Assembly (NCBI GenBank): GCA_025060635.1
Contig: JANXBN010000001.1
Location: 815,284 to 879,283 of the forward strand
Source of the DNA: Candidatus Kryptonium sp.
GTDB taxonomy: Bacteria > Bacteroidota > Ignavibacteria > Kryptoniales > Kryptoniaceae
DNA length: 64,000 bases
Direction of reading: 5' to 3'
The translations under genes and the position numbers were made by a program. The notes beneath the pieces were generated by a model, which saw only the letters and a program-made list of their open reading frames with translations, made no database searches and was not told the origin of the DNA. Shown here piece after piece: positions 1 to 64,000 of this stretch (the stretch's first letter is position 1; each line of letters begins with the position of its first letter).

Positions 1-1
1 T

Positions 2-691
2 TATGTGAGCAAAGATTCTTACGATGTTTCGCTACTTGCTGTTTCGGGGTTGCTTGAAGGTGTTGATAAAATTTTTAGTGGGGAAAATGATAAGATATTT
101 TGTGCTGTTAGACCACCAGGACATCATGCGGAGAGTGAAAGGGTTATGGGATTTTGTCTTTTCAACAATGTTGCAATTGCTGCAAGATATGCACAGGAAA
201 CTTACGGTGTTGGAAAAGTTGTAATAATTGATTGGGATGTTCATCACGGCAATGGGACGCAAGAGATATTTTATGAAGATCCGACTGTTCTTTACATAAG
301 TTTACATCAGTATCCGTTTTACCCGGGAACAGGTTCAAGAGATGAGAAGGGAAGTGGGAAAGGATATGGTTTTACTTTAAACTTTCCGATGCCTGCTGGT
401 TCAAATGACGAAGATTATTTGAAAATTTTCGGTAATGAAGTTGTTCCAGCTCTTGAAAAATTCCAACCTGAGTTTATCATCATTTCTGCTGGTTTTGATG
501 CCCACCGAGATGATCCACTTGCGGGGATGAATCTTACGGAAAAATCCTTTGAGATAATGACTAAATTAACCTGTGAAGTCGCAAAAAAATTTTCAAACAA
601 CAGGATTTTATCTGTTCTTGAAGGTGGGTATAATCTTAAAGCACTTGCGAGCTCGGTTGAAACTCATTTGAAGGTATTCGTTGAGGTGTGA
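2..691 (+). CDS. Histone deacetylase-family (class II/AcuC-like) deacetylase, 5'-truncated
   Basis: Zinc-dependent amidohydrolase of the HDAC/acetoin-utilization/acetylpolyamine amidohydrolase family. The visible part carries the catalytic di-histidine (RPPGHHA), the zinc-ligand segment IDWDVHHGNGTQ and the later SAGFDAHRDDP, which supplies the third ligand. The reading frame is open through the left edge, and the first visible residues (YVSKDSYDVSLLA) correspond to an internal part of the family, so the true start lies outside the window. About 230 residues are visible; the missing N-terminal part is probably about 100 residues. The substrate cannot be told from sequence: small acetylated amines or acetyl-lysine proteins are both known for the family. 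Confidence 0.9.
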   Translation, partial: YVSKDSYDVSLLAVSGLLEGVDKIFSGENDKIFCAVRPPGHHAESERVMGFCLFNNVAIAARYAQETYGVGKVVIIDWDVHHGNGTQEIFYEDPTVLYISLHQYPFYPGTGSRDEKGSGKGYGFTLNFPMPAGSNDEDYLKIFGNEVVPALEKFQPEFIIISAGFDAHRDDPLAGMNLTEKSFEIMTKLTCEVAKKFSNNRILSVLEGGYNLKALASSVETHLKVFVEV

Positions 692-768
692 TTTCAATCA
701 CTTTGCATAATTAATAAATTTGTTTAACTTATAACTGGAAAACACAAAATAAACTCATTGGTGCAAAA

Positions 769-2853
769 ATGCGAAAAGCAATTTTTCTTTTGACATTTAT
801 TTTTTTATATGGATGTTTTGAAAAGCCATCCGAACCTGTCATGCCAAGTTGGGATGTGAATTTAACAGTTCCGATTTTTGATAGAAGTTTCACTCTTGGC
901 GAGTTGATTGAAAAAGATACATCATATCTGAAGGTAGGAGCAAACAATCAAATTTATTATGCGACAACAAATAACTTAGAGGCAACGAAGATCGGTGATA
1001 ACTTAAAAATTTCTGATGTCTCAACATCAGCACAAACTCGGCTTGGAAATTTTGAAATTAAAAATCCAGGGACCGCAAGCGCAAGAATTACAGCAAATCA
1101 AATCTTTCCAACCTTACCACCGAATCTTCCGCCAGGGAATTATGTTATTCCATCAAACTTCCCTGGTCAAACGATTTCAACAAATTTTACAGCTTTTGAA
1201 AACTTTCAAACTGTGACTTTTGATGCGGGAATTTTGAGAGTCACAATAAATAACGGGCTTCCAGTTCCATTGATACTTATTGGGGGTTTGAAAATTTATG
1301 CTCAAGGAGATCCATCTAATCCTATTATTACCTTGTTTAGAGACGACACGATAAGAGCAAATTCAAGCAAAACCTCAGAGGCAAACTTAGCGGGAAGAAG
1401 TTTGCCATCAAATCTTGGTCTAACCGCTACTGTTTTATCTCCTGGCAGTGGTGGGACACCTGTTTATTTTGATATAAATCAAATGGTTGTTACGGTTTCA
1501 GCTTCGCTTGAGAATTTGAGCATTGCATCCGCAACTGCACAAATCCCAGCTCAAACAGATCCAGTTGTGATTGATACTTCATTTATATTTGAACAAAATG
1601 AACCTCAACCAAATGTAATACAACAAGTTACATTCAAAAGTGGGCAACTGCGACTTAGAATTACGAATAACATTGACCTTGGCTTAAATGGAACGCTTAC
1701 GCTTTACAATTTCATAAGAAAATCTGATAACACTCCGCTTAGGATTCCGCTAAGTATAGGTCGGAAAAACTCTGCAAATAATGTCATCTTGCGAAGTGTG
1801 AACCTTGCTGATTATAGACTCGTTGGCGATCCTTCAAATCCTAATGCTCTTTCAAATAAAATATCTTACCGTGTTGAGGTTCGCACAGAAGACACAGGGA
1901 ATGAATTTAGAACGATAAATAAAAACGATGGGCTTTCAGCAGAAATAGCTTTGTCAAATCTTGTCATTGAATCGGTTTCAGGTAAAGTTAAACCAACTAG
2001 AATTGATTTTGTGGAACAAAGAATTGATCTTTCGGGGCTTAAAGATTACAGGGAAAAATTTAAGGGCAATTTAAGGCTTGATGATATTCGGGTTGAGATT
2101 AACCTTGTCAAGACAGCTCAATTTTCATTTGATATGAACTTGAAGATAAAAGCTGTAAATCAAAAAACTGGTAAAACTGATTCGCTTGAAATACCGATAG
2201 ATCAGAGAAGATTTTCAGGAACATCTCACAGGATAGTGCTTAACAAGAACAACAGCAACATAGTTAATTTCATAAATTCATTCACTAGTGCTGGTGGTGA
2301 ACTTCCAGAATACATATCAGTATTAGGTTTTGTGTTCTTAAATCCTGATTATCAAACTGGGCGCGCTTCTTCAAGTGATTCAATTTATGGCTCGGTTTCG
2401 GTGAATTTCCCACTAAGCGTTGGGATTTCAAATGCTGAATTTAAAGATACGAGTGAAGTTGAAGAACTTTCATCGGAAACGAAAAAGGAACTTGATAAGA
2501 TGAACTATGGTAAGTTATTTGTTGAAATTGAGAATGGGATCGGAGTTGAATTGAAGTTTAGAGCGACGATATTGGGTTTTGTTATGGATTCCTTGATCTC
2601 AATTCCTAAAGCAAGTAATTTCACAATTCCATCGGCGTCAGTTGATAACAATGGATTTTCTGTGAGGACATCAAAATTTGTAAATGTGATAGAACTTGAA
2701 AAAAGCGAAATTCAAAAGCTTAAAAACATGAAGTTCATCAGGTCATTTATCTCGCTTGCAACCGCTGGGAATGGCAATGTTGTTAAGTTTAGAACGACCG
2801 ATTCAATCAGGGTCAAAATCTATGGAAGATTAAATTACAAAGTTGAGTTTTAA
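769..2853 (+). CDS. Large hypothetical lipoprotein
   Basis: 694-residue protein with a short lipoprotein signal peptide ending in the lipobox LYGC, Cys16 being the predicted lipidated residue. No domain was recognised. After the signal comes a segment beginning SWDVNLTVPIFDRSFTLGEL, then long stretches of alternating polar and hydrophobic residues rich in Asn, Ser, Thr and Ile, as in beta-sandwich surface proteins. It is followed after about 20 bases by an outer-membrane barrel gene on the same strand, so the two are probably co-transcribed and may work together at the outer membrane. No enzymatic motif was seen. The start is the ATG directly before the signal peptide. Confidence 0.8.
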   Translation: MRKAIFLLTFIFLYGCFEKPSEPVMPSWDVNLTVPIFDRSFTLGELIEKDTSYLKVGANNQIYYATTNNLEATKIGDNLKISDVSTSAQTRLGNFEIKNPGTASARITANQIFPTLPPNLPPGNYVIPSNFPGQTISTNFTAFENFQTVTFDAGILRVTINNGLPVPLILIGGLKIYAQGDPSNPIITLFRDDTIRANSSKTSEANLAGRSLPSNLGLTATVLSPGSGGTPVYFDINQMVVTVSASLENLSIASATAQIPAQTDPVVIDTSFIFEQNEPQPNVIQQVTFKSGQLRLRITNNIDLGLNGTLTLYNFIRKSDNTPLRIPLSIGRKNSANNVILRSVNLADYRLVGDPSNPNALSNKISYRVEVRTEDTGNEFRTINKNDGLSAEIALSNLVIESVSGKVKPTRIDFVEQRIDLSGLKDYREKFKGNLRLDDIRVEINLVKTAQFSFDMNLKIKAVNQKTGKTDSLEIPIDQRRFSGTSHRIVLNKNNSNIVNFINSFTSAGGELPEYISVLGFVFLNPDYQTGRASSSDSIYGSVSVNFPLSVGISNAEFKDTSEVEELSSETKKELDKMNYGKLFVEIENGIGVELKFRATILGFVMDSLISIPKASNFTIPSASVDNNGFSVRTSKFVNVIELEKSEIQKLKNMKFIRSFISLATAGNGNVVKFRTTDSIRVKIYGRLNYKVEF

Positions 2854-2875
2854 AACAAATAAAAAGGAATATAAG

Positions 2876-4609
2876 ATGAGGTTTAAAGCACTGATTTTAA
2901 CCAGCGTGATTTTATTTACAATAGCATTTGGTGGCGATGATAAGTCAAATGTTCGTGGTCTTGGGATGGCTGGAGCAACAACAGCAACGAGTCGGACAAT
3001 AGACGCAATTGGCGTAAATCCCGCTTTGCTTGCGTATATGGGAATTGAAAGGGGATCTCAGGTAAGTGGAAGAATCATTGATGCTGAAACAAAGCAACCA
3101 ATTCCAGGAGCACAAGTAACTATCAGGAACATAAACATAACAGCTCGGGCAAATTTCAGTGGCGAGTTTTCAATAAAAAATGTCCCTGCTGGGAATTACA
3201 CCATCGTTATAACGCAAAGAGGATACGAAACGCTTGTTATAAACAGATTCAGAGTCAATCCAAACTCTGTGATTACCGGAACGATTAAAATTTCAAGGAG
3301 AGAAACGAGGGAGGAAAAAGTCGTTGATTTTAAAGATTTAGATTTTGTTGTTAAGGAACAGAAACCGATAATTTACAATGATAATAGTAGTTTCACGATG
3401 AGCTTGCTTCCACAGTTCGGAGCGAGCATTGGGATGAACTTTTTAAGCTATAATCTTTACCTTGATTATTTCACTGGGGTTGATAGTGCGGGTAAGAAAG
3501 TGCCAAGACATCTCACGGATGCCGACAAGCGAAAGATACTTGATTCTTTTAGAGAAGATCCGGGGACTTTAATGGCGCAATTTGATGTTAAGTTATTAAA
3601 TTTGGCGTTCAGAATCAAAAGCGTTGGGATTGCGCTCGGTGTAAGGGAAAGGGTCATATCAAAATTTGGAGTACCGAGAGAATTTTTTAGGTTCATGCTC
3701 TATGGGAATTCGCCCGGATCCGTTTATTCAAATAACCTGGCGATCGGAGGTACATGGATGAGGGAATTTTCTTTTTCATTTGGAACCAGATTGCCTGTTA
3801 ATTTGGTCGCGGTCAAAAATATCAATTTCGGTGTCGGGGTGAAATATATTCAAGGTTTTGGTTATGTGGGAAGTGACAAACTTAATTTAACTCTTGAAAC
3901 CGCCGATTCATCAAGAGGTTATGAGATAACAGCAAGGATAAGTGGGCTTTTGAAAAAAGCTGGTGTAGATTTCCTTGATCCAGATAAAGAATCTGAATTT
4001 ACACCTTTTCCAAATCCAGCTGGAACTGGGCTTGGATTTGACATCGGCGCAAGCGCTGAAATACTTGGGCTATTTGTCGCTGGATTTAGCATAACTGATA
4101 TTGGTTCTGTTAAATGGACGAAAAATGCTGGCACGATTTCAGGTGATACTGTTTTTAAGTTTACAGGTTATACGACGCAGAAGAAAATGGATAGTTTGGA
4201 GAAAAGCTTTGAAAATTATGTTAATAGCCGAAAGAAAAAGGGAAGTTTTTCAGCAGGTTTGCCAACGGCAATAAGATTTGGCGTTGCAACCGATTTGAAA
4301 ACGCTTCTCCCATTTTTCCCGGGGCGAATGCTTATATCTGCGGATTATTATCAACCAATTGGGAATGAGCATATAAGTTTTAAGGCGCCAAGATTTGGAC
4401 TTGGTGTAGAATGGCGTTTGATCGGGTTTTTACCATTAAGAGCAGGTGTATCGGTTGGTGGTTTTGAAGGATTTGCTCTTTCCGCTGGAACTGGGCTAAA
4501 TCTTTCGTTTATGGAATTAAACATTGCGACGGGTAATTTAAACGAAATTATAAAAGGTGGCGACCTGCGCAATTTTTCAATTGCGACGGAATTGAGATTG
4601 AAGTTTTAA
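2876..4609 (+). CDS. Outer-membrane beta-barrel protein (DUF5723-like) with a carboxypeptidase-regulatory-like domain
   Basis: 577 residues from the ATG at 2876, preceded by an AAGGA ribosome site. An ATG at 2843 is in frame but would overlap the previous gene and put 11 charged residues before the signal peptide. After the signal comes the segment RGLGMAGATTAT / GVNPALLAY, typical of DUF5723 and PorV-like barrels of Bacteroidota/Ignavibacteria. An inserted CarboxypepD_reg-like sandwich follows (VSGRIIDAETKQPIPGAQV to about residue 120), then a long Gly/Phe-rich barrel ending in the aromatic-rich strand ELRLKF. The neighbouring lipoprotein is a plausible partner. The function is unknown; such barrels often support envelope assembly or secretion. 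Confidence 0.75.
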   Translation: MRFKALILTSVILFTIAFGGDDKSNVRGLGMAGATTATSRTIDAIGVNPALLAYMGIERGSQVSGRIIDAETKQPIPGAQVTIRNINITARANFSGEFSIKNVPAGNYTIVITQRGYETLVINRFRVNPNSVITGTIKISRRETREEKVVDFKDLDFVVKEQKPIIYNDNSSFTMSLLPQFGASIGMNFLSYNLYLDYFTGVDSAGKKVPRHLTDADKRKILDSFREDPGTLMAQFDVKLLNLAFRIKSVGIALGVRERVISKFGVPREFFRFMLYGNSPGSVYSNNLAIGGTWMREFSFSFGTRLPVNLVAVKNINFGVGVKYIQGFGYVGSDKLNLTLETADSSRGYEITARISGLLKKAGVDFLDPDKESEFTPFPNPAGTGLGFDIGASAEILGLFVAGFSITDIGSVKWTKNAGTISGDTVFKFTGYTTQKKMDSLEKSFENYVNSRKKKGSFSAGLPTAIRFGVATDLKTLLPFFPGRMLISADYYQPIGNEHISFKAPRFGLGVEWRLIGFLPLRAGVSVGGFEGFALSAGTGLNLSFMELNIATGNLNEIIKGGDLRNFSIATELRLKF

Positions 4610-4620
4610 AAAATTTGAAA

Positions 4621-4650
4621 AAACGCGGGCATAATGCCTGCGTTTTTATT
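4621..4650. terminator. Bidirectional intrinsic terminator
   Basis: A 9-bp stem (arms 4623-4631 and 4635-4643, one G-U pair) with a 3-base loop, flanked by A and T runs on both sides. It lies between the convergent barrel gene and nitrilase gene and can serve both. Confidence 0.85.
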
Positions 4651-5497
4651 TTTCAAATTTCAAGATTCTCTCAAGCTCTCGTGCTACAAGGAAAGGATTT
4701 TCATCAATAAAATGTCTTGAGAATTGCCTTGACCTTTTTATTGTGTTAAAATCAATTTCACCAAAGATCAAATCCTCTTCAAAAAGCTTTGCAAGGGCGA
4801 TGACTTCACCATCTGAATTAACAATTTCAGAACCGCCCCAGAAGTTTACACCATCTTCATATCCAACCCTGTTGCTGAATAGAAGATAAATACTTAACAA
4901 CCGTGCGTAGGTCTTATGGTGTTCTGAATTAATCTTATAGTTTGTGAGTTCATCTGATTCTCCCGATATTCTTGTCGGGCTTGCCGCAAGTCCTGCTATG
5001 ATGGTTGCACCTTGGATCGCAAGTAAATATGGAAGCGAGATATGCCATAAATCTTCACATATAAGAATTCCCATTCGTCCAATTTTAGTTTCAAATGTAT
5101 GAACTTTGTTTCCACTTGAAAAATATCTCATCTCTTCAAACATTCCATAGGTTGGTGGATAGATTTTTCTGTGAATGTGTTTTAGCTCGCCATCCTCAAA
5201 AACGAAAGCGGAGTTGTAAATTCCATAGTTCTCTCCTTCTTCAACTCCACCGACGATGATGATTATATCCTTACTTAATTTTTTTAAATCGTCAAGGGCA
5301 TTTGATTTAAACGGATTAACTGCAATTTCAATATTGATATCTCGCAAGGTATAGCCTGTTAAGCTAAGTTCTGGAAATAGGATCAATTTTGCTTTTTCTT
5401 TTATGGCTTTTTGAATGTAGTGGATATGTTTTTCAAGGTTTTGCTTTAAGTTTCCGAGGACGCAGTCAATTTGTGCAACTGCCACAAGGTGTTTCAT
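4646..5497 (-). CDS. Carbon-nitrogen hydrolase (nitrilase superfamily)
   Basis: 283-residue amidase of the nitrilase superfamily. The catalytic triad is visible as Glu43 (LFPELSLTGY), Lys111 (HRKIYPPTYG) and Cys147 (ILICEDLWH). These enzymes hydrolyse amides or nitriles in the cytoplasm. The LICEDLWH context is closest to the glutaminase-type domain of NAD synthetases and to stand-alone amidases, but there is no synthetase domain here, so the substrate is open. It follows the D-aminoacylase-like gene on the same strand after 60 bases, so the two may form a small amide-catabolism operon. Confidence 0.85.
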   Translation of the reverse strand: MKHLVAVAQIDCVLGNLKQNLEKHIHYIQKAIKEKAKLILFPELSLTGYTLRDINIEIAVNPFKSNALDDLKKLSKDIIIIVGGVEEGENYGIYNSAFVFEDGELKHIHRKIYPPTYGMFEEMRYFSSGNKVHTFETKIGRMGILICEDLWHISLPYLLAIQGATIIAGLAASPTRISGESDELTNYKINSEHHKTYARLLSIYLLFSNRVGYEDGVNFWGGSEIVNSDGEVIALAKLFEEDLIFGEIDFNTIKRSRQFSRHFIDENPFLVARELERILKFEK

Positions 5498-5557
5498 TGT
5501 TAAGAAATTGATTTGTTTTTAGGTAATTTAAAAAATTTGCAAACAAATTCCGATTAG

Positions 5558-7141
5558 TTAATTTTCACCACGCTTCAGAATTCTACCTCCTGTTTTTCCT
5601 GTTAGTTTCCCATCTTCAATTGTCAAAACTCCGTTGACCCATAGATACACTACGCCTTCTGAATACTGATGTGGATTTTGGAATGTTGCTTTGTCTTTGA
5701 TCTTTTCATAATCAAAAACGACGACATCAGCGTAATACCCAGGTCTTATCAGACCACGATTGAAAAGTTTTAATCTCCATGCCGGAAGTGAGGTCATTTT
5801 TCTGATTGCTTCTTCAAGTGTTAACAGTCCCAAGTCCCGGACATACCTTGATAATACCCTTGGAAATGTTCCATATGTTCTCGGATGTGGGAAACCCATC
5901 CCAGGTTTTGCAACTCCTCCATCGGTTGCTATCATCGTCCAGGGGAATCGCATAATTCTTTGTAGATCTTCTTCGCTAAGTGAGTGGAAGATTGCTGTCG
6001 CACCGCCATTTTCAACGATTTCAATTACAAGTTCACTAGCATTTTCAAAATTTGGCTCAACTCCTCTTTCTTTTAAAATTTGCGCAAGCGTTTTACCTTG
6101 ATATTCAGGTTTCCATCTGCAACTTCCTATTTGAATGTTTGCGGGATCGCCACTTCCGCGGTCGCTTTTCATGTTTTCAGCGATACCTTGCTTTATAAGA
6201 TTTCTCAGTTCTGGATTTTTCAATCTCTCAAGTAATTTTTCACTTCCCTCTGCCATTGCCCAGTTGGGAATTAGCACAGTTATTCCTGTATGCGTTGCTG
6301 TGTATGGATATTGATCAAGGGTTACATCAATTCCTTCTTCTTCCCTTGCTCTTTCAACCCTTAACAAAGTTTTCAAACTCATTCCCCAATTTGCACGACC
6401 TACTATTTTATGATGAGTGATTTGAACTGGGATTTTTGCTTCTTTGCCTATTTTTATTGTTTCTTCAATGGATTCAAGGATTTTGTTTGATTCATTTCTC
6501 ATGTGAGTTATATATATTCCGCCGAATTTTGCTGCAACTTTTGCAAGCTCAATTATTTCATCGGTGTCAGCAAAGGAACCTGGTGGATAAATAAGCCCTG
6601 TTGATAAACCAAAAGCTCCTTCTTTCATTGCTTCTTCAACGAGAGATTTCATTCTGTTAAGTTCTTCCTTTGTAGGTTTTCTGTTCTCCCAATTCATAAC
6701 TGAATCTCTAATAGTCCCATGACCAACGAAAAAACCGATATTTGCTCCAAGTGGTAGCTTTCCAAATTCTTCAAAAGCTGTTCTTAATGGAAGAGGTGAT
6801 GAACCATCGTTTCCTTCAATAACTGTCGTTATGCCTTGTCTAAGCAAATTTTCCATCGTTGGCTCAAAAATTAGTCCGCCTCTTGCGTGCGAATGGATAT
6901 CAATGAATCCCGGAGAAAGATATAAACCATTGGCGTTTATGACTTTTTTAGCTTTATTTCCATCAAGTTTGAATGCGACATCTACGATTTTGTCCCCTTT
7001 TATTCCAACATCTCCTATAAACCATGGAGCACCTGTGCCGTCAATTATTCTTGCGTTTTGGATCAAATAATCATATTCAAAATCTTGCGCAAAAATGCGG
7101 GTTATTATAAAAATCAGTAAAAGTGAAATCCTCCGAAACAT
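5558..7141 (-). CDS. Exported D-aminoacylase / N-acyl-D-amino-acid deacylase-like amidohydrolase
   Basis: 527 residues with an N-terminal signal peptide (about 1-19, ending IFAQ). It is a TIM-barrel amidohydrolase with His83-x-His85 in GFIDIHSHARGG, the YITHMRNES and QITHHK segments, and ATDGGVAKPG near the C-terminus with its metal-binding Asp. Order and length fit the N-acyl-D-amino-acid amidohydrolase family (about 480-530 residues), which frees D-amino acids from N-acyl or peptide derivatives. Export suggests a role in peptidoglycan- or peptide-derived amide turnover. The nitrilase gene follows on the same strand. The exact substrate is inferred from family only. Confidence 0.85.
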   Translation of the reverse strand: MFRRISLLLIFIITRIFAQDFEYDYLIQNARIIDGTGAPWFIGDVGIKGDKIVDVAFKLDGNKAKKVINANGLYLSPGFIDIHSHARGGLIFEPTMENLLRQGITTVIEGNDGSSPLPLRTAFEEFGKLPLGANIGFFVGHGTIRDSVMNWENRKPTKEELNRMKSLVEEAMKEGAFGLSTGLIYPPGSFADTDEIIELAKVAAKFGGIYITHMRNESNKILESIEETIKIGKEAKIPVQITHHKIVGRANWGMSLKTLLRVERAREEEGIDVTLDQYPYTATHTGITVLIPNWAMAEGSEKLLERLKNPELRNLIKQGIAENMKSDRGSGDPANIQIGSCRWKPEYQGKTLAQILKERGVEPNFENASELVIEIVENGGATAIFHSLSEEDLQRIMRFPWTMIATDGGVAKPGMGFPHPRTYGTFPRVLSRYVRDLGLLTLEEAIRKMTSLPAWRLKLFNRGLIRPGYYADVVVFDYEKIKDKATFQNPHQYSEGVVYLWVNGVLTIEDGKLTGKTGGRILKRGEN

Positions 7142-7474
7142 GGCTGGAGATTTTTTTTTGTGAAATTTAAGAATTCATATAAACAAAAATCAAGCGCTGT
7201 GAAAGTTAAAGATAAAGCATCCTGAATGAATTTCTGCTGTATCAGAACTATTTGAATTCATTCAATTCAATCCGATACCGAGCATTGAGTTTGATGTTGT
7301 CGGTTTTGTTTGTAGATTTTTTCTTTAAATTTGGTGTGGAGTGATTTTTATACTGGGTGAAGTTTTCAAAAAATTTAAATCTTGCCGAGAGCGGTTTTTT
7401 TCTTGATTATTTTAAAAGGTCTTGGTATATTTTGGACAAGTAAAAACTTAACTTTTTGAAAACTTGATCACGAA
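7142..7474. other. 333-base intergenic region between divergent genes
   Basis: The gap separates the minus-strand amidohydrolase from the plus-strand M16 protease. It contains a 9-bp inverted repeat (7223-7231 with 7254-7262) and, near its right end, a sigma70-type promoter reading rightwards. On the minus strand, 54 codons are open and end in NARYRIELNEFK followed by a stop, but there is no ATG or GTG start, and only a weak TTG. No RNA gene or known riboswitch is apparent. Confidence 0.5.
7403..7431 (+). promoter_or_regulatory. Sigma70-type promoter for the M16 protease-ald-nuo run
   Basis: A -35 box TTGATT (7403-7408), a spacer of exactly 17 bases and a -10 box TATATT (7426-7431), placing the start of transcription near 7438, about 37 bases before the protease ATG. 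Confidence 0.6.
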
Positions 7475-8800
7475 ATGAAGAAATCAGCGATAGCAGAAAA
7501 GCAAAAAATTCAATTTTTTACGGCAGATTACAATAGAACCGTTCTTGAAAATGGCATAAGAGTTGTTTCTGAATCAATCCCATATGTCAAAAGTATTTCG
7601 CTTGGTGTGTGGATTAATGTCGGCTCAAGGGATGAGGACGAGGCGAATAACGGGATCACCCATTTTATAGAACACATGGTTTTTAAAGGGACGAAAAAAA
7701 GAAACGCGCAGGAAATTGCTGAATTCGTTGAAGATATAGGTGGTTATTTAAATGCTTTCACAACGAAGGAAAATACCTGTTTTTATGTGAGAATTTTGAG
7801 CGAACATCTGAAAGAGGGGGTTGAGATACTTTCGGATATGATTCAAAATCCTGTTTTTGACAAAAAGGAGATTGAAAAAGAAAAAGGGGTTGTCTTTGAA
7901 GAGATAAAAGATATTGAAGATGATCTTGAGGAATATATTGGTGACCTGCTTGAATATTATATTTACTATCCTCATCCGCTTGGTTTTCCTATAATTGGGA
8001 CGAAAGAAACTGTAAAGGCATTCACGCAGGAAAAACTTTTTGAACACTTGAAAAAATTTTATAATCCAAACAATATAGTTATATCCGCGGCTGGGAATCT
8101 TGTTCACGATGAGCTCGTAAGGTATGTTGATAGATTTTTCAATTCACGAAGCACAAATGGTTTTTATTATAAAAGGGAAAAACCTGATAAAGTAAGAGCG
8201 GTCAATCACACCGTTGAGAAAGCAACAAATCAATCTCATGTTTGCATTGGCACTGCAACTTATGGGGCAAAGGATTCAAAGCGGGATCATCTGCTTCTTC
8301 TTAACACTATTCTTGGCGATGGAATGAGTTCGCGTTTGTTTCAAAACATAAGGGAGAAGCAGGGTCTCGTGTATTCAATTTATTCTTTTTATGCGATGTT
8401 TAAAGATTCGGGTGTTTTTGGAGTTTATTTTGCATGCGACAAGAAAAATGTTGATAAAACAATTGAATATGTGTGGAAGGAGTTTGATTCAGTTGTCAAA
8501 GGTGGAATTCGTTTAGATGAGTTAAAAAGAGCTAAAGCGCAAGTTAAAAGTTCTTTGTTAATTGGGCTTGAGAGCTTGTCAAATAGAATGCAACGGCTTG
8601 CGCAGATAGAATTTTTCTATGACGGTAAATACACCGATATTAATGAGATTATACGAGGTATTGAAGCGATCTCATCCGACGAGGTTTGTGAGGTTGCAAA
8701 TGAAGTTTTAAATAAAGAGAGATTCACAACAATTATTATAAATCCAGCAAAAAATAATATGGAGAAAACCTATGATAGTAGGCGTTCCAAAAGAAATTAA
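7475..8800 (+). CDS. M16-family zinc peptidase (processing-protease type)
   Basis: 441-residue insulinase-family protein. The inverted zinc motif HxxEH is His63-Phe-Ile-Glu66-His67 (THFIEHMVF), and the distal acidic ligand is in the segment VVFEEIKDIEDD. The C-terminal half carries the paired M16 inactive domain (LNTILGDGMSSRLFQNIREKQ). The length matches single-module bacterial M16 peptidases such as PqqL-like or YmxG-like enzymes. No signal peptide is seen, so it is probably cytoplasmic. Its last 29 bases overlap the start of ald in another frame, indicating translational coupling. The peptide substrate is unknown. Confidence 0.92.
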   Translation: MKKSAIAEKQKIQFFTADYNRTVLENGIRVVSESIPYVKSISLGVWINVGSRDEDEANNGITHFIEHMVFKGTKKRNAQEIAEFVEDIGGYLNAFTTKENTCFYVRILSEHLKEGVEILSDMIQNPVFDKKEIEKEKGVVFEEIKDIEDDLEEYIGDLLEYYIYYPHPLGFPIIGTKETVKAFTQEKLFEHLKKFYNPNNIVISAAGNLVHDELVRYVDRFFNSRSTNGFYYKREKPDKVRAVNHTVEKATNQSHVCIGTATYGAKDSKRDHLLLLNTILGDGMSSRLFQNIREKQGLVYSIYSFYAMFKDSGVFGVYFACDKKNVDKTIEYVWKEFDSVVKGGIRLDELKRAKAQVKSSLLIGLESLSNRMQRLAQIEFFYDGKYTDINEIIRGIEAISSDEVCEVANEVLNKERFTTIIINPAKNNMEKTYDSRRSKRN

Positions 8801-9893
8801 AAGGATGGAAAACAGAGTAGCACTCTTACCAGCTGGCGTTTCAATTTTAAGAGCACACGGTCATACTGTCTTAGTTGAAAAAGGCGCTGGGCTTGGCAGT
8901 GGATTTAGCGATGAACTTTATAAAGAGGCAGGCGCTGAAATTGTTGATGATCCAAAGGAAATCTACGCAAAAGCGGATATGATTGTTAAGGTTAAAGAGC
9001 CAATAGGTTATGAGTATGAGTTGCTGAGAAAAGACCAAATCGTATTCACATATTTTCATTTCGCAGCAAGCCGTGAGTTGACAGAGGCAGTTATTAAATC
9101 TGGGTGCATTGCAATTGCGTATGAAACAGTCCAAAAAGATGATGGTTCTTTACCTTTGCTTGAGCCGATGAGCGAAATTGCTGGAAGAATGGCTCCGCAA
9201 GAAGGCGCAAAATATCTTGAAAAAGCAATGGGAGGTCGTGGAGTTTTGCTCGGTGGAGTTCCCGGAGTTGAGCCAGCAGATGTTACAATCATCGGTGCTG
9301 GCGTCGTTGGGACAAACGCAGCGAAAATAGCAGCTGGGCTCGGTGCAAGAGTTACAATTCTTGATGTAAATCTTCAGAGATTGAGATATCTTGATGACAT
9401 CATGCCAAAAAATGTCGTCACAATGGCTTCAAATGAATACAATATAGCAAAAGCGGTTCGTAGAGCGGATGTGTTAATTGGCGCCGTTCTAATTCCCGGA
9501 GCGAAAGCACCAAAACTTGTAACAAAGGAAATGGTTGCTCAAATGAAAGAAGGTGCTGTGATAATTGATGTCTCAGTTGACCAAGGCGGTTGTATTGAAA
9601 CGATAAGAGCGACAACTCACGATGAACCTATTTATGTTGAATATGGAGTTATACATTACGGCGTTGCAAATATGCCAGGTGCTGTGCCAAAAACTTCAAC
9701 AATTGCTCTTACAAATGCGACATTGCCTTATGTGGTTGAACTTGCTGATAAAGGTTTTGAAATGGCAATAAGAACAAACAAAGAATTAAGAAGAGGTGTT
9801 AATATAATTGAAGGTAAAGTAACTCATTTAGGAGTTGCCGAGGCTTTTGGTCTTGAATATACACCGCTTGAGGACTTGATAAAACTTGATTAG
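8772..9893 (+). CDS. ald: Alanine dehydrogenase
   Basis: 373 residues, the usual length. It catalyses NAD-dependent reversible oxidative deamination of L-alanine to pyruvate and ammonia. The N-terminus IVGVPKEIKRMENRVALLP is typical. Catalytic Lys75 (VKVKEP) and His96 (TYFHFAAS) sit at the canonical numbering, and the NAD fold shows IIGAGVVGTNAA near residue 173. The ATG at 8772 lies inside the 3' end of the M16 gene and has a GGAG ribosome site. It precedes nuoG by 21 bases, so NADH-producing alanine oxidation is encoded beside subunits of the NADH-oxidising complex. Confidence 0.97.
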   Translation: MIVGVPKEIKRMENRVALLPAGVSILRAHGHTVLVEKGAGLGSGFSDELYKEAGAEIVDDPKEIYAKADMIVKVKEPIGYEYELLRKDQIVFTYFHFAASRELTEAVIKSGCIAIAYETVQKDDGSLPLLEPMSEIAGRMAPQEGAKYLEKAMGGRGVLLGGVPGVEPADVTIIGAGVVGTNAAKIAAGLGARVTILDVNLQRLRYLDDIMPKNVVTMASNEYNIAKAVRRADVLIGAVLIPGAKAPKLVTKEMVAQMKEGAVIIDVSVDQGGCIETIRATTHDEPIYVEYGVIHYGVANMPGAVPKTSTIALTNATLPYVVELADKGFEMAIRTNKELRRGVNIIEGKVTHLGVAEAFGLEYTPLEDLIKLD

Positions 9894-9914
9894 CAAACAA
9901 AATAAAACATTCAA

Positions 9915-11639
9915 ATGCCAAAAATAACAATAGATGGAATAACCACCGAAGTTAAAGATGGAATAACCGTTCTTCAAGCAGCTCAAGAACTTGGGATTGA
10001 TATACCTCATTTCTGTTATCATCCTGCGCTCTCAATTGCGGGAAATTGCAGAATGTGTCTCGTTGAAATTGAAAAGATGCCGAAACTTGCTATTGCTTGT
10101 GCAACCAGAGTTATGGATGGAATGGTTGTTCACACTCAAAGTGAAAAAGTTAAAAAAGCAAGACAAGCTGTTCTTGAATTTATATTGATCAATCATCCAT
10201 TAGATTGCCCGATATGTGATGAGGCGGGTGAATGCAAACTTCAAAATTATACATACATCTATGGTCCGGGACATAGCAGATTTGACGAGGAAAAAGTTCA
10301 CAAGCCAAAAAGAGTTCCGCTTGGTCCAAATGTGGTTCTTGATGTTGAAAGATGCATAATGTGTTCAAGATGTGTGAGATTTTTTGAGGAAATAGTAAAA
10401 GATCCGCAATTGACATTTGTACAGCGAGGAGATAGAGTAGTTTTGACAACTTTTCCGGGCAAACGAGTTGATAATCCATATTCAATGAATATAATTGACA
10501 TCTGTCCAGTTGGTGCTCTTACCTCAAAAGATTTCAGGTTTAAGGAGCGAACCTGGAACATGACCGCTGTCCCAAGCGTATGCACTGGTTGCGCAAGAGG
10601 TTGTAATGTCTATCTATGGGTGAGAAATAATGAAATTTTGAGAATCACTCCAAGGGTTAATATGGAAGTCAATAGATATTGGATGTGTGACTATGGTCGT
10701 TTTACTTATAAACCTGTAAACTCTGACGACAGAATAAAATCCCCAATGATTCGTCAAAATGGAGAACTTGTTGAAGTTGATTGGGATATCGCAATTGAGA
10801 AAGCTGCTTCAATACTTAAAACAGTCAAACCAGATGGAGTCGCTGTGATAGGTTCTGCCTACGCAACAAACGAGGATAATTTCGTCCTTCAAAAATTCGC
10901 TAAATCTGTCCTCAAGACAAAATACATTGACTTTATACCGCATGTCAAAGATGGAGATGAAGATGATTTTCTCATAAGAGCAGATAAAACTCCAAATTCA
11001 ACCGGAGCTAAACTCGTCGGAATCAAAGCGAATAACGGCTTTGGATTTGACGCAATAGTTGAAGGATTGAAAGCAAAAAAGATTAAAGTTATATATGTTA
11101 TGGATGATGACATTGTTTTAAACGATGAGATTTACAACCTGCTTGACGATGTTGAATTAATTGTTCACACAACGAATAGGAATAAAACTGTTGAAAAAGC
11201 GAAGGTTGTATTTGCAAGTGCATCTTTTGCGGAGAAAGAGGGAACATTTACGAATTTTGAAGGAAGGGTTCAAAAAATAAATATAGCAGTGCTACCGAAA
11301 GATATTGAACCATACATGCTTCATAAACCGAGAAAGTTTGGCGAGGCAAGACCAAACACTGGTGAAATTGATAAATCAAAATTTGCTTTTTCAAGATTAT
11401 TCAAGTTTGGAACTGAATTTGACAGATGGGCAAACGCTGAAAGAAGAAATGTTAAACCTTCGTGGTGGGTGATAACTCAAATAGCCAACGAGCTTGGTGG
11501 AAAATTTAGCTATAAAAATGTTAAAGATGTATTTAGCGACCTTTCACAAAGCATTCGTGAGTTCAAGGGTTTAAGCTACGAATCCATTGGTGATGAGGGA
11601 GCATTCATAAATAAAGAAATGGCTACGGTTGAGTTTTAA
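9915..11639 (+). CDS. nuoG: NADH-quinone oxidoreductase subunit G (short form)
   Basis: 574 residues, peripheral-arm iron-sulfur subunit of complex I. Cluster ligands are complete: [2Fe-2S] Cys34/45/48/62; His94-Cys98/101/107; [4Fe-4S] Cys147/150/153 with Cys197; and an additional N7-type set Cys223/226/230 with Cys258, present only in some lineages. The molybdopterin-oxidoreductase-like part after about residue 260 is much shorter than in long NuoG proteins (700-900 residues). The gene ends with an ordinary stop and no frame break is seen, so this is probably a natural short form. It is followed by nuoH and nuoI on the same strand. Confidence 0.93.
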   Translation: MPKITIDGITTEVKDGITVLQAAQELGIDIPHFCYHPALSIAGNCRMCLVEIEKMPKLAIACATRVMDGMVVHTQSEKVKKARQAVLEFILINHPLDCPICDEAGECKLQNYTYIYGPGHSRFDEEKVHKPKRVPLGPNVVLDVERCIMCSRCVRFFEEIVKDPQLTFVQRGDRVVLTTFPGKRVDNPYSMNIIDICPVGALTSKDFRFKERTWNMTAVPSVCTGCARGCNVYLWVRNNEILRITPRVNMEVNRYWMCDYGRFTYKPVNSDDRIKSPMIRQNGELVEVDWDIAIEKAASILKTVKPDGVAVIGSAYATNEDNFVLQKFAKSVLKTKYIDFIPHVKDGDEDDFLIRADKTPNSTGAKLVGIKANNGFGFDAIVEGLKAKKIKVIYVMDDDIVLNDEIYNLLDDVELIVHTTNRNKTVEKAKVVFASASFAEKEGTFTNFEGRVQKINIAVLPKDIEPYMLHKPRKFGEARPNTGEIDKSKFAFSRLFKFGTEFDRWANAERRNVKPSWWVITQIANELGGKFSYKNVKDVFSDLSQSIREFKGLSYESIGDEGAFINKEMATVEF

Positions 11640-11647
11640 TTTAATCT

Positions 11648-11664
11648 CCCCCCTTCGTGGGGGG
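11648..11664 (+). terminator. GC-rich hairpin between nuoG and nuoH
   Basis: Six C (11648-11653) pair with six G (11659-11664) around a TTCGT loop, followed by a mixed A/T tract with five T a few bases on. It could attenuate read-through into nuoH or act as a processing site. The T tract is interrupted, so full termination is uncertain. Confidence 0.45.
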
Positions 11665-11716
11665 TAATTATTTTTGTTGAGAATGGAAAATTTTTTAAAC
11701 AAAAAGCACAAAGCAC

Positions 11717-12733
11717 ATGGAAACGCTATTGATTGTCGTAATTAAATCAGCGATTTTCATACTTCTTTTCTTAACTGTTTCAGCTGTTTTGACATATGTG
11801 GAAAGAAGAATTTCGGCGTTTATTCAAGATCGTCTTGGTCCGAACAGAGTCGGTCCATTTGGGTTGTTTCAGCCAATTGCAGATGTTGTTAAAATTATTT
11901 TCAAAGAAGAAATCATCCCTGCAAACGCTGACAAAACTTTACACACGATCGCACCTATAATTTCGCTCTTTGTTGCTTACAGCGTTTTTGCAGTTTTGCC
12001 ACTTGGAGAAAAACTTGTTATCAACGGAAATGAAATTAAACTTGTCGTAGCTGATGTAAATATCGGTTTTCTTTACATTCTTGCGCTAAGCTCGCTCGGC
12101 GTTTACGGAATAACATTAAGCGGATGGTCATCAAATAATAAGTATTCACTTCTCGGTGCTTTGAGGGCTTCGGCTCAAATGATAAGTTATGAGCTTTCGC
12201 TCGGACTTTCGCTCGTCGGTGTTGTTCTCGTTTCTGGATCAATCCAAATTGACGAGATAATTCGCTCTCAAGCAAATGTCTGGAATATATTTTATCAACC
12301 TGTTGGTTTTATAATTTTCCTTGTCTCTGCGTTCGCTGAAACTAACAGATTGCCTTTTGATTTACCTGAAGCTGAACCTGAACTTGTCGCTGGTTATCAT
12401 ACTGAGTATTCTGGTATGAAATTTGGAGCGTTTTATCTTGCAGAATATACCAACATAATAACAGCAAGTTTGCTTATGACGGCATTTTATTTTGGAGGTT
12501 GGTATTTCCCATTTGTTGACATTTATAGTGGTATGAATCCGAACCTCGCTGGAATTTTACAAGTAATTGTGTTCTTTGCAAAAGCTGGAGTTATAATTTT
12601 CTTGTTCATGCTCGTTAGATGGACTTTGCCGAGGTTTAGATATGATCAACTAATGCGTCTTGGATGGCAAGTTTTGTTACCGCTTGCTCTTTTAAATGTC
12701 CTTGCAACTGGACTTGTTAAGATGATTATTTAA
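11717..12733 (+). CDS. nuoH: NADH-quinone oxidoreductase subunit H
   Basis: 338-residue integral membrane subunit of complex I at the quinone-binding junction. Diagnostic segments are YVERRISAFIQDRLGPNRVG near the N-terminus, SAFAETNRLPFDLPEAEPEL in the conserved acidic loop, and GYHTEYSGMKFGAFYLAEY. About eight hydrophobic helices are visible, as expected. It follows nuoG after 77 bases and precedes nuoI. Confidence 0.97.
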   Translation: METLLIVVIKSAIFILLFLTVSAVLTYVERRISAFIQDRLGPNRVGPFGLFQPIADVVKIIFKEEIIPANADKTLHTIAPIISLFVAYSVFAVLPLGEKLVINGNEIKLVVADVNIGFLYILALSSLGVYGITLSGWSSNNKYSLLGALRASAQMISYELSLGLSLVGVVLVSGSIQIDEIIRSQANVWNIFYQPVGFIIFLVSAFAETNRLPFDLPEAEPELVAGYHTEYSGMKFGAFYLAEYTNIITASLLMTAFYFGGWYFPFVDIYSGMNPNLAGILQVIVFFAKAGVIIFLFMLVRWTLPRFRYDQLMRLGWQVLLPLALLNVLATGLVKMII

Positions 12734-12793
12734 ATGAAAACCATCAACGCGACTTTACATATTCAGCAAAATCAAAAATAAATTTAATCTACC

Positions 12794-13324
12794 ATGACGG
12801 AGATAAAAACAAACGGAAGACCGAGGACAAGGGAGATAAAGCGAAAGGCGAATATGAATCTGCTTGAACGACTTTATCTTCCTGAAATTATAAAGGGTTT
12901 GAGCATAACATTTCGTCAGATATTCAAACCGAAGGTTACATTTGAATATCCAGATGTTAAGTGGCAACCACCAGCTTCGTTCCGCGGAAGACCTGTCCTT
13001 GTGGTTGATGATGAAACAGGAGTTGAAAGATGCGTTGCTTGTGGACTATGTGCAAGGGTATGTCCAGCGCTTGCTATTGAAGTTGTAGCTGATGAAACTG
13101 AACTTGATAAGGAACGATATCCGAAAAAATTTGAAATAAATATGTTGCGTTGTATATACTGCGGGCTTTGCGAAGAGGTCTGTCCAGAAGAAGCGATCGT
13201 GATGAGCAAAGAATATGAGCTTGTTTTCACAAATAGAGAAGAAGCCATATTCGGGAAAGATAAACTTTTAGTGCCAGCTTCAAAATTAAAAGATCGGCTT
13301 GAATTTTTAAAACAGATGCGATAA
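12794..13324 (+). CDS. nuoI: NADH-quinone oxidoreductase subunit I
   Basis: 176-residue ferredoxin-like subunit carrying two [4Fe-4S] clusters that pass electrons towards the quinone site. The two motifs are [16 protein letters not shown] and [16 protein letters not shown]. The first 20 residues are basic and poorly typical. An internal ATG at 12854, preceded by AAAGG, gives a 156-residue protein beginning [11 protein letters not shown] and may be the real start. It closes the nuoG-H-I trio; no other complex I genes are in this window, so the rest must be encoded elsewhere. Confidence 0.93.
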
Positions 13325-13344
13325 AATAAAACCTTCTGCTCGCT

Positions 13345-15036
13345 ATGGACGATGATAAAAGTTCAATGTGTTTTAAATTAGGTTTGCGTAATCTTTTGTT
13401 TTTCATCTTTGCGTTGACTATAACAGTTTCTCAATCTTTCGCGCAGAGAATCTCGTTTATACAATATCCAAATGAGGTTGTAAGAGGCGAGAGGTTCGCT
13501 ATTAAGCTTGATGTGTTATCTGAACCTGATGACACAATTTTAGTAATTCTTTCTACCGATGGGGACATAACTCTAAGTGAGAGCTATTTAATCGGAGATT
13601 CAATTCTCAACATTGAGCCAGCAAGATTAAATCAGTTCTCAACCGTGAGAAACAATTTGCCGAAAGGATTTGTCGGTAGGAGAATGTTTTTCTTTGTTGA
13701 TACATTAACACATTCGTCTGCTTTGCGAAGTTATGTGTTCGTAGCGAGCACCAAGTCAGTTGGTGAAATTCAGTTGAAATTTTTACCTGTGAAATTTTCT
13801 ATTGATTCCCTGATCTTTGATCCATCTGAATTAGAAAAAGCCCAAGTCAATATCAAAGTTAAAAATTATATTGAAAAAACGGCGGGTCTTTGTGTAAGAT
13901 TTGAAAAGGATGGTTTTATTAGATTTAATGTAAACGAAAAATTTAGCGCAAAGAATGGTTTCACGCTTTCGTTCTGGATGAGAGCAACATCAATGAGGGG
14001 AAGAGCAATTTCAATTAGGTCGGGGATTGATAGAAGCTTTATCACGGTCGGGCTAAAAGCTGGAAATATATTCCTTTCAATGAGCAATTCAATTGGGAAA
14101 TACGAAATAACACTGCCGAAGTTTGTAAGCGATGGGAATTGGCACAATGTTTTAATAATAGCAAGCGGAACCGAAAATATCTTGAGATTTTATGTTGATG
14201 GAGAAAAAATTGATGAAATCTTCATACCGAATCTCTCACAGTTTGAGGTCAACCGTCCCATTGTGAGGCTTGAGAATGTTTCTATTGATGAAGTTGTAAT
14301 GTTCAAAGCAAGAAAATCAGAACTTGTCCAGCGACTCCCGAGATACTTTGTCAAGGTTGATAGCGATATATTTTTCTTTTTAAAGTTTGAAAACGAAACG
14401 ATCAACATCTCTGGAAATGTAAGCAACCTTGAATATAGTGGTGTTAAGTTTATTCCATCTTCTGCGCCAATTTGTTCTCCAGAGATAAAAATTTCGGCCG
14501 AGATGAAAGGAAATGACATCACAATAATCTGGGAAATTGAAGATCCTATATTTGTTGATAAGTTCGTCGTGGAGAGAAAAATAAAAGACGAAATCTTTCA
14601 ACCTGTTTATCAAGTTTCATCTTCCGATCAGAAAAGGTATGTCTTCGTTGATAATACAGTTGAAAGCAACGCAGTTTATTATTACAGGGTCAAACGAATT
14701 AACAAAGATGGGAGTTCCGAATATTCTGATGAGGTCAAAATAGGAATTGGTTTAAACAAGGATTTTGAGATCATTGGAAATTTCCCAAATCCGTTTAATT
14801 CCGAAACAAAGATAATTTATCATCTTTTCAACGATACCTATGTCCGATTGACCGTTTATGACATAGTAGGTCGTGAGATTGCCGTTTTAGTTGATGGGTT
14901 TCAAAGCGCAGGAAGAAAGGAAGTTTTATTTAATCTCGGGAATGTTAAGATCAACGAGATGACAAGCGGAATTTATTTGTATAAACTTCAAACACAACGC
15001 GGATATGAGGTAAGAAAAATGATAGTCATAAAATGA
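13345..15036 (+). CDS. Secreted LamG-domain protein with type IX secretion sorting tail
   Basis: 563 residues. A signal peptide (hydrophobic stretch LLFFIFALTITV, ending SFAQ) is followed by an N-terminal beta region, then a LamG/concanavalin-like fold around residues 190-330 (GFTLSFWMRATS, DGNWHNVLI, RFYVDGEKIDE). A fibronectin type III-like segment follows at about 375-468, then the Por/T9SS C-terminal tail (NFPNPFNSETKI, VYDIVGREIAVLVDG, SGIYLYKLQT). The tail implies export across the outer membrane and surface attachment or release. An alternative start at 13366 leaves the signal peptide intact. The gene overlaps the next by 4 bases (ATGA), so it is coupled to the glycosidase-like lipoprotein. 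It probably binds glycans or protein, but the ligand is unknown. Confidence 0.85.
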   Translation: MDDDKSSMCFKLGLRNLLFFIFALTITVSQSFAQRISFIQYPNEVVRGERFAIKLDVLSEPDDTILVILSTDGDITLSESYLIGDSILNIEPARLNQFSTVRNNLPKGFVGRRMFFFVDTLTHSSALRSYVFVASTKSVGEIQLKFLPVKFSIDSLIFDPSELEKAQVNIKVKNYIEKTAGLCVRFEKDGFIRFNVNEKFSAKNGFTLSFWMRATSMRGRAISIRSGIDRSFITVGLKAGNIFLSMSNSIGKYEITLPKFVSDGNWHNVLIIASGTENILRFYVDGEKIDEIFIPNLSQFEVNRPIVRLENVSIDEVVMFKARKSELVQRLPRYFVKVDSDIFFFLKFENETINISGNVSNLEYSGVKFIPSSAPICSPEIKISAEMKGNDITIIWEIEDPIFVDKFVVERKIKDEIFQPVYQVSSSDQKRYVFVDNTVESNAVYYYRVKRINKDGSSEYSDEVKIGIGLNKDFEIIGNFPNPFNSETKIIYHLFNDTYVRLTVYDIVGREIAVLVDGFQSAGRKEVLFNLGNVKINEMTSGIYLYKLQTQRGYEVRKMIVIK

Positions 15037-16871
15037 GAAATCTTTTTCTAATCCTTCTCATTGCGTTTTTTATTTTTTCGTGTTCCTCTTCAAAATACAC
15101 CAGTGGCGTCAAAAAGATGATTGACTTAAGTGGCGAATGGCTTTTTAAAGTTGACCCAGAAGATGTTGGGCTTTCACAGTTTTGGTATTCTGCTAATTTT
15201 GATAGAACTGATTGGGAAAAAGTTGAAGTGCCGAGCTTTTGGGAAAGATATTCTAATTTTTCAAAGCACGATGGAATTGCATGGTATTATAAAAGTTTTG
15301 AGGTCAAAAGAATTGACAAAGGGAAAAAATACGCAATTTTATTTGGTGGCGTAGATGACGATTGCGGAGTTTGGTTAAATGGTGAATTGGTTGGTGAACA
15401 TCGTGGATATAGCGATGATTTTTATTTTGATGTGACGAAATTTTTAAAACAAGGGATAAATGAGATTGTCGTGATGGTTTATGATCACGGTGGACCTGGT
15501 GGGATTTACAAGCCAGTTGCAATAGTTGAATATTCGGAAATCGCTGATCTTTTGAAAAGCGAGTTTTATTACAAAAAAGCAAGAAAAAGTGAAGAATGGG
15601 TTAAAGATGCCGTAATTTACGAAATCTATCCAAGGGCATTTTCAAGAGAAGGAACATTTAAAGAGATAGAAAAAGAGATCCCACGGCTTAAAGATCTTGG
15701 GATAAATGTCATATGGCTTATGCCGATTCATCCGATTGGAAAAGAAAAAAGAAAAGGAACGCTCGGAAGCCCATATTCAGTAAAAGATTACTACGAAATA
15801 AATCCTGAATACGGAACGAAAGAAGATTTCAAATCGCTCGTTAAAACAGCGCATGAAAATGGAATAAGGGTCATAATTGATCTTGTGATAAATCACACCG
15901 CTTGGGACAATGAGTTAATTAGAAAACATCCTGACTGGTATTCCAAAAACGATGAAGGGGAGATAATATCCCCAAATTCTGACTGGACAGATGTCGCTGA
16001 TTTAAATTACGATAATCCAGAGTTAAGAAGATACATGCTTGATGTGATGAAATACTGGATCAGAGAGTTTGACATTGATGGCTATCGCTGTGATGTTGCT
16101 GAGCTTGTCCCGATTGATTTTTGGAACGAAGCGAGAAAAGAGCTTGATAAAATTAAACCTGTGCTGATGCTTGCGGAGGGAAGCTTGCCAGAACAGCATC
16201 TTGAGGCGTTTGATTTAACATATAGTTGGAATGTTTACGATGCACTCGCAAGGATAATAAGAAAGGGGCATTTGCCTTCCGTTCTTGACAATGTGCTTGA
16301 AAGCGAAAAATACAAGTTCCCGAAAGGAGCGTTGAGATTGCGATTTAACGAAAATCACGATAAACCAAGAGCTGTTAAGTTCTTTGGAGATGAAGGCGCG
16401 CTCGTTTCAGCTGTTATCGTAAATACAATTCCAGGCGTCCCACTCATTTACAATGGACAGGAATATGGCGATACGACAAATCTTTCACTTTTTGAAAAGC
16501 AAGTGATGTCAAGGGACGAGAGCGAAAGAGGGAGAAAATTTTACTCGTTCTATAAAAAATTGTTTAACTTTAGAAAAAATTCTCTTGCTCTGAAAAGAGG
16601 AGAAATGATCAAAGCGAAAACTCTAAATGATGATAAGATCTACGCTTTCTGGAGAAAATACGAAGACGAAGTTGTCCTCGTCGTGGCGAATCTTTCAACA
16701 TGGGGCGTGACGACCAAACTGCAGGTTGATGAAATTTTGAAGAAAAAAATTAAAAATGGAAAAGTTAAATTTTACGATGTCTTTGAAGACAGAAACGCAG
16801 AGGTTAAAATTGATGAATTCGTGAACTTCAAACTTGAACCGCTCGGATTTAAACTCATCCAAATTTTTTAA
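15033..16871 (+). CDS. Lipoprotein glycoside hydrolase: GH2-type sugar-binding domain fused to a GH13 alpha-amylase domain
   Basis: 612 residues with a lipobox (FIFSC, Cys17). Residues about 30-165 form a GH2 N-terminal jelly-roll ([42 protein letters not shown]). From about 190 a GH13 barrel follows ([25 protein letters not shown]) with the triad nucleophile Asp354 (YRCDVAE), acid/base Glu382 (MLAEGS) and Asp443 (NENHD). It is predicted to be anchored in the envelope and to act on alpha-glucans such as maltodextrins. It overlaps the T9SS LamG gene by 4 bases, suggesting a surface glycan-use pair. The GH2N-GH13 order is unusual for amylases. Confidence 0.9.
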
Positions 16872-16893
16872 AACAAAGTTAAATCAATCCGTT

Positions 16894-17293
16894 ATGAAAT
16901 CTTACACCGAGTATTTAACCTTCAACACAAAAAACAAGCGTGAGATAATTAACATCACTGATAAAGTAAACGAAGCATTGAAGAAGAGCGGAATAAAAGA
17001 AGGTTTTTGCCTTGTTTCAGCAATGCATGTGACCGCAGCAGTTTTTGTCAACGATGATGAAGATGGTCTGCTTGAAGATTTAAGCGAATGGCTTGAGAAA
17101 CTTGCCCCATTTAATCCAAATTATAAACATCACAGAACTGGTGAAACAAACGCAGATGCTCATCTAAAAAGCTTGCTGATCCATCACGAGGTAATTATCC
17201 CTGTCACAGATGGACGGCTTGATTTCGGACCATGGCAACAAGTTTTCTACGCTGAATTTGACGGTCAAAGAAGAAAAAGAGTCGTGATTAAAA

Positions 17294-17307
<14 letters not shown>
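16894..17307 (+). CDS. YjbQ / UPF0047 family protein
   Basis: 137 residues from the ATG at 16894 ([18 protein letters not shown]). A further in-frame upstream ATG would run into the previous gene and add 20 residues atypical of the family. Conserved features are [18 protein letters not shown], the segment [18 protein letters not shown] and [18 protein letters not shown]. Members show weak thiamine-phosphate synthase activity in vitro, but the physiological role is unsettled. The 3' end overlaps the end of the convergent glnE gene by 14 bases. Confidence 0.9.
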
Positions 17308-22711
<5,404 letters not shown>

Positions 22712-22715
22712 TGAT

Positions 22716-23042
22716 CTATTCAGTTTCTTCGTTATTTTCTTCTGTAGTTTTCTCAGTTGGGATTACCTTTGGAACTTTAAAGAAAAATTCTGTTCTTGCG
22801 GGCGCGTTTTTTAAAATTTCTTCCCGTGGGTAACTTTCTTTGACTATGTCATCACGAAACACATTTTTTAAATCAATCACATGATAAAGCGGTTCAACAT
22901 TTGTCGTGTCAAGCTCATTTAGCTTGTCTATGTATTCAAGAATTCGGTTAAATTGTTCTGTGAATTTTTCTTTTTCCTCCTCTTTGAACTCAAGTCGTGC
23001 TAATTTTGCTATGTATTCAACATCTTTAATTGTGATTGCCAT
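22716..23042 (-). CDS. gatC: Aspartyl/glutamyl-tRNA amidotransferase subunit C
   Basis: 108 residues. It stabilises the GatAB amidotransferase that converts mischarged Glu-tRNA(Gln) or Asp-tRNA(Asn). Recognisable by IKDVEYIAKLARLEF, the FNRILEYIDKLNELDT helix, VEPLYHV and the RDD segment. The C-terminal 12 or so residues are an acidic Glu/Asn/Thr tail. gatA and gatB are not nearby. It lies in the plsC-gatC-kdsB-pyrG-glnE operon with gaps of 3-4 bases. Confidence 0.95.
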   Translation of the reverse strand: MAITIKDVEYIAKLARLEFKEEEKEKFTEQFNRILEYIDKLNELDTTNVEPLYHVIDLKNVFRDDIVKESYPREEILKNAPARTEFFFKVPKVIPTEKTTEENNEETE

Positions 23043-23045
23043 AGA

Positions 23046-23825
23046 TTAAAGGTTTTTTATTTTTTTGAGATTTTTGGCGATTATTTCTCGTGTTAATTCC
23101 ATAAGTTTCGTCTCACCCTCTCTGCCTGTAAAGTTGCTAACCTCAATAGGTTTGTCAATTAGAATTTCAATTGTCCCAGGGTTTATTTCAAGTTTATGTT
23201 TTCGCATAATTTGATGGCTGTTCAAGATCGTAACTGGGACGACGGGTGTATTTGATTTAATTGCAAGCATAAAACCGCCCCGCTTAAACGGCAAAAGCTC
23301 TCCGTTAACACTCCTCGTTCCTTCTGCGAAGACAAGAACTGAAACGCCGCTTTTGATCTTTTCAATCGCTTTTTGAACGCTTTTGATAGCTCTTTTAGGA
23401 TTTCTTCTGTCAATTAGTATGTATCCTCCGTATTTTAAAAGCCATCCCCATAAAGGTATCTTTCCGAGCTCCTGTTTCGCAAGAAAACGAATTTGATCAG
23501 GGATACCGCAAATAAGAGCTGGTATGTCCATTGCGCTTGCGTGGTTTGAGATGTAAATGTAATTCTTCTTGCTTAAAATATTTTCAATGCCTTTGACCTT
23601 GACTTTGACATTGAAAATTAGAAGAACAATTTTTGACCAAATTTTCGCCATAAAGTGATAGATTTTCCCTTTATAGTTGAAAGGGAGAAGCAACGCAGTA
23701 ATTATTCCCATCGGAATTGTTATTAAAACAATAATCCCAGCTTTTAGCCAAAAAAGAATTTTCCTCATTTCAACTTCAACAGGTTGGTTTTTTACAATGA
23801 TAATCAAAAGGGATGATAAAATCAA
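23046..23825 (-). CDS. plsC: 1-acyl-sn-glycerol-3-phosphate acyltransferase
   Basis: 259 residues. It makes phosphatidic acid at the inner membrane. The acyltransferase block I NHASAMD (HxxxxD) and block III FAEGTRS are both present, with block IV VVPVTI downstream. Two hydrophobic segments near the N-terminus anchor it. The listed ATG gives an extra hydrophobic leader; an internal ATG at 23768 (MRKILFWLKAG) would also give a complete enzyme of about 240 residues and may be the true start. It is the first gene of the minus operon and diverges from the phosphohexomutase gene. Confidence 0.92.
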   Translation of the reverse strand: MILSSLLIIIVKNQPVEVEMRKILFWLKAGIIVLITIPMGIITALLLPFNYKGKIYHFMAKIWSKIVLLIFNVKVKVKGIENILSKKNYIYISNHASAMDIPALICGIPDQIRFLAKQELGKIPLWGWLLKYGGYILIDRRNPKRAIKSVQKAIEKIKSGVSVLVFAEGTRSVNGELLPFKRGGFMLAIKSNTPVVPVTILNSHQIMRKHKLEINPGTIEILIDKPIEVSNFTGREGETKLMELTREIIAKNLKKIKNL

Positions 23826-23901
23826 GTTGATTCGGATTTTGTCAATTTTTGTTTATTTGTGTAAATTTTTGAAAAGTCGTAAAAAATAAAACCAATGAAA
23901 A

Positions 23902-25254
23902 ATGAGTTGGTTGATGGTTAGCGTATCCGGAGTTAGGGGGGTGGTTGGGGAAGCACTAACTCCATTTGAAATTGTGAAGTTTGTTTCAGCGTTTGCTGAG
24001 TTTTCCGGTCGTGGAAAAATTATGGTTGGTCGTGATACGCGAGCGCATAGTTTTTTTATCTCTAATATCGTTTCAGGGACACTTATTGCGATGGGTTGCG
24101 AGGTCGTTGATATTGGCGTGTGCCCGACTCCGACATTACAACTTGCAGTTGAACATTCCGATGCAAAAGGTGGGGTTATGATCACAGCAAGCCACAACCC
24201 GGAGAAGTGGAACGGCTTGAAATTTATTTCGGCAGATGGAACTTTCCTATCACCCGAACAACATAAAAAATTTGTTGAACTTTCTGAAAGCAAATTGTCG
24301 TTTGCCCGATGGGACAAAATCGGCAATTATGCTCAAGATAGATCCTTCATTGAAAAACATATCCAGAAAATTTTACAAATTAGCTTCATTGATGCGGAAA
24401 GAATAAGGAAGCGAAGATTTAAGGTTGTCGTTGACTGCATCAATGGTGCTGGATCGGAGATCGTTCCAAAACTGCTTGAGGAATTTGGTTGTAAAGTTGT
24501 AAAGTTAAATTGTGACGGAAGCGGAGTTTTTACACACGAGCCAGAACCTTTACCGGAGAACCTTACGGAACTTTGTGAAGTTGTGAAGCAAACTGAATCT
24601 GATTTCGGAATAGCTGTTGATCCAGATGCAGATCGCCTTGTTATCGTCACAGAGAAGGGTGAGCCATTCGGTGAGGAGTATACAATTGTTCAAGCGGTGA
24701 AGATAGTTTTGGATAAAAAAGGTATAAATAAAAATGTAGTTGTCAATTTGTCCACGACGAAGGCTGTTGAAGAGATCGCGAAAAATTACAACGCCAAAGT
24801 TTATAGAAGCCCGGTTGGAGAGATAAATGTCGTTAAAAAAATGAAAGAAACCGATGCCATAATCGGTGGTGAAGGAAGTGGCGGTGTTATTCTGCCGGAA
24901 GTTCACTATGGAAGGGATTCGCTTGTTGGGATAGCACTTTTTCTGCAGAACCTTGTTGAATTTGGTGGAAAAGTTTCAGAATTTAAAAAAACATTGCCAG
25001 AGTTTGAGATCTTCAAAACGAAGATTAACATTGAAGGTGTGAATCCGGATGAGATTTTCAAAAAAGTAAAAGAGATTTATAGCGATGCAGAGATCAACAC
25101 AGAAGATGGCTTAAGGATTGATTTTGGAGACAAGTGGGTTCATATAAGAAAATCAAATACCGAGCCGATTTTAAGGATAATTGCGGAGGCGAAATCAAAG
25201 AAAGAAGCGGAGGAAATCGTAAGAGATTTAAAAATAAAAATCGGAATTGATTAA
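23902..25254 (+). CDS. glmM: Phosphoglucosamine mutase / phosphomannomutase family
   Basis: 450 residues of the alpha-D-phosphohexomutase family. The phosphoserine loop is TASHNPE (Ser97), the magnesium loop is DPDADR, the sugar-binding loop GGEGSGG and the phosphate-binding loop RKSNTEP. GlmM makes glucosamine-1-phosphate for peptidoglycan and lipid A precursors. The N-terminus (VSGVRGVVGEALTP) and length fit GlmM, but a phosphomannomutase role cannot be excluded. It diverges from plsC; the next gene overlaps or abuts its stop. Confidence 0.85.
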   Translation: MSWLMVSVSGVRGVVGEALTPFEIVKFVSAFAEFSGRGKIMVGRDTRAHSFFISNIVSGTLIAMGCEVVDIGVCPTPTLQLAVEHSDAKGGVMITASHNPEKWNGLKFISADGTFLSPEQHKKFVELSESKLSFARWDKIGNYAQDRSFIEKHIQKILQISFIDAERIRKRRFKVVVDCINGAGSEIVPKLLEEFGCKVVKLNCDGSGVFTHEPEPLPENLTELCEVVKQTESDFGIAVDPDADRLVIVTEKGEPFGEEYTIVQAVKIVLDKKGINKNVVVNLSTTKAVEEIAKNYNAKVYRSPVGEINVVKKMKETDAIIGGEGSGGVILPEVHYGRDSLVGIALFLQNLVEFGGKVSEFKKTLPEFEIFKTKINIEGVNPDEIFKKVKEIYSDAEINTEDGLRIDFGDKWVHIRKSNTEPILRIIAEAKSKKEAEEIVRDLKIKIGID

Positions 25255-25255
25255 A

Positions 25256-26536
25256 ATGAAAATGAGAAAATTTTTAGCGCTTGTCTTTTTTCTTAACGCT
25301 TTCAATTATTTTGTTTTATCTGGGGAAAAGCCGAAAATGTTATGGTTTGATGCAACTGCAAATTTTGAACTGCTCGGAAGCCATGCTGGAATTGTCAAAG
25401 TTCTTGACAAGTGTGTTGAGGTTGGGATTACGGATATAATTGTTGATGTCAAACCGATATCTGGCGAAGTCCTTTACGATAGCAAATACGCACCAAAAAT
25501 GAAAACCTGGGGCAACTACACCAGACCTGACACATTTGATTTTGTAAATACAATTATAAATGAAGCGAGGAAAAGAAATTTGAAAGTTCATTTAGCTTTA
25601 AATGTATTTTGTGAAGGGCATAATTATCACGACCGAGGAGTTGTTTATTGGAAGCATCCAGAATGGGCAACGGTTATTTACACGAAAGATGGATTCATAC
25701 CGATAACACAGCAAAAGCACAAATACTCGGCGATGGTTAATCCAGCACTTGAGCAGGTCCAAGAATATGAGCTGAAAATAATTGAAGAGATAGTGAAAAA
25801 TTTTAACATAGATGGAATTGTTCTTGACAGAGTAAGGTATGATGGGATTTATGCCGATTTTAGCGATTCTTCACGAGTGAAGTTTGAGAAATGGCTTGGT
25901 AAAAAAATCAAATTTCCAGACGACATATTCAAAATCAAGGGAGACAGCATAGTTAGGGGGAGATATTTTAAAGAGTGGATTAAATGGAGGGCAATGATTA
26001 TCAAAGATTTCTTCAAAAAGGCAAGGGAAGTGGTCAAACGAACAAAGCCAAATGTTTTGTTCGGTGATTATGCTGGCTCGTGGTATTTGACATATTATGA
26101 GCTTGGAGTTAACTGGGCAAGCGAGAAATTTAAACCTGAGTTTGATTGGGCAACACCAGATTATAACAAAACCGGATACGCAGAATTGCTGGATTTCCTA
26201 TGTTCAGGACTTTACTTTTATGAAGTAACAAAAGAAGAAGTTGAGGCAAAGAACAAAATAGATGCTTCAAAACTTACAGAGCCGGGAATGAAACCAGTCA
26301 AACAAGTTTGGTATTCAGTTGAAGGTTCGGCTGAACTTGCCAAAAAAGTGACGATGGGAGTTGTCCCAGTTTATGGGAGCTTATATGTTGAACAGTATAA
26401 GGGAGAACCAGAAAGATTTAAAAAAGCAGTGGAAATGGCTTTTAATAAGACCGATGGAATAATGATTTTTGACCTCGTTCATATTGAGAACTATAAATGG
26501 TGGGACATTTTAAAAGAAATTTTCAAAAAAAGTTAA
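25256..26536 (+). CDS. GHL10-type glycosidase-like exported protein
   Basis: 426 residues from the ATG at 25256, right after the glmM-type gene stop. A TTG nine bases upstream and an ATG six bases downstream are alternatives. It has a signal peptide (FLALVFFLNAFNYFV) and a TIM-barrel domain typical of glycosyl-hydrolase-like family 10 (PF02638): MLWFDATANF, ITDIIVDVKPISGEVLY, RNLKVHLALNVF, NFNIDGIVLDRVRYDG and a C-terminal DGIMIFDLVHIENYKWW. Family members are poorly characterised, with cell-wall or polysaccharide roles suggested. It is followed after 12 bases by the EutN/CcmL gene. Confidence 0.85.
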   Translation: MKMRKFLALVFFLNAFNYFVLSGEKPKMLWFDATANFELLGSHAGIVKVLDKCVEVGITDIIVDVKPISGEVLYDSKYAPKMKTWGNYTRPDTFDFVNTIINEARKRNLKVHLALNVFCEGHNYHDRGVVYWKHPEWATVIYTKDGFIPITQQKHKYSAMVNPALEQVQEYELKIIEEIVKNFNIDGIVLDRVRYDGIYADFSDSSRVKFEKWLGKKIKFPDDIFKIKGDSIVRGRYFKEWIKWRAMIIKDFFKKAREVVKRTKPNVLFGDYAGSWYLTYYELGVNWASEKFKPEFDWATPDYNKTGYAELLDFLCSGLYFYEVTKEEVEAKNKIDASKLTEPGMKPVKQVWYSVEGSAELAKKVTMGVVPVYGSLYVEQYKGEPERFKKAVEMAFNKTDGIMIFDLVHIENYKWWDILKEIFKKS

Positions 26537-26548
26537 AACGGGCGAAAG

Positions 26549-26830
26549 TTGATACTTGCGAAAGTAACAGGAACTATCGTTGCAACGCAGAAAAATGAAA
26601 AACTGAAACCTTACAAAATCTTGGTAATTCAACCAATTGATTTGAAAGGTAATTTTATCGGCAGGGATATGCTTGCCCTTGATATGGTAGATGCAGGAAT
26701 CGGTGATATTGTGATAGCTCTTCAAGAAGGAACTTCAGCGAGACAAATTCTCGGAAAGGATGATGTGCCAGTTCATACGCTCGTTGTTGCTGTCGTTGAT
26801 GGAATTGAACTAATTGATGATGAAAAATGA
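26549..26830 (+). CDS. EutN/CcmL-family bacterial microcompartment vertex protein
   Basis: 93 residues. It begins at a TTG whose product MILAKVTGTIVATQKNEKL matches the usual start of the EutN/CcmL family, which supports the rare start codon. Further family features are YKILVIQPIDLKG, MLALDMVDAGIGDIVIALQEG and SARQI. Family members form pentamers that cap the vertices of polyhedral protein shells. No hexameter shell gene (BMC domain) or encapsulated enzyme is nearby; the neighbours are a GHL10 protein and dprA, whose start overlaps by 4 bases. So this is an orphan vertex gene, or the shell genes are elsewhere. Confidence 0.88.
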   Translation: MILAKVTGTIVATQKNEKLKPYKILVIQPIDLKGNFIGRDMLALDMVDAGIGDIVIALQEGTSARQILGKDDVPVHTLVVAVVDGIELIDDEK

Positions 26831-27936
26831 ATGTTGATGTAAGACATATTTTAAAACTAACCACGATCCCAGGAATAGGTTCAGGACGTATAAGAAATCT
26901 TGTAAATTATTTCAAAGACACCGAGCTTATCTTTAAAGCGCCACTTACAGAATTAGTTAAAGTGGAAGGCATAGACAAAGGACTTGCTAAAAGAATCATT
27001 GAAATGAGAAACCAAAATTCAAAATTCATAGACGAGCAACTTTCAAAAGCTGAAAAAGTTGGGACAAGAATTTTAACACTTTGGGATTCTGATTATCCAG
27101 ATCTTTTAAGAAAAATTTATGATCCACCTGTTGTTCTTTTTGTGCGCGGAAATTTGATTGAAAAAGATAAGTATTCAATTGCGATAGTTGGGACAAGGAC
27201 ACCAACGCCTTATGGAAAAATAATCTGCGAGAGGTTTGCTGTTGAGTTGACGAAAATCAATTTGACAATCATAAGCGGTTTTGCGAGAGGAATTGATACA
27301 ATCGCGCATACTTCTGCGTTGAAATCTGGTGGTAGAACAATTGCGGTTCTCGGTTCCGGTGTTGATTATATCTATCCGCCTGAAAATAGAAAGATCGTTG
27401 AGAGCGTTATATCAAACGGTGCGATCGTTTCTGAATTTCCCATGGGGACAAAGCCAGATGCAATGAATTTTCCGAGAAGAAATAGAATCATAAGTGGAAT
27501 GTCACTTGGAGTTTTAATAATTGAGACGAGTAAAACTGGAGGTGCGATGATAACAGCTGAATTTGCGAATGATCAAAATCGTGAGGTCTTTGCGGTTCCC
27601 GGAAACATTGATAGCGTCAAAAGTCAAGGTACAAATTTTCTGATAAAACAAAACAAGGCAAAGCTCGTTGAAAATGTTGAAGATATAATAGAAGAAATTC
27701 GTCCTTTGATCCAGCCGATTCTGAAATCTGAACCTCCCAAGCCAAAAGTTGAATTAAATGTTTTTGAAGCAAAGATTCTTGATGTTTTATCTTCAACAGA
27801 GCCGATGCATGTTGATAAAATTGCGGAACTTTCAGGATTATCTGTAACTGATACGCTTGTTCACTTGCTATCGCTTGAATTCAAAGATTTGGTTCGGCAG
27901 CTTCCCGGCAAATTGTTTATAAAAAATTTAAATTAA
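26827..27936 (+). CDS. dprA: DNA processing protein DprA
   Basis: 369 residues. DprA loads RecA on incoming single-stranded DNA in natural transformation. An N-terminal helix-hairpin-helix/SAM-like part is seen (TIPGIGSGRIRNLVNYF). The Rossmann core follows, with AIVGTRTPTPYGK, ISGFARGIDTIAHTSAL, GSGVDYIYPPENR, MNFPRRNRIISGMS and FAVPGNIDS. The C-terminal winged helix (residues about 305-369) is the DprA_WH domain. The start overlaps the EutN/CcmL stop by 4 bases, so the two are translationally coupled. Confidence 0.96.
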   Translation: MNVDVRHILKLTTIPGIGSGRIRNLVNYFKDTELIFKAPLTELVKVEGIDKGLAKRIIEMRNQNSKFIDEQLSKAEKVGTRILTLWDSDYPDLLRKIYDPPVVLFVRGNLIEKDKYSIAIVGTRTPTPYGKIICERFAVELTKINLTIISGFARGIDTIAHTSALKSGGRTIAVLGSGVDYIYPPENRKIVESVISNGAIVSEFPMGTKPDAMNFPRRNRIISGMSLGVLIIETSKTGGAMITAEFANDQNREVFAVPGNIDSVKSQGTNFLIKQNKAKLVENVEDIIEEIRPLIQPILKSEPPKPKVELNVFEAKILDVLSSTEPMHVDKIAELSGLSVTDTLVHLLSLEFKDLVRQLPGKLFIKNLN

Positions 27937-27938
27937 TT

Positions 27939-27961
27939 GCCTCCCCCGAAAGGAGGGAGGC
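27939..27961. terminator. GC-rich hairpin between convergent dprA and spy-like genes
   Basis: A 7-bp stem (27939-27945 with 27955-27961) continues through two more C-G pairs and a bulged A to a GAAA tetraloop. A/T-rich flanks on both sides lack a long clean T run, so it is a probable but imperfect bidirectional terminator. Confidence 0.55.
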
Positions 27962-27973
27962 TGAAATAAGATT

Positions 27974-28474
27974 TTACCACCATCTATGTAATTTTAATCC
28001 TCTGCCAGGTTTAGCCCAATCGCGAAATCTAAATTCCGGTCCAAATCCAAATTTCCAATAACCAAATTTTTCTTTTAAAATTTTCCTTTGCTCTGGGGTC
28101 AAAATTTGTTGAATATTTATCCAGTAATTTACTCGGTTTTGAGTCAACTCTTTCATATATCTGGAAATTTCGTCCATCTTTTTGTCAATTGCCGATCTAT
28201 CAAGTTTTTCAGCGTAGAGCAGTTCTTGGAGTTCAATTCTTGCTTTGTTCAGTTTACCAACTATTTCCGCTTGATTTTTGCGAAATTCAAAAAATATGTT
28301 TTGAAGTTTAGATTTTTGTTCATCTGTTAGTTTTAGTTCTTCATAAAATTTGGTGATGCTTTTCCGCCAGCGGTCATCGGCAGGGAAATCAAATTCAGAG
28401 CCAAGTATTTTGGAAAAAGAGTTTGTTGCGATTAAGATCAACGCGATTCCTATTAAAACTATTTTTGTTTTCAT
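27974..28474 (-). CDS. Spy/CpxP-like periplasmic protein
   Basis: 166 residues with a signal peptide (KIVLIGIALILIATNSFS). Two LTxxQ-type repeats, LTDEQKSKLQNIFFEF and LTPEQRKILKEKFG, frame a helical middle (IVGKLNKARIELQELL), the layout of the Spy/CpxP family of periplasmic stress proteins and chaperones. The C-terminus is Trp/Phe/Gly/Arg-rich. It diverges from the amidohydrolase gene to the right. No two-component partner is adjacent. A metal-resistance role (CnrX/ZraP-like) is an alternative. Confidence 0.75.
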   Translation of the reverse strand: MKTKIVLIGIALILIATNSFSKILGSEFDFPADDRWRKSITKFYEELKLTDEQKSKLQNIFFEFRKNQAEIVGKLNKARIELQELLYAEKLDRSAIDKKMDEISRYMKELTQNRVNYWINIQQILTPEQRKILKEKFGYWKFGFGPEFRFRDWAKPGRGLKLHRWW

Positions 28475-28564
28475 AGCGGTAGTTTAAGTGGGTTTTTGTT
28501 TTTGTTTCTTTGTCTTCATTAAATTAGATGTGATTTAGAACACAAAAGTTTAATCTGTCCTGTT

Positions 28565-29836
28565 ATGAAAATTTTTTATGCCAAATATATCTTGCCTGTG
28601 ACTTCTGAAATAATTGAAGATGGTGCAGTTGTCGTTGACGGAAGGAAGATCATTGATTTTGGAAATCGCGAAGAAATTGATGCGAGATATAAGGGAATTG
28701 AGAGGAAAATTGACCTTAAAAATGCGCTGATAATGCCAGGGTTCGTAAATGCGCATACACATCTTGAGCTATCGGGTGTGAAAATTAAAATTGATGATAT
28801 TAAAAACTTTAGAGATTGGTTATATCAAATTGTCAGACAAAGGCGAAAATTGTTTGATGTTGAAGGAGGCGTGAGGAAAATAAAATTTTTTAAATTTTTG
28901 CTTGAAAAACATTGGAAAATGAAGGTAAAGCGAAGAATTAACGAAATTATAAATTCAGGAACGATCGCGATCGGGGATATTTCAAACACAGGCAAATTGA
29001 TAACAACGCTTCTTAGGGTGCCCGTGAAAATTCATATTTTTATTGAACTAATTTCATTTATTGAGGAAAAGGGAATAGAATTTTTCAATCTTGTAAAGGA
29101 CCTCGTTATGGATGTGCGGGAAGTTGCAAGAAGATATGGATTGGAAAGAGAGTTTAGAATTTCTTTATCACCACATGCGCCATATTCCGTTTCAAAAACT
29201 TTATTCAAATTGATAAAAAATTTCAACGAGAATTTAAAAACGAGCGTTCATGTTAGTGAGGTTATTGACGAAGTTGAATTCATAAGGAACGGAACCGGCT
29301 TCTTTCGGGATTTCTTGATTGAAAGAAATAGCTTTGATTATTCTTGGAGTCCACCGGGGGTTTCCCCTGTTAAGTATCTTGATCAAATTGGTTTTGTTGA
29401 CGAGAATACGCTTGCTGTGCATTGTGTAAATGTTGATGACGAAGATATTGAAATTTTGAGCCAAAGAAATGTAAGTGTGTGCACTTGTCCAAGAAGTAAC
29501 TTCTTTTTAAAGGTTGGCAAAGCGCCAGTCAGAAAGTTCATTGATAATGGAATAAATGTTTGCCTTGGGACAGATAGCATCGCAAGTAATCGCGATTTGA
29601 ACATTTTAAAAGAGTTAAGATTTGCTCGTGAGTTTTACAGAGATGTAAGCGATGAAGAACTTATAAAAATTGCAACTATAAACGGAGCAAAAGCACTTGG
29701 CTTTGGGGACATCTGTGGTAGCATAGAGAAAGGAAAAGATGCAGACCTTGTTTATTTCATCATCCCGAACGATTTAGAGAAGAGCGAGATTTACAATTTT
29801 ATATTTCAAGCAAATGTGTGTGGAAGGTTGATTTAA
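28565..29836 (+). CDS. Amidohydrolase / deaminase (TRZ/ATZ, MTA/SAH deaminase-like family)
   Basis: 423 residues of the metal-dependent amidohydrolase superfamily. The metal site comprises His64-x-His66 (FVNAHTHLELSG), SPHAPYSVS, SVHVSE, AVHCVNVDD and Asp in CLGTDSIASN. This arrangement is typical of 5'-methylthioadenosine/S-adenosylhomocysteine deaminase and related aminodeaminases. The Arg/Lys-rich stretch around residues 95-128 and a divergent N-terminal part make the substrate uncertain; guanine- or aminofutalosine-type deamination are alternatives. It is a stand-alone gene diverging from the spy-like gene. Confidence 0.8.
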   Translation: MKIFYAKYILPVTSEIIEDGAVVVDGRKIIDFGNREEIDARYKGIERKIDLKNALIMPGFVNAHTHLELSGVKIKIDDIKNFRDWLYQIVRQRRKLFDVEGGVRKIKFFKFLLEKHWKMKVKRRINEIINSGTIAIGDISNTGKLITTLLRVPVKIHIFIELISFIEEKGIEFFNLVKDLVMDVREVARRYGLEREFRISLSPHAPYSVSKTLFKLIKNFNENLKTSVHVSEVIDEVEFIRNGTGFFRDFLIERNSFDYSWSPPGVSPVKYLDQIGFVDENTLAVHCVNVDDEDIEILSQRNVSVCTCPRSNFFLKVGKAPVRKFIDNGINVCLGTDSIASNRDLNILKELRFAREFYRDVSDEELIKIATINGAKALGFGDICGSIEKGKDADLVYFIIPNDLEKSEIYNFIFQANVCGRLI

Positions 29837-29909
29837 AGGGTTTGTTTATCTTCCCGAAGCAAGCGAAGCGATAAAACTTTAGGAATGACGATTTGCCCTT
29901 TTTATCTTC

Positions 29910-29938
29910 TTGACAGAAATTTGAAGAATTTTTATATT
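29910..29938 (+). promoter_or_regulatory. Consensus sigma70-type promoter upstream of the hybrid kinase
   Basis: A perfect -35 box TTGACA (29910-29915), a 17-base spacer and a -10 box TATATT (29933-29938). Transcription would start near 29945, giving the kinase mRNA a leader of about 130 bases. No known riboswitch was recognised in the leader. Confidence 0.65.
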
Positions 29939-30073
29939 TTAGTGAGCAATGTCTTAGCGTCGTAAGAAATTTTGTTGATTTCATTTTTTGCGATCTATTT
30001 TATTGGCTAGCGAATTTTCTATTTCTCGCCGAAGGAAAGGGAAATAAGTTAATTAAAAACATACATATCAAAG

Positions 30074-33000
30074 ATGAAGCAGAAAAATCTAAACATAATT
30101 TTATCTGTTGTCCTCGTTCTGTTTTTACTTTCTATGTTTGGGCTTGGGTTTTACCTGTATAAGCAAACTGAAAAAGAGATCGTGGATATATTAGGAAAAC
30201 AGCAAATTTTGATATCAAAGCAAATTCAGAAAGCGGTTGAATCATATTTTCAATCCAGAGCTCAAGGACTAAAAGCTTTGTCATCTTTTGAGTCAATCAT
30301 AAAAAGAATCCCCGAAAAAATAAAGGACGATGTAAACTCTTATTATCAACATCTAAAGTCGTATTATGTCCCCGCAATTTCTGTTTTTGATGAAAAAGGC
30401 AGGGTTATTTATTCAACTTCCAAAGAGGCAATCGGGAAGGATTATAGTTCTTATGACTTTTGGAAAAAGTTGGAGCGATCGTATAAAGATAGTTTATTTT
30501 TTGTTCCAATAGTTGAGCCAGATAGTTTGATGAACCTTTTGTATAAAAAACCTTTTTCTTTGGCTATCTCGTCTGTTCATATTAATGGTAAGTTTCTCGG
30601 AGCGGTTGCATACACGATTGAAATTGATTCACTTATAAGTTCACTTGTAAAATCTTTTGACTCCGAAGTTAAGTTTTTAGACATATGGATTATGTCTGGG
30701 GATAAAATTTTAAGTTTTCATTCCTCGCATCCTGAAATGGTTTTAAGGCGTGCTCAATTTAGTGAGAGCAAATGTTACAATTGCCATATTTCTTTTGGAT
30801 ATGTTGATACTATGCTTGTTAAGGAATCGGGGATGATAAGATATAAATTGAAGAATTACCCAGAGAAGCTCGCTGGTTTTTCTCAGCTTAAAGTAGGCAG
30901 CGAAAGCTTTATTTTCGTTGTAGCGGTTCCTTTTGGTGAGGTTTTGAAAATAGCAAGAGTGAATTTGGAAATTGTATATTTGCTTCTTGGATTGGCAATG
31001 CTTATTCTTGTAGTCTATGGATTTTTATTTTTGAGGAATTTACGGGAAATAATTCGGGCAGAGGAGAGAGAAAAACAAAGGGAAGAAAGGGAAAAGATCC
31101 AGAAACTTTACACTTTACTTTTCCAAAATTCAAACGATGGCATTTACATACTTGATCTTGAGAACAGAAGATTTATTGAAGTTAATAAACGATTTCAGGA
31201 AATGTTTGGTTACACGCTTGATGAGTTAAGAGAGCTTGATTTTATTAACCTCGTGGCTCCTGAATCAAGAATTTTGATTGAAGAGAGAACTCAGAAAATA
31301 GCTCGTGGCGGTCCAGCCCTGCAAAGATACACATTTACAGCACTTGCGAAAGATGGTAAAAAATTTGAGGTTGAGGCAAGCGTTAGTTATGTGCGATTTG
31401 GAAAGAAAATGTATATGCTTGGAATCTGTAGAGATATAAGTGAGATTTTGAGACAGAAGGAACTTTACCAGAATTTGTTTGATAATTTACCGGTTGGCGT
31501 CGTCATACATCAAGATGGAAAAATTGTTAAATGTAATAAAACAGCAGTTCGCGCTTGCGGTGCTGAATCGGAAAACGATTTGATTGGGAAACCTGTTCTT
31601 AATTTTGTTCATCCGGATTTTGTTGAAATTGCAAAGGAGCGAATAAGAAGAATCATAGAATATGGTGAAGAGGTTCCACCTGTTGAAGAGAAGTTGATTT
31701 GTCCTGATGGTAGAGTTATTGATGTTGAGATAAGATCATCAAGGATAATTTGGGAAGGAAAGCCAGCGGTTCAGGTCGTTGTCTCAGATATTACGGAAAT
31801 CAAGCGACTTCATAGGGAATTGATGCAGAGATACTCCGATGAACAGAAATTAAAATCAAGGTTTGAAGCAATTCTGAAAAATATCTCTGATGGAGTTTTG
31901 TATCAAAATGAGCAGGGGATAATTGAGTTCGTAAATGAAGAATTTTGTAAAATCGCAGGTTACAGGTCTCCTGATGAGCTGATCGGAAAGACATTTGATG
32001 AATTTCTTGAAAAATTTAAGGAGTTACTTGAAGATTTGAAAGAGATAGATAAAATAAAAGGTTGGGTGAGAGATAGAGAATTTGTCAAGTATGATGAATT
32101 GAAGTTGAAAAATGGGCGAATAATTGAGCGTACTGGGATTCCAGTTTTTGATCTGAACGGAAGGTATATCGGGCGTTTGTCCTTGGCAAGGGATATAACC
32201 GAAAGAAAGCAAAAAGAAAAACAGATCCTTGAACTTCAAAAGTTTGAAGTTCTCGGACATCTTTCAAGTGGAATTGCACATGATTTTAACAATGTGCTTG
32301 GAATTATAAGTGGAATGCTTGAGATCATAAGGATTAAGACCTCAGATAAAAATATAATTGGTTATCTTGATTCGGCTCTTTCCGCAGTTCAAAGAGGCGC
32401 TGAAATAGCGAGACGACTCTTGCAATTTTCAAAAAGAAAAATTGAGGAGTTCAAACCTATCTCTGTTAAAAATCTCGTTCTTGATTGTGTCAAGATACTT
32501 GAGCATACTGTTCCGAAAAGTATCCAAATAAAAACAGATATTGCTGATGATTCTATTATTTATGGTTCCTATGGCGATTTACAGCAGGTAATTTTAAATC
32601 TTGCTATAAATGCAAAAGATGCTATGCCATCTGGTGGTGATTTGACAATTACCGTTAATTCAATAGATAAAAGTTTCATTGAGAAGAAATTTGGAAAAGT
32701 TGTTTCCGATTCTTATGTTATGATTGCGGTTTCTGATACAGGAGTTGGAATTAGCGATGAACTGAAAGAGAAAATCTTTGAACCATTTTTCACAACGAAG
32801 GAACCAGGTAAAGGTACGGGATTGGGGCTTGCGATTGTTAAAAACATAGTGTCAATTCACGGAGGTTATGTTGATTTTGAAAGTGTAGTTGGCAAAGGAA
32901 CAACATTTTTTGTTTATCTCCCGGTTCAGTTTAAGGGAGGAGAAGAAACTAAAACATATCGGGGAGAGGAGAAAATGCAAAAAGTAGAAAAAATAGGGGA

Positions 33001-33364
33001 GGGTTATAAAGCGCTTGTCGTTGAGGATGAGGAAAATTTGAGAATTATTATGAAGGATTACCTTGAAATTTTAGGATTTAGTGTGATTGAGGCTACCGAT
33101 GGGGTTGAAGGGCTAAAGAAATTTGAAGAAAACAAAGATATTAAAATTGTTTTCGTTGACTATGGATTACCGAGGATGATGGGAGATGAGTTAATAAGGA
33201 GAATAAATCAAATTTCAAATGATGTGAAGTCAGTTCTCGTAACTGGTTTTGTTGATATTGGGGATGATGTGAAGCGCTCGCTCCCATCGGGGACGAGGTT
33301 TTTAAAGAAACCATATAACTTAACCCAAGTTGAGGAAGTTGTGAAAGAATTTTTGAACATGTGA
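30074..33364 (+). CDS. Hybrid sensor histidine kinase with periplasmic heme motif, three PAS domains and receiver
   Basis: 1096 residues. A transmembrane helix at about 9-28 is followed by a roughly 265-residue periplasmic sensor with a c-type heme motif, Cys234-x-x-Cys237-His238 (CYNCH). A second helix lies at about 297-317, then a short Glu/Arg-rich coiled stretch and three PAS domains (about 345-455, 460-575, 590-710). The HisKA domain has phospho-acceptor His736 in IAHDFNN. The ATPase domain shows the N box [20 protein letters not shown] and [11 protein letters not shown]. The receiver has phospho-acceptor Asp1029 ([10 protein letters not shown]) and the conserved Lys in FLKKPY. It probably senses redox state or a gas through heme. 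No separate output regulator is adjacent. Confidence 0.92.
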
Positions 33365-33511
33365 TTATAAGTAGTTTTTAATATCAAACTCAAGCCTCAT
33401 CGGGGTGATCCAATCTTGTGAATCCCAGTAGATAAATGTCTGGTTTTGCGGGAAATTTTGAATTTGAAAATTTTTATTTTTACATTTAATTGAAAGGTTT
33501 TGAAATATAAC
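33365..33511 (-). pseudogene. Possible gene remnant or short reading frame without a start
   Basis: On the minus strand, 48 codons are open from the stop at 33365-33367 back to a stop at 33512-33514. The C-terminal half (QTFIYWDSQDWITPM then RLEFDIKNYL) has a protein-like composition, but there is no usable ATG, GTG or TTG before it. Its stop directly abuts the kinase stop, and the upstream half overlaps the predicted citrate synthase promoter. It may be the decayed end of a lost gene; chance is possible. Confidence 0.25.
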
Positions 33512-33518
33512 TTATAAC
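33490..33518 (+). promoter_or_regulatory. Sigma70-type promoter for citrate synthase
   Basis: A -35 box TTGAAA (33490-33495), a 17-base spacer and a -10 box TATAAC (33513-33518), about 65 bases before the ATG. A strong ribosome site GGGAGGA (33571-33577) precedes the start codon by 7 bases. Confidence 0.55.
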
Positions 33519-33584
33519 TTAACAAACGCTTGGGGCTATTGCCAAACAGGCGCAAATAAAAATTAAATCAGGGAGGAACTGACT

Positions 33585-34736
33585 ATGTCTCAGGCACAAA
33601 CAACACAACCAACCTATGTAAAGGGGCTGGAAAATGTAATAGCAAATCAAACCAAGCTTTGTTTCATTGATGGCAAAAGAAGCAAATTGCTTTATCTTGG
33701 CTATGACATTGCGGATCTTGCTGAGCATTCAAATTTTGAAGAAGTTGCATTTCTTTTGTGGAACTATCGCTTGCCTAAAAAGAATGAATATGATGAATTC
33801 GTTAAATCAATCCGCGCTGAATATGATATTCCAGAGGAACTTATCACTGTTATGAAACTTATGCCGAAGGATTCCGATCCGATGGATGTCTTGAGAACAT
33901 CTGTTTCATTTCTTGGTTTGTTTGACCCTGAAAAGAATGACAATTCTTTTGAAGCAAACAGAAGAAAAGCGCTTCGCCTCACTGCGAAGTTTCCAACGAT
34001 AGTTGCAGCATGGGAGCAAATAAGAAATGGGAAGGAGCCCATTAAACCGAACAAGGAATTTAACATCGCAACCAATTTCCTTTACATGCTTAAAGGTGAA
34101 AAGCCAGATGAGCTTTATGCGAAAATTATGGATGTTGCTTTGATCTTGCACGCTGAACATGAAATGAATGCTTCAACATTTTCAGCAAGGGTTACGATTT
34201 CAACTTTGACAGATATGTATTCAGCGGTTACATCAGCGATTGGTACTTTGAAAGGACCTTTACACGGTGGGGCAAACAGAGAGGTTATGAAATATCTACT
34301 TGAGATCGGTGAACTTTCAAAGGTTGATGATTTTGTTAAGAAAGCAATTGAAGAAAAGAAAAAGCTTGAAGGATTTGGTCACAGGGTATACAAATCAATG
34401 GATCCGAGAGCAATTATATTGAAGAAATATTCAAAAATGCTTGGTGAAAAACTTGGCGATACGAAATGGTATGAGATGTCCGCAAGGATTGAGGAACTTT
34501 GGGTGAAGGAATATGGAGAGAAAGGCGTTTGGCCAAATGTTGATTTTTATTCTGCCTCGGTTTATTATTATATGGGTATTCCACTTGATCTTTACACTCC
34601 AATTTTTGCTGTGAGCCGAATAACTGGATGGACTGCTCATATTCTTGAGCAACTTGCGGATAACAGAATCTATAGACCAAGGGCTGAATACATCGGTCCG
34701 ATGGATCAAACTTATATTCCAATTGATCAGCGTTAA
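33585..34736 (+). CDS. gltA: Citrate synthase
   Basis: 383 residues, the short bacterial/archaeal form. It condenses oxaloacetate with acetyl-CoA at the entry of the TCA cycle. Catalytic residues lie in GPLHGGANREV (His), GFGHRVYKSMDPRA (His) and VDFYSASVYYYMGIP (Asp), with the upstream LILHAEHEMNASTFSAR helix. The length is typical of type I dimeric enzymes; a 2-methylcitrate synthase activity cannot be excluded. It is monocistronic, with its own promoter and a strong terminator. Confidence 0.95.
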   Translation: MSQAQTTQPTYVKGLENVIANQTKLCFIDGKRSKLLYLGYDIADLAEHSNFEEVAFLLWNYRLPKKNEYDEFVKSIRAEYDIPEELITVMKLMPKDSDPMDVLRTSVSFLGLFDPEKNDNSFEANRRKALRLTAKFPTIVAAWEQIRNGKEPIKPNKEFNIATNFLYMLKGEKPDELYAKIMDVALILHAEHEMNASTFSARVTISTLTDMYSAVTSAIGTLKGPLHGGANREVMKYLLEIGELSKVDDFVKKAIEEKKKLEGFGHRVYKSMDPRAIILKKYSKMLGEKLGDTKWYEMSARIEELWVKEYGEKGVWPNVDFYSASVYYYMGIPLDLYTPIFAVSRITGWTAHILEQLADNRIYRPRAEYIGPMDQTYIPIDQR

Positions 34737-34744
34737 AATCCGTT

Positions 34745-34771
34745 GGGCGGGTGAAATTCCCGCCCTTTTTT
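34745..34771 (+). terminator. Intrinsic terminator of citrate synthase
   Basis: A perfect 7-bp GC stem (34745-34751 with 34759-34765) with a 7-base loop, followed by six T and then TATTTT. The T run reaches the last codons of the convergent dacB gene. Confidence 0.92.
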
Positions 34772-36296
34772 ATTTTCTTCTTGAAAATTCAGCTAACCTT
34801 TGACATACGATATCTTGAATCATGTTCGCAGTGGATGTGGGAATTAAGTAATTATTTGTGATCATTGAGAAAGATAACATTTCACCATCTTTTGTTTTAA
34901 CATAACCTGAAAGAGCCCTTGCATATTGAACATAACCAGTTTTCGCCCGCACATTCCCTTGTGCCTTTGTCCTTCTCATTCTGGTCTCAAGTGTTCCATC
35001 AACACCAGCAATTGGTAATGATTCATAAAAGAAAGCGAAATATTCGTGTCTATACATATAGTTTAGAAGCGTTAAAACTTGAAAAGGAGTGACTAGGTTT
35101 AATCTTGAAAGCCCAGAGCCATCATAAATTGAAATTAGATCTGGAGGAATGCCGATTTGAGCAAGCGTGCTTTTCATAACTTCAACAGATTTCTGCGTTG
35201 AACCTTCTCCGCCGAAAATTTTGCCAAGAGTTCTGAAAACTTGTTCAGCATAAAAGTTTTGGCTTCGTTTATTTATTACTTTTATAATTTCGCTCAATGG
35301 CGGGGATTCATAAGAAGCAAGAACTTTCATCTTCTCGTAATCTGGATTTAAAAATGTGTCATCTATGTCAGCGACAGAACCTGTAATTTTTATTCCTTTT
35401 GATTCAAAAACTTCTTTTAAAACCGTTACTGTGTAAAGAGTCGGATTGTGGACACTTATGGATTCCCTGCGCGGATTTGATCTTAAGCTTATCCTGCCGA
35501 AGATGTTAATTATATTTGTTCCAGGTAGTCTGAAAAAGTCAATTTTGTTTGAACTGTCTGGATGAGCTGTTATGAGCTGATTTTTTATCTGAACATAACT
35601 TGTGTTTGGATTTACTCTAATGATCGCTGGATCACCGATCCTTCTACCAGGTAAAATTTCAAGATCAACGCAATTGTCATTGAAAGATAATGCGCTGATA
35701 TGAGCAGAATACCAATATGTTTCATCGTCCCACGCCCAACCAGTCCCCATGTATTGATCATCAAAATAATTGTCATCCCCGATTATGTTTCCTTGAACTT
35801 CTCTTATTCCCAACTTAAGCAAGCTATCTGCCCAGTCTCTGAAAGTTTTTGTTATATCTCCGTTTGTAAATCTACCTGAGATCGTAGGATCGCCACTTCC
35901 TCGGACAAATATATTGCCATATAGAATTCCATTTTTTATCTCGCCATCGGTGTAAAGATAGGTTTTATATTTAAACTCTGGACCAAGTTTGAGCAAGGCA
36001 ACTGCGCTTGTAAATAATTTTATATTTGACGCAGGTATGAAATTTTTATGTTCATTAAGTCGGTATATATATTCGCCAGTTTCAAGGGATTGAATTATAA
36101 CTCCCCAATGTGCATTAGAAAAGGCGGGATTATTGAAAATTTCATCAAGTTCGCTTTTTAATAAATTTAACGCTGTATCTTCATAATAAATGATTTCCTT
36201 TGGGATTTCTTCAGGTTTTGCCTCAATGACTTTTTGTGCGGATGCGCAAGAAAAAAAGTAAATTAGAACAGGTAAAATAATTAACTTTTTGCCCAT
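34770..36296 (-). CDS. dacB: D-alanyl-D-alanine carboxypeptidase/endopeptidase (PBP4, DacB type), lipoprotein
   Basis: 508 residues with a lipobox (IYFFSC, Cys17). It is a class C penicillin-binding protein that trims or opens peptidoglycan cross-links. The active-site serine is in Ser90-Asn-Ile-Lys93 (PASNIKLFTSA), the second motif is the DGSGLSRLN segment, and the third is KTG in VRAKTGYVQYA. The insert between motifs 1 and 2 is of the long PBP4 type. Lipidation suggests anchoring at a membrane face rather than free periplasmic location. It is convergent with citrate synthase. Confidence 0.92.
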   Translation of the reverse strand: MGKKLIILPVLIYFFSCASAQKVIEAKPEEIPKEIIYYEDTALNLLKSELDEIFNNPAFSNAHWGVIIQSLETGEYIYRLNEHKNFIPASNIKLFTSAVALLKLGPEFKYKTYLYTDGEIKNGILYGNIFVRGSGDPTISGRFTNGDITKTFRDWADSLLKLGIREVQGNIIGDDNYFDDQYMGTGWAWDDETYWYSAHISALSFNDNCVDLEILPGRRIGDPAIIRVNPNTSYVQIKNQLITAHPDSSNKIDFFRLPGTNIINIFGRISLRSNPRRESISVHNPTLYTVTVLKEVFESKGIKITGSVADIDDTFLNPDYEKMKVLASYESPPLSEIIKVINKRSQNFYAEQVFRTLGKIFGGEGSTQKSVEVMKSTLAQIGIPPDLISIYDGSGLSRLNLVTPFQVLTLLNYMYRHEYFAFFYESLPIAGVDGTLETRMRRTKAQGNVRAKTGYVQYARALSGYVKTKDGEMLSFSMITNNYLIPTSTANMIQDIVCQRLAEFSRRK

Positions 36297-36360
36297 AGTG
36301 ATTTGCTAACTTTGTTTTGTTGTCAAGTTATTTAAGTCAGTTCAAAAATTCAAGTTCCTT

Positions 36361-36408
36361 CGTCATAATTTTTAGGTTTTCTAATCTTTTCAAAAAATTA
36401 GAGTGACG
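36361..36408. repeat. Imperfect inverted repeat in the dacB-rluB gap
   Basis: CGTCA at 36361-36365 mirrors TGACG at 36404-36408, and AATTTTT at 36367-36373 mirrors AAAAATT at 36393-36399, giving a 48-base hairpin-like element. The 232-base gap around it (36297-36528) has no convincing reading frame. It may be a degenerate interspersed repeat. Confidence 0.35.
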
Positions 36409-36528
36409 AGGTCGTTTTCGTTGTTATGTTAAGAAGCAAAACGAAATGATCAGTTTGGCTGTGGTTTTCGGGACGAAATGAAAAAGTATGAGCGTAATAG
36501 ACAATGCTTGGGGAAATAAGTTTCTTTG

Positions 36529-37287
36529 TCATTCAAGACCAACAAGTCGTTTTAGCTTTTTTATTTCTTTTTCTGTTAAATATCTCCATTCGCCTCTTTT
36601 CATTCCGCTGACGGTTATGCCACCGAAGCTTACTCTATGCAATTTTTTTACTTTGTAACCAAGGCGTTCAAACATTCTTCTTATTTGTCTGTATCTTCCT
36701 TCGTGAATTGTTATGCCAATTTCTTTCCTTTGGCTGTTTGGGAGTATATAGACATCGCAAGCTTCGGTCTTTCTACCATCAAGCATTATTCCGCGTTTTA
36801 GTTTTTCAATATCTTCAGGTTTTATCGGTTTATCAATTTCAACTTTGTATGCTTTTTCAACTTTATATTTTGGATGCATAAGGCGATAGGCAAGCTCGCC
36901 GTCATTTGTTAGAAGTAAAACTCCAGTTGTGTTTCTATCAAGGCGACCGACAGGAAAAATTCGGTATTTAACTTTTACGAGATCAATTACAGTTCTTCTG
37001 CCTTTTTCATCTTTTACAGTTGTTATGCAATCCTTAGGTTTGTTCAAGACGATGTAAACGAGTTTTTCTTCATATTTAACGGGTTTCCCATCAACTGTGA
37101 CTTTATCTTTTTGCGGGTTTATTTTTACACCGAGTTGTGTTATGACTTGACCATTTACAGCGACTCTGCCTTGTTGAATCAGCTCATCTGCTTTTCTTCT
37201 TGACGCGACTCCGCACATAGCTAAGTATTTATTGAGCCGTATAAGTTCGTCGTCTTTTTTTGTGTATTTATTCTTATTTTTCTCCAT
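36529..37287 (-). CDS. RsuA/RluB-family pseudouridine synthase
   Basis: 252 residues. An N-terminal S4 RNA-binding domain (IRLNKYLAMCGVASRRKADEL) is followed by the catalytic domain with Asp117 in PVGRLDRNTTGVLLLTNDG and the later EGRYRQIRRMFERLGY. It modifies a uridine in ribosomal RNA; the neighbourhood and length suggest an RluB-type 23S enzyme. It overlaps scpB by 14 bases, and the scpA-scpB-rluB order is a common conserved cluster in bacteria. Confidence 0.92.
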   Translation of the reverse strand: MEKNKNKYTKKDDELIRLNKYLAMCGVASRRKADELIQQGRVAVNGQVITQLGVKINPQKDKVTVDGKPVKYEEKLVYIVLNKPKDCITTVKDEKGRRTVIDLVKVKYRIFPVGRLDRNTTGVLLLTNDGELAYRLMHPKYKVEKAYKVEIDKPIKPEDIEKLKRGIMLDGRKTEACDVYILPNSQRKEIGITIHEGRYRQIRRMFERLGYKVKKLHRVSFGGITVSGMKRGEWRYLTEKEIKKLKRLVGLE

Positions 37288-37888
37288 CGTTTTGGATCAC
37301 CCCATTTTCAAAGATTGAGTTTTCACTTTCTTTCGTTATTTCTTCAATTTCGGAAGGTTTCGGTAGTTCTGATAAATTTTTTAGACCAAAGTATTTAAGA
37401 AACTCTTTCGTTGTCCCGTATAGAAGTGGTCTCCCGAGAGTTTCAGCTCTACCAACTATTGTTATCAATCTTTTCTCAAGGAGCGTTTTAATTATGTGGT
37501 CTACATTTACGCCTCTGATTGCTTCTATTTCTGGCTTGCTTATCGGTTGTTTATAAGCGATGATTGCGAGTGTTTCAAGTGCTGGTTGAGATAATTTTTT
37601 CTTGCTTTTTTCTTTGAAAAGCCTTCCAACCCATTTCGCAAATTCTGGAAGAGTAGCAAATTGATATCCCTCGGCAATTTCTATAATTCTAAATGCAGAA
37701 CCCCGTTCGGAATATTCTTGATTTAATGATGCGATAATTTTTTTTATGTCGTCCTCGCTTATCTTTGAATCACTATTTGAAGGTATTTTTCTTTGTGGTT
37801 CGTTTATTATATCTTTGATTTGTTTCAAACTTAGAGGCGTATCGGAGGCGAAAATTATAGCTTCAACTATTGATTTTAAGTTTTCCAT
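37274..37888 (-). CDS. scpB: Segregation and condensation protein B
   Basis: 204 residues. It is the kite subunit of the SMC-ScpAB condensin. Recognisable by the two winged-helix domains: VEAIIFASDTPLSLKQI and ALETLAIIAYKQPISKPEIE followed by RGVNVDHIIKTLLEKRLI. The C-terminal tail beyond GTTKEFLKYFGL is acidic and variable. It lies 18 bases after scpA and overlaps the pseudouridine synthase gene. Confidence 0.95.
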   Translation of the reverse strand: MENLKSIVEAIIFASDTPLSLKQIKDIINEPQRKIPSNSDSKISEDDIKKIIASLNQEYSERGSAFRIIEIAEGYQFATLPEFAKWVGRLFKEKSKKKLSQPALETLAIIAYKQPISKPEIEAIRGVNVDHIIKTLLEKRLITIVGRAETLGRPLLYGTTKEFLKYFGLKNLSELPKPSEIEEITKESENSIFENGVIQNDGEK

Positions 37889-37906
37889 TTGCGTTGTAAG
37901 TTTGTT

Positions 37907-38662
37907 TTAAATTGCGTTCGCATAACTTTGTTGTTCATCAAATGCTCGCTCTATTAAAATCTCTTCAAAAGCTTCATTTTGGGTGATTCTGATTTTCTTT
38001 AATCTTGCAAGCTCAAGAATTGCAAGGAAAGCGACAATGATTCGGATTTTCTCACGATATTCTCTAAATATCTCGCTAAATGGAATTTGTTTGTTAAATT
38101 TCAATTTGTCAAGTATGTTTTCCATTTCGTCTTCAACTTTATAGTTTTGGAATTCAATTTCGTGGAATTCTTCCTTCTTTGCGTTTTCAAAGGATTTCTT
38201 AAATGCCATTAAAAGATCAAAAAGGGAGACATCTTTTAAGAAACCGTATAGTTCTTCTTCATCGTAATAATCTCGTGCGTCATGTTTGAAGTATTGACGA
38301 TAATAAATTTTCCCCGCTTCTTCTTCCAGCTTTGAAAACTCATTTGAGAGTTCTTTATACTTTTTATATTCAAGAAGTCGTTTTACGAGTTCAGCTCTTG
38401 GATCTTCTTCATCTTCCATTTCTTCCGATTCGGGTTTTGGGAGTAGCATTTTCGCTTTTATCTGCATCAGTGTTGAAGCCATTACGATAAATTCGCTTGC
38501 TATCTCAAGGTCAAGCATTTGCATGATATGGATATATTCAAGGAAGTCCTTGGTGATTTTTGCGATCGGGATGTCGTATATGTTAAGTTCATCTCTTTTG
38601 ACAAAGAAGAGAAGAAGATCAAGAGGACCTTCAAAGTGCGGTAATTTTACTTTGTATTTCAT
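37907..38662 (-). CDS. scpA: Segregation and condensation protein A
   Basis: 251 residues. It is the kleisin that bridges the SMC heads in chromosome condensation. The N-terminus FEGPLDLLLFFVKRDELNIYDIPIAKIT is diagnostic; the middle carries an acidic linker (ESEEMEDEEDP) and the C-terminus a winged-helix segment (FLAILELARLKKIRITQNEAF). It is 21 bases downstream of trpS and 18 upstream of scpB. Confidence 0.96.
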   Translation of the reverse strand: MKYKVKLPHFEGPLDLLLFFVKRDELNIYDIPIAKITKDFLEYIHIMQMLDLEIASEFIVMASTLMQIKAKMLLPKPESEEMEDEEDPRAELVKRLLEYKKYKELSNEFSKLEEEAGKIYYRQYFKHDARDYYDEEELYGFLKDVSLFDLLMAFKKSFENAKKEEFHEIEFQNYKVEDEMENILDKLKFNKQIPFSEIFREYREKIRIIVAFLAILELARLKKIRITQNEAFEEILIERAFDEQQSYANAI

Positions 38663-38683
38663 TTTTAAATTACTTTTTAATTT

Positions 38684-39661
38684 TCAACCAAGTTTCATAG
38701 CGTTGCGGACATCTTGCATTGTTTTGCGTGCCACTTCTCGTGCTCTTTCCTCACCAGCGAATAAAATTTCCTTAACCTGATTTATATTTGATTCAAGTTG
38801 AGCTCTTTTTTCATGAATTGGTTTTAAAAATTCAATTATCTTTTCAGCGCATCTTGTCTTACAATCAACACATCCAAGTTGACCTGATTCGCATCCGCTT
38901 TTTATTTCCGCAACCTCATCTTGATTAAATTTTTTATGGTATGTAAAAACCAAACAAATCTCGGGTCTTCCGGGATCACCTTTGTATATTTTTTGTGGAT
39001 CTGTAAATGCCTTTTTCATTTTCTTCTTGATTTCTTCAGGTGGGTCGGAGATCAAAATTGTATTTCCGAGGGATTTGCTCATTCTTTTTCCATCAAGCCC
39101 TGGCAAGCGTGAGAATTCCGTCAGAAGTGGCTCTGGCTCGGGGAAGACAGGAGCATAAAGTTGATTGAATCGCCTTGCTATATCACGAGTTATCTCAAGA
39201 TGTGGAAGCTGGTCCTCTCCCACTGGGACAAGTTCACCTTTGTAGAGAAGAATATCAGCTGCCTGTAAAACTGGATATCCAAGATGTCCATAAGTTATGT
39301 TGTCAAGTTCAAGGTCACGAACTTGTTCTTTTAATGTCGGATTTCTCTCAAGTCTGGAGACGGTGATGAGCATTGAAAATATCAAGTGTAGCTCGGTGTG
39401 TTCTTTAACTTGCGATTGTCTGAAAACCGGACTTAAGTCGGGATTTACTCCGGAAGCAAGCCAATCAATTAACATTTCTATTGAATTTTGGTAAATCTCC
39501 GAAGTATCAACATTTGTTGTCAATGCGTGATAATCAGCTATTAAAAAAAAGCAATCGTGCTCTTTTTGAAGCTTGACCCAGTTTTCAAGGACTCCAACTA
39601 AATGTCCAAGGTGCAATTTCCCGGTTGGTCTCATTCCGCTTAAAACTACTTTCCTGCTCAT
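38684..39661 (-). CDS. trpS: Tryptophanyl-tRNA synthetase
   Basis: 325 residues, class I aminoacyl-tRNA synthetase charging tRNA(Trp). The HIGH motif appears as HLGH (17-20) in SGMRPTGKLHLGHLVG and the KMSKS motif as RMSKSLGN. The substrate-pocket segment LPHLEITRDIARRFN is also seen. An insert with four cysteines (SGCESGQLGCVDCKTRC) may bind a metal or iron-sulfur cluster, as reported for some thermophile TrpRS. It heads the trpS-scpA-scpB-rluB run. Confidence 0.96.
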   Translation of the reverse strand: MSRKVVLSGMRPTGKLHLGHLVGVLENWVKLQKEHDCFFLIADYHALTTNVDTSEIYQNSIEMLIDWLASGVNPDLSPVFRQSQVKEHTELHLIFSMLITVSRLERNPTLKEQVRDLELDNITYGHLGYPVLQAADILLYKGELVPVGEDQLPHLEITRDIARRFNQLYAPVFPEPEPLLTEFSRLPGLDGKRMSKSLGNTILISDPPEEIKKKMKKAFTDPQKIYKGDPGRPEICLVFTYHKKFNQDEVAEIKSGCESGQLGCVDCKTRCAEKIIEFLKPIHEKRAQLESNINQVKEILFAGEERAREVARKTMQDVRNAMKLG

Positions 39662-39712
39662 TTATAAGAAAATTTTGTTTTTAAATGATTCTTTAATTGT
39701 CCGATATAAAAT

Positions 39713-39730
39713 TTGGCGCACCCTGCGCAA
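39713..39730 (-). terminator. Short hairpin downstream of the uvrD-like gene
   Basis: A 5-bp GC stem (39716-39720 with 39724-39728) around CCC, followed on the minus strand by AAATTTTA. It could end the helicase transcript. The stem is short and the U tract weak; a possible trpS promoter overlaps it. Confidence 0.35.
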
Positions 39731-39796
39731 GTTTTGAAATTTAGTTTTCCAAAAATTTAGAAAAAAGTTAAGAAAAATGAAACATCGGGGGGAAAT

Positions 39797-41785
39797 TTAC
39801 TCTTCATCTATTACCCAGTATTCAACGAGTTCGTCTGGTATGTCCGCGATAAATCTTGACGGCTTCGTTAGAATAAGACCGCTTCTGGAGTCATAAATTC
39901 CAACGGGGTAACAGATGAAAAGATGTTCTTTTGCTCTCGTGCAGGCTACATACATTAACCTTCTTTCTTCTTCCATTTCGTCGTCGTTTCTTGCCGAATG
40001 TGAGGATGGGAAAATGCCATCAAGAGCATGGATTATGAAAACCGTGTTCCATTCCAAACCTTTCGCTGAGTGAATTGTGGAGAGGATTAGAAACTCATCG
40101 TCTGTCCCGGGAGGCACAATTTCTGAAACGCTTTCGTTCGGTGGCTCAATTGCCAAGTCGGTTAAAAATTCTTCAAGCGAGTCATATCTTGAAGCTATGT
40201 TTTCAAAAATTTCAAGATCCTTTCTTCGCTTTTCATAATCATCGTATTTATCTCTCATAATTGGTTCATAATATCGCAGAATTATTTCCGTCTTTTGCTG
40301 GACCGAAATGTCGTCAGGATATATTGTGTAAAGGAGTTTAAATAATCTTGAGACGCTTTCTGGATAACCTTTAAAATCAAGCCAGAAGTTCGGGTTCGTT
40401 TTAATGTTTAGTTTTCCGGAGGTTATGTCATCAATTATTTTTTGTGCTGTTCTTGGTCCGACTCCGTCAAGCAGTAGCAAGATTCTATGCCATGAAATGA
40501 TGTCGTTTGGGTTTAGGATAACGCGGAGATGAGCGACGATATCTTTTATGTGTGCGGTTTCAATGAATTTAAATCCACCGAATTTAACAAAGGGTATGTT
40601 TGCTTTCGCAAGTTCAATTTCAAGATCAAAAGACAGATAGCTTGCTCTGAAAAGAACAGCTATCTGGTTTAAAGGTATTCCTTCTTCTCTTAATTCAAGG
40701 ACTTTTTGGACAACAAATTTTGATTGATGATTTTCGCTTGGTGCGATCACGATAACTGGCAGATCCCCGCCCGGTTTCCTTGTATAAAGAACTTTTGTAT
40801 ATTTTTCCCTTGCTCTGTCAATTATCTCGTTTGCAAGATTCAAAATTGGCTGTGTGCTTCTATAGTTTTCTTCAAGCTTTATTATTTTCGTCTCCGGAAA
40901 ATCTTTCGGGAAATCCATTATGTTTCTGAAGTTTGCGCCCCTAAATGCGTAGATACTTTGAGAGTCGTCCCCAACAGCCATCACATTTCTATGTTCTCTT
41001 CCAAGAAGGCGGACAATGTCAGCTTGAAGTCGGTTCGTATCTTGATATTCATCAATCATTATGTATCTATATTGATTTGCGAGTTTTTTTCTGACATCGT
41101 CAAATTCTTCAAGCAATCGTTTCAGGTTCAACAAAAGATCGTCGTAATCCATTAAGTTGTGCTTTGCTTTGTATGAATTATATATGCGAAACAATTTTAC
41201 TATATCGTCGGTCTGTTCATAATAATGAGGGAATTCGTTTAGGACTATATCTTCAATTGGTGTTTCAGTGTTTATGCTTTTGCTGTAAATTTCATAAAGG
41301 GTTTGCTTGCGCGGGAATCGTTTTTTTGCCTTATCATAACCTTCTTGTGTTCTTAAAAGATTTATAACATCCTCTGCATCGCCTTGATCAAGTATTGTGA
41401 AGGAGTTATCGTACTTTAAAAGTTGGGCATATTTTCTCAGAATGAGGTTTGCAAATGAATGAAAAGTTCCACCTGATACTCTATCGCATCTTGCGTCAAG
41501 TAAAATTGATGCGCGACTTAACATTTCTTGTGCTGCTTTTCGCGTGAATGTTAAAAGAAGGATTGACTCGGGGTTCACTCCGATTTCAACGAGTCGCGCA
41601 ACTCGGTAGGTTATTGTTCTGGTCTTTCCTGTTCCAGCTCCAGCAATTACAAGCACCGGACCGTCAAGTGTCATTACTGCCTCGTATTGGGCTGGGTTAA
41701 GCTCATCCTTGTATCTTATCTTTGACGGTTTTACGCTGTGCTCTTCAAAAATTTCTCGTTTCAGAATGTATCTTTTCTTTTCCAT
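39797..41785 (-). CDS. UvrD/PcrA-type superfamily 1 DNA helicase
   Basis: 662 residues of an SF1A 3'-5' helicase. Walker A is AGAGTGKTRT (about 48-57), Walker B is MIDEYQDTN, and the other motifs include GDDSQSIYAFRGA, LEENYRST, LSTIHSAKGLEWNTVFI and RRLMYVACTRAK. The protein lacks the long C-terminal tail of some UvrD proteins. The likely role is DNA repair or removal of RNA polymerase and RecA. It stands alone, with a hairpin between it and trpS. Confidence 0.94.
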   Translation of the reverse strand: MEKKRYILKREIFEEHSVKPSKIRYKDELNPAQYEAVMTLDGPVLVIAGAGTGKTRTITYRVARLVEIGVNPESILLLTFTRKAAQEMLSRASILLDARCDRVSGGTFHSFANLILRKYAQLLKYDNSFTILDQGDAEDVINLLRTQEGYDKAKKRFPRKQTLYEIYSKSINTETPIEDIVLNEFPHYYEQTDDIVKLFRIYNSYKAKHNLMDYDDLLLNLKRLLEEFDDVRKKLANQYRYIMIDEYQDTNRLQADIVRLLGREHRNVMAVGDDSQSIYAFRGANFRNIMDFPKDFPETKIIKLEENYRSTQPILNLANEIIDRAREKYTKVLYTRKPGGDLPVIVIAPSENHQSKFVVQKVLELREEGIPLNQIAVLFRASYLSFDLEIELAKANIPFVKFGGFKFIETAHIKDIVAHLRVILNPNDIISWHRILLLLDGVGPRTAQKIIDDITSGKLNIKTNPNFWLDFKGYPESVSRLFKLLYTIYPDDISVQQKTEIILRYYEPIMRDKYDDYEKRRKDLEIFENIASRYDSLEEFLTDLAIEPPNESVSEIVPPGTDDEFLILSTIHSAKGLEWNTVFIIHALDGIFPSSHSARNDDEMEEERRLMYVACTRAKEHLFICYPVGIYDSRSGLILTKPSRFIADIPDELVEYWVIDEE

Positions 41786-41831
41786 TTGGTTTCAGCCAAG
41801 CATGTTTTTACTAAAATTAAACTTTTATCTC

Positions 41832-41852
41832 GGGAAATTCAAGAAATTTCCC
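41832..41852. repeat. Perfect hairpin upstream of the uvrD-like gene
   Basis: An 8-bp inverted repeat (41832-41839 with 41845-41852) around a 5-base loop, in the region between the divergent helicase and prenyl synthase genes. A shorter 5-bp hairpin lies at 41961-41973. Either could be an operator or leader structure. Confidence 0.4.
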
Positions 41853-41926
41853 TCAATTGAATGATCCTAAATTGTGGCGCTACGATTGCAAGATTTGACC
41901 AGTTAAGTTAGGTTTTCTTGCTTATT

Positions 41927-41955
41927 TTGACATCTTTTATTAATATCTTTATGTG
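41927..41955 (+). promoter_or_regulatory. Promoter candidate for the prenyl synthase-ptsH-ptsI operon
   Basis: A perfect -35 box TTGACA (41927-41932), a 17-base spacer and a weak -10 TATGTG (41950-41955). It is about 48 bases before the GTG start and followed by a small hairpin at 41961-41973. Confidence 0.45.
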
Positions 41956-42002
41956 CGCTACCCTTAGAAAGGGAAAACTCATAAAAATACAAAGAAATCA
42001 AG

Positions 42003-42980
42003 GTGGATTACGAACAAAGTTACAACAATTATAGGAAAATTATAGACGAACATTTAAAGCTTGCATTGACGGATGAGAAACCATTTAGTTTATATGAGCC
42101 GATAAAATACATTTTACTTGCTGGTGGAAAAAGAATCAGACCAGTAATTCTTCTCCTTTCGTGCGAATCTGTGGGCGGAGATTACAGGGACGCGTTGGAC
42201 GCAGCGATTGCTGTTGAAATTTTTCACAATTTTACGCTCGTGCATGATGATATAATGGATAACGCTGATTTGCGCAGAGGATTGCAAACGATCCATAAGA
42301 GGTGGGATATAAATACCGCTATTTTAAGTGGCGATGCTATGTTCGCAATTGCGTATAAGTTCCTTTCTCGCACGAAATCCCCAAGAATAAATGAAATTTT
42401 AAACTCCTTCACTCAATCCGCAATTGAAGTATGCGAAGGTCAAGCACTTGATCTTGAACTTGAAACGAGCTTTGAAGTGAGCATAGATGATTACATGAAA
42501 ATGATAAGTAAAAAGACGGCTTCTTTAATAAAAAACTCTGCTAAAATTGGAGCTTTAATCGCAAATGTAGAAGATGAAAAAATTCAAGCGCTTGAAAATT
42601 ACGGGTTTAATTTGGGACTTGCTTTTCAACTTATGGACGACCTCCTTGATATAACTGCTAATTCCAATGAATTTGGAAAATCCATAGGTGGCGATATATT
42701 TAACGGTAAAAGGACATTTCTTCTTTTAACTGCAATGGAGAAAGTTAAAGGAAAAGAAAGAGAAATCATAGAGAGGGTCGTCAGAAAAGATAACATTGAT
42801 GAATCGGTCGTTTCCGAAGTTAAGGAAATTTACATTCGCTATGGTGTGATTGATGAAACGCAGAAAATGGTAAAATTTTATACGAACCTCGCCCTGAAAG
42901 CCCTTGAAGCTCTTCCTGAGACCAACTCACGCTCTATGTTGATTTGGCTTGCAAATAAACTCTGTGAGAGAAAAATTTAA
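42003..42980 (+). CDS. Polyprenyl (geranylgeranyl/octaprenyl-type) diphosphate synthase
   Basis: 325 residues from a GTG start with a short AAGG before it. It elongates isoprenyl diphosphates for quinone side chains or lipid carriers. The first Asp-rich motif is Asp82-Asp83-Ile-Met-Asp86 (LVHDDIMDNADLRRG) and the second LMDDLLDIT. The KIP-type segment GGKRIRPVILLLSCE is near the N-terminus. Product chain length cannot be set confidently. ptsH begins at the base after its stop, so the genes form one operon. Confidence 0.93.
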   Translation: MDYEQSYNNYRKIIDEHLKLALTDEKPFSLYEPIKYILLAGGKRIRPVILLLSCESVGGDYRDALDAAIAVEIFHNFTLVHDDIMDNADLRRGLQTIHKRWDINTAILSGDAMFAIAYKFLSRTKSPRINEILNSFTQSAIEVCEGQALDLELETSFEVSIDDYMKMISKKTASLIKNSAKIGALIANVEDEKIQALENYGFNLGLAFQLMDDLLDITANSNEFGKSIGGDIFNGKRTFLLLTAMEKVKGKEREIIERVVRKDNIDESVVSEVKEIYIRYGVIDETQKMVKFYTNLALKALEALPETNSRSMLIWLANKLCERKI

Positions 42981-43292
42981 ATGATAATAAAGGAAGTTGA
43001 GATAAAAAATAGAACAGGACTTCACACTCGTCCCGCTGCTATGCTTGTTAAACTTGCCTCAAAATTTAAATCAGATTTTTTCATTGAGAAAAATGGAGTT
43101 GAAATAAACGGGAAAAGCATAATTGGTGTAATGTCTCTTGCTGCTGAACAAGGTTCAAAATTAATTTTGAAATTCATTGGTGAAGACGAAGAAGAAGCTG
43201 CGAAAGCAATAATTGAACTTTTTGAAACTGGATTTGGAGAGATTGAAGAATTAAAGAAAGACGAAAACAAAGATGGCAAGCAAAATAATTGA
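42981..43292 (+). CDS. ptsH: Phosphocarrier protein HPr
   Basis: 103 residues. It receives phosphate from Enzyme I at His15 (GLHTRPAA) and keeps Ser46 (NGKSIIGVMSLAA), the site used by HPr kinase in organisms that have it. The last ~15 residues are an acidic, Lys-rich tail longer than in classical HPr (85-90). It starts one base after the prenyl synthase stop and overlaps ptsI by 20 bases. No sugar-specific EII is nearby. Confidence 0.95.
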   Translation: MIIKEVEIKNRTGLHTRPAAMLVKLASKFKSDFFIEKNGVEINGKSIIGVMSLAAEQGSKLILKFIGEDEEEAAKAIIELFETGFGEIEELKKDENKDGKQNN

Positions 43293-45006
43293 AGGCATAC
43301 CTGCATCCCCTGGTATAGCAATCGGGATAGCGCTTAAATACGAAAAACTTAAACCAAAAGTTGTGAAAAGAGACATAAAAGAAAATGAAGTTGATGTAGA
43401 AATTGAGCGTTTTTTGAAGGCAATTGAAAAATCTAAAAGTGAACTACATAAAATTCTAACGTTAGCACTTGAAAAAATCGGTTCCGAAGGAGCTGATATT
43501 TTTGAAGCACAACTTCTAATGCTTGATGACAAGATGATAATTGACAAGATAATTGAGAGAATTCGCGCGGAGAAATTCAATGCTGAATTTATAGTAAATG
43601 ACGAGGTTGAAAAATATATCAAGTTTATGCAGGAGTCCGGCGATGAATACTTAAAAGAAAGGGCAAACGACCTTGAGGATTTGAAAAATAGAGTTATAAG
43701 AAATATCCAACAGGAGAAATGGTTATCAAGATTTGATACTTCAAGAATAGTTGTCGCTGAAAACTTAACTCCAGCTGATACTTTGCTTTTTAGTCGGAAT
43801 CAAGTCCTTGGATATGCAACTGATTTAGGAGGCACAACTTCGCACACCGCAATACTTGCTCGTGCGCTTAGAATTCCAGCCGTTGTAGGATTGAAGGAAG
43901 CGACAAAGTTTATTAAAACAGGCGACACTGTAATCTTGGATGGATACAAAGGGGTTTTGATAATAAATCCAGAACAACATTTAATTGACGAATACCGAGA
44001 GAAAATGAAACGCATAAGCGAATTAGAAAAGCAGCTTGAGCATTTTAAATCATTGCCAGCTGAAACGATTGATGGCAAGAGGTTTACGATGCTTGCAAAT
44101 ATAGAATTTCCTGACGAGGTTGAGGAAGCAATTGAAAGGGGAGCTGAAGGTATAGGATTGTTCAGGACAGAATATATCATAAGCAACGGGGCTATACCTG
44201 ATGAAGATGAGCAGTTTGAGGAATATATGAAGATAGCTGAAAAAATTTATCCGCATAAAGTTGTGATTAGAACATTTGATATCGGCGGAGACAAAATTTT
44301 CAGGGATTATCATAAAGAAGATAATCCATTTCTTGGGTGGCGTGGGATAAGAGTTGGGCTTGATAAGCCAGATATTTTGCTTCCGCAATTAAGGGCAATT
44401 CTTAGGGCAAGTGTTAAAGGCAATGTTATGATAATGTTTCCAATGGTCGCAAGCGTTGAGGAAGTTAGACAGATCAAAAAGATGGTTGAGATTGCAAAAT
44501 CACAACTTCGTGAAAAAAATATAAAATTTGACGAGCACATAAAACTTGGGGTGATGATTGAAATCCCATCCGCTGCTTTGATGGCGAAAGAACTTGCTAA
44601 AGAAGTTGATTTCTTCAGCATTGGGACAAACGATTTGATCCAGTATACTCTTGCTGTTGATCGTGGAAATGAGACGGTTGCAAAAATCTACCAAGAATTT
44701 CATCCTGCTGTTTTAAGATTAATTCAATTTGTAATTGAATCAGCTCACAGAGCAAAGATACCAGTTGCGATGTGTGGGGAAATGGCGGGGGATCCGCATG
44801 CAACGATCTTGCTCGTTGGATTTGGACTTGATGAATTAAGCGTCGTCCCGGATTCAATCCCAAGGATAAAGCAAGTTATAAGAGCGATCAAGTATAAGGA
44901 CGCAAGGCGAATAAGTAAGCGAGCTCTGATCTTCAAGACGCAAGAAGAGGTTAAAAACTATCTTGCGAAAGAGTTAAAGGGAATAATTCCAGAATTTGAA
45001 TTTTAA
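43273..45006 (+). CDS. ptsI: Phosphoenolpyruvate-protein phosphotransferase (Enzyme I)
   Basis: 577 residues, the standard length. It transfers phosphate from PEP to HPr. The phospho-histidine is His191 (GGTTSHTAILARAL); the PEP-binding barrel has GIGLFRTEYI, RTFDIGGDK and the C-terminal active-site Cys segment MCGEMAGDP. An N-terminal ASPGIAIG start is typical. It overlaps ptsH by 20 bases; without EII genes nearby, the pair may feed a regulatory phosphorelay rather than sugar uptake. Confidence 0.97.
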   Translation: MASKIIEGIPASPGIAIGIALKYEKLKPKVVKRDIKENEVDVEIERFLKAIEKSKSELHKILTLALEKIGSEGADIFEAQLLMLDDKMIIDKIIERIRAEKFNAEFIVNDEVEKYIKFMQESGDEYLKERANDLEDLKNRVIRNIQQEKWLSRFDTSRIVVAENLTPADTLLFSRNQVLGYATDLGGTTSHTAILARALRIPAVVGLKEATKFIKTGDTVILDGYKGVLIINPEQHLIDEYREKMKRISELEKQLEHFKSLPAETIDGKRFTMLANIEFPDEVEEAIERGAEGIGLFRTEYIISNGAIPDEDEQFEEYMKIAEKIYPHKVVIRTFDIGGDKIFRDYHKEDNPFLGWRGIRVGLDKPDILLPQLRAILRASVKGNVMIMFPMVASVEEVRQIKKMVEIAKSQLREKNIKFDEHIKLGVMIEIPSAALMAKELAKEVDFFSIGTNDLIQYTLAVDRGNETVAKIYQEFHPAVLRLIQFVIESAHRAKIPVAMCGEMAGDPHATILLVGFGLDELSVVPDSIPRIKQVIRAIKYKDARRISKRALIFKTQEEVKNYLAKELKGIIPEFEF

Positions 45007-45023
45007 AAATAAACGGAGGTTCT

Positions 45024-46088
45024 ATGTTAACTTTAAACGACATAAGGAATTATGATAAATCCGATATGTTTTCAAAAATTCTCAATTTTGCCCAGCAGAT
45101 CAAAGAAGCGGTTAAGATAGGCGAAAGTGCAAAGATCAAATTTCCAGTTAAAAAAATAAACAAAATACTTCTCACAGGGCTTGGTGGTTCTGCAATCGCT
45201 GGCGATTTGCTTCGTTCTTATCTTTCTGATGAAATCAAAGTCCCGATAATTGTCAACCGTGATTATTTCCTTCCAAAATTTGTTGATGAAAATACTCTGC
45301 TTATTGTTTCAAGTTATTCTGGAAACACTGAGGAAACTATCTCGGCATATAACGACGGAATAAAGAAAAAAGCGAAAATAATTTGTATCACATCAAACGG
45401 AGAGATAGAAAAAATCGCTTTGAAGAAAAAACATCCTATCGTAAAAATTCCATCTGGCTATCCACCAAGAACAGCGCTTGGTTATTCGTTCTTTCCTATT
45501 CTTGTTATCCTTTCAAATCTCGGCTTTGTCAAAAACAAGAAAAGAGAAATCAAAGAGACGATAGAACTGATTGAGGAGAAATCAAAAGTTTATTCAAATC
45601 CCGAACACGAGGAAAATCTCGCATATAAAATAGCAATTCGCTTAACTGGTTCAATTCCATTTATTTACTCATCTGGAAAGTTTGATGCTGTCGCAATGAG
45701 ATGGGTTTGTCAGATTGAAGAAAATTCAAAAATGTTAGCTCATTTTAATGTCTTTCCTGAATTAAATCACAATGAAATTGTCGGATGGTCTGGAGAAATT
45801 GAAGGGAGTGTAAGGGAATTGAGAAATAAAATCAGCATAGTGATTTTGAGGGATGATAACGAATATGAGAGGATAAAATACAGAATTGAGATAACAGATG
45901 ATTTGATAAGACCTTATGCCGGTGAGGTTTTGAATATCTATTCCGAAGGTAAATCGCTACTTGCGAGATTGTTTTCACAAATCTATCTCGGTGATTGGGT
46001 TAGTTTCTATCTTGCTATTTTGAACAAAGTTGATCCGACTCCTGTAAAACCGATTGAATATCTGAAATCAGAGCTTGCGAAGATTTGA
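45024..46088 (+). CDS. Bifunctional phosphoglucose/phosphomannose isomerase
   Basis: 354 residues of the SIS-fold PGI/PMI family known from archaea and some bacteria, often thermophiles. Sugar-phosphate loops are LTGLGGSAIAGDLLRSYL and VSSYSGNTEETISAY, with the C-terminal catalytic segment FPELNHNEIVGW. It would interconvert glucose-6-P, fructose-6-P and mannose-6-P in glycolysis and nucleotide-sugar supply. A GGAGG ribosome site precedes its ATG, 17 bases after ptsI. Confidence 0.93.
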   Translation: MLTLNDIRNYDKSDMFSKILNFAQQIKEAVKIGESAKIKFPVKKINKILLTGLGGSAIAGDLLRSYLSDEIKVPIIVNRDYFLPKFVDENTLLIVSSYSGNTEETISAYNDGIKKKAKIICITSNGEIEKIALKKKHPIVKIPSGYPPRTALGYSFFPILVILSNLGFVKNKKREIKETIELIEEKSKVYSNPEHEENLAYKIAIRLTGSIPFIYSSGKFDAVAMRWVCQIEENSKMLAHFNVFPELNHNEIVGWSGEIEGSVRELRNKISIVILRDDNEYERIKYRIEITDDLIRPYAGEVLNIYSEGKSLLARLFSQIYLGDWVSFYLAILNKVDPTPVKPIEYLKSELAKI

Positions 46089-46108
46089 TTAAACTTTGAC
46101 TTTGATAA

Positions 46109-46353
46109 TTAAGTTTTCTGTAGCAAATCTGTTTTTTCAAGTAGTGGAAAATTTTCATCAAATACTTCAAGAACACAAGAGAGATAAACGCTTGCTTCGC
46201 TTTTGGTGAATTTATTTTTCTTAACATGCTTTATTCGGTGGTAGTTCTTCTTTCATAGAGATTGCCTATTCCTGGTGTCTTAACTTTTTAAACATTCAAG
46301 ACGATAGCCTTGTCAAGGTCGTTGTCTTCTTTAAATCTTTAACCTATGTTCAT
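46109..46353 (-). pseudogene. Decayed gene of about 80 codons, family unknown
   Basis: The gap between PGI/PMI and larE holds a minus-strand coding remnant. From an ATG at 46351-46353, one frame gives a short start, a stop, KEDNDLDKAIVLNV, a stop and then TPGIGNLYERRTTTE. A shift to a second frame continues as KKNKFTKSEASVYLSC, then LEVFDENFPLLEKTDLLQ to a stop at 46109-46111. Two in-frame stops and one shift fit a degraded gene rather than a functional one. The family was not recognised. Confidence 0.4.
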
Positions 46354-46354
46354 A

Positions 46355-47188
46355 TCATTTTGCTATTTGAGTGCTTTGGAGTTTCAAAACTTCGTTCATA
46401 CTGCCAGTTCTATATCCCTCAAGGTCAAGCGTGATGTAAATAAATCCAAGATTTTTCAATTCATATACAACTTTTTGTCTAAATTCGTCTTCAAGAAGTT
46501 TTTTAAATCCAGCGTTATCAGTTTCAATTCTAACGGTGTTTTCGTCAACATATCTTACGCGGACAATTTTCAAACCATTTGTGCGAAGAAAAGATTCGGC
46601 TTTATCAATTTTTTTCAGCTTTTCTCTATCAATTGGCAATCCATATGGAAATCTAGAAGAAAGACAAGCAAATGAAGGTTTATCCCAGGTCGGAAGCCCA
46701 AGAATTTTTGACAGCTCTCGTATTTCTTTCTTTGTTAATCCGGCTTCAAGAAGTGGTGACCGGACATTATTTTCTTTCACTGCTTTAAGCCCTGGTCTAA
46801 AATCGCCGAGATCATCAACATTTGTTCCATCGGCAAGCCATTCAATTCCCTCTTCAATTGCTATTTGTTTTAGCTTTGAGAAAAGTTCGGTTTTACAATA
46901 ATAGCATCTATCTGGTGGATTTTCTCTGAACTTTAAGTTGTCTGTTTCCTCTGTGTTTATAACTTTGTATCTTATTCCGATCATTTCTGCAAGTTTTATT
47001 GCCTCTGCTAATTCGTCTTCTGGATATGTGTCTGATTTCCCGATGACAGCAATTGCTTTATCTTTTAAGACATCATAAGCAACTTTCGCAAGCAGTGTGC
47101 TATCAACTCCGCCGGAAAAACCTATGACGACGGAGCCCATATCTTTCAAGATTGTGCGGAGTTTTTGGTATTTATTTTCAAGAGTCAT
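46355..47188 (-). CDS. larE: LarE-type ATP-dependent sulfur transferase
   Basis: 277-residue PP-loop enzyme related to LarE, which installs sulfur in the nickel-pincer cofactor of lactate racemase. The pyrophosphatase loop is GFSGGVDSTLLAK; three cysteines are conserved in position: Cys95 and Cys98 (DRCYYCKTELF) and Cys175 (SFACLSSRFPYG). Three cysteines suggest the [4Fe-4S]-dependent type rather than the single sacrificial-Cys type. No larA, larB or larC is in the window. It overlaps aroE by 11 bases. Confidence 0.88.
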   Translation of the reverse strand: MTLENKYQKLRTILKDMGSVVIGFSGGVDSTLLAKVAYDVLKDKAIAVIGKSDTYPEDELAEAIKLAEMIGIRYKVINTEETDNLKFRENPPDRCYYCKTELFSKLKQIAIEEGIEWLADGTNVDDLGDFRPGLKAVKENNVRSPLLEAGLTKKEIRELSKILGLPTWDKPSFACLSSRFPYGLPIDREKLKKIDKAESFLRTNGLKIVRVRYVDENTVRIETDNAGFKKLLEDEFRQKVVYELKNLGFIYITLDLEGYRTGSMNEVLKLQSTQIAK

Positions 47189-48065
47189 TTTTTCTTTTTC
47201 TTGATTTTAATTTTGGAAGCAAAAATTTTTTAATTTCTGAAATTGGCATTTCTTTGCCAGTCCACAGTTCAAATGATTTGCTCGCTTGTAAAATCAACAT
47301 TTCAACTCCACTTATGACTTTCGCACCTTTATTTTGAGCGATCTTTAAAAATTTTGTGATTGATGGGTTATAGACCAAATCATAAACTATTTGTCCTTCG
47401 TGAAAAATCTCATCGCTTTGGACTGGTAGATCGTCAATATTCGGGTGCATTCCAATTGGTGTTGTATTTACCACAAGTCGCGCAGATTTTATATCACCTG
47501 CGATTTCCGGAAAGAAAAATTCTTTTACTTCAAAATTTTTATATCCAAGAACTTGCGAAAAATATCGCGCAACTCTTTCGGCTCTTGAAATATCCCTATT
47601 TGCTATGACAATTCTTTCAGGTTGAAAATTGGTTATAAGCGAGTAAATCACAGCCCTTGCAGAACCTCCAGCACCAAATATGAAAGCAGGGGTATTTGTA
47701 ATCATATCTTTGTATTTTTTCAACGATTCAGTGAAGCCGTAAACATCTGTGTTATAACCACTAAGGACACCGTTTTCATTTACTATTGTGTTCACAGCTC
47801 CAACGATTCTTGCTTCCGGCGATACATTGTCAAGATTTTCAATTACTGTCTCCTTGTGCGGTATCGTGACATTGACACCTTTTATTCCAAGCGCAACTAT
47901 TCCTCTTAAGGCATCATTTAGATTTTCAGGTAAAACATCAAAAGTCACATATTTGTAGTTCAATTCAAGTATTTCAAAAGCAGTATTGTGAATTAGTGGA
48001 GAAAATGAATGAGAAACAGGATGTCCTATTAGCCCGACAAGCTTTGTATCTGAATCTATTTTCAT
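47178..48065 (-). CDS. aroE: Shikimate dehydrogenase
   Basis: 295 residues. It reduces 3-dehydroshikimate with NADPH in aromatic amino-acid synthesis. The N-terminus has GLIGHPVSHSFSPLIHN, catalytic Lys71 in NVTIPHKE, the Asp partner in GYNTDVYGF, and the nucleotide fold FGAGGSARAVIY followed by the NRD segment. The basic C-terminal tail overlaps the larE start by 11 bases. Confidence 0.96.
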   Translation of the reverse strand: MKIDSDTKLVGLIGHPVSHSFSPLIHNTAFEILELNYKYVTFDVLPENLNDALRGIVALGIKGVNVTIPHKETVIENLDNVSPEARIVGAVNTIVNENGVLSGYNTDVYGFTESLKKYKDMITNTPAFIFGAGGSARAVIYSLITNFQPERIVIANRDISRAERVARYFSQVLGYKNFEVKEFFFPEIAGDIKSARLVVNTTPIGMHPNIDDLPVQSDEIFHEGQIVYDLVYNPSITKFLKIAQNKGAKVISGVEMLILQASKSFELWTGKEMPISEIKKFLLPKLKSRKRKNDS

Positions 48066-48153
48066 AACCCCGTAGTATTTTGGTTGAAATCAATCAGAAT
48101 GGAAAATAAACCTTAATGTTGTTTGATCGTGTATGTTCTTCAATATCAACGCT

Positions 48154-48204
48154 TTACTTGGTTTTTATCCGGATCTCAGCTAAGTCTTTCGCTGTTATTG
48201 CCAT
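48154..48204 (-). pseudogene. Fragment matching the N-terminus of elongation factor Ts
   Basis: A 16-codon reading frame starts at an ATG three bases after the TPR-gene stop. It reads MAITAKDLAEIRIKTK and then stops. Elongation factor Ts normally begins with a very similar sequence (MAITAKDVxxLRxKTGAGMMDCKKAL), and the match ends exactly where the catalytic Gly-Ala-Gly-Met segment should begin. The following bases do not continue the EF-Ts sequence in any frame. It looks like a truncated copy of the 5' end of tsf. Confidence 0.5.
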
Positions 48205-48207
48205 CGT

Positions 48208-49620
48208 TTATTTTTTGAGCCACTTTTTTAAATATCTTTTATATCTTGGAAATTCGTCTTCAAACTCTTCAATTTTTGAACTATCAAGTTCAAAAGCTTT
48301 TGAAAAATATTGCCCTGCTTCATCAATCATATTTGCTAAAAGAAACAATCTTCCGATCTGATAATAAGGATCAGCGTATTCAGGATTAATTTTTATTGCG
48401 TTGTAATATGCTTGTGCTGCTTCTTGATATCTGCCGAGCTGTTCATAAGCCATCCCAGCTCCGACCCACAGCTCAGGTTTTTTCTGATCAAGTTTTATCG
48501 CCATCATATAACTTGATAGAGCTTCACTGAATTTCCCTGTTTCATATTCTAATTCTGCCTTTGCTTCCCAAAGTTCAGGTATCTTTGGGTTATGATTTGC
48601 TGCGGTGGTGTAATCAGCAAGTGCTTTTTTATAACTGCCAAGTGCTTCATAACAATTTCCACGAATGTAGTAAGCGACATAATTGCGAGGATTCAACTTT
48701 ATAACCTGATTGAAGTATTTTATCGCTTCTTTGTATTGCCCAAGTTTTATGTTTATATTGCCGATATAAAATAGAGCTACTTCGGAGTTTGGCTTATATT
48801 TTAAAAGTTGTTTAAATGCCTCCATTGAATCAAGGTATCTACCGATTTTGAAAAGAAGTTCAGCTTTTAATTCAAGTGCTGGTGTGAAATCTTCTTTTAT
48901 GACAAGCGCCATATCAAAGCTTTCAATTGCTTTTATAAGTTGGTTCGCTTTCGCAAGAGCGATCCCCTTTTTATACCAAAGGTCGTAATCATATGGATCT
49001 ATCTCAAGACATTTATCAACTGCATTACTTAAGTTTTCAAAATCGCCGATTTTTTCATAGCAGTTTGCCAATTTCAGTAAAATATCTTTATCGTTCGGCT
49101 TTTGATCTGCTAACTGTTTTAAAACATCAATTGCTTGGGAATATCTTTCGCTTTTTTCAAGTAGGTCGGCTTTGATACGCAAAAAATCGGGATTTGAAGG
49201 TTGAATTTCAATTGCCCTTTCAATACATTCAAGCGCTTCCTCAGATTTATCCATATTTTCAAATGTTATAGCCATATTTGCCCATGCATCTGCTTCGTTG
49301 GGATTAAGCATCAATGCTTTGTGAAATGATAGGAGGGCTTTTTCAAATTCGGACATGTTGTTTAATATGATTCCTCTCCTCACCCAGTGATCTGACGAGT
49401 AGGGGAAAAGTTCTATAAGTTTTTGCACATGTGGGAGCGCTTTTTCATACTGCCCAGAGAGCAGATAAAGGTCTATCAATTCTTCCACGATTTCAGTATT
49501 TATATAAGCACCTTCGTGGTTTTTCAATATCTCCTCATATTGTTTTATCTTGTCCTGGATTTTTTCTTTTTCCGGGAATTCCTCAAAATTTTCACGATCT
49601 TCAAAATCGTGATAATCCAT
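48208..49620 (-). CDS. TPR-repeat protein
   Basis: 470 residues composed almost entirely of about 11-12 tetratricopeptide repeats of 34 residues, with the usual pattern W/Y-x-x-L/I-G/A-x-x-Y-x-x-A-x-x-x-F/Y-x-x-A (for example YEALGSYKKALADYTTA and AYEQLGRYQEAAQAYYNA). The N-terminus is charged with no signal peptide, so it is probably cytoplasmic; it is a protein-protein interaction scaffold of unknown partners. It follows trxB and its terminator on the minus strand. Confidence 0.9.
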   Translation of the reverse strand: MDYHDFEDRENFEEFPEKEKIQDKIKQYEEILKNHEGAYINTEIVEELIDLYLLSGQYEKALPHVQKLIELFPYSSDHWVRRGIILNNMSEFEKALLSFHKALMLNPNEADAWANMAITFENMDKSEEALECIERAIEIQPSNPDFLRIKADLLEKSERYSQAIDVLKQLADQKPNDKDILLKLANCYEKIGDFENLSNAVDKCLEIDPYDYDLWYKKGIALAKANQLIKAIESFDMALVIKEDFTPALELKAELLFKIGRYLDSMEAFKQLLKYKPNSEVALFYIGNINIKLGQYKEAIKYFNQVIKLNPRNYVAYYIRGNCYEALGSYKKALADYTTAANHNPKIPELWEAKAELEYETGKFSEALSSYMMAIKLDQKKPELWVGAGMAYEQLGRYQEAAQAYYNAIKINPEYADPYYQIGRLFLLANMIDEAGQYFSKAFELDSSKIEEFEDEFPRYKRYLKKWLKK

Positions 49621-49638
49621 ATCTTTTGTTGGGTTTTG

Positions 49639-49658
49639 TTTGACTTTTCAAAGTCAAA
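49639..49658. promoter_or_regulatory. Palindromic hairpin just upstream of the TPR gene
   Basis: An 8-bp inverted repeat, 49639-49646 with 49651-49658 around TTCA, lies about 20 bases upstream of the TPR-gene start codon. It could be an operator or a leader hairpin. No regulator is known. Confidence 0.35.
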
Positions 49659-49692
49659 ATAAATAAAAATTTTAAATCAAGCAAGAAACAAA

Positions 49693-49716
49693 AAAGCGGG
49701 CTTAAAAGCCCGCTTT
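49693..49716 (-). terminator. Intrinsic terminator of trxB
   Basis: A perfect 9-bp stem (49693-49701 with 49708-49716) and a 6-base loop, followed on the minus strand by TTTTTTGTTTC. It ends the Rieske-queG-trxB operon just before the TPR gene. Confidence 0.88.
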
Positions 49717-49740
49717 CCGAGGGTTAAAGGTTAAGAAAGG

Positions 49741-50682
49741 TTAATCATGTAGGGATTCAAGATATCTTGCCGCATCAAGTGCAGCCATACATCCAGTTCC
49801 TGCAGCTGTTATCGCCTGTCGGTATACCTTGTCCGCAACATCTCCAGCTGCAAATACGCCTGGAACGCTTGTAGCAGTTGAACCTGGCTTTGTAATTATG
49901 TATCCAACCTCATCCATTTCAAGCTGACCTTTGAAAATTTCGGTATTTGGTTGATGTCCAATTGCTACAAACAACCCATCGCATTTGTAATCCATCGTCT
50001 CACCAGTCAAGACATTTCTTAATCTTACTCCTGTTACTTTTCTTTGACTTACATCATATACTTCCTCAACGACGGAGTTCCAAATAAAGGTTATTTTAGG
50101 ATTTTTTAAGGCTCTATCTTGCATTATTTTGGATGCTCTTAGCTTATCTCTTCGGTGGACCACTGTTACTTTGCTTGCATATCTTGTTAAAAACAGGGCT
50201 TCTTCCATTGCGGTATCTCCGCCTCCGACCACAACAACTTCTTTATCTTTGAAAAAGAAACCGTCGCAAGTTGCACATGCCGAAACGCCGTATCCACGAA
50301 GTTTCTGTTCTGATTCCAATCCCAACCATTTCGCCGAAGCCCCAGTTGCAATTATAACTGCATCGGCTGTGTATAGATCTTCATCCGCCCAGATCTTGAA
50401 AGGTCTTGTTGAGAAATCAACCTTTGTAACATCAAGCATTTCAAGCTTTGCACCGAATCTTTCCGCTTGCTCTCTCATAAGTTGCATTAGCTCTGGTCCC
50501 TGTATCCCTTTGGGAAAGCCTGGAAAGTTTTCTACTTCGGTTGTTAACATCAACTGTCCTCCAGGTTGAGAACCTTCAAAAACGAGCGGTTGTAAATCAG
50601 CACGCGCAGCATATATCGCTGCTGTTAAGCCAGCAGGTCCTGAGCCTATGATTATAAGTTTTCTGTGTTCAATCGGTTGCAT
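49741..50682 (-). CDS. trxB: Thioredoxin reductase
   Basis: 313 residues, NADPH-dependent flavoenzyme that reduces thioredoxin. FAD-binding [17 protein letters not shown], the redox pair Cys136-Ala-Thr-Cys139 (SACATCDG), the NADPH motif [13 protein letters not shown] and the C-terminal FAD segment [10 protein letters not shown] are all present. It overlaps the end of the QueG-HAD gene by 14 bases, so it is the third gene of a redox-flavoured operon. Confidence 0.97.
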
Positions 50683-52303
50683 CTTTCACTTCTTCGTTTG
50701 TTTTTAAATTTTCCAAAATCTCCAAAAAGTTTTTTATTGAAATATCCGCGTAGTTAATTAACTCGTTTTTATCTAATGTGGTTTCAACACCGATAGCAAA
50801 CATATTGGCGTTTTTAGCTGCTATTAATCCAGCGATTGAATCCTCAAAGACGATGCACTCACGGGCTTTGCATCCAAGTTTTTCAGCTGATAAATTAAAA
50901 ATGTCGGGTGCAGGTTTACCACGACTTACATCTTTTGCTGTTACAACAACATCAAAAAGTCCGTTTAGGTTCAATTCGTTAAATATTAATTCAACATTTT
51001 CAACTGGGGCAGATGTCGCAAGCCCAATTTTTATCCCCTTTCGCTTTAAAATCAGTATGAATTCAATTACTCCATCCACAGGTTTTACTTGTCCGATGGC
51101 TATTTCTCTGAAAATTTTATCAACCTCAATCCCAATTCTTTTGGCTTCTTCTTCGGTTATTTTACCGTTAAATAAAATTTTTGCACTTTCCTCGCCCCTT
51201 CTTCCAAAGATAATTTTTCTGAATTCTTCATCGCTTAAGTTATGCCCAAACATCTCACATATTTTCCCCCAAGATTGTCTGTGAAGTTTAAAAGTATCAG
51301 CTACGACGCCATCAAGGTCAAATATGGCGCATTTGTAATCAAAATTTAAAATCTTTTGCCATACCAAATTTTTTATAGCATTTTTGACATTTCGCATAAA
51401 GCCTGAAAACTTTGCTCTTTTTATTGGACTTAACTTGTAGCGTGATTTAAATTCATCTTCTGTTAATTTTGAAAGCTCAAACAGGTTCGGATTTATGTTA
51501 TAGTCAAATGCTTTAAATTCCGCGACATTTGTTTCTTTTTGGAATTTTATATTCCACGGGCAAACATCTTGGCAAATATCGCAACCAAAAATTAAATTAG
51601 CAAAATTTTTTGAAATATCTTCCGGGAAGAATTCACCCCTATATTCAATTGTCCAATATGAGATACATTTGTTTGAGTCCAAAACATATGGTTCAACTAT
51701 TGCGTCTGTCGGGCAAGCATCTATACATCTTGTGCATTTGCCACAGTGATCTGCGATTGGTTCATCTGGGATGAGTTCAAGATCGCAAATAATTTCTCCT
51801 ATGAAGACCCAAGAGCCAAGATCCTTTGTTATTAAATTTGTATGTTTGCCAATCCATCCAAGCCCAGCTCTTACAGCCCAAACTTTTTCCATCACTGCGC
51901 CAGAATCAACATAAATTTTTGCTTTAACATCTGGGACAATTTCACGGATGAATTCAAGTAATCGCTCTAATTTTGATTTCAAAACAATGTGATAATCTTG
52001 ACCAAGTGCGTAGATTGAAATTTTGCCTTGTTCAGATGTGGCTGGTGGAATTTTTTGAAAGTAATTTAAAGCAACAACAATTATTGATTTCGCATCTGGT
52101 AAGATAAGTCGTGGATCCACTCTTTGATCAAATGTTTTCCCCATCCATTTCATATCGGCATGATAACCTTTGGATAGCCAATCCGATAGTTTTACTCCTT
52201 CATGTTCAAGTTTTTCAACTTTCGCTATCCCAACTTTGGAAAAACCGATCTCAATTGCTTTCCGCTTTATTTTTTGTGTCAGCTCAGATGTGTTCATCTT
52301 CAA
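50669..52303 (-). CDS. queG: Fusion of epoxyqueuosine reductase (QueG) with a HAD phosphatase/phosphoglucomutase-like domain
   Basis: 544 residues. Residues 1 to about 318 are QueG: catalytic Asp133 in [22 protein letters not shown], and two [4Fe-4S] motifs (Cys187/190/193/197 and Cys213/241/244/248). QueG reduces epoxyqueuosine in tRNA to queuosine with a cobalamin cofactor. Residues about 322-544 are a HAD-superfamily domain of the beta-phosphoglucomutase type: Asp329-Leu-Asp331 ([11 protein letters not shown]), [16 protein letters not shown] and VFEDSIAG. No stop, start or frame break separates the halves. The HAD substrate is unknown. It overlaps the Rieske gene by 20 bases and trxB by 14. 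Confidence 0.93.
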
Positions 52304-52610
52304 TTTTTATCCATATCTCGTCGTTTTTTAACATAATTTCAAAAGTTTTCAATTTCCCAGAGCCGTAAACTGGTTTTCCACTTTTTATTTCAAATGTCCA
52401 GCCATGCATTGGGCAAATGATGTTTTCACCCTCAATTATCGCATCAGTGCTGTTGACAATTTTTGTGTGTTGATGCGGACAAATGTTTGAAATAGCGAAG
52501 AATTTTGAATTTAAATTTATAATCGCGATCTCAAGACCATCTATTTGAAACGATCTTGCTTTTCCAGGGCGAATATCGGAAGTTTTACAAAGTTTTACCT
52601 CTTTCGGCAT
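52284..52610 (-). CDS. Rieske-type [2Fe-2S] protein
   Basis: 108 residues, a small soluble Rieske ferredoxin. Cluster ligands are Cys44-Pro-His46 and Cys66-Pro-Met-His69 (CPHQH and CPMHGW). It has no membrane anchor, so it resembles the ferredoxin partner of Rieske oxygenases or the small NirD-like proteins rather than the bc1 subunit. It is the first gene of the overlapping operon with queG-HAD and trxB and could supply electrons to one of these enzymes; that role is inference. It diverges from glnD. Confidence 0.88.
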   Translation of the reverse strand: MPKEVKLCKTSDIRPGKARSFQIDGLEIAIINLNSKFFAISNICPHQHTKIVNSTDAIIEGENIICPMHGWTFEIKSGKPVYGSGKLKTFEIMLKNDEIWIKIEDEHI

Positions 52611-52701
52611 GACGCCAGAGATGTTTTTTATCCAAATTTAAGTTAAACTCTGAAAATTGAAAAATTTTAATTAACTTTATGCAAACCAAAAGGTGAAAAT
52701 C

Positions 52702-55311
52702 ATGCAGGTCAAAACCGAAATTGGAATAGATTTTGAAAAAATTAAAAATTTTCGCCCAAAAGAAGTAAGTGCTTTTGAGATCACAAAGCTATTGACACAA
52801 TCGCTTGATAAATTTATAATTTCACTTTGCGATAAATTAAACATTGATAAATCTTTCGCCATCGTCGCAACCGGGGGATATGGTCGTGTTGAGCTCTGCC
52901 CGAGATCAGATGTTGATATAATGTTCCTCGTTGAATCAAAAAGCAGTGAATTAGAAAAAGTCGCTATAGATTTTTTCCAAAATTTATGGAATTCAAAATT
53001 TAGCATAGGACATAGTTTCAGGACAATTGATGAATGCATTGAGCTTTTTGAGGTTGATGTTGAATCGTGGGCATCGTTTCTTGAAGCAAGATTTGTCTTT
53101 GGGGATGGAAATTTATATGAACATTTTGTTCGGAAGATAAAAAGTAAGTCGCTTGGTGAAAATTCGCTTAAATTCATCAACGCAGTAATTGAGGGAAATA
53201 GGTTTAGACATCAAAAATATGGTAATACGATAAAACTTCTTGAACCAAATGTTAAAAAAAGCGCTGGTGGGTTGAGGGATCTTCACACATTATTGTGGAT
53301 TTTCAAATCCACAGATCCCGATTTTTGGAATTTGCCCGAGGATCAGTCAATGTGTAAGGGAATGCTTGAGGTTATGTTTAAAAAGGGTTTAATTTCAGAG
53401 GAAAAATTTCACGCTGTCATTGATGCATTTGAATTTTTGCTCTGGACGAGAATAAAACTTCATCTTGCTGTGGATGGCTTTACAGATGTGCTTGATTTTA
53501 ATGTCAAAGAAAAAGTGGCAGTTGAACTTGGTTATTCCGATAGCGGTGATAGAAATGCCGTTGAGATCTTTATGCGTGATTATTATTTGAAGGCGCGTGA
53601 AATTTTGATGTTGAATAAAATTTTCACGACGAGATTTGAAAAATCCCTAATTGTTGAATTAGTTGGGGAAATTGAAAATTTGGATGAAAAATTTTCGCTT
53701 TACAATGGAAAGATAATTCTTAACACATATAAAGAGTTTCTTGATGCGGAGGAAATTTTCACTGCGTTTTTGCACAAATGTAGAACAGGTGCAGATTTTG
53801 ATGAAGATTTGAAGCAGACAATTATAAATAGCCTCGGCAGGATTGATTTTTCTGGTAAAGGTCAGGTGGATGAGATTTTTATTCAAATTTTGAATTCAAA
53901 TTCAAATGTTGCATCAACGCTTGAGTTGATGCATGAACTTGGGGTACTTGGGAAATATGTCCCAGCGTTTCGTGAATTAACAGGGCTTTATCAGCATAAT
54001 CGTTATCATTATTTCACAGTTGATGAGCATACATTGAAGGCGATTCAAATAGCTGAAAGCCTCCACGCAGATGATTCAAATCTTGGGAAAATTTTTAATC
54101 GCATTAGTAGGAAGGATGTCATTTACCTTGCGATTTTGTTTCATGATTCTGGGAAAGCTATCAAAATTGACGGTCATGCTGAAATTGGAGCTGAAATCGC
54201 AAGGGATTTTTTGACTAAAATAAATTACGACGCAATTGACGATGTCTGTTTCCTTGTTAAAAATCACCTTTTGATGGAGCAAACCGCATTTCGCCGAAAT
54301 TTTTATGAACCGGAAACACTATACTCATTTGCGACAAATTTTGAGACGGTTGAACAAATTGACATGCTATATATTTTGACCTACGCGGATCTTTCCGCCG
54401 TTAATCCAGATGTATGGACAAGTTGGAAAGCTCAGCTACTTGAGGAACTTTATCTTCTCTCCAAGCCCATTGTTGAAAATAGATTAACACTTGATGATGT
54501 TTATCTGTTGTTTGAGGAAAGAGCAAATCAAAGAATTGAAGCGGTGATCTCATCTTTATCGGAGAAATTGGGACTTGAAACGATTGAGAATCATTTTGAA
54601 AACTTGGTAGAGAACGATTCATATCTTGATGTTTTCACTGACCTTGAAATTGCTGAACATATAAAAGCAATTGATAAGTCGGGGAATCAGAAGGTGGCTT
54701 TGATATTTTCTAACAAAGATGGATATACTGAGATAACTGTCATAACGAAGGACGCGCCATTTGTCTTGGCGAAGATATGTGGTGTTTTATCCGCAAATGA
54801 TGCAAATATATTTGACGCAAAAATTTTCACAAGAAGAGATGGAATTGTGATTGACAAGTTTAGAGTTTTTGATTATATCTCTGGCGATGAGCTAACAATA
54901 AAACAATGTGAAAAAATAAAACAAGATATGGAAGATGTTTTCAACGGACGCGTTGATCTTGATGAACTTTTTGAAAGACATAGAAGAAGATGGAAAAGAA
55001 AAATTGAAAGGGTGAGAAAAGATGTTAAAATCGCCGTTGAATTTGAGGATTCAAAAGATTATACTATAATTGATGTTTTCGCTCCTGATTCGCTTGGATT
55101 TTTATATAAGATTTCAAGAAAAATGTCGGAGCTTGGACTTAACATTTACTTCGCAAAAATAGCGACACGAACTGATGGAATTGTTGATTCGTTTTATGTT
55201 CTTGATTTTAACGGAGAAAAAATAACCAGCGAGGAAGCAAAGGAGAAAATAAAGAATGAAATTTTGAGCGTGATTTATGAACTTAACAATTTAAAACTAA
55301 CTTCGGAATAA
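52702..55311 (+). CDS. glnD: [Protein-PII] uridylyltransferase / uridylyl-removing enzyme
   Basis: 869 residues from the ATG at 52702, which is preceded by AAAAGG at good spacing; a GTG nine bases upstream is possible. GlnD senses glutamine and modifies PII. The nucleotidyltransferase motif is GGYGRVELCPRSDVDI (Asp70, Asp72), followed by the HD hydrolase domain (HYFTVDEHTL, LFHDSGKAIKIDGHAEIG) and two C-terminal ACT domains (ALIFSNKDGYTEITVI and TIIDVFAPDSLGFLY). Length and domain order match the family. glnB and glnA are not in the window. The unknown gene starts 4 bases after the stop. Confidence 0.95.
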   Translation: MQVKTEIGIDFEKIKNFRPKEVSAFEITKLLTQSLDKFIISLCDKLNIDKSFAIVATGGYGRVELCPRSDVDIMFLVESKSSELEKVAIDFFQNLWNSKFSIGHSFRTIDECIELFEVDVESWASFLEARFVFGDGNLYEHFVRKIKSKSLGENSLKFINAVIEGNRFRHQKYGNTIKLLEPNVKKSAGGLRDLHTLLWIFKSTDPDFWNLPEDQSMCKGMLEVMFKKGLISEEKFHAVIDAFEFLLWTRIKLHLAVDGFTDVLDFNVKEKVAVELGYSDSGDRNAVEIFMRDYYLKAREILMLNKIFTTRFEKSLIVELVGEIENLDEKFSLYNGKIILNTYKEFLDAEEIFTAFLHKCRTGADFDEDLKQTIINSLGRIDFSGKGQVDEIFIQILNSNSNVASTLELMHELGVLGKYVPAFRELTGLYQHNRYHYFTVDEHTLKAIQIAESLHADDSNLGKIFNRISRKDVIYLAILFHDSGKAIKIDGHAEIGAEIARDFLTKINYDAIDDVCFLVKNHLLMEQTAFRRNFYEPETLYSFATNFETVEQIDMLYILTYADLSAVNPDVWTSWKAQLLEELYLLSKPIVENRLTLDDVYLLFEERANQRIEAVISSLSEKLGLETIENHFENLVENDSYLDVFTDLEIAEHIKAIDKSGNQKVALIFSNKDGYTEITVITKDAPFVLAKICGVLSANDANIFDAKIFTRRDGIVIDKFRVFDYISGDELTIKQCEKIKQDMEDVFNGRVDLDELFERHRRRWKRKIERVRKDVKIAVEFEDSKDYTIIDVFAPDSLGFLYKISRKMSELGLNIYFAKIATRTDGIVDSFYVLDFNGEKITSEEAKEKIKNEILSVIYELNNLKLTSE

Positions 55312-55315
55312 AATA

Positions 55316-56221
55316 ATGAAGCAAAGGTTAATTGAAGCAATACAAGCCGAGCTAACAAAACCAAAGCAGATCACCGAGCAGGTGCTGAACCATATTTTAT
55401 CGCATTATTCGTATACGCTTGATCAGATTGATAAATTCTTCAGTGAGGAAATCCCAAACCTTGAAGATTACGAGATAGACATACTTTTCTCCCCGATCTT
55501 TACGCCAAAAGTGCAAGATAAAGCGTTGTTTTCAAAGATTCTTGATGAGATGGAAATAACCGAAAGCGATGTTGAAGAAATAATAAGGGAACTTGAGGAA
55601 AAGAATCTAACGGCAAGTTTCTATATCGTCTTGAAAAAAGGTGATGAATTTTTTGAGAAAAATTTTTCACTTCCACTCAACAAAGTAAATTTAAGAAGAT
55701 ATGTCAACCTGCTAAACCTTGACTGTAAACCTTCGGCTCAACTTTCAAAGGCGATTGAAGCTGTTTTCAGAGACGAAAGCGATAAAGTCAAGGCAATTTT
55801 GCGCGATAAGTTTTGGAAGGAAGAATGGCGCGAGGAATTTTTAAAAGTGTATCTTGGATACATCGCTGGGCATGGAAATGTGACGATTGAGAAATTTGAA
55901 TTCTTATTAAAAATTTTGAGAGGAAATCCGACCGCATCAAATATATACGAGATATATGATTTGATCTCTGATGTTATCCAGTGGACGGAAATTCAAGTGA
56001 ATGTTTTGAAAACCGGAAGGAAACAATTCTTCAACGAAATGATAGAACAATCTTACAGAGAGGAGGGAAGCGATAAAAGAATTCAAAGGGAGGAAGAACT
56101 AAGAGACAGGGAAACAGAGTTGAGATATTATTTTGAAATTAGAGACGAGGTCAATTTTATACTTGAAAATATGAGCGAACTTTTGCCAATAAATAACGCA
56201 AAGAGATTAGCGAGATCATAA
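55316..56221 (+). CDS. Uncharacterised protein coupled to glnD
   Basis: 301 residues, not recognised. It begins 4 bases after the glnD stop, so it is probably coupled to it. The sequence is highly charged and predicted mainly helical, with no signal peptide or membrane segment. Features seen are an acidic N-terminal region (EEIPNLEDYEIDILFSPIFT), a middle helical part rich in Lys/Glu, and a C-terminal Arg/Glu-rich coiled segment (REEELRDRETELRYYFEI). No catalytic motif or metal site was noted. It may be an adaptor in nitrogen signalling, but only position supports this. Confidence 0.6.
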   Translation: MKQRLIEAIQAELTKPKQITEQVLNHILSHYSYTLDQIDKFFSEEIPNLEDYEIDILFSPIFTPKVQDKALFSKILDEMEITESDVEEIIRELEEKNLTASFYIVLKKGDEFFEKNFSLPLNKVNLRRYVNLLNLDCKPSAQLSKAIEAVFRDESDKVKAILRDKFWKEEWREEFLKVYLGYIAGHGNVTIEKFEFLLKILRGNPTASNIYEIYDLISDVIQWTEIQVNVLKTGRKQFFNEMIEQSYREEGSDKRIQREEELRDRETELRYYFEIRDEVNFILENMSELLPINNAKRLARS

Positions 56222-56248
56222 TGTAAAACAAAGTTGGCAAATAAGCGT

Positions 56249-57259
56249 ATGTTTATACCTTCGTATGTTAAACTTTATGAATCGGGCGAATTGAAAAGAA
56301 GAATTGAGATTCTTGAATCAATGCTTGAAAAGTGCAATATATGTCCGCATCAATGTGGGGTGAATAGATTAAAAAACGAAATAGCAAGGTGCTATTCGGG
56401 ATACAAACCGATTGTTTCTGCTTATGTTCCACATTTTGGTGAAGAACCTATCCTCGTTGGAGTTAACGGCGCAGGGAATATATTTTTTGGAAATTGTAAC
56501 TTGAGGTGTGTTTATTGTCAAAATTATCAAATAAGTCAAAATTGGAGGATTGAGATAAAAAATGAGATAACATTTGAACGACTTGCAGAGATAATGCTTG
56601 AGCTTCAAGACAAAGGATGTCATAACATCGGGCTTGTTTCCCCAACGCATTTCGTCCCACAAATTGTAAAAGCGCTTTACATCGCCGTTGAAAATGGATT
56701 GAGGATACCGCTTGTTTATAACACAAATGCGTATGATTCAGTTGAAGTTTTGAAATTGCTTGATGGGATAATTGACATTTATTTGCCTGACATAAAGTAT
56801 AGCGACGATGAAATGGCTTGGAAGTATTCAAAGATACCGAACTATGTTAAATTTTCAAGGATGGCAATAAAGGAGATGTGGCGTCAGGTCGGGAGTGAAT
56901 TAATTATTGAGGATGGGATTTTGAAGCGCGGATTGATAATTAGACATTTGATTTTGCCGAATGAGATTGCAGGAAGCGTGGATTCGTTAAGGTGGATTGC
57001 GGAGGAATTGGGAACTGATGTAACATTGAGCATTATGTCGCAGTATTATCCGACAAATAAAGCATTTAAATATCCATTGCTTTCGCGAAGGATAATGTTC
57101 AGCGAGTATGTTGCTGTGCTTGATCTTTTGGATAAGTTTGGCTTCATGAATGGCTGGATTCAAGATTTTGAGGAATCACCAGATTTTTACCGTCCCGATT
57201 TTTCCGATAGAGAAGAACCTTTCAAAGACAGAATTAAGGTTAGAAACACAACTGGCTGA
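56249..57259 (+). CDS. Radical SAM protein, pyruvate formate-lyase activase-like
   Basis: 336 residues from the ATG at 56249, whose start MFIPSYVKLYESGEL matches the family; a TTG 15 bases upstream is less likely. The SAM-cluster motif is Cys83-x3-Cys87-x2-Cys90 (GNCNLRCVYCQNYQ). An additional N-terminal cysteine set (Cys29, Cys32, Cys36 and Cys48; CNICPHQCGVNR) is typical of this COG1313 group and may bind a second cluster or zinc. The substrate is unknown. It lies downstream of glnD and the unknown gene and 90 bases before korA. Confidence 0.88.
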   Translation: MFIPSYVKLYESGELKRRIEILESMLEKCNICPHQCGVNRLKNEIARCYSGYKPIVSAYVPHFGEEPILVGVNGAGNIFFGNCNLRCVYCQNYQISQNWRIEIKNEITFERLAEIMLELQDKGCHNIGLVSPTHFVPQIVKALYIAVENGLRIPLVYNTNAYDSVEVLKLLDGIIDIYLPDIKYSDDEMAWKYSKIPNYVKFSRMAIKEMWRQVGSELIIEDGILKRGLIIRHLILPNEIAGSVDSLRWIAEELGTDVTLSIMSQYYPTNKAFKYPLLSRRIMFSEYVAVLDLLDKFGFMNGWIQDFEESPDFYRPDFSDREEPFKDRIKVRNTTG

Positions 57260-57349
57260 AATTTGGGTTTTCCCACGCGAAACTTGAAGGTAGATTTATT
57301 TGTTATATTATTTTGAATTTGTCTAAATCTAAAATTAATTTGGAGAAAA

Positions 57350-60278
<2,929 letters not shown>

Positions 60279-60287
60279 ATTCAAATG

Positions 60288-60317
60288 CCCTCCCCTCGGA
60301 ACTGGGGAGGGTTTTTT
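60288..60317 (+). terminator. Intrinsic terminator of korAB
   Basis: An 8-bp GC stem (60288-60295 with 60304-60311), an 8-base loop, then six T. It lies 10 bases after the korB stop. Confidence 0.92.
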
Positions 60318-60333
60318 GTTTTTAAGCGAGTAT

Positions 60334-60362
60334 TTGTTTTTTTTGTCCTTAATTGTTATATT
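60334..60362 (+). promoter_or_regulatory. Sigma70-type promoter in the korB-zinc ribbon gap
   Basis: A -35 box TTGTTT (60334-60339), a 17-base spacer and a -10 box TATATT (60357-60362). Transcription would start near 60369. It lies between two terminators, so it most simply drives a short RNA. Confidence 0.5.
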
Positions 60363-60367
60363 TTTAA

Positions 60368-60512
60368 ACACAGGTTGAAAAACGAAAAATAATTCTTGCG
60401 AAGTTTCAATTTGGAGGTTGAAGCGGAAAATAAAGAACTTAAAAACCTTGAGAAGTTTAGTCAGTGGGTTTGTCATTTTATAAGAGTGCACTCGCAAGGG
60501 TGCACTTTTTTA
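60368..60512 (+). ncRNA. Candidate small RNA of about 145 bases
   Basis: A stretch between a promoter-like sequence (60334-60362) and a strong terminator at 60485-60512, with the korB terminator ending upstream at 60317. No convincing short protein fits: a reading frame from a TTG at 60396 would run through the terminator hairpin into the next gene. Family not recognised, and no 6S or tmRNA feature was seen. The alternative is an attenuated leader of the zinc-ribbon gene that begins 29 bases beyond the terminator. Confidence 0.4.
60485..60512 (+). terminator. Strong intrinsic terminator
   Basis: A 9-bp stem (60485-60493 with 60498-60506, one G-U pair) closed by a GCAA tetraloop, followed by a T run. 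It lies 29 bases before the GTG of the zinc-ribbon gene. Confidence 0.85.
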
Positions 60513-60540
60513 TTAATAAACAAAATTAATATAAGAGGCT

Positions 60541-61281
60541 GTGGAATTGAAGAAAAAACTCGTCGCGCTTTACAAGTTGCAGATAATTGATTCAAAACTT
60601 GATGAAATCAAAGGGAGGCGTGGTGATCTACCAGAGGAAATTGATTCGTTGAGTGAAGAAATTAAAAGAATTAAAGAGGAGCTACAGCGTTCTAGGGATT
60701 CTTTGAAAAATGTAATTGAAGCAATTGATAATGTTGATTCCGAGATGAGCCTGTTGAAGGAAAATATAAAAAAGTGGAAGAAGCAATTAACACAAGTGAA
60801 GTCAAATCGTGAATACGATGCACTTCAGAAGCAAATGAGCAACGCAAATGAGAAAATTGACGAACTTACAGAAAGGCGATCACAGCTTATTAAACGGCAG
60901 GGGGAGCTTGAGGACATAATAAAAGATTACGAGAAGGAGCTTGAGAAATTACAGGAGGAATTTGAGCAGAAGCAAAAGGAACTTGAAGAAATTGATTCCG
61001 AAATCAAAGACGAAGAGAAAAGACTTCAAAAGATTCGGGCGAAATTTGAAGAAGATGTAGATAAAATTCTTTTGAAAAGATATCAAAGGGTTAGGGATTC
61101 GTTAGGAACACTTGTTGTTGTTCCAGTTAATAATGGGAGTTGTGGAGGTTGTGGAGCGAGAGTACCTGCCCAGAGAGTTGTTGAGATATGGCAAAATAAC
61201 AGGATTTACACTTGTGAATCTTGCGGTAGAATTTTGATTTCGGATGAGGTTTATAATGAAGCTATGGAAAGTGTGAAATAG
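60541..61281 (+). CDS. Coiled-coil protein with C-terminal C4 zinc ribbon (CdsZ/DUF164-like)
   Basis: 246 residues from a GTG start. Residues about 5-185 are a long charged coiled coil (for example EELQRSRDSLKNVIEAI and KELEKLQEEFEQKQKELEEI). The C-terminus carries a four-cysteine zinc ribbon, Cys201/Cys204 (GSCGGCGARVPAQ) and Cys225/Cys228 (TCESCGRIL). Proteins of this family are widespread and have been linked to nucleic-acid or cell-division-related functions, with no settled role. The stop codon is shared with the first base of the RNase P RNA helix P1. Confidence 0.9.
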   Translation: MELKKKLVALYKLQIIDSKLDEIKGRRGDLPEEIDSLSEEIKRIKEELQRSRDSLKNVIEAIDNVDSEMSLLKENIKKWKKQLTQVKSNREYDALQKQMSNANEKIDELTERRSQLIKRQGELEDIIKDYEKELEKLQEEFEQKQKELEEIDSEIKDEEKRLQKIRAKFEEDVDKILLKRYQRVRDSLGTLVVVPVNNGSCGGCGARVPAQRVVEIWQNNRIYTCESCGRILISDEVYNEAMESVK

Positions 61282-61698
61282 CTGGTGCGGGTTGGGCAGT
61301 TGCTCTCCTGTTTTTTAACAGGAGGGAGGAAAGTCCAAACTTCTTAGGGCGTTAAGTTCCGAGCAATCGGAAATTCCAGTGGCTACATCCGCTGGAAATG
61401 GAAAGTGCCACAGAAAACATACCGCCCCAACCTTTGGTTGGGGTAAGGGTGAAAAGGTGGGGTAAGAGCCCACCGTCCCGATAGCGATATCGGGAGCAGG
61501 GTAAACCCCTTATGAAGCAAGACCAAATAGGAGAGGACCTCTGTTCGGGAACGAACGGAGCCGAAGTTGCCCGCTTCGGCTTCATCCCGACTTTATGTTG
61601 GGACGAAGGACTCTCGGGTAGGTCGCAAAGAGAAATAACTGCCTCTCCCACTTCAAAGTGGGATAGACAGAATTTGGCTTACAAACCCGCACCAGCTT
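61281..61698 (+). ncRNA. rnpB: RNase P RNA component (class A)
   Basis: The catalytic RNA that matures tRNA 5' ends. The ends pair as a 13-14 bp P1 helix (about 61280-61293 with 61685-61698). The conserved GAGGAAAGTCC element lies at about 61330-61341, and the 3' conserved segment AGACAGAATTTGGCTTAC at about 61668-61685. Long GC-rich peripheral stems (for example 61425-61441 and 61475-61494) contrast with the AT-rich surroundings. Length is about 418 bases. The 5' end coincides with the stop codon of the zinc-ribbon gene, so it may be processed from a longer transcript. The next gene, recJ, starts about 27 bases downstream. Confidence 0.95.
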
Positions 61699-61724
61699 TT
61701 AAATTTTGAAACTTAAAAAATGGG

Positions 61725-63437
61725 TTGAAGAAATTGAAAAACAAATGGAAAATAATCCAGGTAGAAAAACCTGAACTTGTTAATAATCTTTCAAAAGATG
61801 CCAAAATTCCTAAACCAATCGCAAAGATCCTTGTCTCAAGAGGCATTGATTCGGTTGAGAAAGTGAACAGCTTTTTCAATCCGAGATTGGAGGACCTTCA
61901 CGATCCATTTCTAATGGAGGATATGGAAAAAGCAGTTGAGAGAATTAGCAGGGCTATTCTGAACAAAGAGAAAATTTTAATTTATGGAGATTATGATGTT
62001 GATGGGACAACAGGTGCCTCAATGCTTTATCTTTTTTTAAGAGAACTTGGAGCAAATGTTGAAGTTTACATTCCAGATAGATTTAAAGAAGGTTATGGGA
62101 TTTCAAAAATTGGCATTGAAAAAGCGCATCAGAAAGGCGTAAATGTGATGATAGCTGTTGATTGTGGGATAACCGCGATAAACGAAGTGAAAATTGCTCG
62201 TGAACTTGGCATTGATGTTATAATTTGTGATCATCATGAGCCTGGAGATGAAATACCCGAAGCTTTTGCAGTATTGAATCCTTTGAAAGAAACTTGTCCT
62301 TACCCTTTCAAATATCTATCTGGTTGCGGCGTTGCCTTCAAGCTTGTTCAAGCACTTCAGAAGAAATTCTCTTTTGACGAGATCCTTCCATTTCAATATC
62401 TTGATTTTGTTGCGGTCGCTGCTGCAGCGGACATCGTCCCGCTTATTGGGGAAAATAGAATCTTGGTTAAATATGGTCTTGAGCTTTTGAACTCGTCAAA
62501 TCCACGAGTTTCGTTTCTTGCACTTCTTGAGAAAGCTGGATTAAGAAACAAAAAAATTAACACATGGCATATTGGCTTTGTAATAGGCCCGAGGATCAAT
62601 GCGGTCGGTCGGCTTGGTGATGCAATTAGGGCTGTTGAATTTTTAATAAGTAATGATTATAACTCCGCTTCATATTGGGCTGAGCAGCTTCATCTTGAAA
62701 ATGAAAGAAGGCAATCGCTTGATAGGGAAGCTTTTGAAGAAGCAGTTGAAATTATTGAAAGAGAAGAAATCTACAAAAAAGATAAAGTTTTCGTCCTATA
62801 TAACGAAAACTGGCATCAGGGAGTTATAGGAATAGTTGCTTCAAAAATAGTTGAGAAGTATCATAGACCAACTATCCTTTTAACTTATGCCGATGGAGTG
62901 TTGAAAGGTTCAGCAAGAAGCATCCCGAACTTTGATATTTACCATGCTTTGAAAAAGTGTGAAAATACACTTATACAATTTGGAGGGCACAAGCATGCAG
63001 CTGGCATGGTTCTAAAACCTGAAAAATTTCAAGAGTTTAAAACGGCAATAAATAATTTTGCGGATGAATTTATAACTGATGATATGCTTATGCGTGAGAT
63101 ATGCATTGATGCTGTTGTTGATATTAATGAAATAGCAGGGCATATTTCGGAATACTGGAAGATTTTGAAAAATTTTGAGCCATACGGTCCTGGGAACCAA
63201 GAGCCAGTTTTCCTTTCAGCAAATGTCCCAATATCTGATGTCAGAATTTTTGGAAATAATCATTTAAAATTTAAAATTAAAGTGAATGGTCTGACGATAG
63301 ATGCAATTGGCTATGGACTTAGCAAGTTTTATCCCGAGATCTTGGGCAGAGACAGAGCGAGCATCGTATTTAGTTTTGATGAAGGGCTTTGGAATGGTCA
63401 ATCGGTTATACAGTTTAAAATTAAAGATTTAAAGTAA
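61725..63437 (+). CDS. recJ: Single-stranded-DNA-specific exonuclease RecJ
   Basis: 570 residues, 5'-3' single-strand exonuclease of recombination and repair. DHH motifs: GDYDVDG (Asp89, Asp91, Asp93), AVDCGIT, CDHHEPGD and RINAVGRLGDA. The DHHA1 motif is GGHKHAAGM near residue 420, followed by a C-terminal OB-like domain. It starts at a TTG about 27 bases after the RNase P RNA; no in-frame ATG gives a more typical start (RecJ proteins begin close to the WKI segment here). Confidence 0.94.
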   Translation: MKKLKNKWKIIQVEKPELVNNLSKDAKIPKPIAKILVSRGIDSVEKVNSFFNPRLEDLHDPFLMEDMEKAVERISRAILNKEKILIYGDYDVDGTTGASMLYLFLRELGANVEVYIPDRFKEGYGISKIGIEKAHQKGVNVMIAVDCGITAINEVKIARELGIDVIICDHHEPGDEIPEAFAVLNPLKETCPYPFKYLSGCGVAFKLVQALQKKFSFDEILPFQYLDFVAVAAAADIVPLIGENRILVKYGLELLNSSNPRVSFLALLEKAGLRNKKINTWHIGFVIGPRINAVGRLGDAIRAVEFLISNDYNSASYWAEQLHLENERRQSLDREAFEEAVEIIEREEIYKKDKVFVLYNENWHQGVIGIVASKIVEKYHRPTILLTYADGVLKGSARSIPNFDIYHALKKCENTLIQFGGHKHAAGMVLKPEKFQEFKTAINNFADEFITDDMLMREICIDAVVDINEIAGHISEYWKILKNFEPYGPGNQEPVFLSANVPISDVRIFGNNHLKFKIKVNGLTIDAIGYGLSKFYPEILGRDRASIVFSFDEGLWNGQSVIQFKIKDLK

Positions 63438-63443
63438 AAACTT

Positions 63444-63450
63444 AGGAGGT
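63444..63450 (+). promoter_or_regulatory. Canonical ribosome-binding site of yebC
   Basis: AGGAGGT, 8 bases before the ATG at 63459. It is one of the strongest Shine-Dalgarno sites in a window where many genes have weak ones. Confidence 0.8.
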
Positions 63451-63458
63451 GTTAAACT

Positions 63459-64000
63459 ATGTCTGGACATTCAAAATGGCATCAGATAAGACATAAGAAA
63501 GCAATAATTGACGCAAGAAAGGGAAAACTTTTCACAAAACTCATCAAAGAAATAACCGTTGCAGCGAAACAAGGCGGTGGTAATCCAGAAACAAACCCAA
63601 GATTGCGTCTTGCAATTCAGAACGCAAAGGCAGCAAACATGCCTTGGGAGAACATTGAAAGAGCAATTAAAAGAGGAACTGGAGAACTTCCAGGAGTAGC
63701 TTATGAAGAAGTCGTCTACGAAGGATATGGTCCAGGTGGAGTTGCGCTTTACATTGAGTCAACTACTGACAACAAAAACAGAACTGTTGCAGAGATAAGA
63801 AACATACTTAATCGTCACAACGGTAGCTTAGGGGAAGCTGGTTCTGTTGCTTGGATATTTGAAAGGAAAGGAGTTATCCAAATTCCAAAAGAATATGATG
63901 AAGACACAATACTTGCAATCATACTTGAAGCTGGGGCGGATGATTTGAAATCTTATGATACTTTCTTTGAAGTTATTACCGCGCCGGAAAATTTAGAACA
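63459..64000 (+). CDS. YebC/PmpR family transcriptional or translational regulator, 3'-truncated
   Basis: The first 180 codons of a protein that runs off the right edge (families are about 240-250 residues). The start [19 protein letters not shown] and [39 protein letters not shown], and [19 protein letters not shown] are diagnostic. YebC-family proteins act as DNA-binding regulators or, in other members, as translation factors relieving ribosome stalls at proline stretches. It follows recJ after 21 bases. Confidence 0.97.

Follow-up and report, generated by a model that had tools for sequence, protein, structure and literature searches.

The gene at positions 30074–33364 (+ strand) of the window, the whole 64,000-nucleotide stretch of Candidatus Kryptonium DNA that was analyzed, encodes a hybrid histidine kinase, and the prediction that its exported sensor domain carries a covalent c-type heme is well supported by the sequence comparisons described below. 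The reading that we favor, with moderate confidence, is that of a heme-based sensor of redox or respiratory state, in which the c-type heme lies in the membrane-proximal module of a double Cache (dCache) domain. The kinase looks like a member of a second heme-bearing Cache family besides sCache_heme.

The gene is a single open reading frame of 1096 amino acids with an ATG start and no inner stop. The initial annotation had described a Cys234-x-x-Cys237-His238 motif between two membrane helices, followed by three PAS domains, a kinase and a receiver, and this architecture was borne out, with the residue numbering correct. Hydrophobic helices at residues 8–26 (30095–30151; hydropathy 2.75 over 19 residues) and 300–318 (30971–31027; hydropathy 2.7) flank an extracytoplasmic double Cache domain at residues 29–297 (30158–30964), which was assigned from a Pfam dCache_1 (PF02743) match at residues 35–217 (49.1 and 51.9 bits in two scans, cut-off 45) and from AlphaFold2 models of low-to-middling confidence that match solved dCache domains. 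This domain contains the segment HSSHPEM at residues 216–222 (30719–30739), where the association of His and Met with motif-bearing rows makes His219 or Met222 a candidate distal heme ligand, and the predicted c-type heme attachment motif CYNCH at residues 234–238 (30773–30787), invariant among the orthologs of the genus as well as across 41 aligned homologs that were chosen as motif-bearing. Downstream of the second helix, Pfam gave PAS domains at about residues 345–455 (31106–31438; PAS families, with the end estimated), 464–575 (31463–31798) and 601–713 (31874–32212), a HisKA dimerization domain (32258–32437) with His736 as the likely phospho-acceptor in view of the GIAHDFNN box, a HATPase_c catalytic domain at residues 835–951 (32576–32926; E 6e-24) and a receiver domain at residues 981–1090 (33014–33343; Response_reg, E 8e-15) with Asp1029, at the VDYG position, as the likely phospho-acceptor; all of these features are on the + strand. 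The HisKA match (E 1e-4) was below the cut-off at 22.6 bits against 26.9, and its position fits the architecture. The presence of HisKA, HATPase_c and a receiver within one protein identifies a hybrid histidine kinase.

The outer part of the protein (residues 29–297) contains only two Cys and five His, and CXXCH arose by chance in 1 of 20000 shuffles of this part and in 8 of 20000 when the whole protein was shuffled. Alignment of homologs, which had been suggested as a check on the motif, confirmed its conservation. Orthologs with 47–56% identity over the sensor part were found in five of the six other genomes of the genus, and all five retained Cys234, Cys237 and His238; the ortholog search gave no match in the genus-mate G005, a genome that is 71% complete. 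In the sister family f2, a homolog was found in 7 of 13 genomes and CXXCH occupied the corresponding place in all seven, the BLAST alignments of these homologs being confined to stretches within residues 5–155; the copy in G014 has an inner stop downstream of the motif. The other check concerned genes for cytochrome c maturation, which were found to be present. PF01578, the cytochrome-c-assembly family, is matched three times in the genome. The first is a 780-residue ORF that reads as CcmF, its matched 209 residues fitting the CcmF/NrfE models under their full-length cut-offs; the second is the gene directly upstream of this ORF, and the third adjoins a hemA-like ORF. CXXCH codon patterns are in excess genome-wide, with 250 occurrences against 40 for the reversed pattern. 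An exported CXXCH together with a cytochrome c maturation system is the combination expected of a c-type heme protein, and both are present here. CXXC pairs are able to form disulfides, and the models are not confident enough around the motif for a pocket to be assessed, so a heme-free domain in which CXXCH serves as a structural disulfide or metal site had to be considered; it appears improbable, as the His is invariant together with both Cys in an exported domain of a genome with these maturation genes and many CXXCH sites.

The AlphaFold2 models, built from four sequences, had a mean pLDDT of 65 that fell below 50 in the motif region, and hence they give no reading on the heme pocket. Comparison of the whole fold with solved double Cache domains by Foldseek gave TM scores mostly of 0.55–0.63 among the top rows. 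The order of structural elements in both models, at middling confidence, and the VIA-align scores against solved double Cache domains (best Z 17.7, 227 residues, 3.2 Å) showed two Cache modules in one domain, with CXXCH in the membrane-proximal one. In both models the motif is placed between strands 2 and 3 of the proximal module with three main strands after it, at a confidence below 50. Sequence searches of solved structures returned no match up to E 1 for P0002 and only weak matches for A1, including a cytochrome c that aligned with the motif region at E 0.57. The structures of GSU0582 and Tll0287 were absent among the structural matches listed, which is uninformative either way.

The nearest known system is sCache_heme (DUF3365/Tll0287-like, PF11845), for which a 2026 preprint claims the first covalently attached cofactor known in any Cache domain (PMC12889525). 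It shares with the window sensor an extracytoplasmic Cache fold, a c-type CXXCH and fusion to kinases (PMC12889525), and the window kinase might in principle be an ordinary member of that family overlooked by its profile. Both belong to the Cache superfamily, and among five other family members scanned with PF11845 the best score was a sub-threshold match near the motif of the genus-mate protein L014 (E 0.21). However, the PF11845 profile gave no match up to E 1 in the window protein (P0001, P0002), and two PF11845 proteins searched with a motif-masked model of the proximal module gave no match (E over 100). While sCache_heme is a single module with another profile, its CXXCH described as inserted between strands 3 and 4 (PMC12889525), the window sensor is a double Cache whose proximal module bears the motif, which both models place, at low confidence, between strands 2 and 3 and ahead of three strands. 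The same genome also encodes a separate, stand-alone PF11845 protein (L099; G000 C1:223379–223852), and that family is present in all seven genus genomes searched. Membership of the window sensor in PF11845 was rejected because of its profile and fold, and the notion of an overlooked member is very improbable. Since the masked model found no match in the two PF11845 proteins and the motif is apparently placed differently, the two families were kept apart; the heme loop apparently differs from that of sCache_heme, as far as the low-confidence models indicate, and a separate gain of the motif in the double Cache family is likely.

A search of the genomes of the class with a model of 13 sensor domains gave matches in 57 of 391, of which the returned loci and 20 further places were covered and the weakest matches left out. 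Among the de-duplicated ORFs inspected, 41 had CXXCH, always at the same place, and 13 did not. The 41 rows represent 42 known copies (a motif-bearing copy of G008 was removed in de-duplication), spread over 36 genomes. The 13 rows without the motif comprised three gene pieces and 10 ordinary dCaches; of the pieces, L074 (126 amino acids) stops before the motif, and L065b and L082b come from genes that carry CXXCH in their other part. Motif-bearing rows scored at least 69 bits against the model, and full-length rows without the motif at most 61 bits. As the motif was itself included in the model, the search was repeated with residues 216–246 cut out. Of the 30 rows that scored at least 66 bits, 29 had the motif, and the remaining one is a fragment that ends before it; below 58 bits, 12 rows had the motif and 12 lacked it, so the separation is clear only among closer members. 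Pfam analysis of nine further family members identified HATPase_c in all nine, a passing HisKA in eight and dCache_1 in seven.

Ordinary dCache_1 sensor histidine kinases share with the window protein the PF02743 profile match, the fold and the location of the domain between two membrane helices. As a control, 30 of the 58 PF02743 matches listed for 41 relatives were inspected, and all ORFs of at least 120 amino acids were scanned. The motif was present in all six orthologs of the window gene, whereas CXXCH was absent from the kinase ORF in all 24 other proteins, as it was from the 10 ordinary dCaches among the homolog matches; in one control locus (L132), CXXCH occurred in an overlapping short ORF and not in the kinase ORF. 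In a tree of 68 rows (41 with the motif and 27 without) with the motif columns masked, the motif-bearing rows were united except for a long-branch intruder, L135. Constraining the 41 rows to stay together improved the likelihood over that of the unconstrained short search (AU p 0.81), and without L135 the 41 rows formed one side of a branch with an SH-aLRT support of 92. These quick trees of a divergent set are consistent with, and do not prove, a single gain of the motif in the family.

In phylum-wide samples of 395 genomes, the A1 query matched 17 genomes and the A6 query 28. A dCache CXXCH was present in 6 of the 17 loci returned with A1, all from own or same-class genomes, while the 30 loci returned with A6 comprised seven with dCache CXXCH (own or same class), three diheme kinases and 20 without the motif. 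A search of plasmid records with the L052 sensor gave no match. The literature searched at the level of titles and abstract openings, with most subscription papers outside its coverage, contained no report of a double Cache domain with covalent heme. The portion of PMC12889525 that was covered does not discuss double Cache heme domains; the term dCache occurs there twice, in one reference and for one protein otherwise called sCache.

Other CXXCH-bearing sensor kinases were also encountered. L008, in the same genome and about 45 kb before the window (C1, about 769.2–770.9 kb), as well as L199, L201 and L206, are HAMP sensor kinases with CXXCH, and L008, L201 and L206 have an additional CXXXCH in a short outer domain. 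These kinases of the L008 type possibly constitute a diheme sensor family. A Pfam scan of L008 gave no PF11845 or dCache match, and a match to an NtrC-type regulator adjoins it (C1:767932–769227). Common descent of the window sensor with the diheme HAMP kinases was considered and was not supported, as the matches vanished once the motif columns were removed: the proximal-module model with these columns matched L206 at E 2e-7 and L201 at E 5e-5, and without them at E 2 and 10. L008 gave no match either way (E 16 and 230). Elsewhere in the genome, two multiheme-cytochrome-like runs of nine and eight CXXCH codon sites on one strand (G000 C2:171811–172872 and C2:191818–193428) flank a cytochrome oxidase gene at C2:179323.

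Periplasmic c-type heme is also known from chemoreceptors. GSU0582 and GSU0935 of Geobacter contain such a heme and are reported to show a redox-linked change of the distal ligand (PMC8396549); they differ from the window protein in being chemoreceptors and not kinases, and they are placed in DUF3365/Tll0287 sets (PMC12889525). DcrA of Desulfovibrio vulgaris likewise has a periplasmic c-type heme, with which it senses redox potential and oxygen (PMC8396549), but is a chemotaxis transducer, and it is likened to the window protein by description only.

The alignment offered a candidate for the second heme ligand. Within the segment 214–224, at least one His was present in all 41 motif-bearing rows against 10 of the 27 rows without the motif, and Met in 32 of 41 against none of 27. 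Column by column, His219 was found in 34, Met222 in 32 and His216 in 23 of the 41 motif-bearing rows. The six f2 rows in the alignment lack both His219 and Met222 and have a single His upstream. Among 20 diverse members, C234, C237 and H238 were the sole invariant columns, and columns 44, 219, 222, 257 and 279 were nearly so, the last being mostly Trp and, in the window protein, Phe. His216 had been entertained as a universal distal ligand, being invariant in the 11 and 13 rows aligned at first; with the column kept in only 23 of 41 rows, His219/Met222 or some His of the segment is preferred. In GSU0935 a Met is the redox-linked distal ligand (PMC8396549), and by analogy we infer that the HPEM segment may undergo a similar redox-linked ligand switch.

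The absence of a response regulator gene adjoining the kinase, as described in the initial annotation, was upheld, with none seen by eye among the ORFs of at least 120 amino acids at 17–45 kb of the window. Reading by eye showed an amidohydrolase-like gene and citrate synthase as neighbors of the kinase. L029 and L141 share this pair on either side of the kinase; the gene after the kinase is citrate synthase in L030 and a malic-enzyme-like ORF in L028, and the surroundings differ in L142 (G006). A small exported protein, apparently similar to the Spy/CpxP kind, is encoded at 27974–28474 (− strand) of the window, and L029 and L141 also have it close to their kinase genes. In L145 and L147, which come from separate genomes of the same genus, reading by eye placed the heme dCache kinase gene between genes resembling 2-oxoacid:ferredoxin oxidoreductase and ATP synthase beta/epsilon. 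The window kinase has a receiver of its own. Two Hpt matches occur elsewhere in the genome, which makes a phosphorelay possible.

A different arrangement was found in a subfamily of short kinases, defined as open frames of 585–629 amino acids and represented by 10 loci. Here an NtrC-type regulator lies beside the kinase in at least 9 of the 10 loci, Rieske and cytochrome b genes are near at least six, and a multiheme cytochrome c gene is near at least five; these counts are lower bounds on account of short contigs, and the neighbors were assigned by Pfam on representatives and by BLAST to these for the rest. In six loci (L155, L156 and L160–L163) the dCache-heme kinase gene is clustered with those for an NtrC-type regulator, a Rieske protein and cytochrome b, and in five of them the cluster also includes a multiheme cytochrome c carrying between 4 and 11 motifs. 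Respiratory-chain genes do not adjoin the window kinase or its long relatives in the manner of this subfamily. The initial annotation assigned no output to the window kinase; the short kinases do suggest one, an NtrC-type regulator often located by Rieske/cytochrome b genes. A sigma-54 consensus scan of the 10 loci returned no strict site before the Rieske/cytochrome b genes and one looser site, in L157, which is not ahead of these genes; control of the Rieske/cytochrome b genes by the neighboring regulator consequently remains a proposal.

The location of some relatives beside respiratory genes suggests that the sensor reads the state of respiration. The lineage, 'Ca. Kryptonia', is one of geothermal springs (PMC4737851). 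Oxygen and iron are its reported respiratory electron acceptors, and of the denitrification steps it reportedly has nitrous oxide reductase alone (PMC4737851); the sole heme-copper oxidase match in the genome best fits cytochrome c oxidase subunit I. The initial annotation had proposed a redox, oxygen or nitric oxide sensor. The covalent c-type heme underlying this reasonable proposal is supported by the motif kept in orthologs, by the maturation genes and by the motif-free state of the other dCache_1 loci. Sequence alone does not separate redox, NO and O2, but the His/Met segment, the neighborhood of the short kinases and the respiration of the lineage tilt the balance to redox or respiratory state as the likeliest signal, with NO next.

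For the favored redox reading, the following mechanism can be envisaged. Cys234 and Cys237 would receive the heme from the cytochrome c maturation system, with His238 as one axial ligand and a residue of HSSHPEM (His219 or Met222) as the likely second. The redox state or ligation of the heme would follow the redox state of respiration on the outer side of the inner membrane, and the resulting change would shift the proximal Cache module and membrane helix 2; this shift would be relayed via the three PAS domains and set the kinase.

A serious rival, which we hold to be unlikely, is that the same heme domain responds to NO, which would bind ferrous heme and displace a labile ligand, as proposed for signaling-fused sCache_heme. 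One sCache_heme protein with signaling architecture bound NO and released it slowly, and a stable complex with oxygen did not form (PMC12889525), and 'Ca. Kryptonia', with its nitrous oxide reductase, lives beside denitrifying Thermus (PMC4737851). That protein belongs to another family, however, and is described as having no protein distal ligand (PMC12889525), whereas a His/Met segment accompanies the motif here; moreover, the lineage is reportedly devoid of other denitrification steps (PMC4737851), and the short-kinase relatives adjoin bc-type genes. Sensing of oxygen or of another small ligand such as sulfide or CO is improbable: the lineage is reported as aerobically respiring (PMC4737851) and the genome has a cytochrome c oxidase gene, but c-type heme Cache domains tested to date are described as forming no stable oxygen complex (PMC12889525), and nothing in the present data points specifically to oxygen, sulfide or CO.

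Taken jointly, the observations allow a wider reading, put forward tentatively and at rather less than an even chance, in which heme was gained at least twice in Cache sensors, here as a 'dCache_heme' with a different loop in the proximal module, the HPEM segment acts as a redox ligand switch, and in part of the family the sensor and an NtrC-type partner govern a Rieske/cytochrome b/multiheme branch. If true, the redox state of the chain itself would set the expression of the Rieske/cytochrome b/multiheme-cytochrome branch in that part of the family, and a second, separately placed heme in a double Cache fold would mean that the step to covalent heme was taken more than once. It would also provide a second system in which NO sensing and redox sensing by Cache domains could be compared, and a testable regulator of respiratory genes in these poorly cultured thermophiles and their relatives.
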